From NCBI GenBank assembly GCA_011620345.1, contig WOZJ01000071.1, positions 16,580-80,579 of the forward strand: 64,000 nt of DNA. The letters are read 5' to 3'. Positions 1 through 64,000 of the stretch are shown here, piece by piece (within the stretch, counting starts at the first letter, position 1; each line of letters begins with the position of its first letter). This DNA is from Nitrospirota bacterium. Lineage in GTDB: Bacteria > UBA2233. Under the pieces are notes generated by a model. The model searched no databases. It was not told the origin of the DNA and worked only from the letters and a program-made list of their open reading frames with translations. The translations under genes and the position numbers were made by a program.

Positions 1-1
1 G

Positions 2-2332
2 GGCTCATGGGTACCGGACAGGTTACGGTTGGAGTTTGCGAGCGTAATGATCGGCCCAAACGTGTTCTCGCTCAAAGGAGCCTTAGAGCCGAAAAGCTTG
101 AGCTATGCAGACCTTGCTTTTGAGCTTGACGCCAAGGACTTGAGCGCGCTTTCTAGCCCTCTTGGCATGTCTATTCAAGGTGCCATGTACTCCAAGGGGA
201 CGTTGAAAAAGGAAAAAAAGCGATGGCTCTCGAAAGGGAAGCTTTCTGGCGAAGCCCTGAGAGTTCGTACCTACGAGATCGGAAGGCTGGATGGGTCATG
301 GGATGGGTTGTTTCAGGAAGGCCAGCCAAAGGGCCGGTTTAGCGCGAGCATCGAAGAGATGCGGGCAGGAATAGGGTTTCGTACCGTGCGAGTTCTAGTT
401 ACGGGCGCGCATACGCTGAATGTATCGTTGGACGCCACGGATACGCGCTTTGGGGGAACGTACGGCCTAAAGACAAGGATCACACCCGGGAAGGAGGCCT
501 GGCGTGTAATGCTCGATTCTTTCCAGATCAAGACCCCCAAGGCAAACTGGAGGCTCGCAAGGCCGACCGAACTGACGGTCTTCTCCGTTGGGGGCTTTTC
601 GGTAGGAAGGCTCGAGCTGACCGACGGAGGGCAGGCTCTATTTCTTGAAGGGGCCGCTGGTAAGGAAAAGATCAATTTGCGCCTCATGCTGTCCGGTGTC
701 CAACTGGACCCGCTATTTAGCCTCTTGAACCCATCTTTTCAAGGCTTGGCGGCCGAGGTGAACGGAGGGGTCGAACTCTTGGGCAGCCGGCATGCGCCCG
801 TTATTAGGGCAAAGGCGGCGTTTAAGGACGTTCGGTTGGGTAAGCGGACCTACGGAACGCTCAACGTTGGTATGGCTTACGAGAACAACCTTGCAACCCT
901 TAATGCCTCTTGGCCGTCCCAGAAAACGCGCGTGATGGTCTGGCAGCCCGTGGGAGTCTCGCTCGCCCAAGGGGTTCAGGTACGCCTCCAAAAGGGCCGG
1001 CGTTTGGAGGCTCGCTCGGACGGACTCGCGCTTGGTCTTCTCGAACCCTTTGTCGGGAGTATGCTAAGCTCCATCGCGGGGGTTGCCCAATTTCAGGTGG
1101 TTGTCGTTGGGGGAGGTACGGACGAGAAGTCTATAAACGGGTCGTTTGCTGTCCAGGATGGTTATGTTCGGATGGAAAAGCTTGGGACCGAGGCTATTTT
1201 TGAGGCATTTCAAGTCCATTTTTTGGGAACGCGCGCGCGCGTATCCATCAAGGCCCACGATGCCGACGGCGGGCGGATCGCTATAAGCGGCACATTCGGC
1301 CTTCAAGGGTTGCAGGCGGAAGGCCTGGATCTGCGTCTATCGGCCAGAACGTTTTCTCTTGCCAGGGTGCCAAACTACCAGATTAAAGCGGATGCAAGCC
1401 TTGCGCTTCAAGGAGCCTTGCGGTCTCCATCGCTTTCCGGTGAGGTTGTCTTTCGAAAGAGCCTGCTCAACCCGAATCTTGGCCTCCTCTCAAAAAAGGG
1501 TATCGCAAAGGACACGACGGTCTATGTCCACGGAAAGGAAGAAAACACCGCGCAAAAGACAAAGCGTAGCCGTACAAATTGGTCCAACCCTCTTCGTTCC
1601 CTACGTATGGACGTGCGCCTTCGAATTACCGAAGATGTCTTGGTTCGGAGGACGGACGTAACGGCCAATCTTAGAGGAAACGTCCAAGTGCGCAAAGAAC
1701 CAGAAGGCCCCGTAACGCTCGAAGGCAGTATCGAGGTTGCGAGGGGCTGGCTGAACGTCTACTCAAAGAGGTTTACCATCGAACGCGCCAAGGCTACCTT
1801 TACGGAGGCTACGGGCCTGAACCCTCTTTTGGACATAATCAGCGTGTACACGACGAGCGAGTACACGGTTTACGTCGTTGTTCGAGGTGAGGCCAAAATG
1901 CCTCAGGTCGAATTCAAAAGCGTGCCTGAGCTTGACAAAGCAGACATCCTTTCTGTCCTGCTGTTCGGCAAGCCTCAAAGTGGCCTCGGGTCTACTGAGC
2001 AGGCTTCTTTTCAGTCTCAAGCGGCCTCGGCCTCGGGCGGAATGATTGCCAGCACGTTGCTCTCGGAGCTTCGTGAGGAGCTCGGAGTGAGCGGTTTGGG
2101 GTTTCAAATAGAAGAGTTCAGCGTGACGGACAATAACAGAGATAGCGGCAGGATAGGGCTTGGCCGCTACATCGGACCGAAAACCTACGTCCGATTCTAT
2201 CATAGCCTGAACCCTCAAGAGGGTGAGGAGGTGGCTGTAGATTATCACCTGACGCCAAAATTGGGCATAAGCGCCCACACGACCTCTCAAGGGACGAACG
2301 GCGTAGATGTCTTTTTGCATACCCAGTATTGA
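2..2332 (+). CDS. tamB: TamB-family translocation/assembly module, C-terminal part (5' end outside window)
   Basis: The reading frame is open to the left edge, so only the C-terminal ~777 residues are present. TamB is an inner-membrane-anchored, periplasm-spanning beta-helical protein that works with an outer-membrane Omp85 partner (TamA) in envelope assembly or lipid transport. The C-terminal ~300 residues carry the conserved TamB (DUF490) region: a GSIEVARGWLNVY stretch, a following segment with an ATGLNPLLDI core, a VPELDKADILSVLLFG block, and a terminal run of short alternating strands ending in an aromatic (Gln-Tyr). The rest shows the repetitive beta pattern typical of the family. A TTG at 29 is in frame but is not the real start. 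mscS follows 17 bases later on the same strand. Confidence 0.88.
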   Translation, partial: GSWVPDRLRLEFASVMIGPNVFSLKGALEPKSLSYADLAFELDAKDLSALSSPLGMSIQGAMYSKGTLKKEKKRWLSKGKLSGEALRVRTYEIGRLDGSWDGLFQEGQPKGRFSASIEEMRAGIGFRTVRVLVTGAHTLNVSLDATDTRFGGTYGLKTRITPGKEAWRVMLDSFQIKTPKANWRLARPTELTVFSVGGFSVGRLELTDGGQALFLEGAAGKEKINLRLMLSGVQLDPLFSLLNPSFQGLAAEVNGGVELLGSRHAPVIRAKAAFKDVRLGKRTYGTLNVGMAYENNLATLNASWPSQKTRVMVWQPVGVSLAQGVQVRLQKGRRLEARSDGLALGLLEPFVGSMLSSIAGVAQFQVVVVGGGTDEKSINGSFAVQDGYVRMEKLGTEAIFEAFQVHFLGTRARVSIKAHDADGGRIAISGTFGLQGLQAEGLDLRLSARTFSLARVPNYQIKADASLALQGALRSPSLSGEVVFRKSLLNPNLGLLSKKGIAKDTTVYVHGKEENTAQKTKRSRTNWSNPLRSLRMDVRLRITEDVLVRRTDVTANLRGNVQVRKEPEGPVTLEGSIEVARGWLNVYSKRFTIERAKATFTEATGLNPLLDIISVYTTSEYTVYVVVRGEAKMPQVEFKSVPELDKADILSVLLFGKPQSGLGSTEQASFQSQAASASGGMIASTLLSELREELGVSGLGFQIEEFSVTDNNRDSGRIGLGRYIGPKTYVRFYHSLNPQEGEEVAVDYHLTPKLGISAHTTSQGTNGVDVFLHTQY

Positions 2333-2349
2333 ATTCAGGGGGACATACC

Positions 2350-3735
2350 GTGCCACATTGGCTACGTTTTTCATCCTACGATAAAACGCTCATCCAAATT
2401 GCCCTCGGTGCGCTCGGCCTTTTCTTGGTCGCGAGTATCGCCTACTTTTTCATCCGACTTGTGCTCAAAAGGCTCGTCAAAAAAATACCCGGCTTGGTGG
2501 ATGACCGTATTTTGGCCCTTTCGGACCGCTTTCTATTGCCATTGGTCGTGCTTTTGCTGACCTACGGGTCTTTTGTGTTGCTTCCCTTTACAAATGCATA
2601 CTATAAAATAGCCTCTCAAGCGCTCTTTGTCGTTATTGTCTTTTTTGGTGCATGGTTTCTTTTCCAGGTCTACGGGTTTCTTCTTGGACGTGTCGTACAA
2701 AAAAGAGCCTGGCTTGAGCCTGTGTGGGGAAGCCTTCAGTTTTTTGGGGACGTCATGATCGGCATATCCGCTGCCTGGCTCATTATCACCAAAACCGTTC
2801 CTGAACGGGGGAGGTTTGGAAGGGCGCTTCATCATTTGATCGAACTGCTTTTAATGAGAGGGGGCCGCGTTCTCCTCGTCCTGGCGCTTCTGTTTGTCGC
2901 CGTACAGTTTCTTAGGATGGCGTGCAATCGGATGCACGTCCTCTTGGAAGGGTTCGCCCCTACGATCGAGCGTCAGAAGCGTGCCCAAACGCTAAGTAAC
3001 ATAGTTTATGCCGTCGGGTTCGCGCTGGTGTTGGTCATCGGCATTCTTCTGGTTTTGCGCGAGCTGGGGCTCGACATAGCCCCATTCCTGGCTACTGCGG
3101 GGATCGGCGGCCTGGCCGTTGGCTTTGGCGCGCAAAGCCTCGTAAAAGACGTCATCAGCGGGTTCTTTTTTTTGCTTGAGGACCAAGTTCGCGTGGGTGA
3201 CGTCGTGAATATCGCGGGTAAGGGCGGCTACGTGGAGTCCGTGGGCCTTAGGATCATAAAGTTACGCGATTTCGACGGGAGCCTCCATATTGTTCCGAAC
3301 GGCTCTATTTCTACCGTAACGAACATGACGAAAGACTTTTCCTACTATCTGATGGCTGTACCCGTTGCCTACAAGGAAGACGTGGATGAAGTGATGGAAG
3401 TCTTAAGGGCGGTGGGTAAAGAGCTTCGGCAAGATTCGGCCTTTGCAATGGACATTCTAGACGACCTGGAGGTTGTCGGTGTGGACAAATTCGGGGATTC
3501 CGCCGTGGAAATCCTTGTTCGCATCAAAACAATCCCTATCCGTCAGTGGGTCGTTGGAAGGGAGCTTAGGAGGCGCATCAAGAAAGCCTTCGACGCGCGC
3601 AATATCGAAATACCCTTCCCCCATATGACGCTCTATATCGGCGAGCCCAAGGATAGATCTCCGCAGCCTTTGTATGTTCATTGCGTCAACGAAAGGAATG
3701 GGGGGAGCGCTTCCGAAAAAGAGGCTTCAGACTAA
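2350..3735 (+). CDS. MscS-family mechanosensitive ion channel
   Basis: This is a small-conductance mechanosensitive channel homologue of the inner membrane that releases solutes on hypo-osmotic shock. The N-terminal ~230 residues hold several hydrophobic helices. The pore helix and upper beta domain follow, with the signature FLATAGIGGLAVGFGAQSLV then a GFFFLLEDQVRVGD stretch near residues 250-285. A C-terminal alpha/beta cage domain ends the protein. I chose GTG 2350 because a purine-rich AGGGGGA lies about 7 bases upstream; a TTG at 2329 would overlap tamB. At 461 residues it is longer than E. coli MscS (286) because of extra N-terminal helices. Its last 50 bases overlap the convergent lnt gene tail to tail. 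Confidence 0.9.
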   Translation: MPHWLRFSSYDKTLIQIALGALGLFLVASIAYFFIRLVLKRLVKKIPGLVDDRILALSDRFLLPLVVLLLTYGSFVLLPFTNAYYKIASQALFVVIVFFGAWFLFQVYGFLLGRVVQKRAWLEPVWGSLQFFGDVMIGISAAWLIITKTVPERGRFGRALHHLIELLLMRGGRVLLVLALLFVAVQFLRMACNRMHVLLEGFAPTIERQKRAQTLSNIVYAVGFALVLVIGILLVLRELGLDIAPFLATAGIGGLAVGFGAQSLVKDVISGFFFLLEDQVRVGDVVNIAGKGGYVESVGLRIIKLRDFDGSLHIVPNGSISTVTNMTKDFSYYLMAVPVAYKEDVDEVMEVLRAVGKELRQDSAFAMDILDDLEVVGVDKFGDSAVEILVRIKTIPIRQWVVGRELRRRIKKAFDARNIEIPFPHMTLYIGEPKDRSPQPLYVHCVNERNGGSASEKEASD

Positions 3736-5275
3736 CGAGTACGTAGGCCGCGATCAGCAAAACCCAGCCCTCTCCAAAACGGGCATAGAGTGTTATCCCG
3801 CTTTTCCCGACAGGGATGGACACCTCCGACGTCCAGGCTTTGAACAGCCCGGAGGCGTGTCGAATCTCTCCAGACGGCAGGATAAGCGCAGAGATCCCGG
3901 TATTCGTCACCCGAACGAGCGGCAGACGAAGGCTTGTAGCCAAATAGGAGGCGATCCGAAGGTGCTGGTAGGGGGCGGATGTTTTGCCGAACCACGCATC
4001 GTTACTTAAGTTGAACAGCACATTGGCCCCTTGACTAACCATTTTTCTGGCGATTTCCGGGAAAATGGCCTCGTAGCACACGAGCGTCCCGATCGTGTGC
4101 CTGCCGGCCCTTAAGGGATGAACCGTGCGACCAGGGGTAAAGTTGCCGACCTCGCCTACGAGCCTGCCGATGATGGGCACAGGGGCGTACTCGCCAAACG
4201 GGACGAGGTGCACCTTGTCGTAGAAATCCATGAGCCTTCCAGTCCGATCCAGAGCGATTACCCGGTTTCGGTAGCGCCACTCGCCCGAAGGCTCGTCCAA
4301 GGCGGCGTCAATCGTACCCGTGATAAGCGGCGAAGGAAGGGGGAAGAGGCGTTCCAAAAAGTACCGGCGCGCAACGAAATCCGGCGTGAAGAAGAAAGAC
4401 AGGGCCGTCTCTGGCCATACCACCAAATCTGGCGGTTCATGCGTCTTTTGTAGCGCGGCATGCGTAAGGTTTACGTAGGTGTCGATGACAGAGAATTTTT
4501 TAGACTCGTCAAACTTGGAATCTTGGGGGATGTTGCCTTGCACTAGCAGCGCCCGGAGCGTTGTCTTGGGGGCCGCCTCCTTGGCGAAAGAGAGCTTTTT
4601 GACGATCCCGAAACCGAAAGCGAGCGCCAGGCAGGCGATGCCCGTCCAAACCGCCTTCAATACTCGTGCGGACCTTTTACTCTCATGGAAAGCCCGCCAT
4701 GCAGTGGCGCCTAGCAGCGCCAATAAAAAGCTTCCCAGCAATGGCCCTCCAAGCTCGCTGACCTGCGCAAGCGTGGAGGCTGGGTCTAGGGCGTGGCCTA
4801 ACAGGAGCCAGGGAAAACCTCCAAGGAACCTCGATCGGACGAGTTCGAGCACAACCCATACGCTTGCAAGCCAAAAGGCAGAAGGGGTTTTTTTGAACCG
4901 TAGGGCGTACAGGTGGGCAAAGAGCGAAAAAAGGCCGAAAAACGCTCCTAGGTAGGCATAGAGCGGGATGACGATCATGGCGCTTAACCACCAGCCAAAT
5001 TGCCCGTATACGCTTACGGTGTACACCAGCCAGTGCATAAGCAGCACCTCTGAAACCACGCCGAGGCTCAATCCCCAGAGGAAAGCACGCTTTGGGGTCG
5101 GTGCCAACCTCGAGATCTCCAGCAGGCAAAAAACTCCAAGGAGCGCCGATGCAGAAAGCCCGTACGGAGGAAAGGCCAACCAAAACGCGACGCATCCCGA
5201 AGCGAACGGAAGCCAAGGCAGCGCTATTTTTTGACTGTCCTCAGAAGCAAGGATGGGCTTGAGCATGCCTTCCAT
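3686..5275 (-). CDS. lnt: Apolipoprotein N-acyltransferase
   Basis: Lnt transfers the third acyl chain onto the N-terminal diacylglyceryl-cysteine of lipoproteins in the inner membrane. The N-terminal ~210 residues are several membrane segments and the C-terminal half is a nitrilase-fold domain. The catalytic triad is visible: Glu in VVWPETALSFF, Lys in DKVHLVPFGEY and Cys in LVCYEAIFPE, followed by the usual NLSNDAWFG block. The length (about 529 residues) fits the family. The ATG at 5275 shares its A with the corC stop (TGATG), implying translational coupling, so I prefer it to TTG 5278. Lnt is in keeping with the many lipobox proteins in this window. Confidence 0.94.
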   Translation of the reverse strand: MEGMLKPILASEDSQKIALPWLPFASGCVAFWLAFPPYGLSASALLGVFCLLEISRLAPTPKRAFLWGLSLGVVSEVLLMHWLVYTVSVYGQFGWWLSAMIVIPLYAYLGAFFGLFSLFAHLYALRFKKTPSAFWLASVWVVLELVRSRFLGGFPWLLLGHALDPASTLAQVSELGGPLLGSFLLALLGATAWRAFHESKRSARVLKAVWTGIACLALAFGFGIVKKLSFAKEAAPKTTLRALLVQGNIPQDSKFDESKKFSVIDTYVNLTHAALQKTHEPPDLVVWPETALSFFFTPDFVARRYFLERLFPLPSPLITGTIDAALDEPSGEWRYRNRVIALDRTGRLMDFYDKVHLVPFGEYAPVPIIGRLVGEVGNFTPGRTVHPLRAGRHTIGTLVCYEAIFPEIARKMVSQGANVLFNLSNDAWFGKTSAPYQHLRIASYLATSLRLPLVRVTNTGISALILPSGEIRHASGLFKAWTSEVSIPVGKSGITLYARFGEGWVLLIAAYVLVSLKPLFRKRSPHSFR

Positions 5276-6117
5276 CAAGAACTCTGGGTAGGGGATACAG
5301 GTTCAATCCGGACCTTTACCGCCTTTCTTGGGTCAGCCTCGAGAACCAGAAAGCGGTATCCGGAGAGCTCGATCTTTTCCCCAGGCTTCGGGATTCTTCC
5401 TAGGTTGTGCACCAAAAGACCGTTAAGCGTTTCGACATCCTGAGGTTTTTCAAGGACTACCCCCGTCTCTTCCATCAGCTCTTCAAGCGAGATCCTTGCC
5501 AGCACTTCGAACCCTCCCTTAGGGAGGCTGACATAGTCTTTCTCTTCTTCCTCCTCTTGGGAAATAAGGAGGTCTCCAAAGAGCTCTTCCATGAGGTCGT
5601 GCACGGTTACGATCCCCACGGTAGAGCCAAACTCGTCCACCACGACGGCCAGCGTTGTCCTTTTTTCCTGGAAGGATTTCAGAAGCCCAAAAATGCGCTT
5701 TACCTCTGGGACGAGCAGGACAGGCCTTGCGATGCTTTCTACCGGCTCGTCCTGAGGAATGTTTAGGCCGTAGCGCTTTAGAATATCCTTTAGAAAGGCA
5801 ACGCCCGCAATCTCGTCGAGCGTTTCACGATACACGGGCAGCTTCGAGTACCCGCTGTCGATGCTCCGATCGATAAACTCAACAAGCGAAGCGTGCCTTG
5901 GAACGGCGACAATCCTGTCCCTTGGGACCATGATTTCCCGAACCTCCCTCTGCTCGAACTCTCCTAGACGAATCGCCACCTCGCGGATTTCGCCATGGTC
6001 CAGCAGTGCGAGGATTCTTGGGTCGATGTCTCCTTCTTGGCCTACGTCAAACCCGTTGCTTGCCTCGTGGCTTGGTTTTTGTCCCTTAAGACGCAAAAGA
6101 CTGCTTACGATACGCAT
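5275..6117 (-). CDS. corC: CorC/HlyC-type CBS-pair protein
   Basis: This 280-residue soluble protein has two CBS motifs and a C-terminal CorC_HlyC (transporter-associated) domain. The motif REIMVPRDRIVAVPRHA opens the CBS pair and a VVVDEFGSTVGIVTVHDL segment closes the second CBS. Family members are linked to Mg2+/Co2+ efflux and often sit beside ybeY and lnt, as here. The ATG at 6117 overlaps the ybeY stop by 13 bases. An acidic run (EEEEEKDY) separates the CBS pair from the C-terminal domain. The biochemical role of the family is not firmly settled. Confidence 0.92.
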   Translation of the reverse strand: MRIVSSLLRLKGQKPSHEASNGFDVGQEGDIDPRILALLDHGEIREVAIRLGEFEQREVREIMVPRDRIVAVPRHASLVEFIDRSIDSGYSKLPVYRETLDEIAGVAFLKDILKRYGLNIPQDEPVESIARPVLLVPEVKRIFGLLKSFQEKRTTLAVVVDEFGSTVGIVTVHDLMEELFGDLLISQEEEEEKDYVSLPKGGFEVLARISLEELMEETGVVLEKPQDVETLNGLLVHNLGRIPKPGEKIELSGYRFLVLEADPRKAVKVRIEPVSPTQSS

Positions 6118-6614
6118 GGGTCGAAAATGCCTTCCAAAAGTTCCCAGTTTAGATGCGGGTGGGTAGTTGCTAGCACAAGACGCTCGAGCGTACGCATCGT
6201 CATCTCTGCCGAAGCGCCTCGCGTGTGGTCATAACCGGCCAAGTGGAGGAGTCCGTGGACCCAGAGTCTCAAGACGACAGATTCGTAGGGAAGGTTTTTT
6301 TCCTTGGCACGCCGTAGGGCCCATTCTCCATTGAGGACGACATCGCCCATGTTGCGGTCCTCCAGCCCGTAACCAAAGCTCAGGACATTAGTTGCGGTAT
6401 CTTTCTTCCGGTAGCGCGCATTGAGGGTTTGAGAGGTTTGATTGCCCACAAGCGCCAGGGCAATGCCGTACCCCTCAAAGCCCAAGGCGCTTAAGTGCCG
6501 CCTCATCGTAGCCTTGAATGGCCGGATATTCAGGTTTCGAGAAAGGGCCGGGCTTTCTGGTATTAGCGCGACGTTGACCCTCGGGTTTTGCAACCTGTTG
6601 ACGGACAAGCTCAT
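6105..6614 (-). CDS. ybeY: Endoribonuclease YbeY (16S rRNA maturation)
   Basis: YbeY is a single-strand-specific, metal-dependent endoribonuclease that processes 16S rRNA 3' ends and takes part in ribosome quality control. The zinc-binding signature H-x3-H-x5-H is plain in HGLLHLAGYDH, and the substrate-pocket motif TATNVLSFGYG precedes it. The start is ambiguous. Family length and a beta-strand-like RVNVALIPESP segment favour ATG 6614, which makes the gene overlap the pgpH 3' end by 140 bases. ATG 6506, preceded by AAGG, would cut the overlap to 32 bases but lose the first strand. The gene lies between pgpH and corC on the same strand. Confidence 0.88.
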   Translation of the reverse strand: MSLSVNRLQNPRVNVALIPESPALSRNLNIRPFKATMRRHLSALGFEGYGIALALVGNQTSQTLNARYRKKDTATNVLSFGYGLEDRNMGDVVLNGEWALRRAKEKNLPYESVVLRLWVHGLLHLAGYDHTRGASAEMTMRTLERLVLATTHPHLNWELLEGIFDPCVS

Positions 6615-8847
6615 AGCGGACACGCCCATGGTAGATGCTTATAAGGGTTTCAATCAAGCTCCTAGCGATCGCATGCAAGTCTTTGAGCGTCATGTCGCAA
6701 CCGTCTAGCTGACCGTCCAAAAATTTGGTCCGGATTGTTCGCTGGACAAGCCCTTGTATCCTGGCGACAGAGAACTCGGGCAGCGTCCTCGCGCTTGCCT
6801 CGAGAGAATCGGCGAGCATCAAGACGCCCGCCTCCTTGGAGCGCGGCTTTGGGCCAGGGTAGCGGAAGTCCGGCTCTTGGACGTTCGGGTCGAGGAGGAC
6901 GGCCTTATCGAAGAAGAACTTGATCAACGTGGTGCCGTGGTGTTCCGGGATCATTCGGGTCACCGCTTCCGGAAGCTTATGGGCCCTGGCCAACTCGATT
7001 CCCTCTTTGACATGCGCCTTTATGATCAACGCGCTCAATGTAGGGGATAGGCCATCGTGGCAGTTGGGCTCTCCTGGCCTTAGGTTTTCGACATAATACT
7101 GAGGCCTTCTCATCTTGCCGATGTCGTGAAAATACGCTCCGACACGGACAAGCAGCGCGTTGGCTCCGATCTGTTTGGCCGCACGGTCTGCCAGCACGCT
7201 CATCGTCAAAGAATGACTGTACGTTCCCGGGGCGAGCATGGCCAGCTTTTTAAGCAGAGGGTGCTCCATCGAGGAAAGCTCGAGCAACGAAAGCGTGGTT
7301 GCGTAACCAAACGCATACTCGATCAGCGGAAGAAGGCCCAATGACAAGATTGTAGTTAGCCAGTTGCCCACGTTGGCTGCAAGTATGCCAAGGAGGAATT
7401 TCTGGAAAGAGACAGTCCCGGGCGAGGGGAACCCCTCAATCAGGGCAACCAACACGACGATGGCCATACCCATGAAAGATGTCTGTCTGCCAAGCTTGAG
7501 AAAACCCGTCCTGCTCTCCAGTCGTGAAAACCAGATAAGGAGCGTGCATCCCATCAGAAAGGCATAAAGAGAGGCATACGCCGCAGGGGGGAGGAACCAG
7601 CCAATCAAAAGACTGTAGAGCGTAAGGAAAATAAACGATTCCTTTGGGCCGAAGATGGAGCGAACGAGCATTGGGGCCAAGGTAACGGGCAAGCAAGCGA
7701 TTGCCAAGAATTGGTCAAACCCGTTCTTGGGAGAAACCTCGAGCACTTTGAGAATGCCCGCTCTTGAGAGAGTAAGGAGCCCAAGGGTAACGACGAGTAG
7801 AAAACCATAGTAGAGAAGGTTCTTTGGCTTAAGCCCTTCTGCTACATCAACGACCGGGGCCACTCTAATGGCATAGAGGAGTGCGAGGAACATTAGCAGC
7901 GAAGTACCAATGAAGTAAGAGAGGGCAAACCCCGTTGAGGCCTGGGCGTTTTTCTTGAGCTTTTCGAGCTGTTCGGGGTAGATAACCTCGTCTTGATGAA
8001 CGATGACCTCTCCCTTGCGGACCGTTCGAAGGACGGGAGGGGTCTTTTCGTACGTCACCTTTTTCCTAAGGAGCGTGCTTTCCTGGTCAAAATAGACGTT
8101 TGGCAGAAGAAGTTCGGAGATATATCCAGCAAGCCCTTCTTTCCCGGGCAGGTCGTTGGGCAGCGTTTTGACAAGGCGATCGTATAGCGATTGTCTGGCT
8201 TCGCTGCGCCCGATGAAGCGCTCTGGGGCAATCTCGATCTCTTTGCCGTTCCTTAGACGTACGACGTAAGGCCGGCTTGGGTTGGTTTCGGCCATGGGGC
8301 CGGCAGGCTCCTCCCGGACAAAGCTCGAGGCGTAGACGTTGGCCACCTCGAGGGCGAGCCGTTCTTGCAGGTCTTCAGAAACTCCTTCTTTGCTTAAAAA
8401 GGTAAGTGCCTCTTTTGGAGGCCTAAGCCCCGTGTGCTCAAAGAGCGCTTGTTCGCATTCGAGCGGAGCATTCCTTTTAAACGCTTTTGTACACGTTTTG
8501 AGTGCCAGCCCAAGGTTTCGAACGATAAGGTCCGGAATTTCTTCGGCCAAGAAATAAACGGGCGGAACCTCGAGGGCCGCGCGCTCCTTGGCCTGAAAGG
8601 TCGCTGCAGGGTCGACGACTTTGAAGTCTTTTTTAGCGTGAACCGGGTAACGTGCGACATCCCCGACGTTGAAGTTTTCCTTTTTGTGCAACAACTCAGG
8701 ACTTATCGCAAACGTTAGTAGTCCACTTATTCCAAGCAAGATTGTCACTAGAACAACTTTTTTTCGGTTGTCCACCGACACAAACAGGCCTGCCCAGAGC
8801 CGTGAAAGACTAAGCCTCCTTAGGCCAAACGGGCTATTTTCTGCCAT
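6475..8847 (-). CDS. pgpH: PgpH-type 7TM-HD domain cyclic-di-AMP phosphodiesterase-like protein
   Basis: This membrane HD-domain phosphohydrolase has the PgpH architecture: one N-terminal membrane helix, a large extracytoplasmic domain (about residues 50-320), seven membrane helices, then a cytosolic HD domain with AYFHDIGKMRRPQYY and the preceding HSLTMSVLADRAA. In Gram-positives PgpH degrades c-di-AMP; the ligand here is unknown. The ATG at 8847 has an AGGAGGG site just upstream and overlaps phoH by 14 bases; a longer start at 8901 has no such support. The C-terminal tail after the HD domain, rich in Pro and Lys, is encoded in the stretch shared with ybeY. Confidence 0.93.
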   Translation of the reverse strand: MAENSPFGLRRLSLSRLWAGLFVSVDNRKKVVLVTILLGISGLLTFAISPELLHKKENFNVGDVARYPVHAKKDFKVVDPAATFQAKERAALEVPPVYFLAEEIPDLIVRNLGLALKTCTKAFKRNAPLECEQALFEHTGLRPPKEALTFLSKEGVSEDLQERLALEVANVYASSFVREEPAGPMAETNPSRPYVVRLRNGKEIEIAPERFIGRSEARQSLYDRLVKTLPNDLPGKEGLAGYISELLLPNVYFDQESTLLRKKVTYEKTPPVLRTVRKGEVIVHQDEVIYPEQLEKLKKNAQASTGFALSYFIGTSLLMFLALLYAIRVAPVVDVAEGLKPKNLLYYGFLLVVTLGLLTLSRAGILKVLEVSPKNGFDQFLAIACLPVTLAPMLVRSIFGPKESFIFLTLYSLLIGWFLPPAAYASLYAFLMGCTLLIWFSRLESRTGFLKLGRQTSFMGMAIVVLVALIEGFPSPGTVSFQKFLLGILAANVGNWLTTILSLGLLPLIEYAFGYATTLSLLELSSMEHPLLKKLAMLAPGTYSHSLTMSVLADRAAKQIGANALLVRVGAYFHDIGKMRRPQYYVENLRPGEPNCHDGLSPTLSALIIKAHVKEGIELARAHKLPEAVTRMIPEHHGTTLIKFFFDKAVLLDPNVQEPDFRYPGPKPRSKEAGVLMLADSLEASARTLPEFSVARIQGLVQRTIRTKFLDGQLDGCDMTLKDLHAIARSLIETLISIYHGRVRYELVRQQVAKPEGQRRANTRKPGPFSKPEYPAIQGYDEAALKRLGL

Positions 8848-9829
8848 TGCCCTCCTCGTAGGCTTGCAACACGGCCTGAACAAGAGGGTGACGCACGACA
8901 TCCGCCGAAGTAAGGGATACTAAAGAAATGCTTGGAATACCCTTTAAGATGCGTATCGCTTCGATTAACCCGGAAGGCATTCCTTGAGGAATATCGACCT
9001 GTGTGACGTCTCCCGTTACGACAACCTTTGAGCCAAACCCCATACGGGTCAGGAACATCTTCATCTGTTCCGAGGAGGTATTCTGCGCCTCGTCCAAGAT
9101 GATGAACGCATCGTTGAGCGTGCGGCCGCGCATATAAGCCAAAGGGGCGATTTCAATAACGCCTTTGGCCAAGAACTGTTTGGTGCGCTCCTGCCCCAAG
9201 AAATCGTGCAGGCTATCGTAGAGGGGGCGCATGTAGGGGTCAACCTTTTCAACCAGCGTGCCGGGGAGGAACCCTAGCTTTTCTCCTGCCTCCACGGCGG
9301 GACGAACGAGGACGATTCGCTTCTGGATCTGGTTCACCAAAGAAACGACGGCCATGGCAATGGCCAAGTAGGTCTTCCCCGTCCCGGCCGGCCCGATACA
9401 GAAAACCATGTCGCAGCCTTGGATAGCCCTTAAGTAGTGCTCCTGGTTGGGTGTTTTGGCCTTAACCCAGGTTGTCCAGATTTCTTTCGGTTTTACGGTA
9501 GGATCGATTCCGGGCCCTTGAGCTTGCACCTTCCTATGGCCTTCGGCCTCTTCGATCGTCCTTTCTATCTCCTCGAACGTAATCGCGGTTTTCCTTCTAA
9601 TTTTTTCTGAGAGTCGATGGACCAAGCCTTCCGCCTTCTCCAGCTTCGACTCTTCGCCAAGGAGGTAAAGCGTGGTTCCTCGGTAGGAAAAGCGCACACC
9701 AAAATAGCGTTCCAGGAAGCGTAAGTGATGGCTTGCACCTCCGGCCAATGTCAAAAGCGATTCCTGATCCTCAAACTCAATTTTTCTTAGGGCTGTGCTG
9801 ATTGCCTCGCCCCGATACCCCTGCGGCAT
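8834..9829 (-). CDS. phoH: PhoH-family ATPase (PhoL-like)
   Basis: This is a cytoplasmic P-loop ATPase of the PhoH/PhoL family, thought to act in RNA metabolism together with YbeY. Walker A is CIGPAGTGKTYLA near residue 145. Walker B is FIILDEAQNTSSEQMKMFLTRMG, followed by the conserved KVVVTGDVTQVDIP. The N-terminal ~100 residues match the KH-like region usual in the PhoL subgroup. The ATG at 9829 is preceded by AGAGGT. It is the first gene of the phoH-pgpH-ybeY-corC-lnt operon. Confidence 0.95.
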   Translation of the reverse strand: MPQGYRGEAISTALRKIEFEDQESLLTLAGGASHHLRFLERYFGVRFSYRGTTLYLLGEESKLEKAEGLVHRLSEKIRRKTAITFEEIERTIEEAEGHRKVQAQGPGIDPTVKPKEIWTTWVKAKTPNQEHYLRAIQGCDMVFCIGPAGTGKTYLAIAMAVVSLVNQIQKRIVLVRPAVEAGEKLGFLPGTLVEKVDPYMRPLYDSLHDFLGQERTKQFLAKGVIEIAPLAYMRGRTLNDAFIILDEAQNTSSEQMKMFLTRMGFGSKVVVTGDVTQVDIPQGMPSGLIEAIRILKGIPSISLVSLTSADVVRHPLVQAVLQAYEEGNGRK

Positions 9830-10044
9830 ACCTCTAATGGCCGGCCCTCCTAGGTCTTTTAAGGTTTTGAGGTCTCACGGTACGATTCGCCTGAAAGTCG
9901 AAAGGCGGACAAGACGGTGCGGGGTGATGAAAACGTGAACGCGTGCAGTTCGGTTGGAATCCTTCTCTATATTTGACATCCATCCCTTCAAGCACACAAG
10001 CACTCAGCAGTATGGCCCTATTTTGGGATGATACAAGCCGCACT

Positions 10045-10120
10045 TGGGGTGAGTGGAGGGGATTGAACCCTCGGCCACAGGGGCCACAACCCTGTGCTCT
10101 GCCACTGAGCTACACTCACC
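10045..10120 (-). tRNA. tRNA-His (GTG anticodon), CCA encoded
   Basis: On the minus strand a full cloverleaf can be drawn. The acceptor is GTGAGTG paired with CACTCAC, the anticodon stem is CAGGG/CCCTG around loop TTGTGGC (anticodon GTG), and the T arm is GAGGG/CCCTC with loop TTCAATC. The extra G at -1 opposite C73, the identity mark of tRNA-His, is encoded at 10120, and CCA is encoded at 10045-10047. Confidence 0.97.
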
Positions 10121-10233
10121 ATGTATGCGTACAAACCAGCAATCTTGTGGCTTTTGACATCAGGATAGCACGGTTTCGTAAAGAAATGAAGCTCTACAGG
10201 GGAGCACGCATGGTTTTATGGGCCTCTTCCTCG

Positions 10234-10242
10234 TGTTATAAT
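10234..10242 (+). promoter_or_regulatory. Extended -10 promoter for the NifU-like/ATP-grasp operon
   Basis: TGTTATAAT is a perfect -10 hexamer (10237-10242) with the extended TGn element. No good -35 is visible 17 bases upstream (TTTTAT). It would start transcripts near 10249, about 30 bases before the ATG at 10281. Confidence 0.6.
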
Positions 10243-10280
10243 GTTTGTCACGCACTCCGCAAAAATAGGAGAACATAGAT

Positions 10281-10514
10281 ATGGAAGAAGCCATGACAGA
10301 AAGGGTAATGGGCGTACTTGGGCGTATTCGGCCCATGCTCAACATGGATGGCGGCGACGTTGAGCTCGTCGAGGTCCGAAACCAAGAAGTTTATCTAAGG
10401 CTAAAGGGGGCTTGCGACGGGTGCCCGAGTGCATTCTTCACGCTACGGATGGGAATCGAACGAGCCCTTCGTTCGGAAATTCCAGAGATTCAACGGGTTA
10501 TCGCTCTCCCTTGA
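10281..10514 (+). CDS. NifU C-terminal-domain (Nfu-type) iron-sulfur scaffold protein
   Basis: This 77-residue protein consists only of the NifU-like/Nfu domain that carries or transfers a [4Fe-4S] cluster. The cluster-binding C-x2-C is in KGACDGCPSAFFTLRMGIE, with the usual MDGGDVELVEV strand before it. AGGAGA lies 8 bases before the ATG at 10281; the internal ATG at 10293 is less well placed. The next gene begins two bases after its stop, so it is probably co-transcribed with the ATP-grasp set. Several Fe-S proteins elsewhere in the window (LipA, ferredoxin, SPASM-like) are possible clients, but that is speculation. Confidence 0.92.
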   Translation: MEEAMTERVMGVLGRIRPMLNMDGGDVELVEVRNQEVYLRLKGACDGCPSAFFTLRMGIERALRSEIPEIQRVIALP

Positions 10515-10516
10515 AG

Positions 10517-11863
10517 ATGGAGCCCATTTTCTCCAACGAACGCTTGAATGACCTCGCTTCTTCTTCTTTTTTTTTGGCGTTGTCCGTTGAAGATGTGACC
10601 TTTGCTTTTGACGGGCCGAACGGCCTGCACGAAAGGGTGTTTCCTTTTGATCCAATTCCTCGCTTAATTCCGCAAAATGAGTTTGATCGCCTGGAGGAAG
10701 GCATCAAGCAGCGGGTTGTTGCGATGAACATGTTTTTGCAAGATATTTACCATGAAGGAAAAATATTTAAGGATAAGGTGTTTTCGGAATCGTTTTTTCT
10801 CTCCTCTTCGGGGTATATGGTCGAAGCCAGGGGTATTACTCCGCCCAAGGGGGTGTTTCTCCACCTGTCGGGCATTGACCTCGTTCGGGCGGCCGATACA
10901 TGGTTCGTGCTCGAGGACAACCTAAGGATTCCTTCCGGTGTATCCTATGCACTTAAGGCCCGTGAGTTGTACGAAACCTGCATTCCCGATGTTCTGGCGG
11001 AACGGGGGACAAAAGAGACGCTGACCTTCTTGCAACACCTAGGTAAGGCTTTTTCGTCCGTGAACGCCGACGGGGAGGGAGTTATTCTCTCCCCGGGTAG
11101 ACACAATGCGGCCTTCTTCGAGCACGGCTACTTGGCGGAATCGCTCGGGATGACCCTTGCGTTTGGGGAAGATTTGCTCGTCTATGGAGAAGATCTTTTC
11201 CTTAGGGGGTGTTTTGGGAAAAGGCATAAGGTTGGGTTTGTCTATAAAAGGCTCAACGACGAATATCTTGACCCTGTCATGTTCAACCCTGCCTCGGTGA
11301 TAGGCGTCCCCAACATCTACCCAATTTACAAAAAAGGGAGGGTGGGGATTGGGAACGCGCTTGGGACCGGGGTGGCGGACGACAAGGGGGTTTTTTATTA
11401 CACCCCCCAAATCATCCGCTACTACTTAGGGCAAGACCCTATTCTTCCTTTGCCTCCCACCTACCTTCCGGAAGACCCGAAGGATGCAGCGTTCGTCCTT
11501 GAGAACATGGGCAGGCTCGTGATCAAAGAGGTCAACTCGGCAGGAGGATTTGGTGTCCGCTTCGGCCCTAGGCTTACAAAAGCAGAGCTAGCGGAGTTAA
11601 AAGTGCGCATTGTCGCTTCCCCAAGGGGCTTTATTGCCCAGGAGCTTCTCGATTTTGAAGAACTTGACGTCCGCCTTCAAGATGGAACGTACGAGAAACG
11701 GCGGGCCGACTTGCGGATGTATGCCGCTATGGGCGAGGACGTCTCCGTGCTCCAAGGCGGCTTGAGCCGATTTAGCGGCCAACGGGGATCTTACCTGGTA
11801 AATTCATGCCAAGGGGGAGGCTACAAGGATACATGGGTATACCAACCCGCACAGACTGCTTAA
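10517..11863 (+). CDS. Circularly permuted ATP-grasp protein (DUF407 / CP_ATPgrasp family)
   Basis: This 448-residue protein belongs to the circularly permuted ATP-grasp group. Typical segments are FPFDPIPRLIPQNEFDRLE, QRVVAMNMFLQDIYHE, GIDLVRAADTWFVLEDNLR followed by PSGVSY, and VIKEVNSAGGFGVRFGP. ATP-grasp enzymes join a carboxylate to an amine or thiol, and this group has been predicted by comparative genomics to make peptides or peptide tags together with alpha-E and transglutaminase-like partners. The ATG at 10517 is two bases after the NifU-like stop; no strong ribosome site is seen. The next gene overlaps its 3' end by 31 bases. The substrate is unknown. Confidence 0.87.
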   Translation: MEPIFSNERLNDLASSSFFLALSVEDVTFAFDGPNGLHERVFPFDPIPRLIPQNEFDRLEEGIKQRVVAMNMFLQDIYHEGKIFKDKVFSESFFLSSSGYMVEARGITPPKGVFLHLSGIDLVRAADTWFVLEDNLRIPSGVSYALKARELYETCIPDVLAERGTKETLTFLQHLGKAFSSVNADGEGVILSPGRHNAAFFEHGYLAESLGMTLAFGEDLLVYGEDLFLRGCFGKRHKVGFVYKRLNDEYLDPVMFNPASVIGVPNIYPIYKKGRVGIGNALGTGVADDKGVFYYTPQIIRYYLGQDPILPLPPTYLPEDPKDAAFVLENMGRLVIKEVNSAGGFGVRFGPRLTKAELAELKVRIVASPRGFIAQELLDFEELDVRLQDGTYEKRRADLRMYAAMGEDVSVLQGGLSRFSGQRGSYLVNSCQGGGYKDTWVYQPAQTA

Positions 11864-12465
11864 ACCTTTTTTGGTTAGGTAGATATACAACCCGTACGCT
11901 CGGGACGCTCACGCTCGGGCTGGAGGTGCTTCGGTGCTTGGCGAGGGGGTTCCCTTGGCCGAAGGCATACGAAGGGCTGCTTGGTAGGCTCCCTTTGGCT
12001 CAAGAAGCCCTCCCTTGGTTCCTCGATACGGTTGTACGCCAAGAAGAACCTCCGGGTGTAGGGTTTGCCCTTAAGATGGCCAGGGAGGATGCCATCTGCC
12101 TGCGGGGTCTTTTGGGTACAAAGGCCGTCACGCTCGTGAACCTTGCCGGCCAAGAAGCCATGGCAATCCAAGAGTCGAACGTGCTGCAGGCCCCCCAAAG
12201 AATACTGGCTTTTGGAAATGCCTTGCTTGTTCATACCAAAGAGAGGCTCGGAGCGGAATGGGCCTGGATGTTTGAGCTTGGAGGATTCGTAGAAGCTCTC
12301 GATTTGCGCTTAAGCGTTCTGGATATGGAAGGAGCCCTGCATGCTGCCTCGCGGCTTAACGGCCTTTTCCAGGAAAACGGGCTTGCGATTGCGCCGTTGG
12401 AACAGCTAACGTTGCCCTCTTTAGAGGAGAAGGTTCATGCCTTTGAGCGCATGCTATCTGTTTAA
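11833..12465 (+). CDS. Alpha-E domain protein (DUF403)
   Basis: This 210-residue, mostly helical protein has the alpha-E start motif NLFWLGRYTTRTLGTLTLGLE, comparable to the family's LYWLGRYLER. Alpha-E proteins are found almost always next to circularly permuted ATP-grasp genes, and their molecular role is not established. The ATG at 11833 is preceded by AAGGAT and lies inside the end of the ATP-grasp gene. The protein looks divergent: the usual second conserved block is hard to see. The transglutaminase-like gene starts 29 bases before its stop. Confidence 0.8.
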   Translation: MGIPTRTDCLNLFWLGRYTTRTLGTLTLGLEVLRCLARGFPWPKAYEGLLGRLPLAQEALPWFLDTVVRQEEPPGVGFALKMAREDAICLRGLLGTKAVTLVNLAGQEAMAIQESNVLQAPQRILAFGNALLVHTKERLGAEWAWMFELGGFVEALDLRLSVLDMEGALHAASRLNGLFQENGLAIAPLEQLTLPSLEEKVHAFERMLSV

Positions 12466-13261
12466 GTCGACCACGCGGCTTACGATTGCAGCCCCTGCAA
12501 GAGAGCACCACTTCCTTCTGCGTATCCTTCCCAAATCCATGCCTTGCATGATTTTGTCAGAATGGGAACTTTCAATCGAGGCTGCGGACTATGTTTCGGC
12601 CTTTGAGGATGCCTTTGGCAATCGGGTTTTTTATGGGGCCGTTCTAGGCGAGCATGCTCAGCTTGTTGCCAGTGTTTGGGGGAAGGTTTTGCAGAGGAAT
12701 GAGTACTGGGACGACGACGTCCAAGGACTAGGACTGTTTTGTCTTCCCTCGCCGATGGTCGGCCCAAGCGAAGCCTTGGATGGGCTTGTAGCCGCAATGA
12801 CGCCCGCATTCCGCAAGCTTCAAACTCGAGAAGGAATGCTTTTCTTGAACGATGCCGTCTTTCGCCAGCTTGTCTACGAAAAATGCGTAACAAACTCCGA
12901 AACGGACGCGGGCGAGGCGCTTTCTAGGGGCAAGGGGGTCTGTCAGGATTTCGCGCACATCTTGATCGGCCTTCTCCGCGGGCTTGGAGTGCCAGCGCGA
13001 TACGTGACAGGATACATAGAGGGCGAGGGCGATAGCCACGCCTGGGTCGAGGCGTTCCACGAAGGCCGATGGTATGGCTTAGACCCGACGCACAACACGT
13101 TCGTTAGGGAAGGGTACATTAAAGTGGCTCACGGGCGAGACGCCAAGGACACGCGGATGAATTCGGGAGTCTTCAAGGGCAAGTTTTCTCAATACGTCGA
13201 AGTTAATGTGCGCGTAGAGATGCTGGAAACGGACGATGCTCGAGACCTGGTTCACGCTTAA
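12437..13261 (+). CDS. Transglutaminase-like cysteine peptidase
   Basis: The protein has an N-terminal beta domain of the kind found in bacterial transglutaminase-like proteins, followed by the papain-like catalytic core. The triad is visible: Cys169 in GKGVCQDFAHILIGLLRGLG, His201 in GDSHAWVEAF and Asp216 in YGLDPTHN. Such proteins are probable peptidases or amide-exchange enzymes. The ATG at 12437 has GAGGAGAAGG just upstream and overlaps the alpha-E gene. ATP-grasp, alpha-E and transglutaminase-like genes form a recurrent trio in bacterial genomes. Confidence 0.92.
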   Translation: MPLSACYLFKSTTRLTIAAPAREHHFLLRILPKSMPCMILSEWELSIEAADYVSAFEDAFGNRVFYGAVLGEHAQLVASVWGKVLQRNEYWDDDVQGLGLFCLPSPMVGPSEALDGLVAAMTPAFRKLQTREGMLFLNDAVFRQLVYEKCVTNSETDAGEALSRGKGVCQDFAHILIGLLRGLGVPARYVTGYIEGEGDSHAWVEAFHEGRWYGLDPTHNTFVREGYIKVAHGRDAKDTRMNSGVFKGKFSQYVEVNVRVEMLETDDARDLVHA

Positions 13262-14183
13262 CCTGCCAACCCGCGAAACGGTTGCCCTTCAAAGGCAGCG
13301 CTTTTTTCCCGAGGGTACGGAGGGGTCTTTTAAGCACCTAAAAAGGCTTTCGGTTCTATCCGGAATTCACGGAGATGAGCTGGAAGGGCTCTACATCTGC
13401 TACCGCCTCGCCTCCTTCCTTAAGGAAAACCCTCAGGCGATCCGGGGGGTCATCGACATCTATCCAAGCTTGAACCCTTTGGGGGTGAGCATGACCCGGC
13501 GGTTCGTCCCGTTCTTCGAGATGGATTTGAACCGCGTGTTTCCAGGGGATTCGTTTGGGAGCCTGCCCGAAAAGATGGCGCATGCGGCAGTCCATGCGGT
13601 AAGCGGCTCGAATATTGCTGTTGATTTGCATGCAAGCAACATTTTTTTAAAGGAAATCCCTCAAGTTCGGATCGACGAGGGAAACACATCAAAGCTTTTA
13701 CCCTTAGCCAAGCTTTTGAACGTAGACTTTGTTTGGGTATACCCTTCTGTTACCGTGCTCCGCTCAACATTGGCCCATACGCTCAACGCCATAGGCGTAC
13801 GCACGCTCGTGGTCGAGATGGGGGTCGGGCTTCGGGTAACTCCCGTTTTCGGAGATCAGCTCGTTTCAGGTCTTCTCCATTTGATGGCCCATGAAGGGTT
13901 CCTTTCGCTCGATTCTCCGCCCGAAGTGCGCGAGCCCATTGTTTCTATAAACGAGCAAGTTTACTTTATAAATGCCGGCTGTTCCGGCCTGTTTATTCCC
14001 GGAGCAGACCATGGGGGAAGGATAGGAAAAGAAGAGGTGATCGGGCAAATCGTATCCCCCTTTACGGGAGAGGGGCTGGAGACGCTAAGGAGCCCGGCAG
14101 ATGGCCTTTTGTTCACACTTCGGGCCTATCCGATCGTGTTCGAGGGCTCGTTGGTCGCCAGGGTCTGCGCACTGGAGGGCTAA
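13236..14183 (+). CDS. Succinylglutamate desuccinylase/aspartoacylase-like zinc carboxypeptidase (intact site)
   Basis: This 315-residue protein belongs to the AstE/AspA branch of M14-like zinc enzymes, which cut amide bonds next to free carboxylates. Zinc ligands appear intact: His45 and Glu48 in LSGIHGDELEG and His132 in VDLHAS. Substrate-pocket residues occur in YPSLNPLG and DLNRVFPG. A C-terminal lipoyl-like beta barrel includes DGLLFTLRAYPIVFEGSLVA. The ATG at 13236 overlaps the transglutaminase-like gene by 26 bases, and the stop shares one base with the next start (TAATG). In this operon a role in trimming a peptide or amide product is plausible but not shown. Confidence 0.87.
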   Translation: MLETWFTLNLPTRETVALQRQRFFPEGTEGSFKHLKRLSVLSGIHGDELEGLYICYRLASFLKENPQAIRGVIDIYPSLNPLGVSMTRRFVPFFEMDLNRVFPGDSFGSLPEKMAHAAVHAVSGSNIAVDLHASNIFLKEIPQVRIDEGNTSKLLPLAKLLNVDFVWVYPSVTVLRSTLAHTLNAIGVRTLVVEMGVGLRVTPVFGDQLVSGLLHLMAHEGFLSLDSPPEVREPIVSINEQVYFINAGCSGLFIPGADHGGRIGKEEVIGQIVSPFTGEGLETLRSPADGLLFTLRAYPIVFEGSLVARVCALEG

Positions 14184-15109
14184 TGGTACGAGAAATCTTG
14201 GTTCAAATGACTTCGCCGGCCGGCTATCCGATTCACGTCGTCGGGTTTCGGTTTGGGGAGGGTAGGCCAAAGGTGGCTATCGTGGGCGGCCTTAGGGGCG
14301 ACGAGGTCCATCAAAGCTACGTGGTCGCACGGCTATGCGCCTTCTTGAGGCGGGAGGCCGAAAGGAACCCCGGCGTTATTCAAGGGGAAATTCTCCTCGT
14401 TCCGCTAGTCAACACCTTCGGGTTCAACGTGGGGTATCGCTTCTGGCCCCCGGATGCAACCGATATTGACAAAATGTTCCCTGGTTTTCGCTTCGGAGAG
14501 ACCACACAGATTCTTGCCTATTCACTGTTTGAAAAGCTCAAGGATGCCGACTTCGGCGTGCACGTCACAAGCCTTGATCCCCATCAAGAGCACATGGCCC
14601 TCACGACGATGTACGGGTCTGGCTTGGGGAATATCGAGGCGGGGTCGTATTTTGGAACCCATTTCTTGTACGTGAAGGATCCGAAACCCTTCGATACAGG
14701 ATCTCTTTTGTACAACTGGCAAGTCTGGGACGTTCGTGCCCTTGGCTTGGTCGGGGGCAAGCCTTCAGAAATCCAACAAGACCTTGCCCTCGAACAAACA
14801 ACGGCCATTCTTCGGTTTCTTTCCAAGGTTGGAGTCTTGAAGTTAAGGGTCCCGGAGCGCTTCAGCCCCGTTTTGCTCGAAGAGGCAGATTTGCTGCTTG
14901 TCCGGAACAGGCACTCTGGGCTTTTTTTGCCCCTCAAGGCTCCAGGGTGCGGAGTGTTCGAAGGGGAGACGTTAGGCTGGGTCCGGGATACGCTTACCGG
15001 TGAACCGCTCGAAGAGCTCCAAAGCCCATCCCTAGGAACCGTATTCTTTCGGTATGCCCGTCCCGCAATTTTTGAAGAGGAGGTGGCTTTCGGGGTTGCA
15101 ACCCGCTGA
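14183..15109 (+). CDS. Second AstE-like protein with an altered zinc site
   Basis: This 308-residue paralogue of the preceding gene has the same domain order: AstE-like core, then a C-terminal beta barrel. The zinc motif reads GGLRGDEVH: Arg38 stands where the first zinc-binding His belongs, while Glu41 remains. The second motif reads DFGVHVTS in place of VDLHAS, so the His is kept and the Asp is lost. The DLNR motif became DIDKMFPG. The enzyme is probably inactive or binds metal differently, perhaps acting as a partner of its neighbour. It is the last gene of the operon and is convergent with the oppF-like gene 64 bases away. Confidence 0.8.
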   Translation: MVREILVQMTSPAGYPIHVVGFRFGEGRPKVAIVGGLRGDEVHQSYVVARLCAFLRREAERNPGVIQGEILLVPLVNTFGFNVGYRFWPPDATDIDKMFPGFRFGETTQILAYSLFEKLKDADFGVHVTSLDPHQEHMALTTMYGSGLGNIEAGSYFGTHFLYVKDPKPFDTGSLLYNWQVWDVRALGLVGGKPSEIQQDLALEQTTAILRFLSKVGVLKLRVPERFSPVLLEEADLLLVRNRHSGLFLPLKAPGCGVFEGETLGWVRDTLTGEPLEELQSPSLGTVFFRYARPAIFEEEVAFGVATR

Positions 15110-15173
15110 GTGCGAAAGCCTTTTTTCGTAATGTCTTCAAGAGTCCAAAAAGCTCTTAATGCCCGCCTAGCCG

Positions 15174-16148
15174 TTAAACTTTGGCTTGGCAGGCTACAAA
15201 ATGGCCCGGTGAAGCCTCGTGAAGCTCTGGGATGCAGCTTTTGCATGCCTCGAGCGATTCTTCGCAAAGCGGCAAGTAGGCGCACTCTGGATGGGTTTTT
15301 TTGGCATCGCCCTCCGATTCGGCAGGGGAGGGCGTTGTCCTGGAAGCGTCCCAAAACTCCGGGGACAACGTAAGCAAGGCTCGGGTGTAGGGGTGCAGAG
15401 GTTCCTTAAAGAGGGCCTTTGCCGGTGCAAGCTCGACGAGACGGCCTTTGTAGAGAACGCCCACCCTGTCGCTTAAAACACGGACCACCGCTAAGTCATG
15501 GCTTATAAAAAGATACGTCAACCCAAGCTCCCTTTTGAGCCTAAGCAGCAGGTTTAGGATTTGGGCTTGAATCGAGACATCCAAGCTGGATGTCGGTTCG
15601 TCCAAAACGAGGAATTTGGGAGAAGGGCCGAGCGCCCTGGCAAGACACACCCGTTGCAATTGTCCTCCTGAGAGCTCGTGAGGGAATAGCTTTGCATGGG
15701 AAGGCTGAAGCCCTACATGCTCGAGGAGTTCATCGACGCGCTCGTTCTTGGCCCTTGTGCCGGCAATGCCCCCTAGCGCAACCCCTTCTTCAATGGCGGC
15801 ACCAACGCGCATCCGTGGGTTGAGCGCCGCTTTCGGGTCTTGAAAGACGACCTGGGCCTTTTTTCTGAAGTCAAGCAATGCTCTCCCTCGCAAGGAAAAC
15901 ACGTCCCGCCCCTCAAAGTACACCTTGCCTCCTGTGGGTGAGGCAAGCCTAAGAATTATTCTTCCTAACGTGGACTTGCCAGAGCCGGATTCGCCCACAA
16001 GCCCGAATGTCTCTCCTTGGTAGAGCGCGAGCGAAACGCTTGAAAGGGCTTCGAAATAAGGACTTCCTTGCGGGTAGAAACGCTTGGAGAGGTCATCGAG
16101 GACGACAAGTTGCGGGAGGTGCTCCTTCGGCCGCGTGGCTCCTTTCAT
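15174..16148 (-). CDS. oppF: Oligopeptide/dipeptide ABC transporter ATPase (OppF/DppF type)
   Basis: This 324-residue ATPase energises peptide import. Walker A is GLVGESGSGKST, the signature is LSGGQLQRV and Walker B is FLVLDEPTSSLDVS. The C-terminal oligopeptide-ABC domain follows the LHPYTRALL motif and contains Cys-rich CAYLPLC and CKSC segments, as usual in OppD/F. The other subunits lie 3.8 kb further on the same strand, separated by the repressor/PolB cassette, so the transporter seems to have been split. The ATG at 16148 has a purine-rich GGGAGGAAG upstream. Confidence 0.92.
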   Translation of the reverse strand: MKGATRPKEHLPQLVVLDDLSKRFYPQGSPYFEALSSVSLALYQGETFGLVGESGSGKSTLGRIILRLASPTGGKVYFEGRDVFSLRGRALLDFRKKAQVVFQDPKAALNPRMRVGAAIEEGVALGGIAGTRAKNERVDELLEHVGLQPSHAKLFPHELSGGQLQRVCLARALGPSPKFLVLDEPTSSLDVSIQAQILNLLLRLKRELGLTYLFISHDLAVVRVLSDRVGVLYKGRLVELAPAKALFKEPLHPYTRALLTLSPEFWDASRTTPSPAESEGDAKKTHPECAYLPLCEESLEACKSCIPELHEASPGHFVACQAKV

Positions 16149-16347
16149 CGCTTCCTCCCTAGTATGAACGTTCGAACCTTGAACGTAGCCTACTCCAGAG
16201 GTGCTGGACGATCAAGGCATGGTTGCACATAGGGCAAACAAGCTAACCAAGGCCACTTCGTGAAACCCTCATCGGCCGGCGCAACTTTCGCCTTTTCCGC
16301 CCCCTTTTGTGCCAGGCGGTGACGGGGGCATAACGCTTCTTGGCGGC

Positions 16348-17013
16348 TCAACGGTAGCGTTGGAAGCTCCATACTATCTTTCCGATGACGATGGGTCCCT
16401 CTTGGGAGGCGCCAAACAAAGGGAACGCGAAGGATGGGTAGCGCTCGTTGTCGCTTTGAAGCAGGAGCGTCCCCCCCTCCAGTAGGATGCAGCGCTTGAT
16501 TACCGCGCCTTTCATCGGGAGCCAGAAGGCGAACAGCCGCTCGTGCTCCAGAAAGCCGCGCTTTGTGTCGATCCCGACGACGCTACCGTCCACGAGCGTC
16601 GGCTCCATCGAAGCGCCCCTGACGGCCATGGCGTAAATTCCGTCCTTTACGAGGCTTACGGGTACGACGATTTCGCCCACAACGTCCGTGTGCGGGTCTA
16701 TCGGCCCGCCTGCCGCGAGCGCCCCGTATACGGGTAGGCCGAGGTGTTCTTCGGCCGTTTTCGAGGCAAGCGCGGGCTCGAGGGCAAAGGAGCCCTTGAA
16801 GCTCGCCTGACCCTCCTGTTCAAGCCATGCCATGATGGCTGCAACAGAGGAGAAGCGTACGTCCCGCCCGTTTAAGAATGCCCGCAGAGTCCTTGGGTCT
16901 ACATCGAGCCTTCTGGCAAGCTCCCCCAACCCCCGCCCCCCGGCCCTTTCGCAAAGCTTCCGGATGCGTTCCCTTAAGCCCCTAAGGTAGGCTTCTTTGT
17001 CATGCATGTTCAT
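16348..17013 (-). CDS. LexA-like self-cleaving transcriptional repressor (HTH + S24 peptidase)
   Basis: This 221-residue protein has an N-terminal helix-turn-helix of XRE/Cro type (about residues 28-56, LGELARRLDVDPRTLRAFLN) and a C-terminal S24 peptidase domain. The autocleavage apparatus is complete: the Ala-Gly bond in YGALAAGGP (101-102), Ser135 in VRGASMEPTLVDG and Lys173 in GAVIKRC, with spacings close to E. coli LexA (84/85, 119, 156). It should therefore be inactivated by RecA filaments after DNA damage. ATG 17013 follows AAGGAGGGACA; an upstream frame extension has no such site. It is divergent from the RecA-like/PolB genes across 130 bases containing two inverted repeats. It differs from canonical LexA in its HTH type. 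Confidence 0.88.
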   Translation of the reverse strand: MNMHDKEAYLRGLRERIRKLCERAGGRGLGELARRLDVDPRTLRAFLNGRDVRFSSVAAIMAWLEQEGQASFKGSFALEPALASKTAEEHLGLPVYGALAAGGPIDPHTDVVGEIVVPVSLVKDGIYAMAVRGASMEPTLVDGSVVGIDTKRGFLEHERLFAFWLPMKGAVIKRCILLEGGTLLLQSDNERYPSFAFPLFGASQEGPIVIGKIVWSFQRYR

Positions 17014-17037
17014 TGTCCCTCCTTGGTCAAGAAACCA

Positions 17038-17054
17038 TACCTTCCGGAATGGTA
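17038..17054. promoter_or_regulatory. Candidate operator 2 at the repressor's own promoter
   Basis: Imperfect dyad TACC-TTCCGGAA-T-GGTA with one unpaired base. It covers the -10 of the leftward promoter, as expected for autorepression. Binding is inferred, not shown. Confidence 0.4.
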
Positions 17055-17076
17055 CGTTTGATGCTTGACTTGGCAA
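17049..17076 (-). promoter_or_regulatory. Leftward promoter for the LexA-like repressor
   Basis: On the minus strand TTGCCA (17076-17071), a 16-base spacer and TACCAT (17054-17049) form a fair sigma70-type promoter about 36 bases upstream of the repressor ATG. Confidence 0.45.
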
Positions 17077-17094
17077 CATCATGTAGACTATATT
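17065..17094 (+). promoter_or_regulatory. Rightward promoter for the RecA-like/PolB cassette
   Basis: TTGACT (17065-17070), an 18-base spacer and TATATT (17089-17094) match sigma70 hexamers at five of six positions each. Transcription would start near 17101, about 43 bases before the first gene. The -10 lies inside the perfect inverted repeat at 17086-17099. Confidence 0.6.
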
Positions 17095-17099
17095 TAGTC
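17086..17099. promoter_or_regulatory. Candidate operator 1, perfect inverted repeat GACTA-TATT-TAGTC
   Basis: Fourteen-base dyad with 5-base perfect arms around TATT. It overlaps the -10 of the rightward promoter, so a bound repressor would block RNA polymerase. The divergent S24 repressor is the obvious candidate ligand. Confidence 0.5.
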
Positions 17100-17143
17100 A
17101 TATTTTCTATTATAGCAGCATAAAATGGAACTTACGGCAACAT

Positions 17144-17623
17144 ATGGATGCATTAGAGCATCTTCATGCTAAGAATCCGCTTGAACTTGCGCATAAGCTC
17201 GCACTCTATGCGGCTCTCAAGGGGCTGCGGGTGGCCATCTTGGATGCCGGGGACTGTTTTCGGCCGCATTTATTCCCTAGATTGCCCCGCGTTTCCCGGC
17301 GGACCAAGGAGGAGGCAAACAGGCGGCTCTATGTCTGCCGGATCTTTACCCCGGAACAGCTCAAGGCCGCTCTAACGTCTCTTAGCGCGCTCGGGCCTGA
17401 GCTTGCACTTGTTCTCGGGCCCGGGCGTTTGCTTATGGACGCTCCAAAGCGCCTTGATGTTTTCGCCTTTCCTGTCGTCATCGTAGAAAAGAATACCCTC
17501 ATCCTCAACCGTGCTTCCAGGGAGGCTTTCTATGGGAAGGAACGTTTTACCCCCGAGCCTTCTGATCGCCAGGGAAGAGGCGCTCTTAAAAGACTTCCTG
17601 CGCGCTCTCCGCAAGGAAGATAG
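17144..17623 (+). CDS. RecA/Rad51-like protein lacking Walker A (ImuA-like role proposed)
   Basis: I recognise only a fold-level similarity in this 159-residue protein. The segment LAHKLALYAALKGLRVAILD followed by AGDCFRP, then RRLYVCRIFTPEQLKAALTSL, resembles the strand-helix pattern of RecA/Rad51 cores after the P-loop. No GxxxxGKT motif occurs in the protein or upstream in frame, and the Walker B-like strand (ELALVLGPGRLLMD) has no clean acidic end. ImuA/SulA-type proteins of SOS mutagenesis operons are likewise RecA-like without ATPase motifs. ATG 17144 has a weak ribosome site. The next gene overlaps its 3' end by 92 bases. It is the first gene of the cassette. Confidence 0.6.
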   Translation: MDALEHLHAKNPLELAHKLALYAALKGLRVAILDAGDCFRPHLFPRLPRVSRRTKEEANRRLYVCRIFTPEQLKAALTSLSALGPELALVLGPGRLLMDAPKRLDVFAFPVVIVEKNTLILNRASREAFYGKERFTPEPSDRQGRGALKRLPARSPQGR

Positions 17624-17789
17624 GCTCGTGCTCAAACGGCTCTTGGCCGGAGTGCGCGCGCATAGTCAAGCAATCGGCCTTTCTGATGTCGAGCCTTTTG
17701 AGGCCATCCTCCTTGCCATGCTCCTCGAGATCCAAAAAGAGGTCGAGGCCCTCAAGGAGGCTTTGGAGGGGGCAAAGAAGCACCCATGA
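17532..17789 (+). CDS. Small helical protein of the PolB cassette, function unknown
   Basis: I do not recognise this 85-residue protein. It is predicted almost wholly helical, with a charged stretch KDFLRALRKEDRLVLKRLL and an amphipathic, possibly coiled-coil end (LEIQKEVEALKEALEGAKK). GGGAGG lies six bases before ATG 17532, so translation is credible despite the 92-base overlap with the preceding gene in another frame. Its last four bases overlap the polymerase start (ATGA). Position suggests an accessory subunit linking the RecA-like protein and the polymerase; that is inference. Confidence 0.7.
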   Translation: MGRNVLPPSLLIAREEALLKDFLRALRKEDRLVLKRLLAGVRAHSQAIGLSDVEPFEAILLAMLLEIQKEVEALKEALEGAKKHP

Positions 17790-19975
17790 AGTCAGGGTTT
17801 CTACTGGATGCCCACGAAACCCCAAAGGGGATAGGTTTGTGGTTGGCGTTGGACGATGGAAGCCGTCCGCGTTTAGAGCGCGCCTTTAGCCCTGGCTTTG
17901 CACTTGAAAACGAGGGGAGGAAGACAAGGCGCGCAGTGGCGATCCTCCAAGGGCGCTTCGGTAAGGATATTCGGGTGGTTGAGGGCAAGGGGAACGACCT
18001 TCTTAAGGGGGAGGTGCCCCTTTTTGAAATTAAGGCCAAAGACCCATGGACGTTCGAGCGCCTCAAAGCCCAAGCCCTCCGCTCGGACCTCTTTGAGGGG
18101 CTTTGTGTTTACGGGGTTGATACCCCCGCCGTCTCGCAGTTTTTTTTGAAGACGGGGATGTTTCCGTTCTGCAGGTTCGCTTTCAAAGACGGAGAGTTAA
18201 GGGTTTGCGACGAGCCCTTGGCGCTCGATTACCCCTTTCCGTCCCTTAGGGTCTTGGAGGTTTCCTTGGAACCCGAAGGGCTTGACCCAATGCACGCAAG
18301 AAGGGCGTTTGCGCTGTGCCTTCGGCCCTTGGGAGAAGAAGAGGGCCTCGTGCTAGAGGCCTGCGACAAAGAGGGCATCGAAAGCTCCTTAAGGCGCTTC
18401 GACCCCGACGTGATCCTCGCCCCGTTTGGCGACGGTTACACGCTCAAGCGCCTCCTTGCGCTGGGTGTCCGCACGCTTTCCAGAGAAGGGTTTCACGCCC
18501 GTCTTGGCGAAGACCAAACCATCGCCTCGTACGGAAAGGTCTATGCAAGGAAGGGGCCCGTGCTCCTAAGCGGGCGTCTCCACATTGACCCCCGCAACTC
18601 GTTTTTCTACCCGGAAGTCGGGCTGGCTGGACTCATCGAACTCTCCAGGGCCTGCGCCATCCCTTTGCAAGAGCTTGCCAGGACAACCCCCGGCAGGGCC
18701 ATTACCCGGCTCGAGGCCCGCTTGGCTGGCCAGCTCGGGTTTCTTGTCCCGTTTCAAAAGGGCGTCCCGGAGGGCTTTAAAACGCTCGAGACGTTCCTTA
18801 GGCTCGATAAAGGGGGCTTGAGCTTCAGGCCGCTCGTGGGGTTTTTTGAGAACGTGGCCGAGTACGATTTTGCCTCGATGTACCCGAGCATCATCGTGAA
18901 CTTCAACCTCTCGTACGAGACGCTCAACTGCGGGCATCCTTCTTGTCAAACGCGGCTTCCGGTCTCAGGGTACGGCGTTTGCTCGAAGCGCACCGGGATC
19001 GTGCCCTTTACCTTGAAGCGCCTGATCGAAAGGCGGGAAACGCTCAAAGCGAGGGCGGCTTTGGAGAGCGATCCCCGCCAAAGACAAGCGCTCGAGCAAA
19101 GGCAAAAGGCCCTTAAATGGCTGCTTGTCGTGAGCTTTGGGTATCTTGGCTACAGGAACGCAAAATTCGGCAGGATCGAGGCGCACGAGGCGACGACGGC
19201 CATAGGGCGGGAGCTTTTGCTTTTTGCCAAAGAAATCGCCGAAGCAAGGGGGTTCAAGCTTCTCCACGCGCTGACGGATGCGCTCTGGGTTCAAAAAGAG
19301 GGCGCCCAAGAGCGTGCATACGTGGAGCTCGAGCACGAAATCATACGGAGGGTCAACGCCGCATTCAAGCCGGTGTTGCCAGACGGGGTTCCATGGAAGG
19401 TCCGGCTTGAAGGGGTATACGCTTGGGTTCGTTTTCTTGCCTCCAAGGCCTACGGGGTTGGCGTTGGGAACCGCTACGTGGGCGTGTTTCAGGATAGAAC
19501 GATCAAAGCAAGGGGAATCCTCCTTAGGCGTTCGGATACTCCACCGCTTATCAGGGAGTTCCAGGAGCAAGCGCTCCAACTCCTTGCCGGGGTTTCTAGC
19601 ATCGAAGGTCTCCGTCGGCAATATTCGACGCTTCAAGGGCTTACCAAGGCCTACGAGGCCCGCCTCGAAGAGGGGAAGGTCAGGCCGGAAGCGCTCGCTG
19701 TCCGCCTTCGGCTCGCAAGGAACCCCTTGGACTACCAAAAGCGTTCTTTTTTGGCTGAGGCCGCCCAAAGCCTTTTGGCCGAAGGTCTCGGGGTGTCATT
19801 GGGCGAGACGGTGCGTTTTGTCCGGGTTCAGGACAAAGCGCTGAGGGCGAACCCCCTTTGGCTTTACCATGACAACCCCAAGCCGATCGATACGGCCTAC
19901 TATGCAGGGCTCCTTCAAGAGGCGCTGGAAGAGCTTCTCCCTCAATCGCTCCTTAAAGAAAAAGCGCTTCCTTGA
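17786..19975 (+). CDS. Family B DNA polymerase with degenerate exonuclease motifs
   Basis: This 729-residue family B polymerase has motif A, DFASMYPSII (Asp361), and a motif B region RQKALKWLLVVSFGYLGY (439-456) where most members have KxxxNSxYG. Motif C is HALTDALWV (494-502): the first Asp of the usual DTD is Leu, while the second, metal-binding Asp498 is kept. A possible zinc site uses Cys382, Cys387 and Cys399. Proofreading residues are gone: Exo I reads EVSLEP instead of FDIE, Exo II reads APFGDGYTL without the Asp, and no Exo III Y-x3-D is seen. It is probably active but non-proofreading. Its ATG overlaps the previous stop, and its 3' end overlaps convergent oppCD by 23 bases. Confidence 0.88.
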   Translation: MKSGFLLDAHETPKGIGLWLALDDGSRPRLERAFSPGFALENEGRKTRRAVAILQGRFGKDIRVVEGKGNDLLKGEVPLFEIKAKDPWTFERLKAQALRSDLFEGLCVYGVDTPAVSQFFLKTGMFPFCRFAFKDGELRVCDEPLALDYPFPSLRVLEVSLEPEGLDPMHARRAFALCLRPLGEEEGLVLEACDKEGIESSLRRFDPDVILAPFGDGYTLKRLLALGVRTLSREGFHARLGEDQTIASYGKVYARKGPVLLSGRLHIDPRNSFFYPEVGLAGLIELSRACAIPLQELARTTPGRAITRLEARLAGQLGFLVPFQKGVPEGFKTLETFLRLDKGGLSFRPLVGFFENVAEYDFASMYPSIIVNFNLSYETLNCGHPSCQTRLPVSGYGVCSKRTGIVPFTLKRLIERRETLKARAALESDPRQRQALEQRQKALKWLLVVSFGYLGYRNAKFGRIEAHEATTAIGRELLLFAKEIAEARGFKLLHALTDALWVQKEGAQERAYVELEHEIIRRVNAAFKPVLPDGVPWKVRLEGVYAWVRFLASKAYGVGVGNRYVGVFQDRTIKARGILLRRSDTPPLIREFQEQALQLLAGVSSIEGLRRQYSTLQGLTKAYEARLEEGKVRPEALAVRLRLARNPLDYQKRSFLAEAAQSLLAEGLGVSLGETVRFVRVQDKALRANPLWLYHDNPKPIDTAYYAGLLQEALEELLPQSLLKEKALP

Positions 19976-21827
19976 CCGCGAAACAACGGGCTCTATGGCC
20001 GTCTTGGAGCGTGACCCATGGGGCCGGCTCGTCCTTGCAGTAAGGCCTTGCAACGGGACAGCGAGGGGTGAACGCGCAGCCTTTGGGGAGCGTATACGGG
20101 TCGGGGGGGCTTCCTGGAAGCGCAAGGAGGGCAGTATCCGGGTCGTCCGCGTCGGGTTTTGGGATCGAATCGAGCAGCCCTTTTGTGTAGGGATGCTGGG
20201 GGTCTTGGAACAAGCGCGTCGATGGGCCCTCTTCGACAATCTCGCCCGCATACAGCACAGAGACTCTGTCAGCCCAGCCCTTGGCAAGCGCGAAGTTGTG
20301 CGTGATGAACAAGATGCCTAGCCCGCGCGTTGTCTTGAGCTTGGTAAGGAGCGCGAGGATCCTAGCTTGCGTGGCAACATCGAGCGCCGTCGTGGGTTCG
20401 TCGGCGATCAAGAGGCTTGGCGAGAGCGCGAGCATGACGGCGAACACGACCCTTTGTCGCATGCCCCCCGAGAGCTCGTGAGGGTAAGCGAAAAAGCAGC
20501 GCCTCTGATTTTGGATGCCAACTTCCTTAAAAAGATGGAGCGCTTCCTCCTTGGCCGCAGCCCAAGAAAGCATCCTGGCGGCAACAAGCGCCTCTGCCAC
20601 CTGTTTTCCGGCCTGCATCGTCGGGTTGAGCGACCCTAAAGGGTTCTGGAAAACCATGGCCAGCTTAGGCTTGCCCAGCTGATCGAGGGGCCCAAGCCTT
20701 GGCAGTCGGAGCTCTTGGCCCATGAACAGGCACTTGCCAGAAACCAGCGAGCCTTTCTTTGGCAGGAGTCCCATAATGGACCTTCCTAGCGTTGACTTGC
20801 CAGAGCCCGACTCTCCCACGAGCGCGAGCATTTCGCCGGATTGAAGCGTAAGGCTAACCTCTCTGATCGCAGGAAGCTCTCCCCTTGGCGTAAGGAACCT
20901 AACACAGGCTCGCTCGAGCGTTAGAAGCGGCGCTCCGACAGTTTTCTCTGGAGGGAGCGCGGGAATTTCGGCGCTACCCTTGACCAACGGCCTTGGTGCT
21001 GGCTCTCCCCTTTTTGGGTCCAGCAGGTCCCTTAGGGTATCGCCCAAGGTGTTGAAGGCAAGGAGCGTCGAACAGAGAATGGTCGCAGGGATGAAGAGCT
21101 GCCAGGGGTAGTACCAAGATTCCCGCGCTCCCTCCGTGATCAGCGTGCCCAGGCTGGCCCTAGGCAGTGGCACGCCAAGGCCGATGAAGGCAAGGAACGC
21201 CTCCAAGAATACGGCCTGGGGGATGGTGAGCGTCAAGGCCACCAGTACGGGACTCATAACGTTGGGAAGGATGTGCCACAGGAGAATCCGGAACGGCCCC
21301 TGGCCCATAGCGGTCGCGGCAAGGACGAAGTCCTCTTCTTTTGCCCTCAAAACCTCGCCCCGCACGAGCCTGGCCATCGGGATCCAGCCCGTAAGCGTCA
21401 TTCCAACTATGAGCGAGAAAACCCCAGGACCTAGGATTACTGCAAGCAAAAGGACCACCATAATATAGGGGATGCTGTAGAGAACCTCTACCGCACGCAT
21501 GAAAGTCGTGTCCAATTTCCCCCCGATGTATCCCGCGAGCCCGCCCAGCATCAGGCCAAGCCCCAAATCGATCAGCGCGGCCGCAAACCCGACGAACAAA
21601 GAGATCCTAGCTCCACCCCATGCCCTTATAAACAGGTCCCTTCCGAGCGCGTCCGTTCCGAACGGGTGGGCCAAGCCGGGAGGGAGGTTGGTTTGGGCAA
21701 GGTCGATCTCGTAGGGCGAAAAGGGGCTGAGCCAAGGCCCTAGCATGGCAAGCGTTAGAATGCCAATCAAAAAAAGAAGGCTTGCAAGGAGCAAGGGGCT
21801 GGCTTTCAGCGTTCGAGAGCCGGCCAT
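19953..21827 (-). CDS. Fused peptide ABC transporter permease-ATPase (OppC-OppD)
   Basis: This 624-residue protein combines two usually separate subunits. Residues 1-275 are an OppC/DppC permease: first helix ASLLFLIGILTLAML-like, FGTDALGRDLFIRAWGG motif, and the EAA-like loop near AFLAFIGLGVPLPRASLG. Residues 295-624 are an OppD ATPase with Walker A ALVGESGSGKST, signature LSGGMRQRV, Walker B LLIADEPTTALDV and a C-terminal CAFTPRCPVARPYC segment. A short Pro-rich linker joins them. The ATG at 21827 follows the oppB stop directly, with AAGGAG inside the end of oppB. Both halves show intact motifs, so the fusion is probably functional. Confidence 0.92.
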   Translation of the reverse strand: MAGSRTLKASPLLLASLLFLIGILTLAMLGPWLSPFSPYEIDLAQTNLPPGLAHPFGTDALGRDLFIRAWGGARISLFVGFAAALIDLGLGLMLGGLAGYIGGKLDTTFMRAVEVLYSIPYIMVVLLLAVILGPGVFSLIVGMTLTGWIPMARLVRGEVLRAKEEDFVLAATAMGQGPFRILLWHILPNVMSPVLVALTLTIPQAVFLEAFLAFIGLGVPLPRASLGTLITEGARESWYYPWQLFIPATILCSTLLAFNTLGDTLRDLLDPKRGEPAPRPLVKGSAEIPALPPEKTVGAPLLTLERACVRFLTPRGELPAIREVSLTLQSGEMLALVGESGSGKSTLGRSIMGLLPKKGSLVSGKCLFMGQELRLPRLGPLDQLGKPKLAMVFQNPLGSLNPTMQAGKQVAEALVAARMLSWAAAKEEALHLFKEVGIQNQRRCFFAYPHELSGGMRQRVVFAVMLALSPSLLIADEPTTALDVATQARILALLTKLKTTRGLGILFITHNFALAKGWADRVSVLYAGEIVEEGPSTRLFQDPQHPYTKGLLDSIPKPDADDPDTALLALPGSPPDPYTLPKGCAFTPRCPVARPYCKDEPAPWVTLQDGHRARCFAVKEALFL

Positions 21828-22799
21828 TCAGCGCTCCTTTGCTCCGAAGGTGCGGATCCTTGGGTCTAAAAGGCCGTAGGCGATGTCGACCAAGAACATC
21901 GCGACGATCAGGAGCGCTGCGTAGAATACAGTCGTTCCCATGACGAGCGTGTAATCTCTGTCGTAGATGCTCTGGACGTAATATTTCCCTAGGCCCGGCA
22001 CGTTGAAGATCGTCTCGATCACGAACGAACCGGTCGTGATGTTCACCACCATCGGCCCTAGGTAGGTTACGACGCTCAAGGCGGCGTTCCGAAGGATGTG
22101 ATGCACCAGGAGTCTGGTATGCGCAAGCCCTTTGATCCTGGCCGTCTGGATGTAGTCTTGCCTTAGCACGTCCAAGATGCTCGCACGAAGGAGGCGAGCA
22201 ATCGTCGCGGCAGGAAGGATGCTTAGCGTTAAGGCTGGCAAGAATCTTGCTGTTCCTCCCTCCCAGCCTGCGACGGGGAAAAGGCCAAGCCGAAATGCGA
22301 AAACGTACTGAAAAAGCAAAGCCAAAATGAACGATGGCACCGAAACGCCAAGGGCGGCCAAAAAGGTCGCGGATCGATCGATCTTTCCTTCATGGTACAG
22401 TCCAGCAAGCGCGCCCAAGAGCGTGCCCCAAAAAAGGGCCAGGAGCAAAGCCCAAAGCCCAAGCTCTGCCGATACAGGGAAGCCTTGAGCGATGATGTCG
22501 TTTACCGAACGGCCGAGCTGGACGTAAGAAACGCCGAAGTCGAGCCTTGAGAGGTTGCCCAGGTACCGAAAGTACTGCTTATAGAGCGGCTTATCGAGCC
22601 CATACTTGCGGTAGAGGTTCTCCCTGACCTGGGGGGTGACCTTGGGGTCCGCGAACGGGTCCCCTGGAATCAGACGCATGCCAAGGAACGTGAACGTTGC
22701 GACGACCCAAAGCGTGGTGAGCATCATGATGACACGTCCGAACAGGCGCCAAAGAGGGCCTTTGCCTTGCAGCCTCACTCCGCTTTGTGCAGGCCTCAT
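21828..22799 (-). CDS. oppB: Peptide ABC transporter permease (OppB/DppB type)
   Basis: This 323-residue inner-membrane permease starts with a typical first helix (RVIMMLTTLWVVATFTFLGM) followed by RLIPGDPF. Six membrane segments can be drawn, and the ATPase-contact loop RASILDVLRQDYIQTARIKG is conserved. ATG 22799 overlaps the oppA stop (ATGA); the longer frame upstream is not coding. It pairs with the OppC half of the adjacent fusion to form the channel. Confidence 0.92.
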   Translation of the reverse strand: MRPAQSGVRLQGKGPLWRLFGRVIMMLTTLWVVATFTFLGMRLIPGDPFADPKVTPQVRENLYRKYGLDKPLYKQYFRYLGNLSRLDFGVSYVQLGRSVNDIIAQGFPVSAELGLWALLLALFWGTLLGALAGLYHEGKIDRSATFLAALGVSVPSFILALLFQYVFAFRLGLFPVAGWEGGTARFLPALTLSILPAATIARLLRASILDVLRQDYIQTARIKGLAHTRLLVHHILRNAALSVVTYLGPMVVNITTGSFVIETIFNVPGLGKYYVQSIYDRDYTLVMGTTVFYAALLIVAMFLVDIAYGLLDPRIRTFGAKER

Positions 22800-24421
22800 G
22801 GTTGGAGGCTTGCCCATTTGAGAGGCCCGTCGGCTCCGCACGCCAAGAACACGACACCCTTGAGATAGGGCGGCACGAGCGCGTAGGAGAGCCTGTAGAA
22901 CACGGGAACAACCGGGCTTTCTTGCATTAGCAATTTTTCTGCGTGGACAAAGAGCGTCATGCGCTCGGCTTGATCTGAGCTCCGGCGCGCTTTTTCGATG
23001 AGCGCATCGTAGGCGGGATTCGAAAAGCCCGGGTCGTTGAACGGCGAGCCTGTCGTGAACAGGTCGAGAAACGTCATTGGATCGTCGTAATCTGCCCCCC
23101 AAAGCACGTTGGCCGCATCGTAATCCTTCGTTGCCACGCGCGCCAAACGGGTTTGATAGGTGACGGGATCGAGGCTGACCTTGACCCCTAAGTGTTTTTG
23201 CCAGAAGAACTGGAGCACCTGCCCAAGCCTTCTTGCTTGAGGGGTATCGTCGATTAAAAGAGAGAACGTGAGCTCCTTTTGCCCTGATTCTTTGAGCCCT
23301 TCTTGGAACAGCGCCTTTGCTTCCTCGATACTTCTATCCTCGAACCAAACGCTCGTTTTGTACGGCCTGCTGGTCAATGGGTCGTAAAACACCCTGAAGC
23401 GTTCCCCAAAATGCGCTCGAAACGAGCGTCCTGGCCCGTCTCCCGAGATCGTCGGCGGGACAAACCCGTAGGCCGGGAGCGATTGCCGGTCAACGTTGGC
23501 ACAGTAAGCCTGCCTGTCCAGAACAAGGCTCAACGCCTTGCGTATCTTTGGGTTTTGAAAGGCCTTGAGGTCTGGACGGTGCAAATTGAATACGATGTAG
23601 TCGGTAACGGCCTCAGGCCTGGGCTTGAGCCAAGGGTTTCCTGCGTAGCGGGGCAAATGGACGGTAGGAACCTGGTAGATCAGGCTCAACGCACCCGTGT
23701 CGTACATCTGGACGAGCGTGTTCGGATCCTTGACGACGACGAACTCAGCCCCCTTTAAAAGCACGGCTTCTTTGTCCCAGTATCGCAGGTTTTTTTCCAA
23801 CACGACCTTCGAGCCCTTCTTCCAGGCTGCGACGACAAAGGGCCCGTTGAACACGGTTCGCTCTGGGCTCGTCCCGTAGCTTTGGCCTAACGCTTCGAGC
23901 AAGTCCTGTCTAAGCGGCAAATATGCGGGGAAGGCCGTAAGCCAAAGAAAATAGGGCGTAGGCCGCTTTAGTAGGATCCTGAGTGTTCGCTCGCCTAGAA
24001 CATCGACACGCTCCACCGTGTCGGTGACGATATAGGCGTACTGGGCGGCCGTTTTAGGGTCCATCACACGCCCTAAGGCGAAGGCGAAATCTTTCGCCAT
24101 GACTGGAACGCCGTCGCTCCAAAGGGCATTTCTTAAAAAAAACGTGTAGGAGCGCTTGTCTTTCGAGACTTCGATCTTACTTGCAATCCCTGGAACGATC
24201 CGGCCGCCCGGCCCGACCCTGGTTAGCCCTTCGTAGATGTTCGTAAGCACCCGGAACGTAACGGAATCCGTGGATAGCCCAGGGTCGAGGATGCGAATGT
24301 CGTCCCCTATCTCCGAAATGAGGACGCCTGGCCTGGGGGCTTCTGGTTGCGGTCCTCCATGACACCCAAAAAAAGGGGCCGAAAGAAGCAACCAGAACCA
24401 AGCCTTGGCACCAAAACGCAT
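22796..24421 (-). CDS. oppA: Peptide-binding lipoprotein of an ABC importer (OppA/DppA family, SBP_bac_5)
   Basis: This is the substrate-binding component, 541 residues. It has a signal peptide and a lipobox ending FFGC at about residue 20, so it is probably a lipid-anchored protein. The family signature near residue 70 appears in LTNIYEGLTRVGPGG, and the common NGPFVVAAWKKGSKVVLEKN and YYD-type motifs (ANVLWGADYDDPMTFLDLF) follow. ATG 24421 has AGGAAGG six bases upstream. It is the first gene of the oppA-oppB-oppCD operon. The bound peptide is unknown. Confidence 0.93.
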   Translation of the reverse strand: MRFGAKAWFWLLLSAPFFGCHGGPQPEAPRPGVLISEIGDDIRILDPGLSTDSVTFRVLTNIYEGLTRVGPGGRIVPGIASKIEVSKDKRSYTFFLRNALWSDGVPVMAKDFAFALGRVMDPKTAAQYAYIVTDTVERVDVLGERTLRILLKRPTPYFLWLTAFPAYLPLRQDLLEALGQSYGTSPERTVFNGPFVVAAWKKGSKVVLEKNLRYWDKEAVLLKGAEFVVVKDPNTLVQMYDTGALSLIYQVPTVHLPRYAGNPWLKPRPEAVTDYIVFNLHRPDLKAFQNPKIRKALSLVLDRQAYCANVDRQSLPAYGFVPPTISGDGPGRSFRAHFGERFRVFYDPLTSRPYKTSVWFEDRSIEEAKALFQEGLKESGQKELTFSLLIDDTPQARRLGQVLQFFWQKHLGVKVSLDPVTYQTRLARVATKDYDAANVLWGADYDDPMTFLDLFTTGSPFNDPGFSNPAYDALIEKARRSSDQAERMTLFVHAEKLLMQESPVVPVFYRLSYALVPPYLKGVVFLACGADGPLKWASLQP

Positions 24422-24491
24422 CGCTTGCCTTCCTAAAAGGAGGTATGTAACAATAGGCAACGAATATAACCAGCACAAGGGATGAAGCGCT

Positions 24492-24520
24492 TTGAGAACA
24501 GCACCCATTCCGACTAGAAA
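24492..24520 (+). promoter_or_regulatory. Possible promoter for the C45-type gene pair
   Basis: TTGAGA (24492-24497), a 17-base spacer and TAGAAA (24515-24520) would start transcription near 24527, leaving a very short leader before ATG 24540. Confidence 0.35.
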
Positions 24521-24539
24521 TACCTTGATCCATGGGATA

Positions 24540-25994
24540 ATGTACCCTGTCGTCCTCCTGTGCGCAATCGTCTTGGTTCAAGCCCAAGCTTCTGCCCGCT
24601 CGTTTTACGAGCAAGGCTATCGCATGGCGAAGACGCTCTCTCCGGCGTATTCCACGCTCGCTTCCCAGCTCAAGGAGGAGGCGGAACCGGATGCATGGAG
24701 CAGGGCGATTGCAATGGCCCGGCGCCACGAAGCGACGCTTGCCCGTTACTTCCCAGAGCAGCTCGAAAGGCTAAGGGGCATGTCCACGGCTATCGGCACA
24801 AATCCAACGGAGACGATCGCCCTTTCGATGTTCTTGAACCGCGGACAGCAGTGTGCCCAGGGGGCGAGCGCCCCTCCGGCCACGAAAGACGGCCAGGTGT
24901 ACTTGACATGGAACTTCGAGACGCTCACGGCAGCAAGGCCTTTATTCATCCTGCCTCTCTTTTCGATCGTCGAAAACCAAGAAGGCTATAAGTTTTGCTT
25001 TCTTGGCTTGCCGTATTTCTTCGGTGTTCCCTTGATGAACGAGAAGGGCCTTTCGCTGTCGGCCGCCTCGATGACGATAAACGAGGACGGGGAGGGCCTT
25101 ACGCCCTTCGAGCTGGCCGTTTTGGTAATGGAAAGGGCCGCAAACGTGGATGAGGCCGTGGAGATTTCCAAAGCGATGCCCCGATACTCGACCTCTGACA
25201 TCTACTGGGGCAACTGGATGAACTGGAGCTTCACCCTGGCCGATGCCCAGGAGAACGTGGCGACTATCGAGATGACAACCACGCTTTTCGAGGAGGTTCG
25301 CCCGAAAAACAAGATCGTTGCGCGTGCCAACCACTACGACTACCTGCCAGACGAGATGACAACCTGTTATCCCCTGGCCCCGCAGTATTCCAAAGGCGAG
25401 GCCTCGGCCTGCTTCGGCTCAAGGATGCGGGCCTCGAGGATGTGGAGGCTTTTGGAGGACAACTACGGGAACATCGACTTGGAACTGGTCAAGACATTCC
25501 CCGCGGACACTAAAGGCGGGGAGCCGTTCATGGGCAGGCCCTCGGGCACATGGTGGACGATCGAGCGGCACAGCCACACGTTGCCACGCGACCAGTCCGT
25601 CTGGAACGACGTCCCCTACAACCCCCAGGTCGATATAGATTACGTCATCGAGCAGTTCAACCTCGTCTACGAGCCCAAGCGGCGAGTGCTTTGGTGGTCT
25701 TCTGGCCATGCCTCCAGGGGGTACTTCACCCCGATATTTCTTGCCCCATGGTTTGGCGTGGAGGGCCCAACGATCGAGACCTACCAAGGACCCCAGAAGA
25801 ACTACGCAAGGGTGCTGAACAGCTGGGTGAAGGTTTCAGACGAGTTTTTTGGGCTTGCGGAAGTTGTGCTTGGGCTTGGGGCCAGGACAGCCCAGCTTTT
25901 CGGGTATACGGCCGGCATTGAACCTAACGAGGGCTCGGTTGCATTGGGTGCCTTTAGGCCCTATGGAACCGAAACGCCAAGTGTTGCAGAATAA
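24540..25994 (+). CDS. Exported C45-type Ntn-hydrolase (autoproteolytic acyltransferase/hydrolase family), copy 1
   Basis: This 484-residue protein resembles the C45/acyl-coenzyme A:6-APA acyltransferase clan of N-terminal nucleophile hydrolases. The proposed nucleophile is the Cys in RGQQCAQGASAPPATKDG, followed by QVYLTWNFE (family pattern: Cys, then T-x-DG and a GRNxD-like strand). NEKGLSLSAASM is the next conserved block. A signal peptide (YPVVLLCAIVLVQAQASA) predicts export. Family members make or break amide bonds of acyl or peptide substrates after self-cleavage. ATG 24540 is chosen for the signal peptide; the ribosome site is weak. A paralogue follows 13 bases later. Confidence 0.75.
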   Translation: MYPVVLLCAIVLVQAQASARSFYEQGYRMAKTLSPAYSTLASQLKEEAEPDAWSRAIAMARRHEATLARYFPEQLERLRGMSTAIGTNPTETIALSMFLNRGQQCAQGASAPPATKDGQVYLTWNFETLTAARPLFILPLFSIVENQEGYKFCFLGLPYFFGVPLMNEKGLSLSAASMTINEDGEGLTPFELAVLVMERAANVDEAVEISKAMPRYSTSDIYWGNWMNWSFTLADAQENVATIEMTTTLFEEVRPKNKIVARANHYDYLPDEMTTCYPLAPQYSKGEASACFGSRMRASRMWRLLEDNYGNIDLELVKTFPADTKGGEPFMGRPSGTWWTIERHSHTLPRDQSVWNDVPYNPQVDIDYVIEQFNLVYEPKRRVLWWSSGHASRGYFTPIFLAPWFGVEGPTIETYQGPQKNYARVLNSWVKVSDEFFGLAEVVLGLGARTAQLFGYTAGIEPNEGSVALGAFRPYGTETPSVAE

Positions 25995-26007
25995 AAAAAG
26001 GGGGAGC

Positions 26008-27444
26008 ATGTACAGTATGCGGTTAATTTGCCGATACGGATGTTTTGCGGTGGGTCTGATTCTTGCCCTGGCGCACACAGGAAACGCCACCCCTTTCTTT
26101 GAAGAGGGTGTCACGCTAGGAAGGAGCTTCAAAGAGGCTTACCGTTCGTTCGCTGAAGATGCCAAGGCGTCGGGCTTAAACGAGCAGGCCTCGGCGCTTA
26201 GCCAGGGGCATATTCAAGACCTTGCCAGCTACTACCCGGAATACCTAGAAAGGCTTGAGGGTATTTCGGAGTCCTCCGGGGTTCCGACCGAAGATCTCGT
26301 AAAGGCCAGTTTCGTCTTGGCGTTAGGTCCAAAGTGTGCCCAGTCGGGTGCCGCCCCGCCCGCCACGAACGACGGCCAGGTGTATCTTTCCTGGAACTTC
26401 GAGTCCGCGCTTTTGGCCAGGCCGATCTTTTCGATTCCATTCTTTAGCGTGCTCGAGCCAAAAAACGGCTACAAGACGTTCTTTTGGGGCATTCCTTACC
26501 TGATCGGCGTCGCGATCATGAACGAAAAGGGGCTATCGCTCGCCGCCTCTGCCATGAACTACGACGACGACGGGACGGGGCTTACCTCGTTCGAGCTTGC
26601 CAGCATGGCGATGGAGCGCTGCGCCACGATTCCCGAAGTGACCGAACTTTTGGGCTCGGTACCTCGGTTTTCCACCTCCGACCCAACATTCGGGGCGTCG
26701 ATCAACTGGACGTTTTCGATGGCGGACGAGCAGGGTAACGTGGCCATGATAGAGTTCACTCACAGCTATTTAAAGTGGGACTACGGCGAAAATGGGATTG
26801 TCGGGAGAGCCAACACCTACCAGCTCCTGCCTTTAGAGAAGACGACCTGCATATCAACGTCGAAGTACTTCACGCCAGACATGGCGCTCGCTTGCTGGGG
26901 GGCGGATATGCGGGCCCTTAGGATGTGGGAATTGGTACGCACAAACTACGGCAACATTGACCTGGAAGCGATGAAGCGTTTCACTGCGGACACAAACGGG
27001 GGAACGGATTTCCTTGGCAGGCCCGCCGGCTCTTGGTGGACGCCGGAGCGTCATGGCCAGACCTTGCCCGAGGACCTTGCCCGTTTCCAGGGCACGCCCT
27101 ACATACCGATCATTATGGACTTCGGCTACGTGATTACCCATACGGTGTTCATCTACGAGCCCAAAAGAAAGATTATCTGGTGGACGCCAGGACATACCTC
27201 GAGAATCGGGCATATCCCCCTCTTCGCAGGTGAGCTGATGGGGGTCCAGGGAGCCGCCAGGATCGAGGATTACCAAGGACCGGCCCGCAACGCGGCTAGG
27301 GTCGTCCACTCTTTTTCCGGTGTGGCCCAAGCGTTGGGCGGCTCGATCGGGTTGATTGCAGGGCAGTTCTTCCAGGCAATCAACGGCAGGGATGTTTCGC
27401 CCGGCTATCCTGGCCTTTACTCGACCCAATTGGGGAGCCAGTAA
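26008..27444 (+). CDS. Exported C45-type Ntn-hydrolase, copy 2 (tandem paralogue)
   Basis: This 478-residue protein is clearly related to the preceding gene throughout: GPKCAQSGAAPPATNDGQVY then LSWNFE around the proposed nucleophile, IMNEKGLSLAASAMN, SWWTPERHGQTLP, and YEPKRKIIWWTPGHTSR near the end. It has its own signal peptide (CFAVGLILALAHTGNAT). ATG 26008 follows a GGGGGAG site at short spacing; ATG 26017 is an alternative. The two copies differ enough for separate substrates or a heteromeric complex. Both lie next to a divergently transcribed peptide importer, so processing of imported or periplasmic acylated peptides is a reasonable guess. Confidence 0.75.
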   Translation: MYSMRLICRYGCFAVGLILALAHTGNATPFFEEGVTLGRSFKEAYRSFAEDAKASGLNEQASALSQGHIQDLASYYPEYLERLEGISESSGVPTEDLVKASFVLALGPKCAQSGAAPPATNDGQVYLSWNFESALLARPIFSIPFFSVLEPKNGYKTFFWGIPYLIGVAIMNEKGLSLAASAMNYDDDGTGLTSFELASMAMERCATIPEVTELLGSVPRFSTSDPTFGASINWTFSMADEQGNVAMIEFTHSYLKWDYGENGIVGRANTYQLLPLEKTTCISTSKYFTPDMALACWGADMRALRMWELVRTNYGNIDLEAMKRFTADTNGGTDFLGRPAGSWWTPERHGQTLPEDLARFQGTPYIPIIMDFGYVITHTVFIYEPKRKIIWWTPGHTSRIGHIPLFAGELMGVQGAARIEDYQGPARNAARVVHSFSGVAQALGGSIGLIAGQFFQAINGRDVSPGYPGLYSTQLGSQ

Positions 27445-27448
27445 CGGG

Positions 27449-27979
27449 TTGGAATATCTAAGGCCCGCACGGTACGCGGACCTTGAGCTTTTGGCGCGCA
27501 CCGGACGCGAAGACCCGGTGCGCGCCTTTTTCCTTGATTTTCGGGGCGATCTGGACCCTGCCCCTTTTTCGCGCCTCCGCGGAGCGTTTAGGGAAGAGCT
27601 TTTAAAGGGCAGCTCAAGCAGGCTGCTGGTTGTTCGAGCCGCATCTTCTCCGCTCCCAGAGGCCTTCGTGTTGGTTAGCTTTTTTGAGGGAATCGAAGGG
27701 GACTGCTTTCTAAAGGCCTTGCCTTGCATGGAGAACCTCGAAACCAAAGCCCTGCTAGACGGGCTAAAAGAGCTTTTAAATTATATTTTTCTATCAAGAA
27801 ACCGCCACCGGGCCATGGCTCAATTCCTGGGCTGCGAAGAGCCCTTGCTTGGGCTGTTTGAGAAGCTAGGCTTTATTCAAGAGGGCAGAAGGCGCGAGGA
27901 GGTGTACGCCCGAGGGCGATTTTACGACGTCATCCCTCTTAGCATGACACAAAGCCGCTTTCTTGCTCAAAATTCATGA
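27449..27979 (+). CDS. GNAT-family N-acetyltransferase (divergent)
   Basis: This is a 176-residue GNAT-fold protein. The N-terminal EYLRPARYADLELLAR and the C-terminal LFEKLGFIQEGRRREEVYARGRFYDVIPLSM match the beginning and end of typical GNAT domains. The acetyl-CoA-binding Q/R-x2-G-x-G/A loop is not clear. The start is uncertain: TTG 27449 lies just after the preceding stop; ATG 27392 would overlap that gene by 53 bases. The stop overlaps the next start (ATGA). Substrate unknown. Confidence 0.7.
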   Translation: MEYLRPARYADLELLARTGREDPVRAFFLDFRGDLDPAPFSRLRGAFREELLKGSSSRLLVVRAASSPLPEAFVLVSFFEGIEGDCFLKALPCMENLETKALLDGLKELLNYIFLSRNRHRAMAQFLGCEEPLLGLFEKLGFIQEGRRREEVYARGRFYDVIPLSMTQSRFLAQNS

Positions 27980-28548
27980 GAACCGGAAAATTCGTCCTAC
28001 TTCGAAAGCCAGAAGAGGATGACCTCGATTTCCTTCTGGCCGTCTTCCAGGATCCAGACTATCGCCGCTTTATCGGAGGCGACCCCTTGGAGAGAGAAAA
28101 GCGGCTCAAGGACCAAATCCTCCGTGCGGCCCAGGGGCTTTTTTCTTACGATGCAAACCTTTATGCGATCGTTTGCCGACTGAAAGACGGCCGCAGGGTT
28201 GGCTGCATATTTTTCAACAAGGTCTCCTGGCGAAACCGTAACGCGACGCTAGACGTGTTCTTTCTAAAGGAAGAACGCGCCACGATGGCCGTCATGGACG
28301 CCTACGTGGCGGCCATCGAATACGCATTTTTGGACTTGGGCCTCCATAAGGTGATCGGCTACGTCTACGCGTTCAACGAAAGGCTCGTCAAGATCCACAA
28401 AAAGCTGGGGATTCAGATCGAGCAGCGGCTGATCGAGCACGTCTACCGGGACGGGCGCTACCACGATGTCCTGGCCTTCGGGATGCTCGAGCCGGAGTTT
28501 CGTGAGCTTACGAAAAAGCCCTTCTACAAGTTCCTGCGCGGCGGATAA
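27976..28548 (+). CDS. RimJ/RimL-type GNAT N-acetyltransferase
   Basis: This 190-residue acetyltransferase begins with TGKFVLLRKPEEDDLDFLLAVFQDPD and has the usual alternating core, including ATLDVFFLKEERATMAVMDAY and YAFLDLGLHKVIGYVYAFNERLVKIHKKLG. It ends with the E-x-V-YRDGRYHDVLAFGML pattern. Such enzymes acetylate amino groups of proteins, antibiotics or amino sugars. It overlaps its neighbours by 4 and 1 bases, so the three GNAT-containing genes are translated together. PseH-like sugar acetylation for flagellin glycans is one possibility, given the FliS-like gene downstream. Confidence 0.85.
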   Translation: MRTGKFVLLRKPEEDDLDFLLAVFQDPDYRRFIGGDPLEREKRLKDQILRAAQGLFSYDANLYAIVCRLKDGRRVGCIFFNKVSWRNRNATLDVFFLKEERATMAVMDAYVAAIEYAFLDLGLHKVIGYVYAFNERLVKIHKKLGIQIEQRLIEHVYRDGRYHDVLAFGMLEPEFRELTKKPFYKFLRGG

Positions 28549-30137
28549 TGGCCTACGAGGACCTCTACGTGTTTACGGTTGAGGAAGAACCCTTCGCGTT
28601 TCATACGAAAACGGCCTTCCTCGTGCAGCTGGACGCTCCGACGGCGAGGTTTTTAAACCTTCGAGGTGACGCGAGTGCCTTCTTAGAAGAATTCCCCGGG
28701 CAGGTCTTGAACGAGTGCATGGGGGCACTCTCCGGTCTATACGAAGACGACCTTCTCCCAAAAGAGCTGGAGATTGAAGAGCGCAAGAGCCCTAAAAACC
28801 CCCGTTGGGTGCTGGATCTAGCGTCCATCCAAGACCCGCTCTTCGTGCTCGGTGCCACCTTGAAGGCGACTGCCGCCTTAAGCCCAAGCCAAAGCGCCCC
28901 GCTTGTTGTTGGAATGAGCGCAAAAGAGAGGATCGCCTCTTATCCATCTAAGACCCCTGGCGTAGTTTTTGGTGTCCATGAGACAGAAGGAGTGTTTCGG
29001 TTTCCCTCGGGTTCAAACCCGATGGATGCCGTATTGTGTCTGGAAACATTCGAGCCTGCACTTATCCAGAGACTGTTTCGCGAGGGTACTGGTAGAGTCT
29101 GGTTGGATTGGGGGGGATGGATTCCAAGCCCCCCAAAAGGGCTCTTTGATGCCCTCGTTTCCCTTATGGGCTCTGTCTGGGAAGAAAACCCCAAAGCCAT
29201 ACTCGAGCCTTTATCCTCTTGGATCCGAGCCATGTACGAGGCCGTCCCCCCAGTTCACCCCCCCTGGATAGGGGTCTTGCTGCCAGGCCAGGATAAATCC
29301 TTGAGCCTCAAGGCCTCGCCTCGCGCCCCCGAATCGACGTTTGTCAGTCTGCAAGATGTCTTAGCCCTCTTAGGAGAGTCGGATACCTGCAAGCCCGTAT
29401 GCAGGGCCTGCCCGATCCTAAAGCTTTGCCAAGGGGGGCATTGGGCGCCACGGCTGAAGAATGCGCAAGCCGGGTATCAAATCTCCCCTCCCGATCCAAA
29501 AGAGTGCGCCATTGCCTTCGATGTGTTCCGCGCCGCCGTCGCCCTGTACGACCGGCTAGAACGCGAAGGGCTTTTGGAAATCCAGGCAGGAGACGCGCCA
29601 ACCAAGAAGATGGAACGTTTCGCCTGGGGGACGCACGCTCTAAGTGCTCGCTTAATCACAGAAGAATCCTTCACCGAAGTGAGTCCTTTCCTTAAAAAAG
29701 CCTTTGACGACGGGATTTTCCTGGTTGAGCGATTTTTAGACCCCTCATGGAGAGAGGTTCAAAGGCTCCTTCAAGAAGATGAACCGAGGCGCAGGCTCGT
29801 TGTGCTAAGGAGCGGCGAGGGGGAGCCTTGCGGGTTTTTATGGGTTGCGGCGCTTGAGCAGGATTATAGGGCCGATGCATCGCTATGGCTCTCTGAGCAC
29901 GCCTACGGGGTGCTTACGCCTTCTGTCCTAAAGGACTTCCTACGGGCGTTACTCAGGGACCTTGGCATAAGAAAGCTTAGCTTGTACGCCTTGACGGGGC
30001 ATGCTAGGCTTGAAAGGTTGCTCGAGAACGCCGGAGCGGTACATGAAGGGGTGCTCCGTGAAGCCGCGTTTCTCGAAGGCGGCTTCCGGGACGTTGCCGT
30101 TTACGCATGCCTCGAGAAAAAACTTGTAACAAAGTAG
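28548..30137 (+). CDS. SPASM-like cysteine-cluster protein fused to a GNAT domain
   Basis: This 529-residue protein has three parts. Residues 1-80 resemble the N-terminal extension of radical-SAM peptide maturases. Residues 280-340 look like a SPASM auxiliary cluster: Cys281, Cys285, Cys288 and Cys294 in CKPVCRACPILKLCQGG, then Cys320 in DPKECAIAFDVFRAAVALYDRL. Residues ~370-529 are a GNAT domain ending GVLREAAFLEGGFRDVAVYACLE. The region between (90-280) has only one Cys and no CX3CX2C, so a working radical-SAM core is absent or lost. I know of no named family with this layout. It overlaps the preceding gene by one base. Confidence 0.72.
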   Translation: MAYEDLYVFTVEEEPFAFHTKTAFLVQLDAPTARFLNLRGDASAFLEEFPGQVLNECMGALSGLYEDDLLPKELEIEERKSPKNPRWVLDLASIQDPLFVLGATLKATAALSPSQSAPLVVGMSAKERIASYPSKTPGVVFGVHETEGVFRFPSGSNPMDAVLCLETFEPALIQRLFREGTGRVWLDWGGWIPSPPKGLFDALVSLMGSVWEENPKAILEPLSSWIRAMYEAVPPVHPPWIGVLLPGQDKSLSLKASPRAPESTFVSLQDVLALLGESDTCKPVCRACPILKLCQGGHWAPRLKNAQAGYQISPPDPKECAIAFDVFRAAVALYDRLEREGLLEIQAGDAPTKKMERFAWGTHALSARLITEESFTEVSPFLKKAFDDGIFLVERFLDPSWREVQRLLQEDEPRRRLVVLRSGEGEPCGFLWVAALEQDYRADASLWLSEHAYGVLTPSVLKDFLRALLRDLGIRKLSLYALTGHARLERLLENAGAVHEGVLREAAFLEGGFRDVAVYACLEKKLVTK

Positions 30138-30145
30138 CGTGTACA

Positions 30146-30565
30146 GTGCATTACAGGAAAGAAGAGCTTAAGTTTGCCGATAACGAGCAGCGGGTCGTCG
30201 CGGTTCATGAGCATCTCGTGGGCCTTGTGACGCAAGCGAGAAAAGCCCTGGAAAACAAAGAGCCACAAAGGCTCAAGAAGCTCCTCGATGCCGCGATGGA
30301 TGCAGTGGCGACTCTCGACATGCACCTGGATTTCCGGTCAAATCCGGCGTTTGCTGCTGCGATCCGTCGCTGGTACGCGTTTTGGACGCTTTGCATGATG
30401 GATGCACGCCAGGCGGAGGGCGAAAGCACAGCGGCCACCTTGCAAGAGCTCGAAGATTCTCTGAAGGAGTTCGTTCTCTCGCTTCGTGACGGCATGGTGC
30501 TTCGCAACGCTCCCGTCCCAGAGCAAAAAGGCTCGCAAAAAGGCGGTGTGTCGTTTAACGCCTAG
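30146..30565 (+). CDS. FliS-like helical protein (possible flagellin chaperone)
   Basis: This ~140-residue, all-helical protein has a helix pattern reminiscent of FliS: QRVVAVHEHLVGLVTQARKAL, then DAAMDAVATLDMHLDF, FAAAIRRWYAFWTLCMMDAR and a last helix LQELEDSLKEFVLSL. FliS prevents early polymerisation of flagellin. The match is by pattern only; no flagellin gene is in view. The start is unclear: GTG 30146 follows the previous stop, ATG 30107 overlaps it, and neither has a clear ribosome site. The end overlaps the convergent metallo-beta-lactamase-fold gene by four bases. Confidence 0.5.
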   Translation: MHYRKEELKFADNEQRVVAVHEHLVGLVTQARKALENKEPQRLKKLLDAAMDAVATLDMHLDFRSNPAFAAAIRRWYAFWTLCMMDARQAEGESTAATLQELEDSLKEFVLSLRDGMVLRNAPVPEQKGSQKGGVSFNA

Positions 30566-31857
30566 AAGACGTTCGAGGGTTTTTCCTCTTCAAGGATTCC
30601 GTATGGCTTTTCGAGAAAGGCTTCGCCTTTGGGTGTCCTCTTGAGGACCAACGCGGGGTTTTCTTCGTGGAGCAGGGTTTCTATGTTCTGAATTCGGATG
30701 AGCCCGTAATCGTTCAGGTACTCCACGTGGGCCCCGACCTCTTCGAGGGCGAGAAGGTGGTTGTACCCTTCGGAGTGCATCGGGTAGACGCTGCGAGTTA
30801 CATCTACAACGGTGCGGGGTTCGCTGAAAAGCCGAAGAATTTCCAAAAGCCTCTCTTGATGGTGGTGCAGAAGTTCCGTACCCCTCTTTGAAACGTCCTG
30901 GATTTCGCCTTCATGTCCTCCTAAGCCGAGCCTGACGCCTTCCAGACTGCCGATACGTTTAAGCGCGCCGATATAGTGCCCAAGCCCGCAGAACGGGGCG
31001 ATGTGTTCTGGGCTTTGATGGGGCGTGATGGTCGGCAGAATATGATCGCCCGTAAACAGGATGTCGTCGTACAACAAGCAGACCTCACCCGGGCAGTGTC
31101 CCGGGGTATGGATCACGCGCATGCCTTTTAGGGTGTCCCCGTCCCGTAAGGCGCTTTGTGGTTCGAAATCTTTAAAAAAGGCCTTCCCAAATCGGTACAT
31201 CTCTTCCATTTGTAAGGCCCTTTCGCTCGAAACTCCGGCCCTTCGAAGGAAAACGCCCAGGTCTTTCGATAGCAGGACGGTTCGTTCCTCGAACTGTGCG
31301 AGCGATTTGAAGTCCAGCTCGTGGATATGGACGCGCGCTTTCGAGCGTTCAACCAACCCATGGAGCCCGCCAAAATGGTCAATATGGCCGTGGGTAAGGA
31401 CGATATCCGTGATATCTTCGATGCAAAAGGTTTGTCCGAAGCACTCCGGGAGAAGCAGCTCGGCCCTCTTTAAGTCTCTTAGGGCGGTTTCTGTCGTCGT
31501 GGCCGCGTCGATCAGGACGTTGCCCGAAGCCTGCGGCAAGAAATAAAGGTTGTTGATGTGCCCAGGAAAGGTTTCTGCTACAATCCTGTACACGGGCCGG
31601 CCCGAGGCCGTTTTGTAGCGCTTCAGTCCTGCGATGCCGTAATGATCCACGTACGCGCTTAAAGACGCACCCGAAGACCTCGCTGCCTGTAGCTCTTGAA
31701 GGCGTTCCTCGAAAGCCCCTTGGCACTCCAAAGTGGCATCGATGCGGGCATGGACCCTTCCAAGAAGGTCTTCGGATTTTTCCGGTGCGGCCTGCGTTGC
31801 AAACAGGGCCTCTTCGGCCTTCCAAAGTGCCTTAAGTATAGATACAATCCCTGACAT
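30562..31857 (-). CDS. Metallo-beta-lactamase-fold hydrolase
   Basis: This 431-residue enzyme has the metal motif LTHGHIDHFGGLHGL, a second His in HTPGHCPGEVCLLY, Asp in LFTGDHILPTITPH and a last His in GLGGHEGEI, so a dinuclear centre is expected. It has an unusual ~85-residue N-terminal extension and a C-terminal winged-helix-like segment of the kind found in glyoxalase II-like/LACTB2-type proteins. ATG 31857 follows AAGGAGT. It is divergent from topA and not obviously tied to the genes before it. Substrate unknown. Confidence 0.88.
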   Translation of the reverse strand: MSGIVSILKALWKAEEALFATQAAPEKSEDLLGRVHARIDATLECQGAFEERLQELQAARSSGASLSAYVDHYGIAGLKRYKTASGRPVYRIVAETFPGHINNLYFLPQASGNVLIDAATTTETALRDLKRAELLLPECFGQTFCIEDITDIVLTHGHIDHFGGLHGLVERSKARVHIHELDFKSLAQFEERTVLLSKDLGVFLRRAGVSSERALQMEEMYRFGKAFFKDFEPQSALRDGDTLKGMRVIHTPGHCPGEVCLLYDDILFTGDHILPTITPHQSPEHIAPFCGLGHYIGALKRIGSLEGVRLGLGGHEGEIQDVSKRGTELLHHHQERLLEILRLFSEPRTVVDVTRSVYPMHSEGYNHLLALEEVGAHVEYLNDYGLIRIQNIETLLHEENPALVLKRTPKGEAFLEKPYGILEEEKPSNVF

Positions 31858-31931
31858 AGCGACTCCTTCGAAGCGGGCAGTTTTCTTTCTTCAAGTATGA
31901 ACGGCATCGAAAGCCAAAGCAAAGGGCCTTG

Positions 31932-31940
31932 TGCTAGAAT
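31932..31940 (+). promoter_or_regulatory. Extended -10 promoter upstream of topA
   Basis: TGCTAGAAT gives the TGn element plus TAGAAT (31935-31940). No convincing -35. Start predicted near 31947, about 40 bases before GTG 31989. It could head the long topA-to-lipA run. Confidence 0.5.
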
Positions 31941-31988
31941 ACCCAAAGGAAGCTCTGCCAATTCTTAAGGAATAAACGGGTTGATACA

Positions 31989-34277
31989 GTGACAAAGCCA
32001 ATGGGACCGAAGACGTACGATTACATGATTGTTGTGGAATCCCCTACGAAGGTGCAAACGCTCAAGCGCTACTTGGGCCCGAGCGTTCCCGTCGAAGCTT
32101 CCAAGGGGCACGTTAAGGACCTCCCAAAGAGTCGGCTCGGGGTTGACCTTCAAAAGGATTTTGAGCCCGAGTACGTGACGATCGAAGGGAAGCTCCAAGT
32201 CCTTAAGCGTCTCGTCGATGCTGCCGCGAACGTAAAGACAGTTTACCTCGCTTCCGACCCTGACAGGGAAGGCGAGGCAATCGCCTTTCATGTTGCCGAA
32301 GAGCTTCAGAAAATATTGCCGCAAGATGCGCTCAAGCGGGTACTTTTCTACGAGCTTACCCAGAAAGGGGTCCAAGAAGGGCTAAAACGGCCGACGGCGC
32401 TGAACCTTAACCTCTACAACGCGCACAAAGCAAGAAGGGTACTCGATAGACTCGTAGGCTACAAGATCTCCCCGCTCCTTTGGAAAAAGGTAAGGTACGG
32501 GCTTAGCGCCGGCAGAGTTCAGAGCGTTGCCTTAAGGCTCGTCCTCGAGCGGGAGCGGGCTATTAGGGCATTTGTCCCCAAAACATGGTTTACGCTGCTC
32601 GCCAAGCTCGCCTATCAAGGGGTACCCTTCGATGCCGAGCTCGCCCTTTATGCAGGCAAGAAGGCTCTCTTTGAGGACGAGCAAACGGCAAGAGGGGCAC
32701 TAAGGGCCCTTCAAAGCGTCCCTTTGATCGTCTCGGATATCGCTAAGTCTGAACGCAAGCGTGCCCCAAAGCCTCCGTTCAAGACGAGCACGCTCCAGCA
32801 AACGGCGGCATCGGTCCTAGGGTTTAGCCCCAAAGAAACAATGCTCTTGGCCCAAAGACTCTATGAAGGCGTAGAGATCGCCGGGTTTGGCCACGCGGGC
32901 CTCATCACCTACATGCGAACGGACTCGCTTCGGCTCTCTCCCGACATGTGCCATAAGGCGAAGGCGTTCGTAAAGGACCGCTTTGGCGAGCCGTTTGCCT
33001 CCAAGACGTTGCGCCGGTACGAAAATAAGGCCCGCGCGCAAGACGCCCACGAAGCCATCCGGCCGACAGACCTGGCCCTTACTCCCGAGACCCTAGAAGG
33101 CAAGCTCGATAGACGCTTGCATCGGCTTTATAGGCTGATTTTTTGGAGGTTCGTTGCCTCTCAGATGACCGACGCGCGTTTTGAACACATAAGCGTTACG
33201 CTCAAGGCTTGGGCGGCCGACGGGACCGAGGCGATCTTTCGGGCCAAGGGCGAAACGCTGCTCCATTCCGGGTTTCTTGCGGCGCTCGAGATGAGCGAAC
33301 CAAAAGAGTCGCTCGAAGGGACCTTGCCAGAGCTCCAGAAAGATGCTTCCTTGAGCCCAGAAAACCTCGCGCTCAAGGAGCACACGACCAAGCCTCCTGC
33401 GCGGTTTACGGAAGCCACGCTTATCAAAGAGCTCGAAGACCTTGGGATCGGCAGGCCTTCTACATACGCTACGATCGTCTCGACCGTTCAGGAGCGCCGC
33501 TACGTCCAAAAAGAGAACGGCCAGCTTCTTCCTACTCCGCTTGGGATCACGGTCAACGACCTTCTCGTGGCCCATTTCCCAAGCCTTCTCGATACAGGCT
33601 TCACGGCCAAGCTTGAGAACGACTTAGACGCGATCGAGGCCAACCAGATGAAATGGCAGGGCTTGATCGCAGACTTCTACTCGTCTTTTGCCAAGGAACT
33701 CGAAAAGGCCAACGAAGACATGCCGAGCATTAAGGCCATGCGCCAAGAGACGGGCGTTTCCTGCCCGGAGTGCCAGGCACTGACAGAGGTGCGCTTTGGA
33801 AAGCACGGCTATTTCCTCTCTTGCTCGCGTTACCCGGAGTGTACCTTCTCAAAGCCTTGCATACTCGAGCCGGACGGGAGTATAACCATAGCTGAGAACG
33901 GAGAAGTACAAGAAACCGGCCGCTTTTGCCCCAAATGCAAGTCTCCCATGGTCATTAAAAAAGGCCGTTACGGTGCCTTTATGGCCTGTTCCAACTATCC
34001 TGCCTGCAAGGAAACAAGCCCTGTTACGCTTGGCATTCCTTGCCCAAAGGAAGGCTGCGACGGGGAGCTTGCCGAGCGCCGCTCGAAGCGGGGCAGCACC
34101 TTTTACGGGTGTACCAACTACCCAAAGTGCACGTTTGTCCTCTCAAAAGAGCCCGTACAGGCCTGTTGCACGGCATGCGGTTTTCAGGTGATGGTTCGCG
34201 TCAAGGATCGCAAAGGGGAGACCAAGTCTCTCCAGTGCCCCAACTGCAAAACGTTCGTGGAGCTTACAACGGCATGA
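31989..34277 (+). CDS. topA: DNA topoisomerase I
   Basis: Type IA topoisomerase, 762 residues, relaxes negative supercoils. The N-terminal TOPRIM domain begins DYMIVVESPTKVQTL and has LASDPDREGEAIAFH. The catalytic Tyr is in GLITYMRTDSLRLSPD. Four C-terminal zinc ribbons follow, starting at CPECQALTEVR, CPKCKSPMVIKKG, CPKEGCDGELAE and CCTACGFQV. Start GTG 31989 is the first in frame; ATG 32001 is an alternative. The ATGA overlap with sppA at the end implies coupled translation. Confidence 0.96.
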   Translation: MTKPMGPKTYDYMIVVESPTKVQTLKRYLGPSVPVEASKGHVKDLPKSRLGVDLQKDFEPEYVTIEGKLQVLKRLVDAAANVKTVYLASDPDREGEAIAFHVAEELQKILPQDALKRVLFYELTQKGVQEGLKRPTALNLNLYNAHKARRVLDRLVGYKISPLLWKKVRYGLSAGRVQSVALRLVLERERAIRAFVPKTWFTLLAKLAYQGVPFDAELALYAGKKALFEDEQTARGALRALQSVPLIVSDIAKSERKRAPKPPFKTSTLQQTAASVLGFSPKETMLLAQRLYEGVEIAGFGHAGLITYMRTDSLRLSPDMCHKAKAFVKDRFGEPFASKTLRRYENKARAQDAHEAIRPTDLALTPETLEGKLDRRLHRLYRLIFWRFVASQMTDARFEHISVTLKAWAADGTEAIFRAKGETLLHSGFLAALEMSEPKESLEGTLPELQKDASLSPENLALKEHTTKPPARFTEATLIKELEDLGIGRPSTYATIVSTVQERRYVQKENGQLLPTPLGITVNDLLVAHFPSLLDTGFTAKLENDLDAIEANQMKWQGLIADFYSSFAKELEKANEDMPSIKAMRQETGVSCPECQALTEVRFGKHGYFLSCSRYPECTFSKPCILEPDGSITIAENGEVQETGRFCPKCKSPMVIKKGRYGAFMACSNYPACKETSPVTLGIPCPKEGCDGELAERRSKRGSTFYGCTNYPKCTFVLSKEPVQACCTACGFQVMVRVKDRKGETKSLQCPNCKTFVELTTA

Positions 34278-36061
34278 ATCGAAGCTGGACACTCATTTTG
34301 GCGAACGGTGCGCTCTTGGCGGCGGTGTTGTTCGGGTTTTTGGAGAAGGGGCGAATCTCCGGTTCGCCCGCGCTTGCTAAGGCCGGCCTTTTTGGGGTTA
34401 CGGACAGCTTCGTCCAGCTTGGCCGGTACGGAAGGTGGATGACCGGGGGCAGGGAGATATTGGAAATCGACCTCCCCCTTCGAATGGCCTATCAAAAGGA
34501 CCCTTTGAGCCGCTTGATCGGAAAGCCTACCCGGACGTTCGATGAGTATATGCGCCTAATCGAAGAGGCTTCAAGGGACAACGTCGTCTCGGGGATTCTG
34601 CTCGTGATCTCCGAAACGGCGCTTGATTTTGCCGAGATTGAAGATTTGCGCTCGGCCCTCCTTAGGTTCAAGGCCCAGGGAAAGTCCGTATACGTCTACT
34701 TCGAGAACGGTGGAAACAAGGAATACCTCCTTTCTGCGGCCTCCGACCACATTATGGGCGCGAAGACGGCAGGGCTTTTCTTGGTAGGACTGAAGACGAG
34801 AACGGTATACCTAAAAGACCTGCTGGACAAGCTCGGTATCCGGATGTGGGTTGTCAAGGAAGGCGAATACAAAACATTTGGCGACATGTTCACCCGTTCG
34901 AGTATGTCCGAATCGGACAAGGAACAGCTCGGCGCGCTGATAGACGACCTGTACGAAAAACTCGTTGCAACGATCTCAAAAGAAAGACGCCTGGATCGTC
35001 AATCCCTCGAGCAGGCCATCCAAAGGGCCCCGTTAACCTCTTCGGAGGCCAAAGCCTTGGGACTGTTCGACTCGATCGGCTACAGAGATGACCTTAAGCG
35101 TATCGTGAAAGACCAGGAGCCCCATAGGGTTCGTTTTGTGGACTTCAAGGATTACAGGGTGCGAAAGCTCTTTCCAGTCGGCAACCCCTTCAAGCGGCGT
35201 ATCGCCCTTCTTAATTTGTCCGGGATGATTCTGCCGGGTGAAAGTCAGGACATGCCCATGTTGAGGACGAGGGCGATTCTCGAGCGGCCCACGCTTGAGC
35301 TGCTCGAGGAGATCGAAAAAGACCGTTCGATCGGGGCCCTTTTGGTTCGAATCGATTCTCCCGGAGGGCTGGAGTCGCCTACCGATCAAATCTGGCGAAA
35401 AATCCGCAAGCTCGGAGAGAAAAAGCCCGTTATCGTCCAGGCCGGCGGCGTTTGTGCCTCCGGAGGCTACTACATCGCCTCAGGGGGCAACAAGGTGATT
35501 GCCCATCCCTACTCGGTCGTAGGCTCGATCGGCGTGCTGGCTCTTAAGCCGGATGCCAGCGTGCTTGCCGACAAGCTCGGTCTCCGCTCCGAGACGATTC
35601 AGCGCGGAGACCATGCGGACGTATTCTCCCCGTGGAAGGGGTGGAGCCCGGAAGAGCTCGAGCGTCTCAAGGTAAACATCCGCCACGACTACGAAATGTT
35701 TCTCGAGGCCGTGGCTGTTTCCAGAGGAAGGCCAAAAGAGGAGATTGCCAAGCTTGCGCAAGGACGAATCTACTCCGGGGAGGCCGCGTTGAAGCTCGGG
35801 CTCATCGATCGTTTAGGGGGGTTCTTTGAAGCCTTGGACGAAGCAAAGGAGGCCATTGGGCTAAAGCCTCAGGATGCGGCAGAAATTGTCGTGTTTCCGA
35901 AAGAAAAGGGGCTTTTCGAAGCGCTGGCCCAAGGGCCGTTTGCCTACAAAGATCCCTACCTTCGCTTGCTTGAGCCTGTTGGATGTGTAAGCAAGATGCT
36001 GGACATACTCGGAAAGCAGCACTCTGCCGTACTCTGGCCCGTGTTGTTCCAGATGGAGTAG
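34274..36061 (+). CDS. sppA: Signal peptide peptidase SppA, long (67K) type
   Basis: This 595-residue inner-membrane protease removes leftover signal peptides. It has one N-terminal membrane helix and two tandem S49 domains, the E. coli-like arrangement in which the first supplies the catalytic Lys and the second the Ser. Ser is in GGVCASGGYYIASGGNKVIA, followed by GSIGVLALKPD. The first half shows the corresponding degenerate block NKEYLLSAASDHIMG. ATG 34274 overlaps the topA stop. Six bases separate its stop from trmFO. Confidence 0.93.
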   Translation: MNRSWTLILANGALLAAVLFGFLEKGRISGSPALAKAGLFGVTDSFVQLGRYGRWMTGGREILEIDLPLRMAYQKDPLSRLIGKPTRTFDEYMRLIEEASRDNVVSGILLVISETALDFAEIEDLRSALLRFKAQGKSVYVYFENGGNKEYLLSAASDHIMGAKTAGLFLVGLKTRTVYLKDLLDKLGIRMWVVKEGEYKTFGDMFTRSSMSESDKEQLGALIDDLYEKLVATISKERRLDRQSLEQAIQRAPLTSSEAKALGLFDSIGYRDDLKRIVKDQEPHRVRFVDFKDYRVRKLFPVGNPFKRRIALLNLSGMILPGESQDMPMLRTRAILERPTLELLEEIEKDRSIGALLVRIDSPGGLESPTDQIWRKIRKLGEKKPVIVQAGGVCASGGYYIASGGNKVIAHPYSVVGSIGVLALKPDASVLADKLGLRSETIQRGDHADVFSPWKGWSPEELERLKVNIRHDYEMFLEAVAVSRGRPKEEIAKLAQGRIYSGEAALKLGLIDRLGGFFEALDEAKEAIGLKPQDAAEIVVFPKEKGLFEALAQGPFAYKDPYLRLLEPVGCVSKMLDILGKQHSAVLWPVLFQME

Positions 36062-36067
36062 GCGGCC

Positions 36068-37456
36068 ATGGAGCGATGGATCGATTTGAGCGATATTCCA
36101 GAAAGGGCACGACGGCTACCTGTAAAGGTGATCGGGGGCGGGTTGGCTGGGGTTGAGGCTGCCTACGCGCTGGCCAAAGAAGGGGTTCCCGTCGAGTTGA
36201 TCGAGATGAAACCAAGGCGCTTCTCGCCTGCCCACCGCCTGGTCCACCTAGCCGAGCTCGTGTGCTCGAACTCGTTCAAGAGCATGGACCCCTTAAAGGC
36301 TTCTGGGCTCCTCAAGAAAGAGCTTGGCCTTCTGGGCTCGGTCGTGCTGGAAGCCGCAAGGAAGACGCGCGTCCCGGCAGGGGAGGCCCTTGCTGTCGAC
36401 AGGGATGCGTTCGCCGAGCGCGTTACACGCATCCTGTCTGCCCATCCGCTGATTAAGATTGTCCGGAAAGAAGCCATTGCCATCCCGCGCACGGGCATCG
36501 TGGTTGTCGCCGTAGGTCCATTGCCATCGGGCCGGTTTGAGCGTGCAATCGAGCACCTGCTCGGCGACAAAGGGCTATACTTTTACGACGCGGTTTCCCC
36601 TGTCGTCGAGAGCGAAAGCATTGATTTTTCGAAAGTGTTTCGTGCCTCCCGCTACGAAGAGGGAGAAGGCGATTACATCAACTGTCCGATGAGCAGGGAG
36701 CAGTACTTGGCGTTCGTGCAAGCGCTCAAGGGAGCCCAGAAGGTTCCCTTGAGGCCGCTAGATGAACCCAAGTTTTTCCAGGGATGTCAGCCTGTAGACC
36801 TCATTGCAGAGCAGGGCGAGCATGCGCTGGCGTTCGCCCAGATGTCTCCCGTGGGGTTTCGGCAGTTCAAGGGCGCTTCGAACAGGCCGTTCGCCGTGAT
36901 TCAGCTAAGACAGGACGACCTGGTAGGGTGCCACTACGCGATTGTCGGGTTTCAGAGTAGGCTCAAGATGCAAGAACAGGACAGGGTGTTCCGGATGATT
37001 CCAGGGCTCGAGAATGCCCGTTTCGTCCGGTACGGAACGTTCCACAGGAACACGTACATCAACACCCCAAAGTATTTAAGCCGTTTTTTGAGCTTAAAGC
37101 ACTGCCCGCGTATTTTTTTTGCTGGTCAGGTTTGCGGGGTCGAGGGCTACCTCGAGTCGGCCGCGATGGGCCTCGTGGCCGGCCTGTTTGCCGCGAGGAT
37201 GTGGAAAACACAGCCAATCCGGGAGCTTCCAAAAGGAAGCATGATCGCAGGGCTTCTCGGATACATCACCTTCGAAGGGCATAAAGAGTTCAAGCCTATG
37301 AATGCAAACTTTGGCCTGCTTGAAGCAGAGAACCCTCCCGGGCGCGACAGAAAGGCCAAACGGGCGTGGCTTATGGAACGTTCAAGCTCAGGGCTGGATG
37401 CTTGGATGCGCGAAATGGGAATAGGGCTTCAGGAGGGGTTCTCATCGCTCAAATAG
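36068..37456 (+). CDS. trmFO: Methylenetetrahydrofolate-tRNA-(uracil-5-)-methyltransferase TrmFO
   Basis: FAD enzyme that makes m5U54 in tRNA using methylene-THF. The dinucleotide-binding motif VKVIGGGLAGVEAAYALA is near residue 20, followed by ELVCSNSFKS with the conserved Cys, and a second Cys in NCPMSREQY. The FAD-binding end includes FFAGQVCGVEGYLESAAMG. Its N-terminus is about 18 residues longer than most. The placement between topA and xerC is common in several bacterial groups. Confidence 0.96.
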   Translation: MERWIDLSDIPERARRLPVKVIGGGLAGVEAAYALAKEGVPVELIEMKPRRFSPAHRLVHLAELVCSNSFKSMDPLKASGLLKKELGLLGSVVLEAARKTRVPAGEALAVDRDAFAERVTRILSAHPLIKIVRKEAIAIPRTGIVVVAVGPLPSGRFERAIEHLLGDKGLYFYDAVSPVVESESIDFSKVFRASRYEEGEGDYINCPMSREQYLAFVQALKGAQKVPLRPLDEPKFFQGCQPVDLIAEQGEHALAFAQMSPVGFRQFKGASNRPFAVIQLRQDDLVGCHYAIVGFQSRLKMQEQDRVFRMIPGLENARFVRYGTFHRNTYINTPKYLSRFLSLKHCPRIFFAGQVCGVEGYLESAAMGLVAGLFAARMWKTQPIRELPKGSMIAGLLGYITFEGHKEFKPMNANFGLLEAENPPGRDRKAKRAWLMERSSSGLDAWMREMGIGLQEGFSSLK

Positions 37457-37482
37457 GCCAAGACAACCCAACGCTGGGGGAG

Positions 37483-38400
37483 GTGCGATCGCTTCTTGGG
37501 GCCTTCGAGCGCTTTCTCAAGATTTCACGGGCGCTTTCTGGAGCCTCTGTGGCGGCCTATGTCCGGGATGTCCGTCTTTTTCTCCTTAGGGAAGCAAAGG
37601 ACGATGAGGCGAATTTTACGCTGCCACTTGCGGCTAAGGTGCTGGAAGGGTGGCTATTTCGTTACTTAAGGCACCTCTCCTTTCGACTCAAGCGTACGAG
37701 CATCGAGCGCAAGAAGTGCTCCTTCAAGGCGTTTGTCCGCTTCTTGGAGAGTTCGGGCAACCTCGATGGAGCGCTCAAACCGGTGCTTGCCGGAGGAAAG
37801 GCCGAATCCAGGCTTCCTTCGTACATGAGCGCCAAGAGCGTGGAGGAATTGCTGGAGCATCTCTGGAGGCGCTCGGACCCTAAAGACATAAGGGATGCCG
37901 CCTTTTTGGAAGTTCTCTACGGACTTGGGCTTCGGATTTCGGAAGCGCTGAACCTTACGCTCCAGGACATCGACATGGACCGCAAACTGGTCCGTGTTAC
38001 CGGTAAAGGGAGAAAAGTGCGCTATACGCCCTGTACAGAGCGCACCCTTGAGGCTATAATTGCATATTTACCGGTACGCGTACGCTGGGCCAAGCCTGGG
38101 GAAAGAGAGTGGCTTTTTGTCGGGCCCGCTGGAAAGCGGCTTTCTGTCCGAAACATGCAGGCTCGGGTCGCAAAACTTGGGGTTGAAGCGCTCGGCAGGA
38201 ACGACCTCCATCCCCACATGTTTCGGCATGCGCTAGCCACCCATTTGCTAGAGGGGGGAATGGATATCCGTCTCGTTAAGGAAATGCTAGGCCACGCGAG
38301 CCTTTCTACGACCCAGCGTTATACGAGGGTGACGCTCGAGCATTTGTTCGAGACGTACCAAAAGGCTCATCCAAGGGCCTCATCCAAGGGCAAAGAATAA
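37483..38400 (+). CDS. xerC: Tyrosine recombinase XerC/XerD type
   Basis: Site-specific recombinase for chromosome dimer resolution. It has an N-terminal SAM-like core-binding domain ([22 protein letters not shown]) and a catalytic domain with Arg in [14 protein letters not shown], Lys in VTGKGRKVR, His-x2-Arg in [16 protein letters not shown], and the nucleophile Tyr in [13 protein letters not shown]. The start is uncertain. GTG 37483 is the first canonical start after trmFO. A strong AGGAGGGG at 37431-37438 instead points to the ATC at 37444. GTG 37366 and TTG 37402 lie inside trmFO. hslV follows two bases after the stop. Confidence 0.93.
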
Positions 38401-38402
38401 AA

Positions 38403-38942
38403 ATGGCCCATTTTGAAGGAACGACCATCCTCGCCGTAAGGCGAGAAAACGAGGTCGCCATGGCCGGAGACGGGCAGGTGAGCCTCTCTGGAACGATCGT
38501 CAAAGCTGGGGCCAAAAAGGTCAGGCGTCTCTACCAGGATAAAGTTCTTGCCGGGTTTGCCGGCTCGACGGCCGATGCGTTCACGCTCTTCGAGCGCTTT
38601 GAGGCCAAGCTCGAGGCGTACCGGGGCAACCTGATGCGCGCCTCCGTCGAGCTCGCCAAAGATTGGAGGACGGACCGCATCCTTAGGCGGCTTGAGGCCA
38701 TGCTGCTCGTGGCCGACAGGGAGCATATCCTGCTGCTCACGGGAGGGGGCGACGTGCTCGAACCGGACGAGCCAGCGATGGCGATAGGCTCCGGGGGTGA
38801 TTATGCCAGGGCTGCGGCGCTTGCGCTAAGCTTGCACACCGGCCTAAAGGCGGCCGAAATTGCAAAGGTTGCACTCGAGATCGCAGGGAAAATTTGCGTG
38901 TACACGAACGATACCTTGACCATAGAGGTGCTCGAAGGATGA
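38403..38942 (+). CDS. hslV: HslV proteasome-like protease subunit
   Basis: This 179-residue Ntn threonine protease forms the two-ring core of the HslUV complex. After removal of the first residues the catalytic Thr is exposed in [11 protein letters not shown]. The [13 protein letters not shown] and [14 protein letters not shown] blocks are typical. The N-terminal pre-sequence (MAHFEG) is short. Its stop overlaps the hslU start (ATGA), in keeping with balanced synthesis of the two subunits. Confidence 0.96.
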
Positions 38943-40321
38943 ACCAACCGGCCGAGCCCCTTGCCAAGCACCCTACCCCGAGAGAGGTCGTGCGCATGCT
39001 CGATACCTACATCGTGGGTCAGGACAAGGCTAAACGGGCCGTTGCGATCGCCCTAAGGAACCGCTACCGGCGCATGTTCGTCGAGCCGGAGCTAAAAGAC
39101 GAGATCGCACCCAAGAACATCTTGATGATCGGGCCGACGGGAGTGGGGAAGACAGAAATTTCCAGACGGCTTGCAAAGCTCATGAACGCCCCTTTCCTCA
39201 AGGTCGAGGCCTCCAAGTTCACAGAGGTAGGTTATGTCGGCCGGGATGTAGACTCAATCATCCGAGATTTGGCCCGCGTTGCCGTGAACCAAGGAAGGGA
39301 AGAAGAGCGTCAAAAGGTCCTTGAACGCGCAAGGCACCTGGCCGAGGAGCGCGTCCTTGATTTGCTTGTAGGCCCATTGCGGCCAGCCCAAAAGGCCGGC
39401 AGGGAAGAGGCAGAGAGGTTTGCCACACCGGAAGAGCCCCAATCCTCTACACGTGAGCGGTTTCGTCAGCTCTTGCGCGATGGCAAGCTGTCTCAACGCT
39501 TCGTCGAGATGGAGCTTAAGGAGGCCGCGGGGCCGATGGTCGAGATCTTTGCAGCCCAGGGGCTAGAAGAGCTCGATACCAATTTGAGAGACATGCTCTC
39601 CCAGCTCATGCCCAAAAAGTCCAAGCGGAAGAAGGTCCTCGTTCCAGAAGCGCTAGAGATGCTGACCGAGGAGGAGGCCGAGCGGCTGATAGACATGCAG
39701 AAAGTCCAGAAAACGGCGATCGATCTGATGGAGAATTCCGGGATCGTGTTTATCGACGAAATCGACAAGATAGCCGGCAGGGAAGGTGTCGGCGGGCCGG
39801 ACGTATCACGCGAAGGGGTCCAACGCGACCTCCTTCCTTTGGTCGAGGGTACGAGCGTTTCGACGAAATACGGAGTCATTCATACCGATCATATCCTATT
39901 CATCGCGGCCGGAGCGTTCCATACTTCCAAGCCGTCCGATTTAATCCCAGAATTCCAGGGGCGTTTCCCCATTCGGGTCGAGCTCGAAGCGCTCACACAG
40001 GCGGATTTTGTCCGAATCCTGAGCGAAACCCGGAACGCCCTGGTCCGGCAGTACCAAGCGCTCTTGGCGACGGAAGGGGTTACGCTGATCTTCGAGCCTT
40101 CCGCTATCGAGGAGATCGCCAAGATCGCCTCGGAGATCAACGAGAATACGGAAAACATCGGCGCAAGGCGCCTACACACGGTCATGGAGAAGCTCCTTGA
40201 AGAAGTGTCGTTCGCCGCGCCAGAAATGGCGGGCGTCGAGGTCAAGATCGACAATCAATATGTCATCTCCAAGCTGGCCGACATCGTCAAAGACAGGGAT
40301 TTGACCCGGTACATCCTCTAA
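38939..40321 (+). CDS. hslU: HslU ATPase subunit of HslUV
   Basis: AAA+ unfoldase that feeds HslV, 460 residues. Walker A is [15 protein letters not shown] and Walker B is [16 protein letters not shown]. The intermediate I-domain lies around residues 110-240. The C-terminus [17 protein letters not shown], which docks into HslV, is complete. I chose ATG 38939 for its overlap with hslV. Confidence 0.97.
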
Positions 40322-40346
40322 GCCCGTGGGCACCGAAGGAGAGCGC

Positions 40347-41213
40347 ATGGAAACCGAAGCGTCGAGCAAGGTCAAGGTCCTTTTGGAGGCATTGCCCTAC
40401 TTAAGGCAGTTCTACGGCAAAACGATCGTCGTGAAGATTGGGGGGACGGCCTTTAAAGACCCGGAGCTGCTCAAGTCTATCGCGCTGGATATCGTCTTCG
40501 TCGAATTCTTGGGCATTCGGACCGTCATCGTCCACGGCGGCGGCCCCCAGATTGGCTCGTTGCTTCAAAGGCTCGGGCTCGAAAGCCGCTTTTTCCGCGG
40601 GCTTCGCATTACCGATGCCAGCGCGCTCGAGGTCGTCGAAATGGTGCTCCTTAAAACAGGCAAGGAAATCGTCACGCTGATCGAGCTTTTGGGTGGAAAG
40701 GCTATTGGGCTTTCCGGCAGGGATGCCGGGCTTTTTTTAGCGAAGCAGATGGGCCCTGTCCAGGCAGACGGGGAAGAGGTCGATCTTGGGTTCGTGGGTG
40801 AAATCGTCGTGACCAACCCGAGCGTTGTGAGCCTACTTTTAAAAGAACGGCTGATCCCCGTCATCAGCCCGATCGGGATAGACAACGAAGGAACACCACT
40901 CAACCTGAACGCGGATACGGTCGCCTCTAGGCTTGCAGGCAGTCTGCATGCGGAAAAGCTCATTCTTATGACGGACGTGGAAGGGCTGCTGGACGAAAAC
41001 GGAATGCTGATTTCTTCTCTCAAAAGCACCAAGGCCAAGGGTTTGATCGAATCGGGCACCGTCAAGCAGGGGATGATCCCGAAACTAAGCTGCTGCACCG
41101 ACGCGCTCGATCAGGGCGTACGGAAGACCCATATCATCAACGGGAAGATCAAGAATGCCCTTCTTTTGGAGTTGTTCACGGAGTCGGGCATCGGGACGGA
41201 GATCAAGTTTTGA
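40347..41213 (+). CDS. argB: Acetylglutamate kinase
   Basis: Second step of arginine synthesis, phosphorylating N-acetylglutamate. The amino-acid-kinase core is clear: TIVVKIGGTAF, TVIVHGGGPQIGSLL, GLSGRDAGLF and NLNADTVASRLAGSL. An N-terminal helix (KVKVLLEALPYLRQFYG) is the type found in hexameric, arginine-inhibited enzymes. AAGGAG lies just before ATG 40347. TGATG joins it to argD. Confidence 0.96.
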   Translation: METEASSKVKVLLEALPYLRQFYGKTIVVKIGGTAFKDPELLKSIALDIVFVEFLGIRTVIVHGGGPQIGSLLQRLGLESRFFRGLRITDASALEVVEMVLLKTGKEIVTLIELLGGKAIGLSGRDAGLFLAKQMGPVQADGEEVDLGFVGEIVVTNPSVVSLLLKERLIPVISPIGIDNEGTPLNLNADTVASRLAGSLHAEKLILMTDVEGLLDENGMLISSLKSTKAKGLIESGTVKQGMIPKLSCCTDALDQGVRKTHIINGKIKNALLLELFTESGIGTEIKF

Positions 41214-42385
41214 TGGAGAACCTAGACGGGCTGGAGTTGATCATTCCCGTGTACTCCAAAAGACCGCTCGTTGTCTCAAGGGCGAAGGGCTGCTGGGTTT
41301 ACGACCAAAATGGAAAGGCCTACCTTGACTTCGTCTCCGGGATAGGCGTCAACGCGCTAGGTCATACCCCTGAGTGCGTGCTAGAGGCGCTCGCAGACCA
41401 GATGCATCGTTACCTGCACGTTTCCAACCTCTACATCGATCCTTTGCAAGCCGAGCTCGCCAGGCTACTCCAGGGTTTTGGGTTCTCCTCTCAGGTTTTC
41501 TTCGCAAACTCTGGCACCGAAGCGAACGAGGCGGCCATCAAGCTGGCCCGGGCCTACCGCAAGGACACGAACAAAGGGCTTTGTATCGTTGCGATGGAAA
41601 ATGGGTTCCACGGAAGGACCTTGGGCGCGCTTAGCGCAACGGGGCAGTCAAAGCTCAAAACGCCCTTCGAGCCGCTGCTCGAAGGGTTCGCGTTCGTCCC
41701 GTTCGGCGATTCCGTGGCGCTTGAAGAGGCGCTCGAGGGGCCTACGCTAGCCGTACTTCTCGAGGTGATCCAGGCCGAGGGAGGGGTGAATACGGCGAGC
41801 GACGAGTATTTCGCAGAAGTTTCCAGGCTTGCTGAGCGCTCTGGAGCGCTTCTTATCGTGGACGAAGTTCAAACAGGACTCGGCAGGACGGGAAAGGCCT
41901 ATGCTTTTCAGCATGTGGGGCTAAAACCCGACATCGTTACACTAGGAAAGGCTCTTGGCGGCGGCCTTCCGCTTGCATGCATGCTGGCAAGGCCGGAAAT
42001 TGCCAAAAGTTTCAAGCTCTCAAGCCATGGCTCGACGTTCGGCGGGAACCCTCTTGCCGTCCGGGCGGGTATCGAGGTGATCAAGACCCTCCAATCTGGC
42101 GGTTTCCTTGCAGCAGTGGAACACAAAGGGGCGCTGCTTTCCAAAGGCCTAAGGGCGTTACAGGGCGAGTTTCCCTCGATCCAGGACGTCCGCGGGAAGG
42201 GGCTTTTGTGGGGCGTAGAGCTCCAAGCCGGGGCAAAGTGCGTGCTTGATGCCGCGTTCGATCTTGGCCTTCTTCTGCATTCGGCGGGCGAGTCGGTTGT
42301 CCGCTTCATCCCACCGTTGAGTGTCAGCCCTCAAGAGATCGAGACGGCGCTTGCACGTTTCAAGGAGGCATTAAAACAATGCTGA
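41213..42385 (+). CDS. argD: Acetylornithine aminotransferase
   Basis: Class III PLP aminotransferase, 390 residues, fourth step of arginine synthesis. Visible motifs are FANSGTEANEAAIKLAR, NGFHGRTLGALSATG, the Asp in LLIVDEVQTGLGRTG and the PLP-binding Lys in VTLGKALGGGLPLA. Such enzymes often also serve succinyl-DAP in lysine synthesis, but DapL in this window makes that unnecessary. Overlaps argB and argF by a few bases. Confidence 0.95.
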   Translation: MENLDGLELIIPVYSKRPLVVSRAKGCWVYDQNGKAYLDFVSGIGVNALGHTPECVLEALADQMHRYLHVSNLYIDPLQAELARLLQGFGFSSQVFFANSGTEANEAAIKLARAYRKDTNKGLCIVAMENGFHGRTLGALSATGQSKLKTPFEPLLEGFAFVPFGDSVALEEALEGPTLAVLLEVIQAEGGVNTASDEYFAEVSRLAERSGALLIVDEVQTGLGRTGKAYAFQHVGLKPDIVTLGKALGGGLPLACMLARPEIAKSFKLSSHGSTFGGNPLAVRAGIEVIKTLQSGGFLAAVEHKGALLSKGLRALQGEFPSIQDVRGKGLLWGVELQAGAKCVLDAAFDLGLLLHSAGESVVRFIPPLSVSPQEIETALARFKEALKQC

Positions 42386-43311
42386 TGCGGACCAAAAGGG
42401 ATTATTTGACCTTAAGGGGCCTATCGAGACAGGAGCTGGATATGCTCCTAGACAGAAGCCTGCGCTTTAAAGAATTGAGAAGGCGCGTGAGGCGAGACGA
42501 CGTTCTTGCCGGGAAGGCCATTGCGATGGTGTTCGAAAAGCCAAGCCTAAGGACTCGGGTGAGCTTCGAGATCGCCGTTCAGGAGCTAGGCGGGATCGTG
42601 AGTTTTTTAGAAGAAGGGCAGGTCCAGCCGGGCAAGCGGGAGGCGTTTCTCGACATGGCCAGGACGCTCGAGCGCTACGCGGACGGGCTCGTTCTCAGGA
42701 CGTTTTCGCACGCCATCCAAGAAAGGGTTGCCCAGGCTGTGCAAATTCCTGTAATCAACGCGCTTTCCGAGAGTTCGCACCCTTGCCAGGGGCTTGCAGA
42801 CCTCTTGACGATCAAAGAGGCCCTCGGAGCCCTGGATGGCGTGAAGCTTGCCTTTTTGGGGGATGGCAACAACGTCGCCAAAACGCTCATGGAGGCCTGC
42901 TGCCGGTACAGGATCGACTTTCGGCTTGCCTCGCCCAAGGCGTTCTTTCCGGACAGCGAATTTCTGGAGAGCCTAAAGCCGGAGATGGCCGGAACGATGG
43001 TTCTGACAGAATCACTCGAGGAGGCGCTCGAAGGCGCAGACATTGTCTATACGGATGTTTGGGTAAGCATGGGTAAAGAGCCAGAAAAAGAGTTGAGGAG
43101 GCGAATCTTCTTAAAATACCAGCTCAACCTCAAGACGCTTCGGTTGGCCAAGCCGAATGCGAAGGTGATGCACTGCTTGCCCGCCGTCAGGGGGGAGGAA
43201 ATCACGTCGGAAGTCCTCGATTCCCCCTTCTCGATCGTCTTTGACCAAGCCGAGAACCGCCTGCATACGACGAAGGCGCTGCTCGAATTTTTTGTCGCGA
43301 ACCGACCCTAA
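42379..43311 (+). CDS. argF: Ornithine carbamoyltransferase
   Basis: Joins ornithine and carbamoyl phosphate to give citrulline; 310 residues. The carbamoyl-phosphate motif reads [11 protein letters not shown] (S-x-R-T-R), followed by [12 protein letters not shown], and the ornithine-side [14 protein letters not shown] 42379 is at good distance from AGGAGG within argD; an ATG at 42385 is further away. Confidence 0.95.
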
Positions 43312-43322
43312 AAGGAGAAACT

Positions 43323-44537
43323 ATGGGAAGCGAACGCCAAAAGGTCGTGCTGGCCTACTCGGGTGGGCTGGATACTTCGGTTATCCTCAAATGGCTCATT
43401 GAAGAAAAAGGGCTTGAGGTAATCGCATTCGTGGCCGACGTCGGCCAAGAGGAGGACCTGGAGGCCATCCAAAAAAAAGCGTATGCCACCGGGGCTTCCA
43501 AGGTGTACGTTGCCGATGTAAAAGAAGAGTTCGCCCAGAACTTTGCCTTCCCGATCCTTCGGGCCAACGCTGTCTACGAGGGGGGATATTTCCTCGGCAC
43601 CTCGATCGCCAGGCCCTTGATTGCCAAGGAACAGCTTGTGGTTGCGCATAAGGAGGGGGCGACGTACGTCTCCCATGGAGCGACGGGCAAGGGCAACGAC
43701 CAGGTCCGTTTCGAGCTCACCTACTACGCGCTCGACCCGAGGATCAAGGTGATTGCGCCGTGGAGGGAGTGGGATCTGACTTCTCGCACGCGCTTGCTCG
43801 AGTACGCCAAGACCTACAACATCCCAATTTCGCTCACGGCGGGAAAGGCCTATTCGATCGATAAAAACCTCTTGCATGTCAGCTACGAGGCGGGCGAGCT
43901 GGAGGACCCCTGGCAGGAGCCGAACGAGGCGATGTTCTCGCTTACCGTTTCTTTAGAGCAAGCGCCGGAACTGCCCGCAAGCGTGATCATTGCCTTCGAG
44001 GGGGGGAACCCCGTGGCCGTCGACGGCAAACGGCTTAGCCCTTACAACCTGATCCAGACGCTCAACAGGCTTGGCGGGGCGCATGGCGTGGGCCGTGCCG
44101 ACATGGTCGAGAACCGTTTCATAGGCATGAAGAGCCGAGGGGTGTACGAATCCCCCGGGATGGCCCTCCTGCATGCGGCCAAAAGGGCGCTCGAAGGGCT
44201 GACGATGGACCGGGAAGTCATGCACCTAAGGGATGGCCTGATTCCCAAGTATGCCGAGCTCGTCTACAACGGGTTTTGGTTTGCCCCGGAGAGGGAGGCG
44301 TTACAGGCGTTTTTTGACCATACCCAAAAGGACGTGACCGGAGAAGTACGGCTTAAGCTTTTCAAAGGCGGAGTCCATGTCGTAGGCAGACGCTCCGAAA
44401 AGGCCCTTTACGACCCTAAAATCGCCACCTTCGAGGGCGTCGAGGGGTTTGAGCCAAAAGACTCCGAGGGCTTTATCCGCATCCATGCGCTTCGCTTGAA
44501 AATCCGCGCCCTTCGAATGGGGATACCTGAGGCATGA
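43323..44537 (+). CDS. argG: Argininosuccinate synthase
   Basis: ATP-dependent ligation of citrulline and aspartate, 404 residues. The N-type ATP pyrophosphatase P-loop is [17 protein letters not shown], with [15 protein letters not shown]-type motif present as [28 protein letters not shown] precedes ATG 43323. Overlaps argH by four bases (ATGA). Confidence 0.97.
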
Positions 44538-45919
44538 AGAAGCCCTGGGGTGCTCGGTTTACAGAACCGCTCGACCAAGACGTGCTTGCGTTTACAAGCT
44601 CGATTCCGATCGACACGGCCTTGTACCGGCAGGACATCTTTGGGAGCATTGCACACGTTCGAATGCTTGCAAAAGTCGGGCTGATTACCCAAGAGGAACG
44701 TGCCGAGCTCGTGCAAGCGCTGGAGGCCATCCTTCAAGACATCGATGCGGGTGTTTTTGGGTTTGGCCCCGAGCAAGAAGACGTTCACATGGCGATCGAA
44801 GAAGAGCTGACACGCCGGTTGGGGGAGCTCGCTCATAAGCTCCATACGGCCAGATCCAGGAATGACCAGGTTGTCCTGGATTTGGCGTTGTTCCTGAAAG
44901 AGGCAATCCAAAGGGTGCTCAGCGCGCTTAAGGGCTACCGCGTCCAGCTCTTAACGCTTGCATCCTTGCACACCGAAACCCCGATACCCGCGTTTACGCA
45001 CATGAGGCCGGCGCAGAACGTTTCGCTCGCACACTACCTGCTTGCGTTCTATGAGCTGGCTAAAAAAGACCAGGCGCGTTTCCAGCGGGCGAGCGAGGGG
45101 CTAGCGGTATGCCCGATCGGCTCCGGTGCGCTGGGCGGATCAGACCTGCCCATCGATAGATTTTACGAAGCGACCCTCCTTGGGTTTGACATGCCGACGC
45201 CAAACAGCCTCGAGAGCGTTTCGACCCGAGATGTGCTTTTGGATTTCTTGTACGCCGTGGCGACAGGATTCGTCAGCCTAAGCCGGCTTGCGGAAGATTT
45301 TATTCTTTTTTCGTCCCCCGCATACGGCTTTTTTGCCTTCCCAGACCGCTATTGTACGGGCTCCTCGCTCATGCCCCACAAAAAGAACCCCGACGTGCTC
45401 GAACTCATCCGCGGGAGGGCCTCGCTTGCCGTCTCGAGCCTTTCTGGCCTGCTCACCCTTTTCAAGGGCCTGCCCATGGGCTACAACCGGGACATGCAAG
45501 AAGACAAAAGGCATCTTTTCGCCTCCTATCCGGTCTACGAAGAAAGCCTTCGGATGACGACCGCCCTGATCGGCGGGATGGAAGTCAACCTCGAGCGTTT
45601 GGAGGCAATGGCCTCAGACCCTTGCCTTGGATGTGTCGATTTGGTCGAATTCCTCGTGAAAAAGGGCATGGCCTTCAGGAAAGCCTACGAGCTCGTGGGC
45701 GGGATCGTCAAAGCGTGCGAGGCCTCCGGCAAGAGCTTGGCAAACCTTACGCTGGACGAGCTTAGGCAATTTAGCGGGCTTTTTGACGAGTCGGCGCTTA
45801 CGCTCTTTTCTCCCATGGCCCAGCTGCGGGCACGCCAAAGCTACGGCTCGCCATCTCCAAGGGCCGTCCGTCATCAAATTGAAACTGCAGCGTGCAATGA
45901 GGGCATCCGGCTCGCTTAG
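44534..45919 (+). CDS. argH: Argininosuccinate lyase
   Basis: Last step of arginine synthesis, releasing fumarate; 461 residues. The superfamily signature [15 protein letters not shown] is intact. The N-terminal [22 protein letters not shown] and [17 protein letters not shown] are also typical. Its 3' end overlaps the following lipoprotein gene by 23 bases. Confidence 0.97.
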
Positions 45920-46937
45920 CGCCGGACTTGCCGCGCTTTGGCTTGTCCTGGCCGTTTTTCAAGGCTGTGGCAAGAAGGGCCCCGTTGTGGCCCCTCAAAA
46001 GGCGAAGGTTGTCTTGAAAGACGTCAGGCTTGAGGTTCGAGAGGCCAAGGTGCAGATAACGTTTCGCCCGCCTATGGGGCTTATCTACCTCTCTAGCGGG
46101 GGGACGATCGTGGCCTATGAGCTCGTAAGACAGGAGGCACGGGCCGAAGAAGCGCTCGCAAGAGCCAGATGGCAGCCCGTAGTGCGACGTGGCGCCCTGG
46201 AAGGCACTGGGGTCTTGCCAGAGTATACCTTCCTAGACGAAGCGCTCCGTCCTTTTTGGGCGTACCGCTACAAGGTCAGGGCTTACAATGAAGAGGGCTT
46301 CAGCGAGTTTGAAAGTCCCGCGCTGGAGTTGACCTACCTGCCACCTCCGCCGCCCCCAAAGATCCAGCGCATGGAGGCGGGCGATGGCCTGATCGAGGTT
46401 GTGCTTTCTTACCCTGAGGGCGTGAGCGAACGCGCGCGCTACCACCTATACCTCTTCGAGGCGGGCAAGCCCGCTCCAAAATCGCCCACCGCCATTCTTT
46501 CTGGGCCCGGACTCTCCTACACGTTCAGAGGGCTCAAGAACAAAACCCCCTATACACTGATCGCCCGGTCCGCCCTGCTGTCCGGAAGCGTCTGGATCGA
46601 AGGAAAGAGTTCGGAGGCCGCCATGGCCACGCCCAAAGACGTTGTTCCGCCCTCTCCCCCATCGAGCCTTCAGGCCGTTCTCACTCAAAACGGGGTTCAA
46701 CTCTTCTGGGACTCCTCAAAAGAACCGGATGTTTCCGGGTATAGGGTATACCGAAGCGAAGGCAAGGGAGAATTCGCGCCTTTGAACGAAACGCCGCTTC
46801 CTGCGGTAAGTTATCTGGATACCGGCGTCGTTTTTGGCTCAAGGTATCGCTATCGCATCGTGGCCTTGGACGAGGCGGGAAACGCCTCCGAGCCTAGTGG
46901 CACGGTCTCCGTCGTCTTTACAAAACCCCAGAGGTAA
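45897..46937 (+). CDS. Lipoprotein with LptM-like start and fibronectin type III domains
   Basis: This is a 346-residue probable lipoprotein. A signal peptide ends at lipobox FQGC, directly followed by GKKGPVVAP, which resembles the CG-x-KGP start of the small lipoprotein LptM (YifL). Two or three fibronectin type III-like domains follow, with the last ones showing PSSLQAVLTQNGVQLFWDSS and DVSGYRVYRSEGKGEF. In enterobacteria yifL sits just before dapF; here the gene sits just before lysA-dapF. ATG 45897 is chosen for the signal sequence; the ribosome site is poor. It may help LptD or envelope assembly, but the added domains make this uncertain. Confidence 0.82.
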   Translation: MRASGSLSAGLAALWLVLAVFQGCGKKGPVVAPQKAKVVLKDVRLEVREAKVQITFRPPMGLIYLSSGGTIVAYELVRQEARAEEALARARWQPVVRRGALEGTGVLPEYTFLDEALRPFWAYRYKVRAYNEEGFSEFESPALELTYLPPPPPPKIQRMEAGDGLIEVVLSYPEGVSERARYHLYLFEAGKPAPKSPTAILSGPGLSYTFRGLKNKTPYTLIARSALLSGSVWIEGKSSEAAMATPKDVVPPSPPSSLQAVLTQNGVQLFWDSSKEPDVSGYRVYRSEGKGEFAPLNETPLPAVSYLDTGVVFGSRYRYRIVALDEAGNASEPSGTVSVVFTKPQR

Positions 46938-46941
46938 GCCA

Positions 46942-48240
46942 ATGAACTACTTTCGATACTCAGGCGACACGCTCGCTTGCGAGGATGTCGGCATCGAACA
47001 GCTGGCACAAAAGTACGGAACCCCCCTGTACGTCTATTCGTTGGGGACGATCAAAAGGCATTACCGCGTATTTGACAGGGCATTTGAGGGCATAGACCAC
47101 CTTGTATGCTACGCAATCAAGGCAAACCCTACGCTTGCCTTGGTCTATCTTCTGGCCAAGATGGGTGCAGGCGCGGACATCGTCTCCAAAGGCGAGCTGT
47201 TCCTCGCCCTCAAGGCGGGAATTCCGGCGGAGCGCATCGTGTTCTCGGGCGTCGGGAAAACGCCGGAGGAGATCAAGGACGCCCTCGAGGTCGGGATATT
47301 GATGTTCAACGTCGAGTCGCTCTCGGAATTAGAGGTAATCGCCGACGTTGCAGGACGCTTGGGAAAAAAGGCCCCCGTAAGCTTTCGCGTAAACCCGGAC
47401 GTGGACCCAAAGACCCACCCTTACGTGGCCACGGGGCTTAAAACGAGCAAGTTCGGTATTCCGATGGGCTCAGCCCTCGAGGCCTACAAACGGGCGATGG
47501 AGCTGCCAAGCCTCGAAATCGTCGGGATCGATTGCCATATCGGTTCGCAGCTCATCAATCTGGGGCCGATCAAGGAGGCGATGTTGCGCCTCAAGGCGCT
47601 CTTGAACGAGCTTAAGGCGCTTGGCGCGAAGCTGCGCTACCTGGATGTAGGCGGCGGGCTTGGGATCCGCTATGACCAAGAAGAACCCCCAGAGCCATCC
47701 ACCTACGCGGAAACGATCCAGGCGGCGCTAAGAGGGATCGAGAGCGAGGAGTCGGCAAAGCAAACGCTCATTCTGGAGCCAGGCAGGGTCATCGTTGGAA
47801 ACGCCGGGGTTCTCGTCACCCGCGTGCTATACACAAAGTCGCAGGAAGGCAAGCGCTTCGTTGTCGTGGATGCTGGCATGAACGACCTGATCCGCCCGGC
47901 ATTGTACGGCTCGTTCCAGCGGATCGAAAAAGTGAAAAAAACCGGCGCGCCCGTGCAAAAGGCCGACATCGTCGGGCCGGTGTGTGAATCTGGTGATTTT
48001 TTTGCCAAAGACAGAGAAATCGAAGGCGTCAAAGAGGGTGATTTGCTCGCCATTTTCGGGGCCGGAGCCTATGGCATCGCGATGGCTTCCAATTACAACA
48101 TGAGGCCCAAACCTGCCCAGGTTGGGGTTCTTGGGAAAGGCGAGGCGCTTTTATCCAAAAGGCAGACCCTCGAAGAGCTTATCCAAGATGAGGTTGTCCC
48201 GATGGCGCTCTTGGAAGAAAAGGAGGGCGTTCAGCCGTGA
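46942..48240 (+). CDS. lysA: Diaminopimelate decarboxylase
   Basis: PLP enzyme converting meso-diaminopimelate to lysine; 432 residues. The PLP Lys is in HLVCYAIKANPTLALV, and the HIGSQL, GGGLGIRY and CESGDFFAKDREI motifs (active Cys) are present. AGAGGTAAGCC precedes ATG 46942. Overlaps dapF by four bases (GTGA). Confidence 0.97.
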   Translation: MNYFRYSGDTLACEDVGIEQLAQKYGTPLYVYSLGTIKRHYRVFDRAFEGIDHLVCYAIKANPTLALVYLLAKMGAGADIVSKGELFLALKAGIPAERIVFSGVGKTPEEIKDALEVGILMFNVESLSELEVIADVAGRLGKKAPVSFRVNPDVDPKTHPYVATGLKTSKFGIPMGSALEAYKRAMELPSLEIVGIDCHIGSQLINLGPIKEAMLRLKALLNELKALGAKLRYLDVGGGLGIRYDQEEPPEPSTYAETIQAALRGIESEESAKQTLILEPGRVIVGNAGVLVTRVLYTKSQEGKRFVVVDAGMNDLIRPALYGSFQRIEKVKKTGAPVQKADIVGPVCESGDFFAKDREIEGVKEGDLLAIFGAGAYGIAMASNYNMRPKPAQVGVLGKGEALLSKRQTLEELIQDEVVPMALLEEKEGVQP

Positions 48241-49106
48241 TCGTTCCGTTCGTCAAGATGCACGGGGCGGGGAATGACTTCGTAGTCATAGATGTGGTTC
48301 GCGACGAATCGTTAAGAGTGCTCGACTGGGGTCGGCTTTCCAGCACGCTGCTCGACCGGCGATTCGGGATCGGAGCCGATCAGTTGCTTGTCCTCGAGCC
48401 GCCCGCCCTCAAAGACGCCGCCGTAAAGATGCGTATCTTCAACCCAGACGGCTCAGAGGTGGAAATGTGTGGCAACGGCATCCGCTGTGCGGCGCTTTAC
48501 TGCAAGCGGTTTTTGGGCGTTCAGGGGGAGCGGTTCGGCGTGGAGACGCTCTCGGGCATCGTCGTTCCCAGCATCGAAGGGGATGAGGTTGCCGTCGACA
48601 TGGGGCTGCCCATCCTGGAGGCCGAGCGTGTCCCAACAATCGCAAAGGGGCGTGTGGCAGGGATGCCTTTAGAGGTCTCAGGTCGGCAGTTTCTCATCCA
48701 TGCCGTTTCCATGGGCAATCCCCACTGCGTCATCGAAGTGGCGGACGATGAAGGGCTTATGATGGCAGAGACTTTTGGCCCGAAGATCGAAAGGCACCCC
48801 TTTTTCCCTAATCGAACGAACGTGGAGTTCGTACGCGTTTTACGCCCAGACCTGGCGAAAGTGCGCGTCTGGGAGCGTGGGGCCGGGCTTACGCTCGCGT
48901 GCGGGTCCGGGGCGTGTGCCGTGGCCGTCGCGCTTCGGCTTGCCGGAAGGCTCGCTCCAGAGGTGGCTCTAGAGCTGCCCGGCGGCACGCTGTTTGTCCG
49001 CTACCAAGGGCTTGGGGAGCACGTGTTCCTCAAGGGCCCGGCGGTGTTCGTGTTCGAGGGAAGGTATCCCTTAACCCCTAGCGCAGGAGAAGAGCGATAT
49101 GTTTGA
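48237..49106 (+). CDS. dapF: Diaminopimelate epimerase
   Basis: Cofactor-free epimerase interconverting LL- and meso-diaminopimelate; 289 residues. Both catalytic cysteines are visible: MCGNGIRCAALYC and TLACGSGACAVAVAL. The N-terminus VKMHGAGNDFVVID is standard. The start is GTG 48237, coupled to lysA. It takes the product of DapL. Confidence 0.96.
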   Translation: MIVPFVKMHGAGNDFVVIDVVRDESLRVLDWGRLSSTLLDRRFGIGADQLLVLEPPALKDAAVKMRIFNPDGSEVEMCGNGIRCAALYCKRFLGVQGERFGVETLSGIVVPSIEGDEVAVDMGLPILEAERVPTIAKGRVAGMPLEVSGRQFLIHAVSMGNPHCVIEVADDEGLMMAETFGPKIERHPFFPNRTNVEFVRVLRPDLAKVRVWERGAGLTLACGSGACAVAVALRLAGRLAPEVALELPGGTLFVRYQGLGEHVFLKGPAVFVFEGRYPLTPSAGEERYV

Positions 49107-49971
49107 AGGAACGATGGTGGCCCTCGTCACCCCCTTTCGCAACGGCAGCCTCGACATCGCGCGTTTGAGGGCCTTGACGGCCAAGATGGTCGATGCCGGA
49201 GTCGATACGATCGTCCCAACGGGAACGACAGGAGAGTCGGCCACGCTAAACCACGAAGAGCACCTAGCCGTCATACGCCACGTAATCGAAGAAGCGAAAG
49301 GCAAGGCCAAGGTACTCGCCGGCACGGGCTCGAATGCCACCCACGAGGCCATTGCGCTGACCCGCGCGGCCAAGGAGGCGGGCGCCGATGGGGCACTTTT
49401 GATCTCACCGTACTACAACAAGCCCACGCAAGAGGGCCTTTACCAGCACTTCGCCCTAGTGGCCAAAGAGGTGTCGCTCCCGATCGTGCTGTACAACATC
49501 CCGGGCAGGACGGCCGTCAAGATCGAAACGGAGACGCTTGCCAGGTTATCGAAGATCCCGAACATCGTGGGCGTGAAGGATTCTACGGGCAGCCTCGAGA
49601 CCGTCATGGATTCCATAAACGCATGCAGGGCAGGTTTTGAGGTTTACTCCGGCGAGGATGGGCTTAACGTCCCCATCCTGGCCGTAGGCGGCCATGGCGT
49701 TGTCTCTGTTTTGGGCAACCTCATGCCCAAAGAACTGGTTCGCATGGTTCGCCTCGCGCTTTCGGGAAACATCGCCGAAGCGGCCGCCCTTCAAAGACAA
49801 TACCTGCCGCTAATCCATGCCCTGTTCTTTGAGACGAACCCCATTCCCATCAAGGCCGCTCTCGCGCTTGTGGGCGAAATCGAAGAAGAGTACAGGCTTC
49901 CTTTAGTGCCAATGTCCGAACAAAATAAGCGTCGGCTGAAAGAAGAAATGGAGAGGGCCGGTCTTTTATGA
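49099..49971 (+). CDS. dapA: 4-hydroxy-tetrahydrodipicolinate synthase
   Basis: Class I aldolase-type lyase joining pyruvate and aspartate semialdehyde; 290 residues. GTTGESATLNHEEH and the Tyr of SPYYNKPTQEGLYQHF are present, with the Schiff-base Lys in NIVGVKDSTGSL. The gene starts 8 bases before the dapF stop and overlaps dapB (ATGA). Confidence 0.96.
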   Translation: MFEGTMVALVTPFRNGSLDIARLRALTAKMVDAGVDTIVPTGTTGESATLNHEEHLAVIRHVIEEAKGKAKVLAGTGSNATHEAIALTRAAKEAGADGALLISPYYNKPTQEGLYQHFALVAKEVSLPIVLYNIPGRTAVKIETETLARLSKIPNIVGVKDSTGSLETVMDSINACRAGFEVYSGEDGLNVPILAVGGHGVVSVLGNLMPKELVRMVRLALSGNIAEAAALQRQYLPLIHALFFETNPIPIKAALALVGEIEEEYRLPLVPMSEQNKRRLKEEMERAGLL

Positions 49972-50762
49972 GCGTCCCGTTAAAGCTTACGCTGTTCGGG
50001 GCAAACGGCCGTATGGGCAAGGAGCTCAGGGCTCTTATTAAGGAAGACCCGGGGCTTGCGTACGCATGCGGGATCGACCGGCAAGAGACGATCGAACAAG
50101 GCATGCCTCCTCAAGAAGAAAAGACCCTTCCCCTGTCTGAGGGCCTTCGAGAACCTACCGATGTCGTGATCGATTTTAGCCAGCCCAGCGCCTTCATGGA
50201 ACTTTTGGGCGCTCTCAGATCCAGGCCCATAGCGCTGGTTTCCGGGACGACGGGCCTTCTTGAGGGGCATCGCCAAGAGATCCGCGGGCTTTCAAGGAGC
50301 GTTCCCGTAGTTTGGGCATCCAACTTTTCAAAGCTTGGCAACCTCATGGTTTTTCTCGCCGGGGAAATCGCGAGGATCGCGGATGCCGAAGACTTGGAAA
50401 TCTTGGAGGCTCACCACAAAGGGAAAAAAGACGCCCCCTCCGGTACCGCCCTGTCTTTGTTTGAGGCGCTTAAGCAGAAAAACCCGAGCTTAAGGCCAGT
50501 ATTTTCCAGGCATGGCGATGGGATGAAAAGGGCCGAAGGGGAAGTTGCTATCCTAGCGGTTCGAGGTGGGGACGTGGTTGGAGACCATACCCTGTTTTGC
50601 TTTGGGGAGGGAGAACGGTTAGAACTGACCCATAGGGCGCAATCTAGAAGGGCATTCGCAAAAGGTGCGCTCCTAGCTGCCAGCTGGATCCACGGCAAAC
50701 CGCCAGGTATTTATACGATGGCCGATGTCCTAGGCCTTCCAAGCCTGACCAACAACGAGTAA
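49968..50762 (+). CDS. dapB: 4-hydroxy-tetrahydrodipicolinate reductase
   Basis: NAD(P)H-dependent reductase, 264 residues. The Rossmann motif is TLFGANGRMGKEL, and the catalytic and substrate motif is EAHHKGKKDAPSGTAL. Ends 14 bases before dapL. Confidence 0.96.
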   Translation: MSVPLKLTLFGANGRMGKELRALIKEDPGLAYACGIDRQETIEQGMPPQEEKTLPLSEGLREPTDVVIDFSQPSAFMELLGALRSRPIALVSGTTGLLEGHRQEIRGLSRSVPVVWASNFSKLGNLMVFLAGEIARIADAEDLEILEAHHKGKKDAPSGTALSLFEALKQKNPSLRPVFSRHGDGMKRAEGEVAILAVRGGDVVGDHTLFCFGEGERLELTHRAQSRRAFAKGALLAASWIHGKPPGIYTMADVLGLPSLTNNE

Positions 50763-50776
50763 GCAGAGGGAATACG

Positions 50777-51937
50777 ATGGAAATACGCCTTTCCGAACGC
50801 CTCAGAAAGCTCCCGCCGTACTTGTTCCGAGAGGTCGACATGCTAAAACAAAAGGCCCGTCAGGAGGGAAAGAGCTTGATCGACCTGAGCATCGGCGATC
50901 CCGACATGCCGACCCCAGGGTTTATCGTGGAGGCCATGGCCGAGGCTATAAGGGACCCATCGAGCCACCGTTACCCCTCTTATGACGGGCTGACGGAGTT
51001 TCGCGAGGCTGTGGCCCAGTGGTACAACGAGCGCTTCGGGGTGGAGCTCGACCCAAAAAACGAAGTCGTCGCGTTGATCGGGTCCAAGGAGGGAATCGCC
51101 CACCTGCCGTTTGCACTCCTGGACCCTGGCGATGAGGTGCTCGTCCCGGACCCAGGCTACCCAGTGTACACGCAAGCCTCAATCTTGGCGGATGCAATCC
51201 CGAAGCCCTTCCCGCTTACATGGGAGTACGGCTTTTTGCCGAAAATGGAAGTGCTCGAGGCTGCGGCAGGCCCTAAAACAAGGCTTATCTACTTGAACTA
51301 CCCGAACAACCCGACCGCGGCCAGGGCTCCCCTCGGGTTTTTCGAGGAGGTGGCGGCCTGGGCCAAGGTCAAAGGGATCGTTATCGCCCACGATGCCGCC
51401 TACAGCGAGGTTTTCTTGGATCCCCCAACCCATAGCTTTTTGCAGGCATACGGCGCCAAAGAGGTAGGCGTAGAGTTCCATTCGCTCTCGAAGACGTTTA
51501 GCATGACAGGCTGGCGGGTTGGGTTTTGCGTAGGAAACGCTTCCGTATTGAAGGCCCTTGTCCAGGTAAAAAGCAACATCGATTCGGGGGTGTTCGAGGC
51601 GATACAGAGGGCCGGGATCGTCGCCTTACGAAACGCAAAGCACGCCTCGCGCGCGATCGCTTTGGTGTACGCCCAAAGAAGGAAGCAAGCGGTAGGACGC
51701 CTCAAGTCCGCCGGTATCGAGGTCTTTCCGTCGGATGCCACGTTCTACCTCTGGTGCAGGGTTCCGAAGGGCTCCGATTCCCGCGCCTTTGCAAAGCGCC
51801 TGATCGAGGAGAGCCAAGTCGTCGTCACCCCGGGCGTAGGGTTTGGCAGCATGGGAGAAGGGTTCTTCCGAATCAGCCTGACGGCCCCGGACGAAATGAT
51901 TTCAACAGGGGTCGAGCGCATCGTGCAAGCTTTTTGA
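50777..51937 (+). CDS. dapL: LL-diaminopimelate aminotransferase
   Basis: Fold-type I PLP aminotransferase, 386 residues, that turns tetrahydrodipicolinate straight into LL-diaminopimelate, bypassing the succinyl- or acetyl- routes. The start (LRKLPPYLFREVDMLKQKA), LSIGDPDMPTP, YLNYPNNPTAA and the PLP Lys in HSLSKTFSMTGWRVGF fit DapL. Context supports the assignment: it completes a dapA-dapB-dapL-dapF-lysA pathway, with no dapC/D/E in view. AGAGGG lies upstream of ATG 50777. Confidence 0.9.
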   Translation: MEIRLSERLRKLPPYLFREVDMLKQKARQEGKSLIDLSIGDPDMPTPGFIVEAMAEAIRDPSSHRYPSYDGLTEFREAVAQWYNERFGVELDPKNEVVALIGSKEGIAHLPFALLDPGDEVLVPDPGYPVYTQASILADAIPKPFPLTWEYGFLPKMEVLEAAAGPKTRLIYLNYPNNPTAARAPLGFFEEVAAWAKVKGIVIAHDAAYSEVFLDPPTHSFLQAYGAKEVGVEFHSLSKTFSMTGWRVGFCVGNASVLKALVQVKSNIDSGVFEAIQRAGIVALRNAKHASRAIALVYAQRRKQAVGRLKSAGIEVFPSDATFYLWCRVPKGSDSRAFAKRLIEESQVVVTPGVGFGSMGEGFFRISLTAPDEMISTGVERIVQAF

Positions 51938-51946
51938 GGCTGCCAG

Positions 51947-52444
51947 GTGGAGGAAGTCTACCTCGGCGTGGGCTCCAACATCCCGCCGCGGTTCCAGTGG
52001 GTCGGGGTTGGGCTTGGCTGGCTCTTGAAGGAAGGGGCCATCCAGGGGCCGGTTTTTTCACGGGCCTACATAAGCAGCCCCTGGGGGGAGGGGAGCTTTG
52101 GCGAGGCGTACGTAAACCTAGTGCTTCGAGCAATGACCCCGTTGGCCCCGGAACCCTTGCTCGACGCGCTGAAACGTGCCGAGCGTGTTGCCGGAAGAAA
52201 AGAAGCCTCCAAGAACGCCCCAAGAGAGCTTGATCTGGATATTCTTTTGTACGGTGCACGGATCATAAAGACCTCGAAGCTTGAGGTTCCGCATCCAAGA
52301 ATCCCTAGGAGGCGCTTTGTCCTGGAGCCTATGGCAGATTTAAACCCTGGGCTTGTGCATCCAGGTCTCAACCGGCCTATTCGTTCGCTCCTTGCTTTGT
52401 GCCCCGATTCGGGCTTAGTCCTTCCTTTGTTCTGTAAGCGATAA
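51947..52444 (+). CDS. folK: 2-amino-4-hydroxy-6-hydroxymethyldihydropteridine pyrophosphokinase
   Basis: Folate pathway kinase, 165 residues. VYLGVGSNIPPR, the catalytic RELDLDILLYG and PHPRIPRRRFVLEPMADL are diagnostic. Start GTG 51947, nine bases after dapL; the ribosome site is weak. No other folate gene is adjacent. Confidence 0.94.
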   Translation: MEEVYLGVGSNIPPRFQWVGVGLGWLLKEGAIQGPVFSRAYISSPWGEGSFGEAYVNLVLRAMTPLAPEPLLDALKRAERVAGRKEASKNAPRELDLDILLYGARIIKTSKLEVPHPRIPRRRFVLEPMADLNPGLVHPGLNRPIRSLLALCPDSGLVLPLFCKR

Positions 52445-52455
52445 AGAGACTTGCC

Positions 52456-53343
52456 ATGTCCCAAGAAAAGCAAGAATTGCAAAGAAGGCTCCCTAAATGG
52501 CTTCGGGTGCCCAGTCCCGTGGGGCCCGGGCCGGATGCTACATGGAGGGCGTTAAGCGGGCTAGGCCTCAACACGGTCTGCAATGAGGCGCGTTGTCCCA
52601 ACCTAGGGGAGTGTTTTGCCCGCCAAACGGCAACATTCATGATTTTGGGAAAGGTTTGCACGAGACAATGCCGATTCTGCGGCGTTCCAAAGGGCGGGCC
52701 TGACCCATTGGATTCAAAGGAGCCCGAGCGGGTCGCGAAGGCAGCGGAAATGCTCGGAATGAAACATGTCGTGATAACCTCGGTTACGAGAGACGACCTG
52801 CCAGACCAGGGCGCCTTGCAGTTCCTGGCCACGATCCAGGCGGTAGCGAAAGCCCTTCCCAAAGCAGGGATTGAAGCCCTTACCCCCGACTTTCAGGGCA
52901 AGGCAAGCCTTGTTGAGCTTGTTGCAGCCGCTCCTGTCCGGGTCTTCGCCCATAACCTGGAGACGGTCCCAAGCCTTTATCCAAAAGTACGTCCGGGAGC
53001 AGAATTCGAAAGGTCCCTTGAGGTCCTAAGGGCCGCCAAAAAGGCCAACCCTTTGGTCTTTACGAAGACGGGCTTCATGCTGGGGTTAGGGGAGACACTC
53101 TCAGAGCTATTCTCGGCGCTTAAAGCCGCAAAGGATGCGAATGTCGACATGGTAACGCTCGGCCAGTACCTAAGGCCAAGCATAAAACAACTCCCCGTAG
53201 AGAGGTTCTTTCCGCCCGAGGCGTTTCAAGAGATTGGCAAGAAGGTCAAAGCGCTAGGGTTTCGCTCTGTCGTCGCCGGACCGCTCGTTCGGAGTTCCTA
53301 CAGGTCCAGGCAGGCGCTTGAGCAAGCAGGCGGGACCTCTTAA
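52456..53343 (+). CDS. lipA: Lipoyl synthase
   Basis: Radical-SAM enzyme that inserts two sulfurs into octanoyl-protein; 295 residues. Both clusters are visible: the auxiliary CX4CX5C in VCNEARCPNLGECF and the SAM-binding CX3CX2C in VCTRQCRFCGV. The C-terminal RSSYRS motif, which supplies the serine ligand of the auxiliary cluster, is present as VRSSYRSRQ. Last gene of the 21-kb run. Confidence 0.97.
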   Translation: MSQEKQELQRRLPKWLRVPSPVGPGPDATWRALSGLGLNTVCNEARCPNLGECFARQTATFMILGKVCTRQCRFCGVPKGGPDPLDSKEPERVAKAAEMLGMKHVVITSVTRDDLPDQGALQFLATIQAVAKALPKAGIEALTPDFQGKASLVELVAAAPVRVFAHNLETVPSLYPKVRPGAEFERSLEVLRAAKKANPLVFTKTGFMLGLGETLSELFSALKAAKDANVDMVTLGQYLRPSIKQLPVERFFPPEAFQEIGKKVKALGFRSVVAGPLVRSSYRSRQALEQAGGTS

Positions 53344-53362
53344 GCCCCGCCTGCTTCGATTT
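53324..53362 (+). terminator. Intrinsic terminator after lipA
   Basis: AAGCAGGCGGG (53324-53334) and CCCGCCTGCTT (53346-53356) form a perfect 11-base-pair stem with an 11-base loop holding the lipA stop, followed by CGATTTT. The T-rich side lies to the right, so it mainly ends the topA-lipA run. Confidence 0.8.
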
Positions 53363-53985
53363 TAGCCGATAAACGAGCCAAGTGCCTCGCAAGCCTTCTT
53401 ACACTTGGCGAAGCGGGCGTTGATTATATCCCAGTTGAGATTACCGAAGAAATTTTCGATATAAGGCGGCCTTTTGGGCCCTTGGTCGACGTAGTAGGCG
53501 TGCTCGTATACATCCAGGACGATCAACGGCAGAGAGCCTACATACCCGTAGAGGTTGTGGGCATCCAAGCCGTTGACGACAAGCTCGCCGCTAAAGAGGT
53601 CGCAAGAAAGCAGTGCCCAGCCCCTTAGCGCGATTCCTGAAGCCTTGAGTTCTTCCTGGCACTTTTCCATCGAACCAAACGCCTTTTCGACTGCGGCCTT
53701 GAGCTCAGGCGAGGGCGATCCTTTGGCACCGAGGTTCTCGAAGTACAGCTCATGAAGAACAACTCCCATGTAGTTGAAGCTTTCTTCGACTTTGAGCGCC
53801 CGGTACTCCGAGAAGTTTTGGTTTGCCTTGGAGCGGTCGGCACCAGCCAGTTTTTCTTGAATTTCGTTGTACTTGGTCACGTATCCTTTGTAATGCGTAT
53901 CGAAGTGGAAGTCGATTTGCTTGTCGGAAATCCCGTTCAAATTCTTCGGCTTGAGGTTGTCCCTCGGGTTTAAGGACTTCGACAT
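53362..53985 (-). CDS. sodB: Superoxide dismutase, Fe/Mn family
   Basis: This 207-residue enzyme removes superoxide. The metal ligands can be placed: His in DFHFDTHYKGYV, His in VVLHELYFENL, and Asp and His in DVYEHAYYVDQGPKR. GWALLSCD is the conserved Trp region. I cannot tell Fe from Mn use by eye. ATG 53985 has a perfect AGGAGGG upstream and a strong promoter beyond it. It is convergent with lipA across the terminator. Confidence 0.94.
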   Translation of the reverse strand: MSKSLNPRDNLKPKNLNGISDKQIDFHFDTHYKGYVTKYNEIQEKLAGADRSKANQNFSEYRALKVEESFNYMGVVLHELYFENLGAKGSPSPELKAAVEKAFGSMEKCQEELKASGIALRGWALLSCDLFSGELVVNGLDAHNLYGYVGSLPLIVLDVYEHAYYVDQGPKRPPYIENFFGNLNWDIINARFAKCKKACEALGSFIG

Positions 53986-54052
53986 TTGTGACCCTCCTGT
54001 TTTTGTTTTAAGCTTTTTTAGACAAGAAAAACCAGAAAGCCCAAGCATAATT

Positions 54053-54082
54053 ATTCTATCCGTATCGTCTTTGGGCTGTCAA
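54053..54082 (-). promoter_or_regulatory. Promoter of the superoxide dismutase gene
   Basis: On the minus strand TTGACA (54082-54077), 18 bases, then TAGAAT (54058-54053). The -35 is a consensus match; start near 54046, giving a ~60-base leader. Confidence 0.7.
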
Positions 54083-54098
54083 ACCCATAAGGGTCGTC

Positions 54099-55847
54099 AT
54101 GCAAGAAGAAGACAAAAAGAAGCCGCTAAGCAAAGAAGCGTTCGTGGCCATGCTCGAGAAGGTCGCTTTTTTCTTGGAGCTCGAGGGTGCCGACCCGTTT
54201 CGAGTCCGCGCTTATGAAGAGGCGAAAAGGGCGCTTCAAGCCTCCGAGGTGGACATTGGCGATATCGCACAGGACAAGGCCAAGGTTAAGGGCATTGGCA
54301 AGCATATCCAAGAGCTTATCCGAGAATACCTTGCTACAGGGGGCCTAGGCCTTTTGGAGCAGCTAACCCAGAAGTATCCCGTCTCGCTCCTCGAGCTTGG
54401 AAAGATTCCCGGGCTTGGGATAAAAAAAATCAAGGCGCTCTACGATGCGCTCAAGGTTTCAACGCCCGAGGAGCTTCGGTATGCAATAGAGGAAAACAGG
54501 CTGCTTGGCCTCGAAGGCTTTGGCATAAAAACTCAGGAGACCCTGCTTAAGCACCTATTCCTTTACGAAGAGAGACTCGGAGCCGTCCTCTTGCCCACAG
54601 GGGATGCGATTTGGAAGACGCTTCAGGATGGGCTTCAAGAAAGGCTCCCGGAAGTTCGGCTGTTTCCAGCGGGCGAGCTAAGAAGGCGCTGTCCCGTTCT
54701 TGCAGGCATCGATTGCCTGGCTGTGGCAAGCGACCCGGCTTTGCTTTGGAAGGCACTCGATGAACCTTTTCCTATTCTGAACGATGTCGTCAAGCAAGCT
54801 GACGAAGCCATCGTCGGGAAAGGGGATGGCGGCGTTCGCGTGGCCTTGACGTCCGTTTCCGCGCGCTCGTTCCCCACAAGATACTTCTTTACGACAGGAA
54901 GCTCCTCCCACGTAGAGGAAATCACCCGCCGGCTTGGCGCGGGCGGGTATTCTATGGCCCCAGAAGGCATCCATACGCACGGCGAGGAAAAGCCTGTCGA
55001 GCTCCGATCAGAGGAGGAAATTTACGCCTTGGTTGGCCTGCCCTGGATCCCGCCGGAGCTGAGGGAAGGGCTTGTGGAGTTTGACCCTGCTGTCCTTAAG
55101 AACCTTCCCGACCTCGTAAGCCAAAGCGATATCCAAGGGGCCCTTCACGTCCATACGCGGTTTAGCGACGGTATGGACGAACTCGAGGCTATGATTGCGC
55201 ATGCAAGATCGCTCGGGCTTGCCTACATCGGCATTTCTGATCATTCCAAGTCTGCCTATTACGCGGGGGGGCTTACCCAAGAGAAGCTCTTCGAGCAAAA
55301 AAAGCAAATCGAAGGACTAAGGGAGGATTTTCCGGAAATTCGAATTTTCCACGGTATCGAATCGGACATCCTGCCGGACGGCTCCATCGATTATGACGAG
55401 GCTGTTTGGAAGCAGCTCGATTTCATCATCGCATCCGTACACAGCCATTTCCAAATGGACAAGACCGCCATGACCGAGCGGGTCCTTAAGGCGATAAGAA
55501 ACCCTTACGTAACAATCCTTGGCCATCCTACGGGCAGGCTCTTGTTGGCCAGGGAGCCTTACGCAATCGATTTAGAGGCCGTCATCCAAGAGATTGCAAG
55601 GCTAGGGAAGGCGATCGAGCTGAACGCCCACCCCCAGAGACTCGATGTCGATTACCGCTGCGCCACAACGCTTCTTGCCTCGGGCGTTTTCGTCTCTATC
55701 AATCCTGACGCCCATCAGCGCTCCGGGTTGACCGACATTCGATACGGTGTCGATGTCGCAAGAAAGGCAGGGCTTCCCAAGGCGCACATCCTGAACGCCT
55801 TAACGGCCTGCGAGGTGGGTGAGTTTTTCATGCGGCAGGGCTTGTAA
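54099..55847 (+). CDS. PolX-type protein: degenerate family X polymerase core plus intact PHP domain
   Basis: This 582-residue protein has bacterial PolX architecture: helix-hairpin-helix segments (KVKGIGKHIQELI, IPGLGIKKIKALY), a nucleotidyltransferase core and a C-terminal PHP nuclease domain. PHP residues are intact: His350 and His352 in HVHTRFSDG, Asp381-His382 in ISDHSKSAYY, Glu421 in GIESDIL, VHSHF, GHPTGR and NPDAHQRSG. The polymerase site is degraded: GSxRR reads GELRR (192-196), the D-x-D reads G-I-D (203-205), and the third Asp is not found around residue 250. It probably works as a PHP exonuclease or phosphatase only, perhaps in base-excision repair. Confidence 0.88.
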   Translation: MQEEDKKKPLSKEAFVAMLEKVAFFLELEGADPFRVRAYEEAKRALQASEVDIGDIAQDKAKVKGIGKHIQELIREYLATGGLGLLEQLTQKYPVSLLELGKIPGLGIKKIKALYDALKVSTPEELRYAIEENRLLGLEGFGIKTQETLLKHLFLYEERLGAVLLPTGDAIWKTLQDGLQERLPEVRLFPAGELRRRCPVLAGIDCLAVASDPALLWKALDEPFPILNDVVKQADEAIVGKGDGGVRVALTSVSARSFPTRYFFTTGSSSHVEEITRRLGAGGYSMAPEGIHTHGEEKPVELRSEEEIYALVGLPWIPPELREGLVEFDPAVLKNLPDLVSQSDIQGALHVHTRFSDGMDELEAMIAHARSLGLAYIGISDHSKSAYYAGGLTQEKLFEQKKQIEGLREDFPEIRIFHGIESDILPDGSIDYDEAVWKQLDFIIASVHSHFQMDKTAMTERVLKAIRNPYVTILGHPTGRLLLAREPYAIDLEAVIQEIARLGKAIELNAHPQRLDVDYRCATTLLASGVFVSINPDAHQRSGLTDIRYGVDVARKAGLPKAHILNALTACEVGEFFMRQGL

Positions 55848-56703
55848 GCCTTGCCATCCGCTCTCGCGCTTGCACGCTCTCCGGAGCGTCTGGATAATTC
55901 CGGATAAGCCTGCCAAGAACCTTCAGGGCATCCTCTTTTAAGTTTAAGCGCTCGTAACACTCGGCCTCTTTCAGGAGGGCTTCGGGAGCCTTGTTTCCCT
56001 TAGGATACCGGACGACTACCGTATCGTACTCGTAAATAGCGTTGGCAAAGAGCCCTTGGGCAAAAAACGAGTCGCCTACAAGGAACTGGGCATCGTCTCC
56101 CACCTCGGCCTCGGGGTGGCGCAAAACCAAATCCTGGGCTACTGCCCGAGCCTTGGCATAATCTTTTTGAAGAAGCGCCTTCTTTGCTTGAAGGAGAAGC
56201 TTTACGGCCGGGTCCTCGATGGACTCGAGCAGCTCGAACTCTTTTGTAACGGCACTTACGGTTTGGTTTGGCTCTTCTTTCGCCTCAAACAGGGGATCGA
56301 GCCTCAAGGGCATCGGGGCCAAGCTTGGAGATTTTTGGGGTTTTTGAGGCGCCGGGAAAGAGACCTTTGGCGGCATGATGGGTATAGGCGTAAGGCTAGG
56401 CTTGCCGGAAGTACCTTGAAGGATTTTGGCCTCGAGCGATGTAAGCCGCTGCTCCTGGGCCAACTGCTTTTGGCTGACCTCGCTAAGCGCAACCCTGACA
56501 CTATCGAGCTCTGTCTCGATATTCTTCTGGCCTTCGGCCATTCGCGCGTCCAGTGCCTTGATCTGTTCTGCCACATCTTGGAGAATCTTGCGTTCGCCCG
56601 CCTGCTTAGAGTTTGTCGTGGCGCACCCGGCACCAAAAGCCCCCACGCTAAAGGCGAGGGAAAAAGCAACCACGGAACTTTTGGCTTTCCCAGGGTGCAC
56701 CAC
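55828..56703 (-). CDS. CpoB/YbgF-like lipoprotein with tetratricopeptide repeats
   Basis: This 291-residue protein has a signal peptide, lipobox FGAGC, a coiled-coil section (EQIKALDARMAEGQKNIETEL and following heptads), a Pro-rich linker and three C-terminal TPR-like repeats (HPEAEVGDDAQFLVGDSFFAQG; YPKGNKAPEALLKEAECYERL). This is the layout of CpoB/YbgF, which links the Tol-Pal system to peptidoglycan synthesis. No tol genes are near, so the role is inferred from architecture. Start is one of two adjacent GTG codons (56703 or 56700). Overlaps convergent polX by 20 bases. Confidence 0.82.
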   Translation of the reverse strand: MVHPGKAKSSVVAFSLAFSVGAFGAGCATTNSKQAGERKILQDVAEQIKALDARMAEGQKNIETELDSVRVALSEVSQKQLAQEQRLTSLEAKILQGTSGKPSLTPIPIMPPKVSFPAPQKPQKSPSLAPMPLRLDPLFEAKEEPNQTVSAVTKEFELLESIEDPAVKLLLQAKKALLQKDYAKARAVAQDLVLRHPEAEVGDDAQFLVGDSFFAQGLFANAIYEYDTVVVRYPKGNKAPEALLKEAECYERLNLKEDALKVLGRLIRNYPDAPESVQARERMARLTSPAA

Positions 56704-56722
56704 GGGTTTTCTTGGATCTTGG

Positions 56723-57118
<396 letters not shown>

Positions 57119-57204
57119 CTATTCGCCTATGGGGCCTCGAAGCGCCCTTTAACGCAAGATCATTAATAAACGCAAGGAAAGCAAAACCGCTTGCCAGCGC
57201 GCAA

Positions 57205-57233
57205 TTTACAATGCGCCTATATCATGTTAGGAT
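57205..57233 (+). promoter_or_regulatory. Extended -10 promoter heading the leader RNA and flagellar operon
   Basis: TTTACA (57205-57210), 17 bases, TAGGAT (57228-57233) preceded by TGT (extended -10). Predicted start 57240 coincides with the first base before the leader's closing stem. Confidence 0.55.
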
Positions 57234-57239
57234 GACTTG

Positions 57240-57401
57240 CGGGGAGCTTTAAAAAGGCGGCCGGATGCCCGAAGTTGATTGGATAGAGGATATAACCTAT
57301 CCGGATCGCCGCAGTTAAAGGCGAGAAGCTTGACTTGAGCTCCGGGGGGCGTAAGATATGCTTACGTCTCGAGAAGATGACTCTGGAGGCAGGAGGGGGT
57401 A
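57240..57401 (+). ncRNA. Candidate structured 5' leader (riboswitch-like), unassigned family
   Basis: The 388 bases between the ferredoxin and lipoprotein genes carry no coding frame I trust. From the predicted start, GGAGCT (57243-57248) can pair with AGCTCC (57338-57343), enclosing a long arm of GGCG (57256-57259)/CGCC (57307-57310) and CCGGAT (57261-57266)/ATCCGG (57299-57304). A competing hairpin GGATAG (57281-57286)/CTATCC uses part of the same strand. A second hairpin, 57348-57355 with 57361-57368 (8 pairs, loop ATATG), lies 22 bases before the AGGAGG ribosome site. Alternative pairings near a ribosome site are what a regulatory leader needs. I do not find the c-di-GMP-I core or another known riboswitch consensus. 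Confidence 0.5.
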
Positions 57402-57845
57402 GTGCATGGCATGAAACATTCCGGCTTTGGCGATTGCAGGCTATGGATGCTTCCTATGTTAATGGGCCTTGGCGTTGTATGCTTTTTTGCTCCAGGGTGC
57501 GCCTCTAGCAAGGATGCCTTCAAGGGAACGCCCGTGCCCGTCGTAACCCACGAGGGGTTGAACGCGGCGGGAGCAGAGACTTTACGGAGCCTTCGTAAAG
57601 ACCCCTCCATCGAGGCATTCGTTTCGCAGCACGGTATTCCAAGCTATCTCATAAAAAAAGAAGATAGGCTTTTTTTGGTGTACACCCAAACCAACTTGGT
57701 GTACGCCTTCGAAAAAAGCTTACTGGAGAGAACGTACAAGCTTCTTTACGCCAAATCTATCCCTTCGGATATTCGCAACGCCCTCTCTTTCGAGGATCAA
57801 GCTGCTATCGAAAAGAACCTTCCTTTATACAGGGCTAGCCCCTAG
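57402..57845 (+). CDS. Small lipoprotein of unknown function
   Basis: This 147-residue protein has a signal peptide and a lipobox-like APGC at about residue 33. The rest has no domain I recognise. It contains a strand-rich part (LFLVYTQTNLVYAFEK) and ends in a helical stretch. GTG 57402 sits five bases after AGGAGG; ATG 57411 is a second choice. It is the first gene of the run that leads into the flagellar basal-body genes, one base before the GGDEF-like gene, so an envelope role linked to the flagellum is possible. Confidence 0.75.
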   Translation: MHGMKHSGFGDCRLWMLPMLMGLGVVCFFAPGCASSKDAFKGTPVPVVTHEGLNAAGAETLRSLRKDPSIEAFVSQHGIPSYLIKKEDRLFLVYTQTNLVYAFEKSLLERTYKLLYAKSIPSDIRNALSFEDQAAIEKNLPLYRASP

Positions 57846-57846
57846 C

Positions 57847-59286
57847 ATGAAGGGCGACTCTGCCTTGCCCAAAGAACATGGCTCCGATGCGAGCCCAAAT
57901 AAGGTGTTCTTGGTGGGGTTTACCGAAAAAGAACGCGGTACACTCGAGGCGCTCCTTGGTTCGCTCCCCAAGCCGCCAGCAGTAGAGGTTGTAAACCACG
58001 ACCTCCATGCCTGGCTAGACGACAAAGCCCTTCAGCAAAAGATAAAAGGAGGGTTACCGATCGTCCCTTCGATCGTGGTGCGACGCTCTCCGAAAATGTT
58101 CGAACGCTTGCTAGCCCTGCAGCCGGATACCTACGTCCTGGTTGGCGGGGACCCCTTAGATCTTGAGCTTGGACCCGTAAAGAACAAGCCGCGCCATGTT
58201 CTAAAAAGGCCCGTTACAGCCGAGAACCTACTTTCGCTTTTTCTGGAAGCTCGAGGGCATTCCACTGAGTCCTTGCAAGCTCCGGTCGTTGGGGATAGGC
58301 AAATTCCCAAGGTTCATGCTCTTCAAGGGGCTACCCCAGAATCTATAGATCTCTTAAGGAAAGTCTACCAGTCGCTGGATCTAAAAAAGGCGTACGCTGG
58401 CGCCCTTTTAGCCCTAAGTACGCTTACAAAGGCGGGGGCGGGGGCGGTACTCGAGCAGGTGCGTGGGGAGCAAGGCTGGCGTATGCGGTGCCATGAGGGC
58501 ATGGAGCCAGAAGGAATTCATGCACTCCAGGCCGTGATACGCCAAGTAGAAGAATCCAGCCGCATAAAAGAGCCCGTTCTTGACCAAATACAGCCTATAG
58601 GCAAGTTCTCGCACCTTTCTCTATACCCGATCCCCTTGATGGATGAGGGGTTGGCGTTGATTGCCTTACTTTCTGAAGGACCTTCGGGAGGTTCTTTGCC
58701 CTGGATATACGCAGACGTAATCCCTGCACTGCAGAATGCCTGGATTTTTACCTCGATCCAGGACAAGAGCTTTGCAGACCCCGTTACAGGCGTATTCAAC
58801 AGGCGCTTCCTGGAAATCGAGCTTCCGAGGGAACTTTTTAGGGCAAAGCGCCATCAAAGAAGGGTAAGCATCCTCTTTGTCGAAGCTGACGGCATGGCTG
58901 ACCTTGCAAGGAATCAAGGAGAAGATGTTGTCTATCGGGTATTAAAAGAGACGGCCCGTCGGCTCTCTCCTGACGATGGATGCATTCGGAACGTCGACTT
59001 ACTCATGAAATACGGAACTTACAGCTTTGTCATCGTTTTGATCGAGTCTGACTATCAAAGTACGCTTAAGGTTGTTGCCCCTCGCGTGTTGAGGGTGATT
59101 AGGGAAAAGCCATTCCTTGAAGGGGAAGGAATGAGTTTTTCTTTGACTGCAAGCGTTGGGATAGCGAATTTCCCGATCACGAGCTGGGATTGGAAACTGT
59201 TGTTGGCCGCGGGAGAGAAGGCGCTCAAAGAAGCCCAAAGGGCGGGCGGAAACGTGGTTGTTCTGGCCAAAGAGAGCAGCGCATAG
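57847..59286 (+). CDS. Degenerate GGDEF-domain protein with receiver-like and GAF-like regions
   Basis: This is a 479-residue cytoplasmic protein. Residues 18-135 resemble a response-regulator receiver without clear phosphorylation Asp, residues ~165-305 look GAF-like, and residues 306-479 are a GGDEF fold starting DPVTGVFNRRFLEIELPRE. The signature loop reads KYGTYSFVIVL: GTYSF stands in place of GGDEF. The N-D substrate residues are also lost (VEADGMADLARNQGED). It should not make c-di-GMP and may act as a sensor or structural protein. It lies between the lipoprotein and fhlB. Confidence 0.85.
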   Translation: MKGDSALPKEHGSDASPNKVFLVGFTEKERGTLEALLGSLPKPPAVEVVNHDLHAWLDDKALQQKIKGGLPIVPSIVVRRSPKMFERLLALQPDTYVLVGGDPLDLELGPVKNKPRHVLKRPVTAENLLSLFLEARGHSTESLQAPVVGDRQIPKVHALQGATPESIDLLRKVYQSLDLKKAYAGALLALSTLTKAGAGAVLEQVRGEQGWRMRCHEGMEPEGIHALQAVIRQVEESSRIKEPVLDQIQPIGKFSHLSLYPIPLMDEGLALIALLSEGPSGGSLPWIYADVIPALQNAWIFTSIQDKSFADPVTGVFNRRFLEIELPRELFRAKRHQRRVSILFVEADGMADLARNQGEDVVYRVLKETARRLSPDDGCIRNVDLLMKYGTYSFVIVLIESDYQSTLKVVAPRVLRVIREKPFLEGEGMSFSLTASVGIANFPITSWDWKLLLAAGEKALKEAQRAGGNVVVLAKESSA

Positions 59287-59296
59287 GGGAAAAAAG

Positions 59297-59575
59297 ATGA
59301 CGACAAGGGTGCCCGTTGCAATAGCACTTCGCTACGACCCTAAGGCCGATATGGCGCCTAGGATTATTGCCAAGGGAAAGGGCGCAGTAGCCGAGCGCAT
59401 CAAGCAAGAGGCCATGGGGCACGACATAAAGATTGTCGTGCAGCCCTCTGTAGCCCAGGCGCTTTTTAGGCTCAAGCTGAACGAAGAAATCCCCAAGGAG
59501 CTCTACCTTGCCGTAGCGCGCGTGCTTGCCTATATTTACGAACAACGCGGACTTTTGGGCGATCGTGGTAAATAA
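59297..59575 (+). CDS. fhlB: FhlB: stand-alone FlhB C-terminal-domain protein
   Basis: This 92-residue protein matches the part of the flagellar export switch FlhB after its NPTH cleavage site: VAIALRYDPKADMAPRIIAKG, then the conserved VAQALFRLKLNEEIPKELYLAVARVLAYIY. Such stand-alone copies (FhlB/YlqH) can replace the cleaved FlhB domain in some bacteria. No NPTH is present, as expected. Start ATG 59297 follows AGGGGAAA. Full-length FlhB is not in the window. Confidence 0.88.
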   Translation: MTTRVPVAIALRYDPKADMAPRIIAKGKGAVAERIKQEAMGHDIKIVVQPSVAQALFRLKLNEEIPKELYLAVARVLAYIYEQRGLLGDRGK

Positions 59576-60554
59576 ATCGATTTTTGCGGCATTCTTTGCC
59601 GTCTTGGCCTTTTGGCTCGGGCCCGTAAACGCACAAGAGGCCCAAGAGGAGGAAGATCGGATCCTAAAGGCCCTTGAAACCGCCAACAAAGACCCCCGGG
59701 CAGCCTTTCTGGAGCTCGACCGCTTAAAGGGCACGTTTGATGTTTCCAACGCTCCGCTTCTAAGGCAGGCCTTGCTTGCGATCGCAAAAGCCTATCCCCT
59801 TGAGGCCATGGATCTATTCATAAAGTTTGAGCCGGCCTTAGCCATTGAAGATGACGCGGCGTTTACGGAAAAAATGGCGGAAGTTTTTGAAGCGAACGGG
59901 CTCGAGCTCAAGGCCGTAGACCTCTACGAAAAGGCGTATCGTGGAGGTGCCAACGCCATGCTCGTACCGCTAGTGAGGCTTCTTGAGGCGAGCGGCAAAT
60001 GGGATCGAATCCTCTCGCTCAAACAAGATATTGGGGCTTACGGTGAAGAAGAAGGCCAAAGAGAGCTTTTTGGAGCCCTTGGAAGGGCCTATTTGGAGCT
60101 AGGAGACCCAAAAGGGGCATTCCCAGAGCTGCTAAAGGCAAGCCCAGCTTTGGATAACTGCTTGAACAGGGGGATAGCCCTTATGGAGTTAGGCCATCCG
60201 GATGCTGCGGACGATTCGTTTTCGCTTGCGTTGGATATGGCCCTTCGTGGGAACAACCCAGAAGGCATCCGTCGCGCAATTTTACTGAAAGCGCGAAACC
60301 TTGAGCAAGCCAAGCGCTACAAACAGGCCGCGAGTCATTACGGCCTGTTTGTAGAAAAATTTCCAAAAGATCCATTGGTCGAATGGGTAAGAATGCGCAG
60401 GGGCATTGCCTTGCTTGAAACAGGCCAGGTAGAGCAAGCCAGCCCTTTGTTCTCGGCTCTAGCCAAGAGCAAAGACAAGCAGATTGCCGTGGTCGCGAGG
60501 GCATTGTTCGGGTTTGCGAACATTGCCCTAAAAAATCTTCAAGAAGTATATTAG
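59565..60554 (+). CDS. Exported helical-repeat (TPR-like) protein
   Basis: This 329-residue protein has an N-terminal signal peptide (NKSIFAAFFAVLAFWLGPVNAQ) and about seven TPR-like helix pairs, for example LFGALGRAYLELGDPKGAFPEL and RGIALMELGHPDAADDSFSLAL. It has no enzymatic motif. Probably a periplasmic scaffold; its location just before flgB suggests help with basal-body or envelope assembly. The start GTG 59565 is chosen for the signal peptide and overlaps fhlB by 11 bases; TTG 59526 is also possible. Confidence 0.82.
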   Translation: MVNKSIFAAFFAVLAFWLGPVNAQEAQEEEDRILKALETANKDPRAAFLELDRLKGTFDVSNAPLLRQALLAIAKAYPLEAMDLFIKFEPALAIEDDAAFTEKMAEVFEANGLELKAVDLYEKAYRGGANAMLVPLVRLLEASGKWDRILSLKQDIGAYGEEEGQRELFGALGRAYLELGDPKGAFPELLKASPALDNCLNRGIALMELGHPDAADDSFSLALDMALRGNNPEGIRRAILLKARNLEQAKRYKQAASHYGLFVEKFPKDPLVEWVRMRRGIALLETGQVEQASPLFSALAKSKDKQIAVVARALFGFANIALKNLQEVY

Positions 60555-60571
60555 GGGGCACAGGAGGGCCT

Positions 60572-60994
60572 ATGCCAGCTCGAGGGCTGTTCGATATCCG
60601 GTTTACGCTGCTAGAGAAGGTTATGGACTTGAGCTCCTTCCGCCACGATGCGATCGCTTCCAACTTGGCGAATGCGAACACGCCTGGATACATCGCAAGA
60701 GACGTGGTCTTCGAGCAAAAGCTTCAAGAGATCTTGGACAAGCGTGATTCATCTCCGCTTGCGCTGACCGACCCGCGCCATTTGCCCAAGCCTTTTACCC
60801 CAGCCGCGTTGGAGCATGCGGATGGAGATACTAGGCCCATACTTGACTTGGCGGCAGGGAACGATTTAAATACTGTAGACATCGACCGAGAAACTTCTGA
60901 GCTTGCAAAAAACCAGGTTCTCTACCTTGCAAACAGCGATATGCTGCGCAGAAAGTTCGCCTACCTCCGCTATAGCATCCAAGAGGGCAGGTAG
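60572..60994 (+). CDS. flgB: Flagellar basal-body rod protein FlgB
   Basis: Proximal rod subunit exported by the flagellar type III system; 140 residues. The rod/hook signature near the N-terminus is HDAIASNLANANTPGY, and the C-terminal helix begins near ETSELAKNQVLYLANSDMLRRKFAYLR. AGGAGGG precedes ATG 60572. Confidence 0.95.
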   Translation: MPARGLFDIRFTLLEKVMDLSSFRHDAIASNLANANTPGYIARDVVFEQKLQEILDKRDSSPLALTDPRHLPKPFTPAALEHADGDTRPILDLAAGNDLNTVDIDRETSELAKNQVLYLANSDMLRRKFAYLRYSIQEGR

Positions 60995-61004
60995 CCCAAA
61001 AGTG

Positions 61005-61036
61005 GGCGATTGCATCGCCTTTCGTGTGCGACACGA
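61005..61036 (+). other. Two tandem short hairpins between flgB and flgC
   Basis: GGCGAT-TGC-ATCGCC (61005-61019) and TCGTGT-GCG-ACACGA (61022-61036), each a perfect six-pair stem with a three-base loop. They may stabilise the transcript or cause partial termination between the genes. No long T-run follows. Confidence 0.5.
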
Positions 61037-61062
61037 GGCGGGTCATTCGAAAAGGAGGGTCT

Positions 61063-61503
61063 ATGTCGGTATTTGATGCGTTCAACATCGGGGCTTCAGG
61101 TCTTTCGGCCGAGAGGTTCCGGATGAACCTGGTCGCTTCGAACTTAGCCAACGCGAACGCGACCCGCTCGGAAGACGGCGGGGCCTACCGAAGAAGGGAT
61201 GCCGTGTTTTCGGCTCTTCCTTATGGTGAGGCAGAAAAAGGCGCTCTTTCCGGGGAACCAACTAGCCCGTTGGCCAAGGTTGGCGTGGTCGGAGTGGATA
61301 TCGATCAAAGAGACCCGAGGCGAATGTACGACCCTGGCCATCCAGACGCCGATGCCGCAGGGTATGTCTCTTACCCAAACATCAACGTGGTCGACGAAAT
61401 GGTCAACCTCCTCAATGCACAGCGCTCTTACGAAGCGAACGCCGCAGGGATCGATGCGGCCAAACAAATGGCCCTCAGGGCGCTTGAAATCGGGAGAGGA
61501 TAA
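61063..61503 (+). CDS. flgC: Flagellar basal-body rod protein FlgC
   Basis: Rod subunit, 146 residues. N-terminal signature GASGLSAERFRMNLVASNLANANA and C-terminal GYVSYPNINVVDEMVNLLNAQRSYEANA are typical. AAGGAGGG lies upstream of ATG 61063; the longer frame from 61024 lacks one. Confidence 0.96.
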   Translation: MSVFDAFNIGASGLSAERFRMNLVASNLANANATRSEDGGAYRRRDAVFSALPYGEAEKGALSGEPTSPLAKVGVVGVDIDQRDPRRMYDPGHPDADAAGYVSYPNINVVDEMVNLLNAQRSYEANAAGIDAAKQMALRALEIGRG

Positions 61504-61506
61504 GAA

Positions 61507-61827
61507 ATGGACCCTGCAATCACGCCGCTGGCCGCATACTATGCCGAGAAGGTATCCGGCATCGTCGCCGGGCCGTCGGCTCAGCCGGGGCAAAAAACAG
61601 ACCCGGCCGAATCGTTTTTCTCGATGCTCAATAAGGCGATGAACCAAGTCAATGACGACAAACTCCAAGCCGAGAGGAGCGCTGAAGAACTCTCTTTGGG
61701 CAGGAGCCGCGACGTCCATTCGACAATCATCGCGATGGAAAGGGCCGATACGGAGTTTCGCCTGCTTCAGCAGGTGCGCAACAAGCTCCTGGATAGTTAC
61801 AACGAGCTCTTTAGGATGTCCGTCTAA
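61507..61827 (+). CDS. fliE: Flagellar hook-basal body complex protein FliE
   Basis: Joins the MS ring and rod; 106 residues. The C-terminal half is diagnostic: SFFSMLNKAMNQVNDDKLQAE and DVHSTIIAMERADTEFRLLQQVRNKLLDSYNE. Three bases after flgC and two before fliF. Confidence 0.94.
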   Translation: MDPAITPLAAYYAEKVSGIVAGPSAQPGQKTDPAESFFSMLNKAMNQVNDDKLQAERSAEELSLGRSRDVHSTIIAMERADTEFRLLQQVRNKLLDSYNELFRMSV

Positions 61828-61829
61828 GC

Positions 61830-63542
61830 ATGAATGCATGGCTCAAGCGCGTCTTTGAGGGCGCAAGGGAGCTTTTTGGGCGCTTAAGCCCCCTGCAAAA
61901 GGGCCTGGGTCTTGCAGGTTTAGGCCTTTTGCTTGCGTTGGCGCTGTTTTTCGCGTTTCGAGGGACTGAGCCGATGTATGCCCCTTTGTACAAAGGGCTT
62001 GCATCCTCGGATAGGGAGGCCGTTTTGGTTGAGCTCGAAGAAAAGAAGGTCTCCTACAGGGTCCAGGGCGAAACCAAAGAGATTTGGGTTCCAGCGGAGC
62101 AGGTGCGTGCCCTGAGGGCCGATTTGGCCAGCAAGGGCTTGCCGAAGGCGCTTCCTGTCGGGTTTGAGCTGTTCGATCAAACCAGGGTGGGGATTACAGA
62201 GTTTACCCAAAGGGTAAACCTCTTAAGGGCCCTTCAAGGGGAGTTGGAGCGCACCATCGAGACGATTGAGGGCGTGGAACAGGCGAGGGTGCATCTCGTC
62301 CTCCCTGACGAGACGCTTTTTGTGGAAGACGAAAAGCCTGCAAGCGCCTCTGTGGTCCTTAAGCTCAAAAGGGGGATAGATCTGGCCCCAGAGCAGGTCA
62401 AAGGGGTTTCCTTCCTCATGTCTCGTGCGGTCAAGGGGCTGGACCCAAAGAACGTTACGATCGTGGACGAACGGGGCAAAGTTCTAACCTTCGAAGAGGA
62501 CGAAAGCGCTGGGATAGCAAAGCTTACGAACACCCAGTTTCGGATTAAGCGGGCTTTTGAAGGGGAACTCGAGCGCAAGCTTCTTCAGATGCTCACTCCG
62601 GTTGTCGGAAAGCGCAAGGTACTCGTCTCTGCGTCTGCCATGCTCGATTTCTCCAAGGCGGAGCATACTCAGGAGACGTACGACCCAGACGCAACGGCAG
62701 TCCGCTCCGAAGAGCGAGAAAGAGAGTCGGAGGTAGGGCTGGGGCCTCCATCCCCTATCGGCGTGCCCGGCGTCATGACAAACGTGCCCGCTGCCGGGGG
62801 TCAGCAGCCTGCCCAACAGCAGGCGACGAACCAGCGCTCGAAATCGCACGACATCACAAACTACGAAGTTAGCAAACTGATTCGCCACGTCGTGGAGCCT
62901 TACGGGGTCATCCGAAGGCTTACCGTTGGGGTACTTTTGGATGGGAAGCGGCAAAACGGTCGTTACATCCCCTTGAACACTCAAGATCTGGCCAAGATTG
63001 ACGGCTTGGTGCGGGGGGCCATAGGCTATGATGAAAATCGAGGCGATCAAATCCGTGTGGTCAACATTCCGTTTGCCGAGGAAGGGGTTATGAACGAAAG
63101 GGAGCTTGCCCTCGAGATGGCCCGTCACGAGTTTTGGGTCAGCATGTTTAAACTAGGGATCGTCGCGCTTGGGCTGGTCCTGCTCGTATTTTTCGTGGTT
63201 CGTCCAGTATTGAGCTTTTTCTTCCCTCGAAGGCCCGCCGAAGCAAAAGGGGGTGCAGTTTTGGAAGAAGGAGCGCTCCCCGAAGAAGGGCTGAATGCCG
63301 AGATGCGCGGGCCTATCTTTCCCGAAGAAGGGGAGGGGACGCCTTTGCAGGCGAAACCTCCGTCAGAAAAGCCGGAAACGCAGCCTTCCACAACCAGTGA
63401 ACCGAAGTACTTCGACAGAATCCTGAGGGCAAGCGGAGAGAACCCGAAAGTTCTCGCAAAGGCCCTAGAGGTGCTTGTCAAGGGGCAAGAGGCCAAAAGG
63501 TCTCCCTCGTCACCAGCCGAGGTTGAAGCCGGGCAAGGTTAA
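61830..63542 (+). CDS. fliF: Flagellar MS-ring protein FliF
   Basis: Forms the membrane MS ring; 570 residues. Two membrane helices flank the periplasmic ring-building domains: LGLAGLGLLLALALFFAF near residue 30 and LGIVALGLVLLVFFVVRP near residue 445. Ring motifs include YAPLYKGLASSDREAVLVEL and EGVEQARVHLVLPDE. The cytoplasmic C-terminal tail, which binds FliG, is present and rich in Glu and Pro; it is longer than in E. coli-type proteins. Confidence 0.96.
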   Translation: MNAWLKRVFEGARELFGRLSPLQKGLGLAGLGLLLALALFFAFRGTEPMYAPLYKGLASSDREAVLVELEEKKVSYRVQGETKEIWVPAEQVRALRADLASKGLPKALPVGFELFDQTRVGITEFTQRVNLLRALQGELERTIETIEGVEQARVHLVLPDETLFVEDEKPASASVVLKLKRGIDLAPEQVKGVSFLMSRAVKGLDPKNVTIVDERGKVLTFEEDESAGIAKLTNTQFRIKRAFEGELERKLLQMLTPVVGKRKVLVSASAMLDFSKAEHTQETYDPDATAVRSEERERESEVGLGPPSPIGVPGVMTNVPAAGGQQPAQQQATNQRSKSHDITNYEVSKLIRHVVEPYGVIRRLTVGVLLDGKRQNGRYIPLNTQDLAKIDGLVRGAIGYDENRGDQIRVVNIPFAEEGVMNERELALEMARHEFWVSMFKLGIVALGLVLLVFFVVRPVLSFFFPRRPAEAKGGAVLEEGALPEEGLNAEMRGPIFPEEGEGTPLQAKPPSEKPETQPSTTSEPKYFDRILRASGENPKVLAKALEVLVKGQEAKRSPSSPAEVEAGQG

Positions 63543-63568
63543 GGCGAAAACAAGGAATAGGTGCAACG

Positions 63569-64000
63569 ATGGAAGAACCGGCGCAGGAGGATTGGTTAGG
63601 TACGCGGCCAGAGGACGAGGCCTCGCGTGTAGACGATGTCGTCCGGTTTGGCGAACCTAGGGACAAAAGATCGGGCGGGGACGAGAGCACGCAGCAGATG
63701 CCGCTCGATTCGCTCACAAAGGCGCTTGTGATTTATTCCATTATGCCAAAGGACATGGTTGCGGCCGTCTCGCAAAGCCTAAGCCCGGAAACGCTCGAAA
63801 CCTTGCTTAAGGCGAAGTCGGAAAGGCGAATCGAAGGCTTCAGCGAGGATGCGGTCATGATCATCGTGGACGAGTTTATTTTCTTAATAGGCCATGTCTT
63901 GGGCGTTCTTCAAGAAAAAGAGGGAAGGACTGCCCAAGAGGAGCAAAAACAAGAGGAAGCGCCTTCTGCCCCCCAAGCAGAAGAACCACCTCCAACAACA
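63569..64000 (+). CDS. FliG-like N-terminal domain protein, 3' end outside window
   Basis: The first 144 residues are visible. An acidic ~45-residue lead is followed by DSLTKALVIYSIMPKDMVAAVSQ and SLSPETLETLLKAKSERRI, which fits the KAAILLLSLG...L-x-x-E-E pattern of the FliG N-terminal domain that binds FliF. The position after fliF also fits fliG. It is odd that after residue ~115 the chain turns into a Glu/Gln/Pro-rich linker (QEEAPSAPQAEEPPPTT) instead of the FliG middle domain. It may be a divergent FliG or a FliG_N fusion with another switch or export protein. AAGGAATAGGTG precedes ATG 63569. Confidence 0.6.
   Translation, partial: MEEPAQEDWLGTRPEDEASRVDDVVRFGEPRDKRSGGDESTQQMPLDSLTKALVIYSIMPKDMVAAVSQSLSPETLETLLKAKSERRIEGFSEDAVMIIVDEFIFLIGHVLGVLQEKEGRTAQEEQKQEEAPSAPQAEEPPPTT

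Follow-up and report, generated by a model that had tools for sequence, protein, structure and literature searches.

Organisation of the locus

Four genes and a divergent promoter region occupy positions 16348-19975 of the window, by which we mean the whole 64,000-nucleotide stretch of DNA analysed. As an earlier note on this DNA had described, and as a check of the open reading frames bore out, a gene for a 221-residue repressor on the reverse strand (16348-17013) is divergent from three overlapping genes on the forward strand (17144-17623, 17532-17789 and 17786-19975), with a region of 130 bp (17014-17143) in between. The forward genes encode, in this order, iRadA, an inactive RadA/Rad51-like protein of 159 residues, PPB2 (arCOG07300), a small helical protein of 85 residues, and PolB2, an exonuclease-dead family B polymerase of 729 residues. 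Profiles for the three proteins were built without the window and each was run against the 1288 open reading frames of the window, where each had a sole match (iRadA 2.9e-10, PPB2 1e-19 and PolB2 2e-193); as every profile picked only the expected frame out of the 1288, chance was excluded. The order iRadA-PPB2-PolB2, adjacent and on one strand, is that of bacterial PolB2 mutasomes. Judged by sequence, the three genes are a PolB2 mutasome operon, and thus a known kind of operon and not a new system.

The flanking genes are chromosomal and comprise transporter and housekeeping functions. At 19953-21827 lies a gene for a peptide-type ABC transporter of 624 residues in which an OppC-like permease and an OppD-like ATPase are fused, while two adjacent succinylglutamate desuccinylase/aspartoacylase-like genes, with a 1-base overlap, lie at 13236-15109. 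The sequence GAACGTTCGAAC (16163-16185), ahead of the ABC gene, resembles a Gram-positive LexA box; since it is kept in the same-genus genome G001, which is without the repressor, it is probably unrelated to the cassette.

Components of the PolB2 mutasome

PolB2 (17786-19975) matched the Pfam family DNA_pol_B at 1.1e-31 and the archaeal type B polymerase model NF004416 at 1.3e-101, a match under that model's own cut-off. Alignment showed that the exonuclease acids are not kept, and the earlier description of a family B polymerase devoid of proofreading motifs was thus correct. Motif C (residues 496-498) reads LTD instead of DxD, the replacement of the first Asp being a PolB2-type loss. Motif A, DFASMYPSII, and the GYLGYRNAKFG signature are retained, and the catalytic and signature residues kept in the cassette further include K444, D498, GYLGYRNAKFGRIEAHE and FT..QL. 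In the D(K/R) motif that follows the iRadA-binding loop, Asp268 is kept and the next residue is Pro, the column of the published motif having been assigned by us. Structure prediction for PolB2 from a two-row alignment was unsuccessful (pLDDT 34).

The protein encoded at 17144-17623 lacks a Walker A motif and had no match in Pfam or NCBIfam. A profile built from three iRadA sequences matched RadA in the PDB at 1.5e-5, and the model predicted for the protein, of moderate confidence (pLDDT 65), found RAD51 paralogs, Dmc1 and RadA as its top matches (Foldseek 3e-4), with Z up to 10.6 and an rmsd of 4.3 over 130 residues. The claim of a RecA/Rad51-like protein without Walker A, for which the earlier note had proposed structure prediction as a check, was upheld in this way, and membership of the RadA/Rad51 group, without the ATPase motifs and without the N-terminal domain, is supported by the predicted fold. 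In its middle part iRadA lacks about 60 residues that its relatives have, which makes it shorter than all the relatives aligned, and its last 28 or so residues, which overlap PPB2 (a gene overlap of 92 bases), were modelled as disordered. Inspection by eye showed no beta-clamp motif, and this, together with the missing 60 residues, suggests that the mutasome complex may be a reduced one.

The product of 17532-17789 likewise had no match in Pfam or NCBIfam. What had been described as a helical protein of 85 residues is PPB2, as identified by the leave-out profile, and in the alignment its N-terminal arm reads MGRN where the family, whose members have some 90 residues, has MGRT, so that MGR is kept and one residue differs.

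The repressor is of a phage type and divergent from the operon

The start of the repressor gene was taken at 17013, behind a good Shine-Dalgarno sequence, AAGGAGGG. The protein contains an S24 peptidase domain (Pfam, 6e-13) and matched the PHROG family phrog_4 (transcriptional repressor) at 2.8e-21 over residues 13-219, nearly its full length; its HTH is XRE-like, with a weak match to HTH_31 under the model cut-off. The autocleavage residues, Ala101-Gly102, Ser135 and Lys173, are intact, and the earlier note had both named and numbered them rightly. Its description of the protein as LexA-like needs revision, as the repressor is phage CI-like. The LexA winged-helix domain PF01726 gave no match in a Pfam search and TIGR00498 scored 17.7 bits against a cut-off of 111, and the assignment as LexA was rejected. 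With an XRE-like HTH joined to an S24 domain carrying Ala-Gly, Ser and Lys, the sequence resembles repressors of the phage CI/HdiR type.

At 10 other bacterial PolB2 loci an S24 repressor lies upstream in the same direction as the operon, whereas the repressor of the window is divergent; PF01726 was tested for in 7 of these 10 repressors and was present in all 7 (1e-14 to 1e-20). The nearest PolB2 in the tree is that of G300 (support 99/99), whose neighbouring repressor is LexA-like and arranged in the usual way. An exchange of repressors thus seems to have taken place in the lineage of the window. It is also the sole S24 protein found in its genome, the assembly being a draft that is 97% complete, and since the search turned up no further LexA-like protein there, it appears to be dedicated to the mutasome cassette.

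Three sigma-70-like promoters were found in 16900-17300, against 0.6 +/- 0.9 in shuffled sequences. On the forward strand, a promoter-like TTGACT-18-TATATT (17065-17094) faces the polymerase operon and agrees with the consensus at 10 of 12 positions, an agreement that is no proof of function. Two imperfect palindromes were considered as candidate operators, ACCATACCTTCCGGAATGGT (17034-17053), which overlaps the promoter-like site of the repressor, and GACTATATTTAGTC (17086-17099), which overlaps the -10 element of the operon promoter. The palindromes of 17006-17150, both candidates included, were no better than those of shuffled sequences. ACCATACCTTCCGGAATGGT is single copy in the genome with up to 3 mismatches allowed, GACTATATTTAGTC is single copy as well, and the recA region and the cassette promoter shared no word of more than 9 bases and no common operator motif. 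The recA gene (L050, G000) follows a 2'-5' RNA ligase-like gene after a short gap and is itself followed by alaS, these names being read from translations.

These results bear on a different account of control, in which the PolB2 mutasome is damage-inducible by another route and the S24 protein happens to lie next to it, having targets elsewhere or having lost autocleavage control. No operator was found, the recA region has no longer word in common with the promoter, and the repressor is unlike the LexA of other PolB2 loci, all of which this account would accommodate. Nevertheless we consider it unlikely, given that the repressor is divergent across just 130 bp, that its cleavage residues are intact, that it is the only S24 protein of the genome, and that G001 has lost it along with the operon.

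Distribution of the three genes

Among 386 diverse bacterial genomes, 9 contained relatives, the window's own included, as did 16 of the 95 searched from the phylum to which G226 belongs, with further relatives in one Nitrospirae MAG and on haloarchaeal plasmids. An additional match among the 386, a family B polymerase of G115, was set aside as another PolB type, since its motifs DTDS and NACYGYAGW are not PolB2-like. The earlier note had proposed a search for co-occurrence, and all three genes indeed stand together, in the order iRadA-PPB2-PolB2, at 14 bacterial loci, that of the window among them; at 11 of the 14 (window included) iRadA has an S24 repressor next to it. The remaining PolB2 loci are cut by a contig end or keep only one partner, and in G430 and G413 the sequence available upstream, 3 to 6 kb, contained no partner genes. 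In G059 (L025, 3795-7052) the PolB2 reading frame extends to 1086 residues, motifs A and B being separated by an additional stretch of about 230-270 residues, in which a Pfam search for an intein gave no match.

A full iRadA-PPB2-PolB2 set with the MGRT arm is also present in the Leptospira phage LinZ_10 (KF114880.1, L007; 4183-7439), a phage-borne mutasome whose genes are annotated merely as hypothetical proteins and DNA polymerase. Its existence, and the CI-like nature of the repressor, would suit a mobile or phage-derived replication module in place of a cellular damage response. Yet scans of viral contigs found no PolB2 relatives, the genes on either side are chromosomal ones for transporters and housekeeping functions, and the PolB2 of the window groups with that of a cellular genome (99/99), so that we regard such an origin of the cassette's function as very improbable.

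Loss of the cassette in a related genome

Neither the genome of the window nor G001 yielded a Y-family polymerase (IMS domain), and each has one DnaE and one canonical RecA. A DNA polymerase of family X, in which HHH, thumb and PHP domains are present, is encoded in the same window at 54099-55847, and PolB2 is therefore not the sole accessory polymerase.

Comparison of L005 with the window by blastn showed that a stretch of 3592 bp (16227-19818) is absent from G001, where both flanks, 94-95% identical to the window, are joined directly by a single clean deletion. The deletion took the repressor, iRadA, PPB2 and most of PolB2 and touched no flanking gene, and no S24 protein was found in G001. 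The last 157 bp of PolB2 are retained there, 134 bp of them outside the neighbouring gene, and since this 3' end remains, the cassette was lost in G001 and not gained in the genome of the window.

Such a loss within one genus could mean that the cassette of the window is itself decaying, left over from an earlier mutasome, its iRadA already shortened, and heading the same way. The length of iRadA, below that of every aligned relative, the MGRN arm of PPB2 and the DP in place of DK in PolB2 would agree with this; but all four frames are open across 3.6 kb and the catalytic and signature residues are retained, and we hold decay to be improbable.

Proposed function and comparison with known systems

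The locus is best read as a mutagenesis cassette, inducible by damage, in which a family B polymerase is paired with a RecA-like protein that is dead as an ATPase, and we think it probable that this PolB2 mutasome operon is controlled by the divergent S24 repressor of phage type beside it, the whole being a self-contained, RecA-triggered translesion cassette. In the undamaged cell a repressor dimer on the 130-bp divergent promoter would keep both directions off, forming an autoregulated unit. RecA filaments on damaged DNA would then bring about cleavage of the repressor at Ala101-Gly102 by Ser135/Lys173, upon which the iRadA-PPB2-PolB2 operon would be expressed. A PPB2 trimer would place its arm near the active site of PolB2, which is without proofreading, and iRadA would dock through a Rad51-type contact. 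The resulting heteropentamer would extend primer ends that are distorted or mismatched, carrying synthesis beyond the lesion at the price of mutations.

Control by the repressor is supported by its intact cleavage residues, the canonical RecA, its position as the only S24 protein and the joint loss in G001, and the mutasome itself by the leave-out profiles, the gene order at 14 loci, the RAD51/RadA fold, motif C and the MGR arm. The proposal is weakened by the operator search, in which the best palindromes were no better than those of shuffled sequences, and by the fact that PolB2 is an extender in archaea while this genome is without a Y-family inserter.

The earlier note knew of no experimental description of such a system, but the operon is already in the literature. 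PolB2, inactivated RadA and the small helical arCOG07300 protein were described in one operon, beside lexA in some bacteria (Leptospirillum ferriphilum), by Makarova 2014 (PMC4104785), and Timinskas 2025 (PMC11791011) modelled the mutasome as iRadA, a PPB2 trimer and PolB2, with iRadA-PPB2-PolB2 as the only order in bacteria and lexA enriched nearby. Archaeal PolB2/Dpo2 has been tested: it is an exonuclease-less extender polymerase (PMC8764526), and Sulfolobus PolB2 is reported to be induced by damage and to be needed for targeted mutagenesis (PMC7390963, as summarised in PMC11791011), which lends further support to the mutasome reading. The window shares with bacterial PolB2 mutasomes its three genes and their order, the MGR arm, the dead exonuclease, the loss of the first Asp of DxD and an adjoining LexA-type (S24) repressor. 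It differs in that this repressor is divergent, phage-type, without the LexA DNA-binding domain and alone of its kind in the genome, and in the shortened iRadA with its 92-base overlap and no beta-clamp motif seen. With Sulfolobus PolB2/Dpo2 (PMC7390963, PMC8764526) it has in common the polymerase family and damage-linked operon partners; archaeal control is by Orc1-2/Cdc6-type factors, in contrast to the S24 repressor proposed here.

HdiR and FddR (PMC8565304, PMC13148647) are S24 repressors of phage type whose regulons are small and local. They drive their own expression and that of a unit which is divergent or mutagenic, and these precedents support a local regulon here. They resemble the present repressor in their CI-like HTH and S24 domains, autocleavage residues, divergent or local mutagenic target and LexA-poor host, and differ in controlling UmuC-type or other genes, whereas the target here is a PolB2 mutasome.

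The parallel drawn earlier with lexA-imuA-imuB-dnaE2 stands for the layout of a LexA-type repressor, an ATPase-dead RecA-like protein and an error-prone polymerase, and fails otherwise, as iRadA belongs with RadA/Rad51, the polymerase is of family B, and the genome is without ImuB or a Y-family polymerase. Membership of imuA-imuB-dnaE2 was rejected, as the genome showed no IMS domain and just one DnaE.

What is new is the choice and isolation of the switch, the polymerase complex having already been described. PolB2 mutasomes of bacteria are predicted, and we found no experimental test of them in bacteria in the literature searched. A compact cassette of four genes that brings its own switch, where the genome has neither a Y-family polymerase nor a second LexA-like protein, would allow complex and control to be transferred together and tested jointly. 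It also lends weight to the idea (PMC13148647) that self-contained, divergently transcribed phage-repressor units can serve to rebuild SOS networks. If the proposed control is true, DNA damage should turn on one self-contained mutation cassette in this organism.
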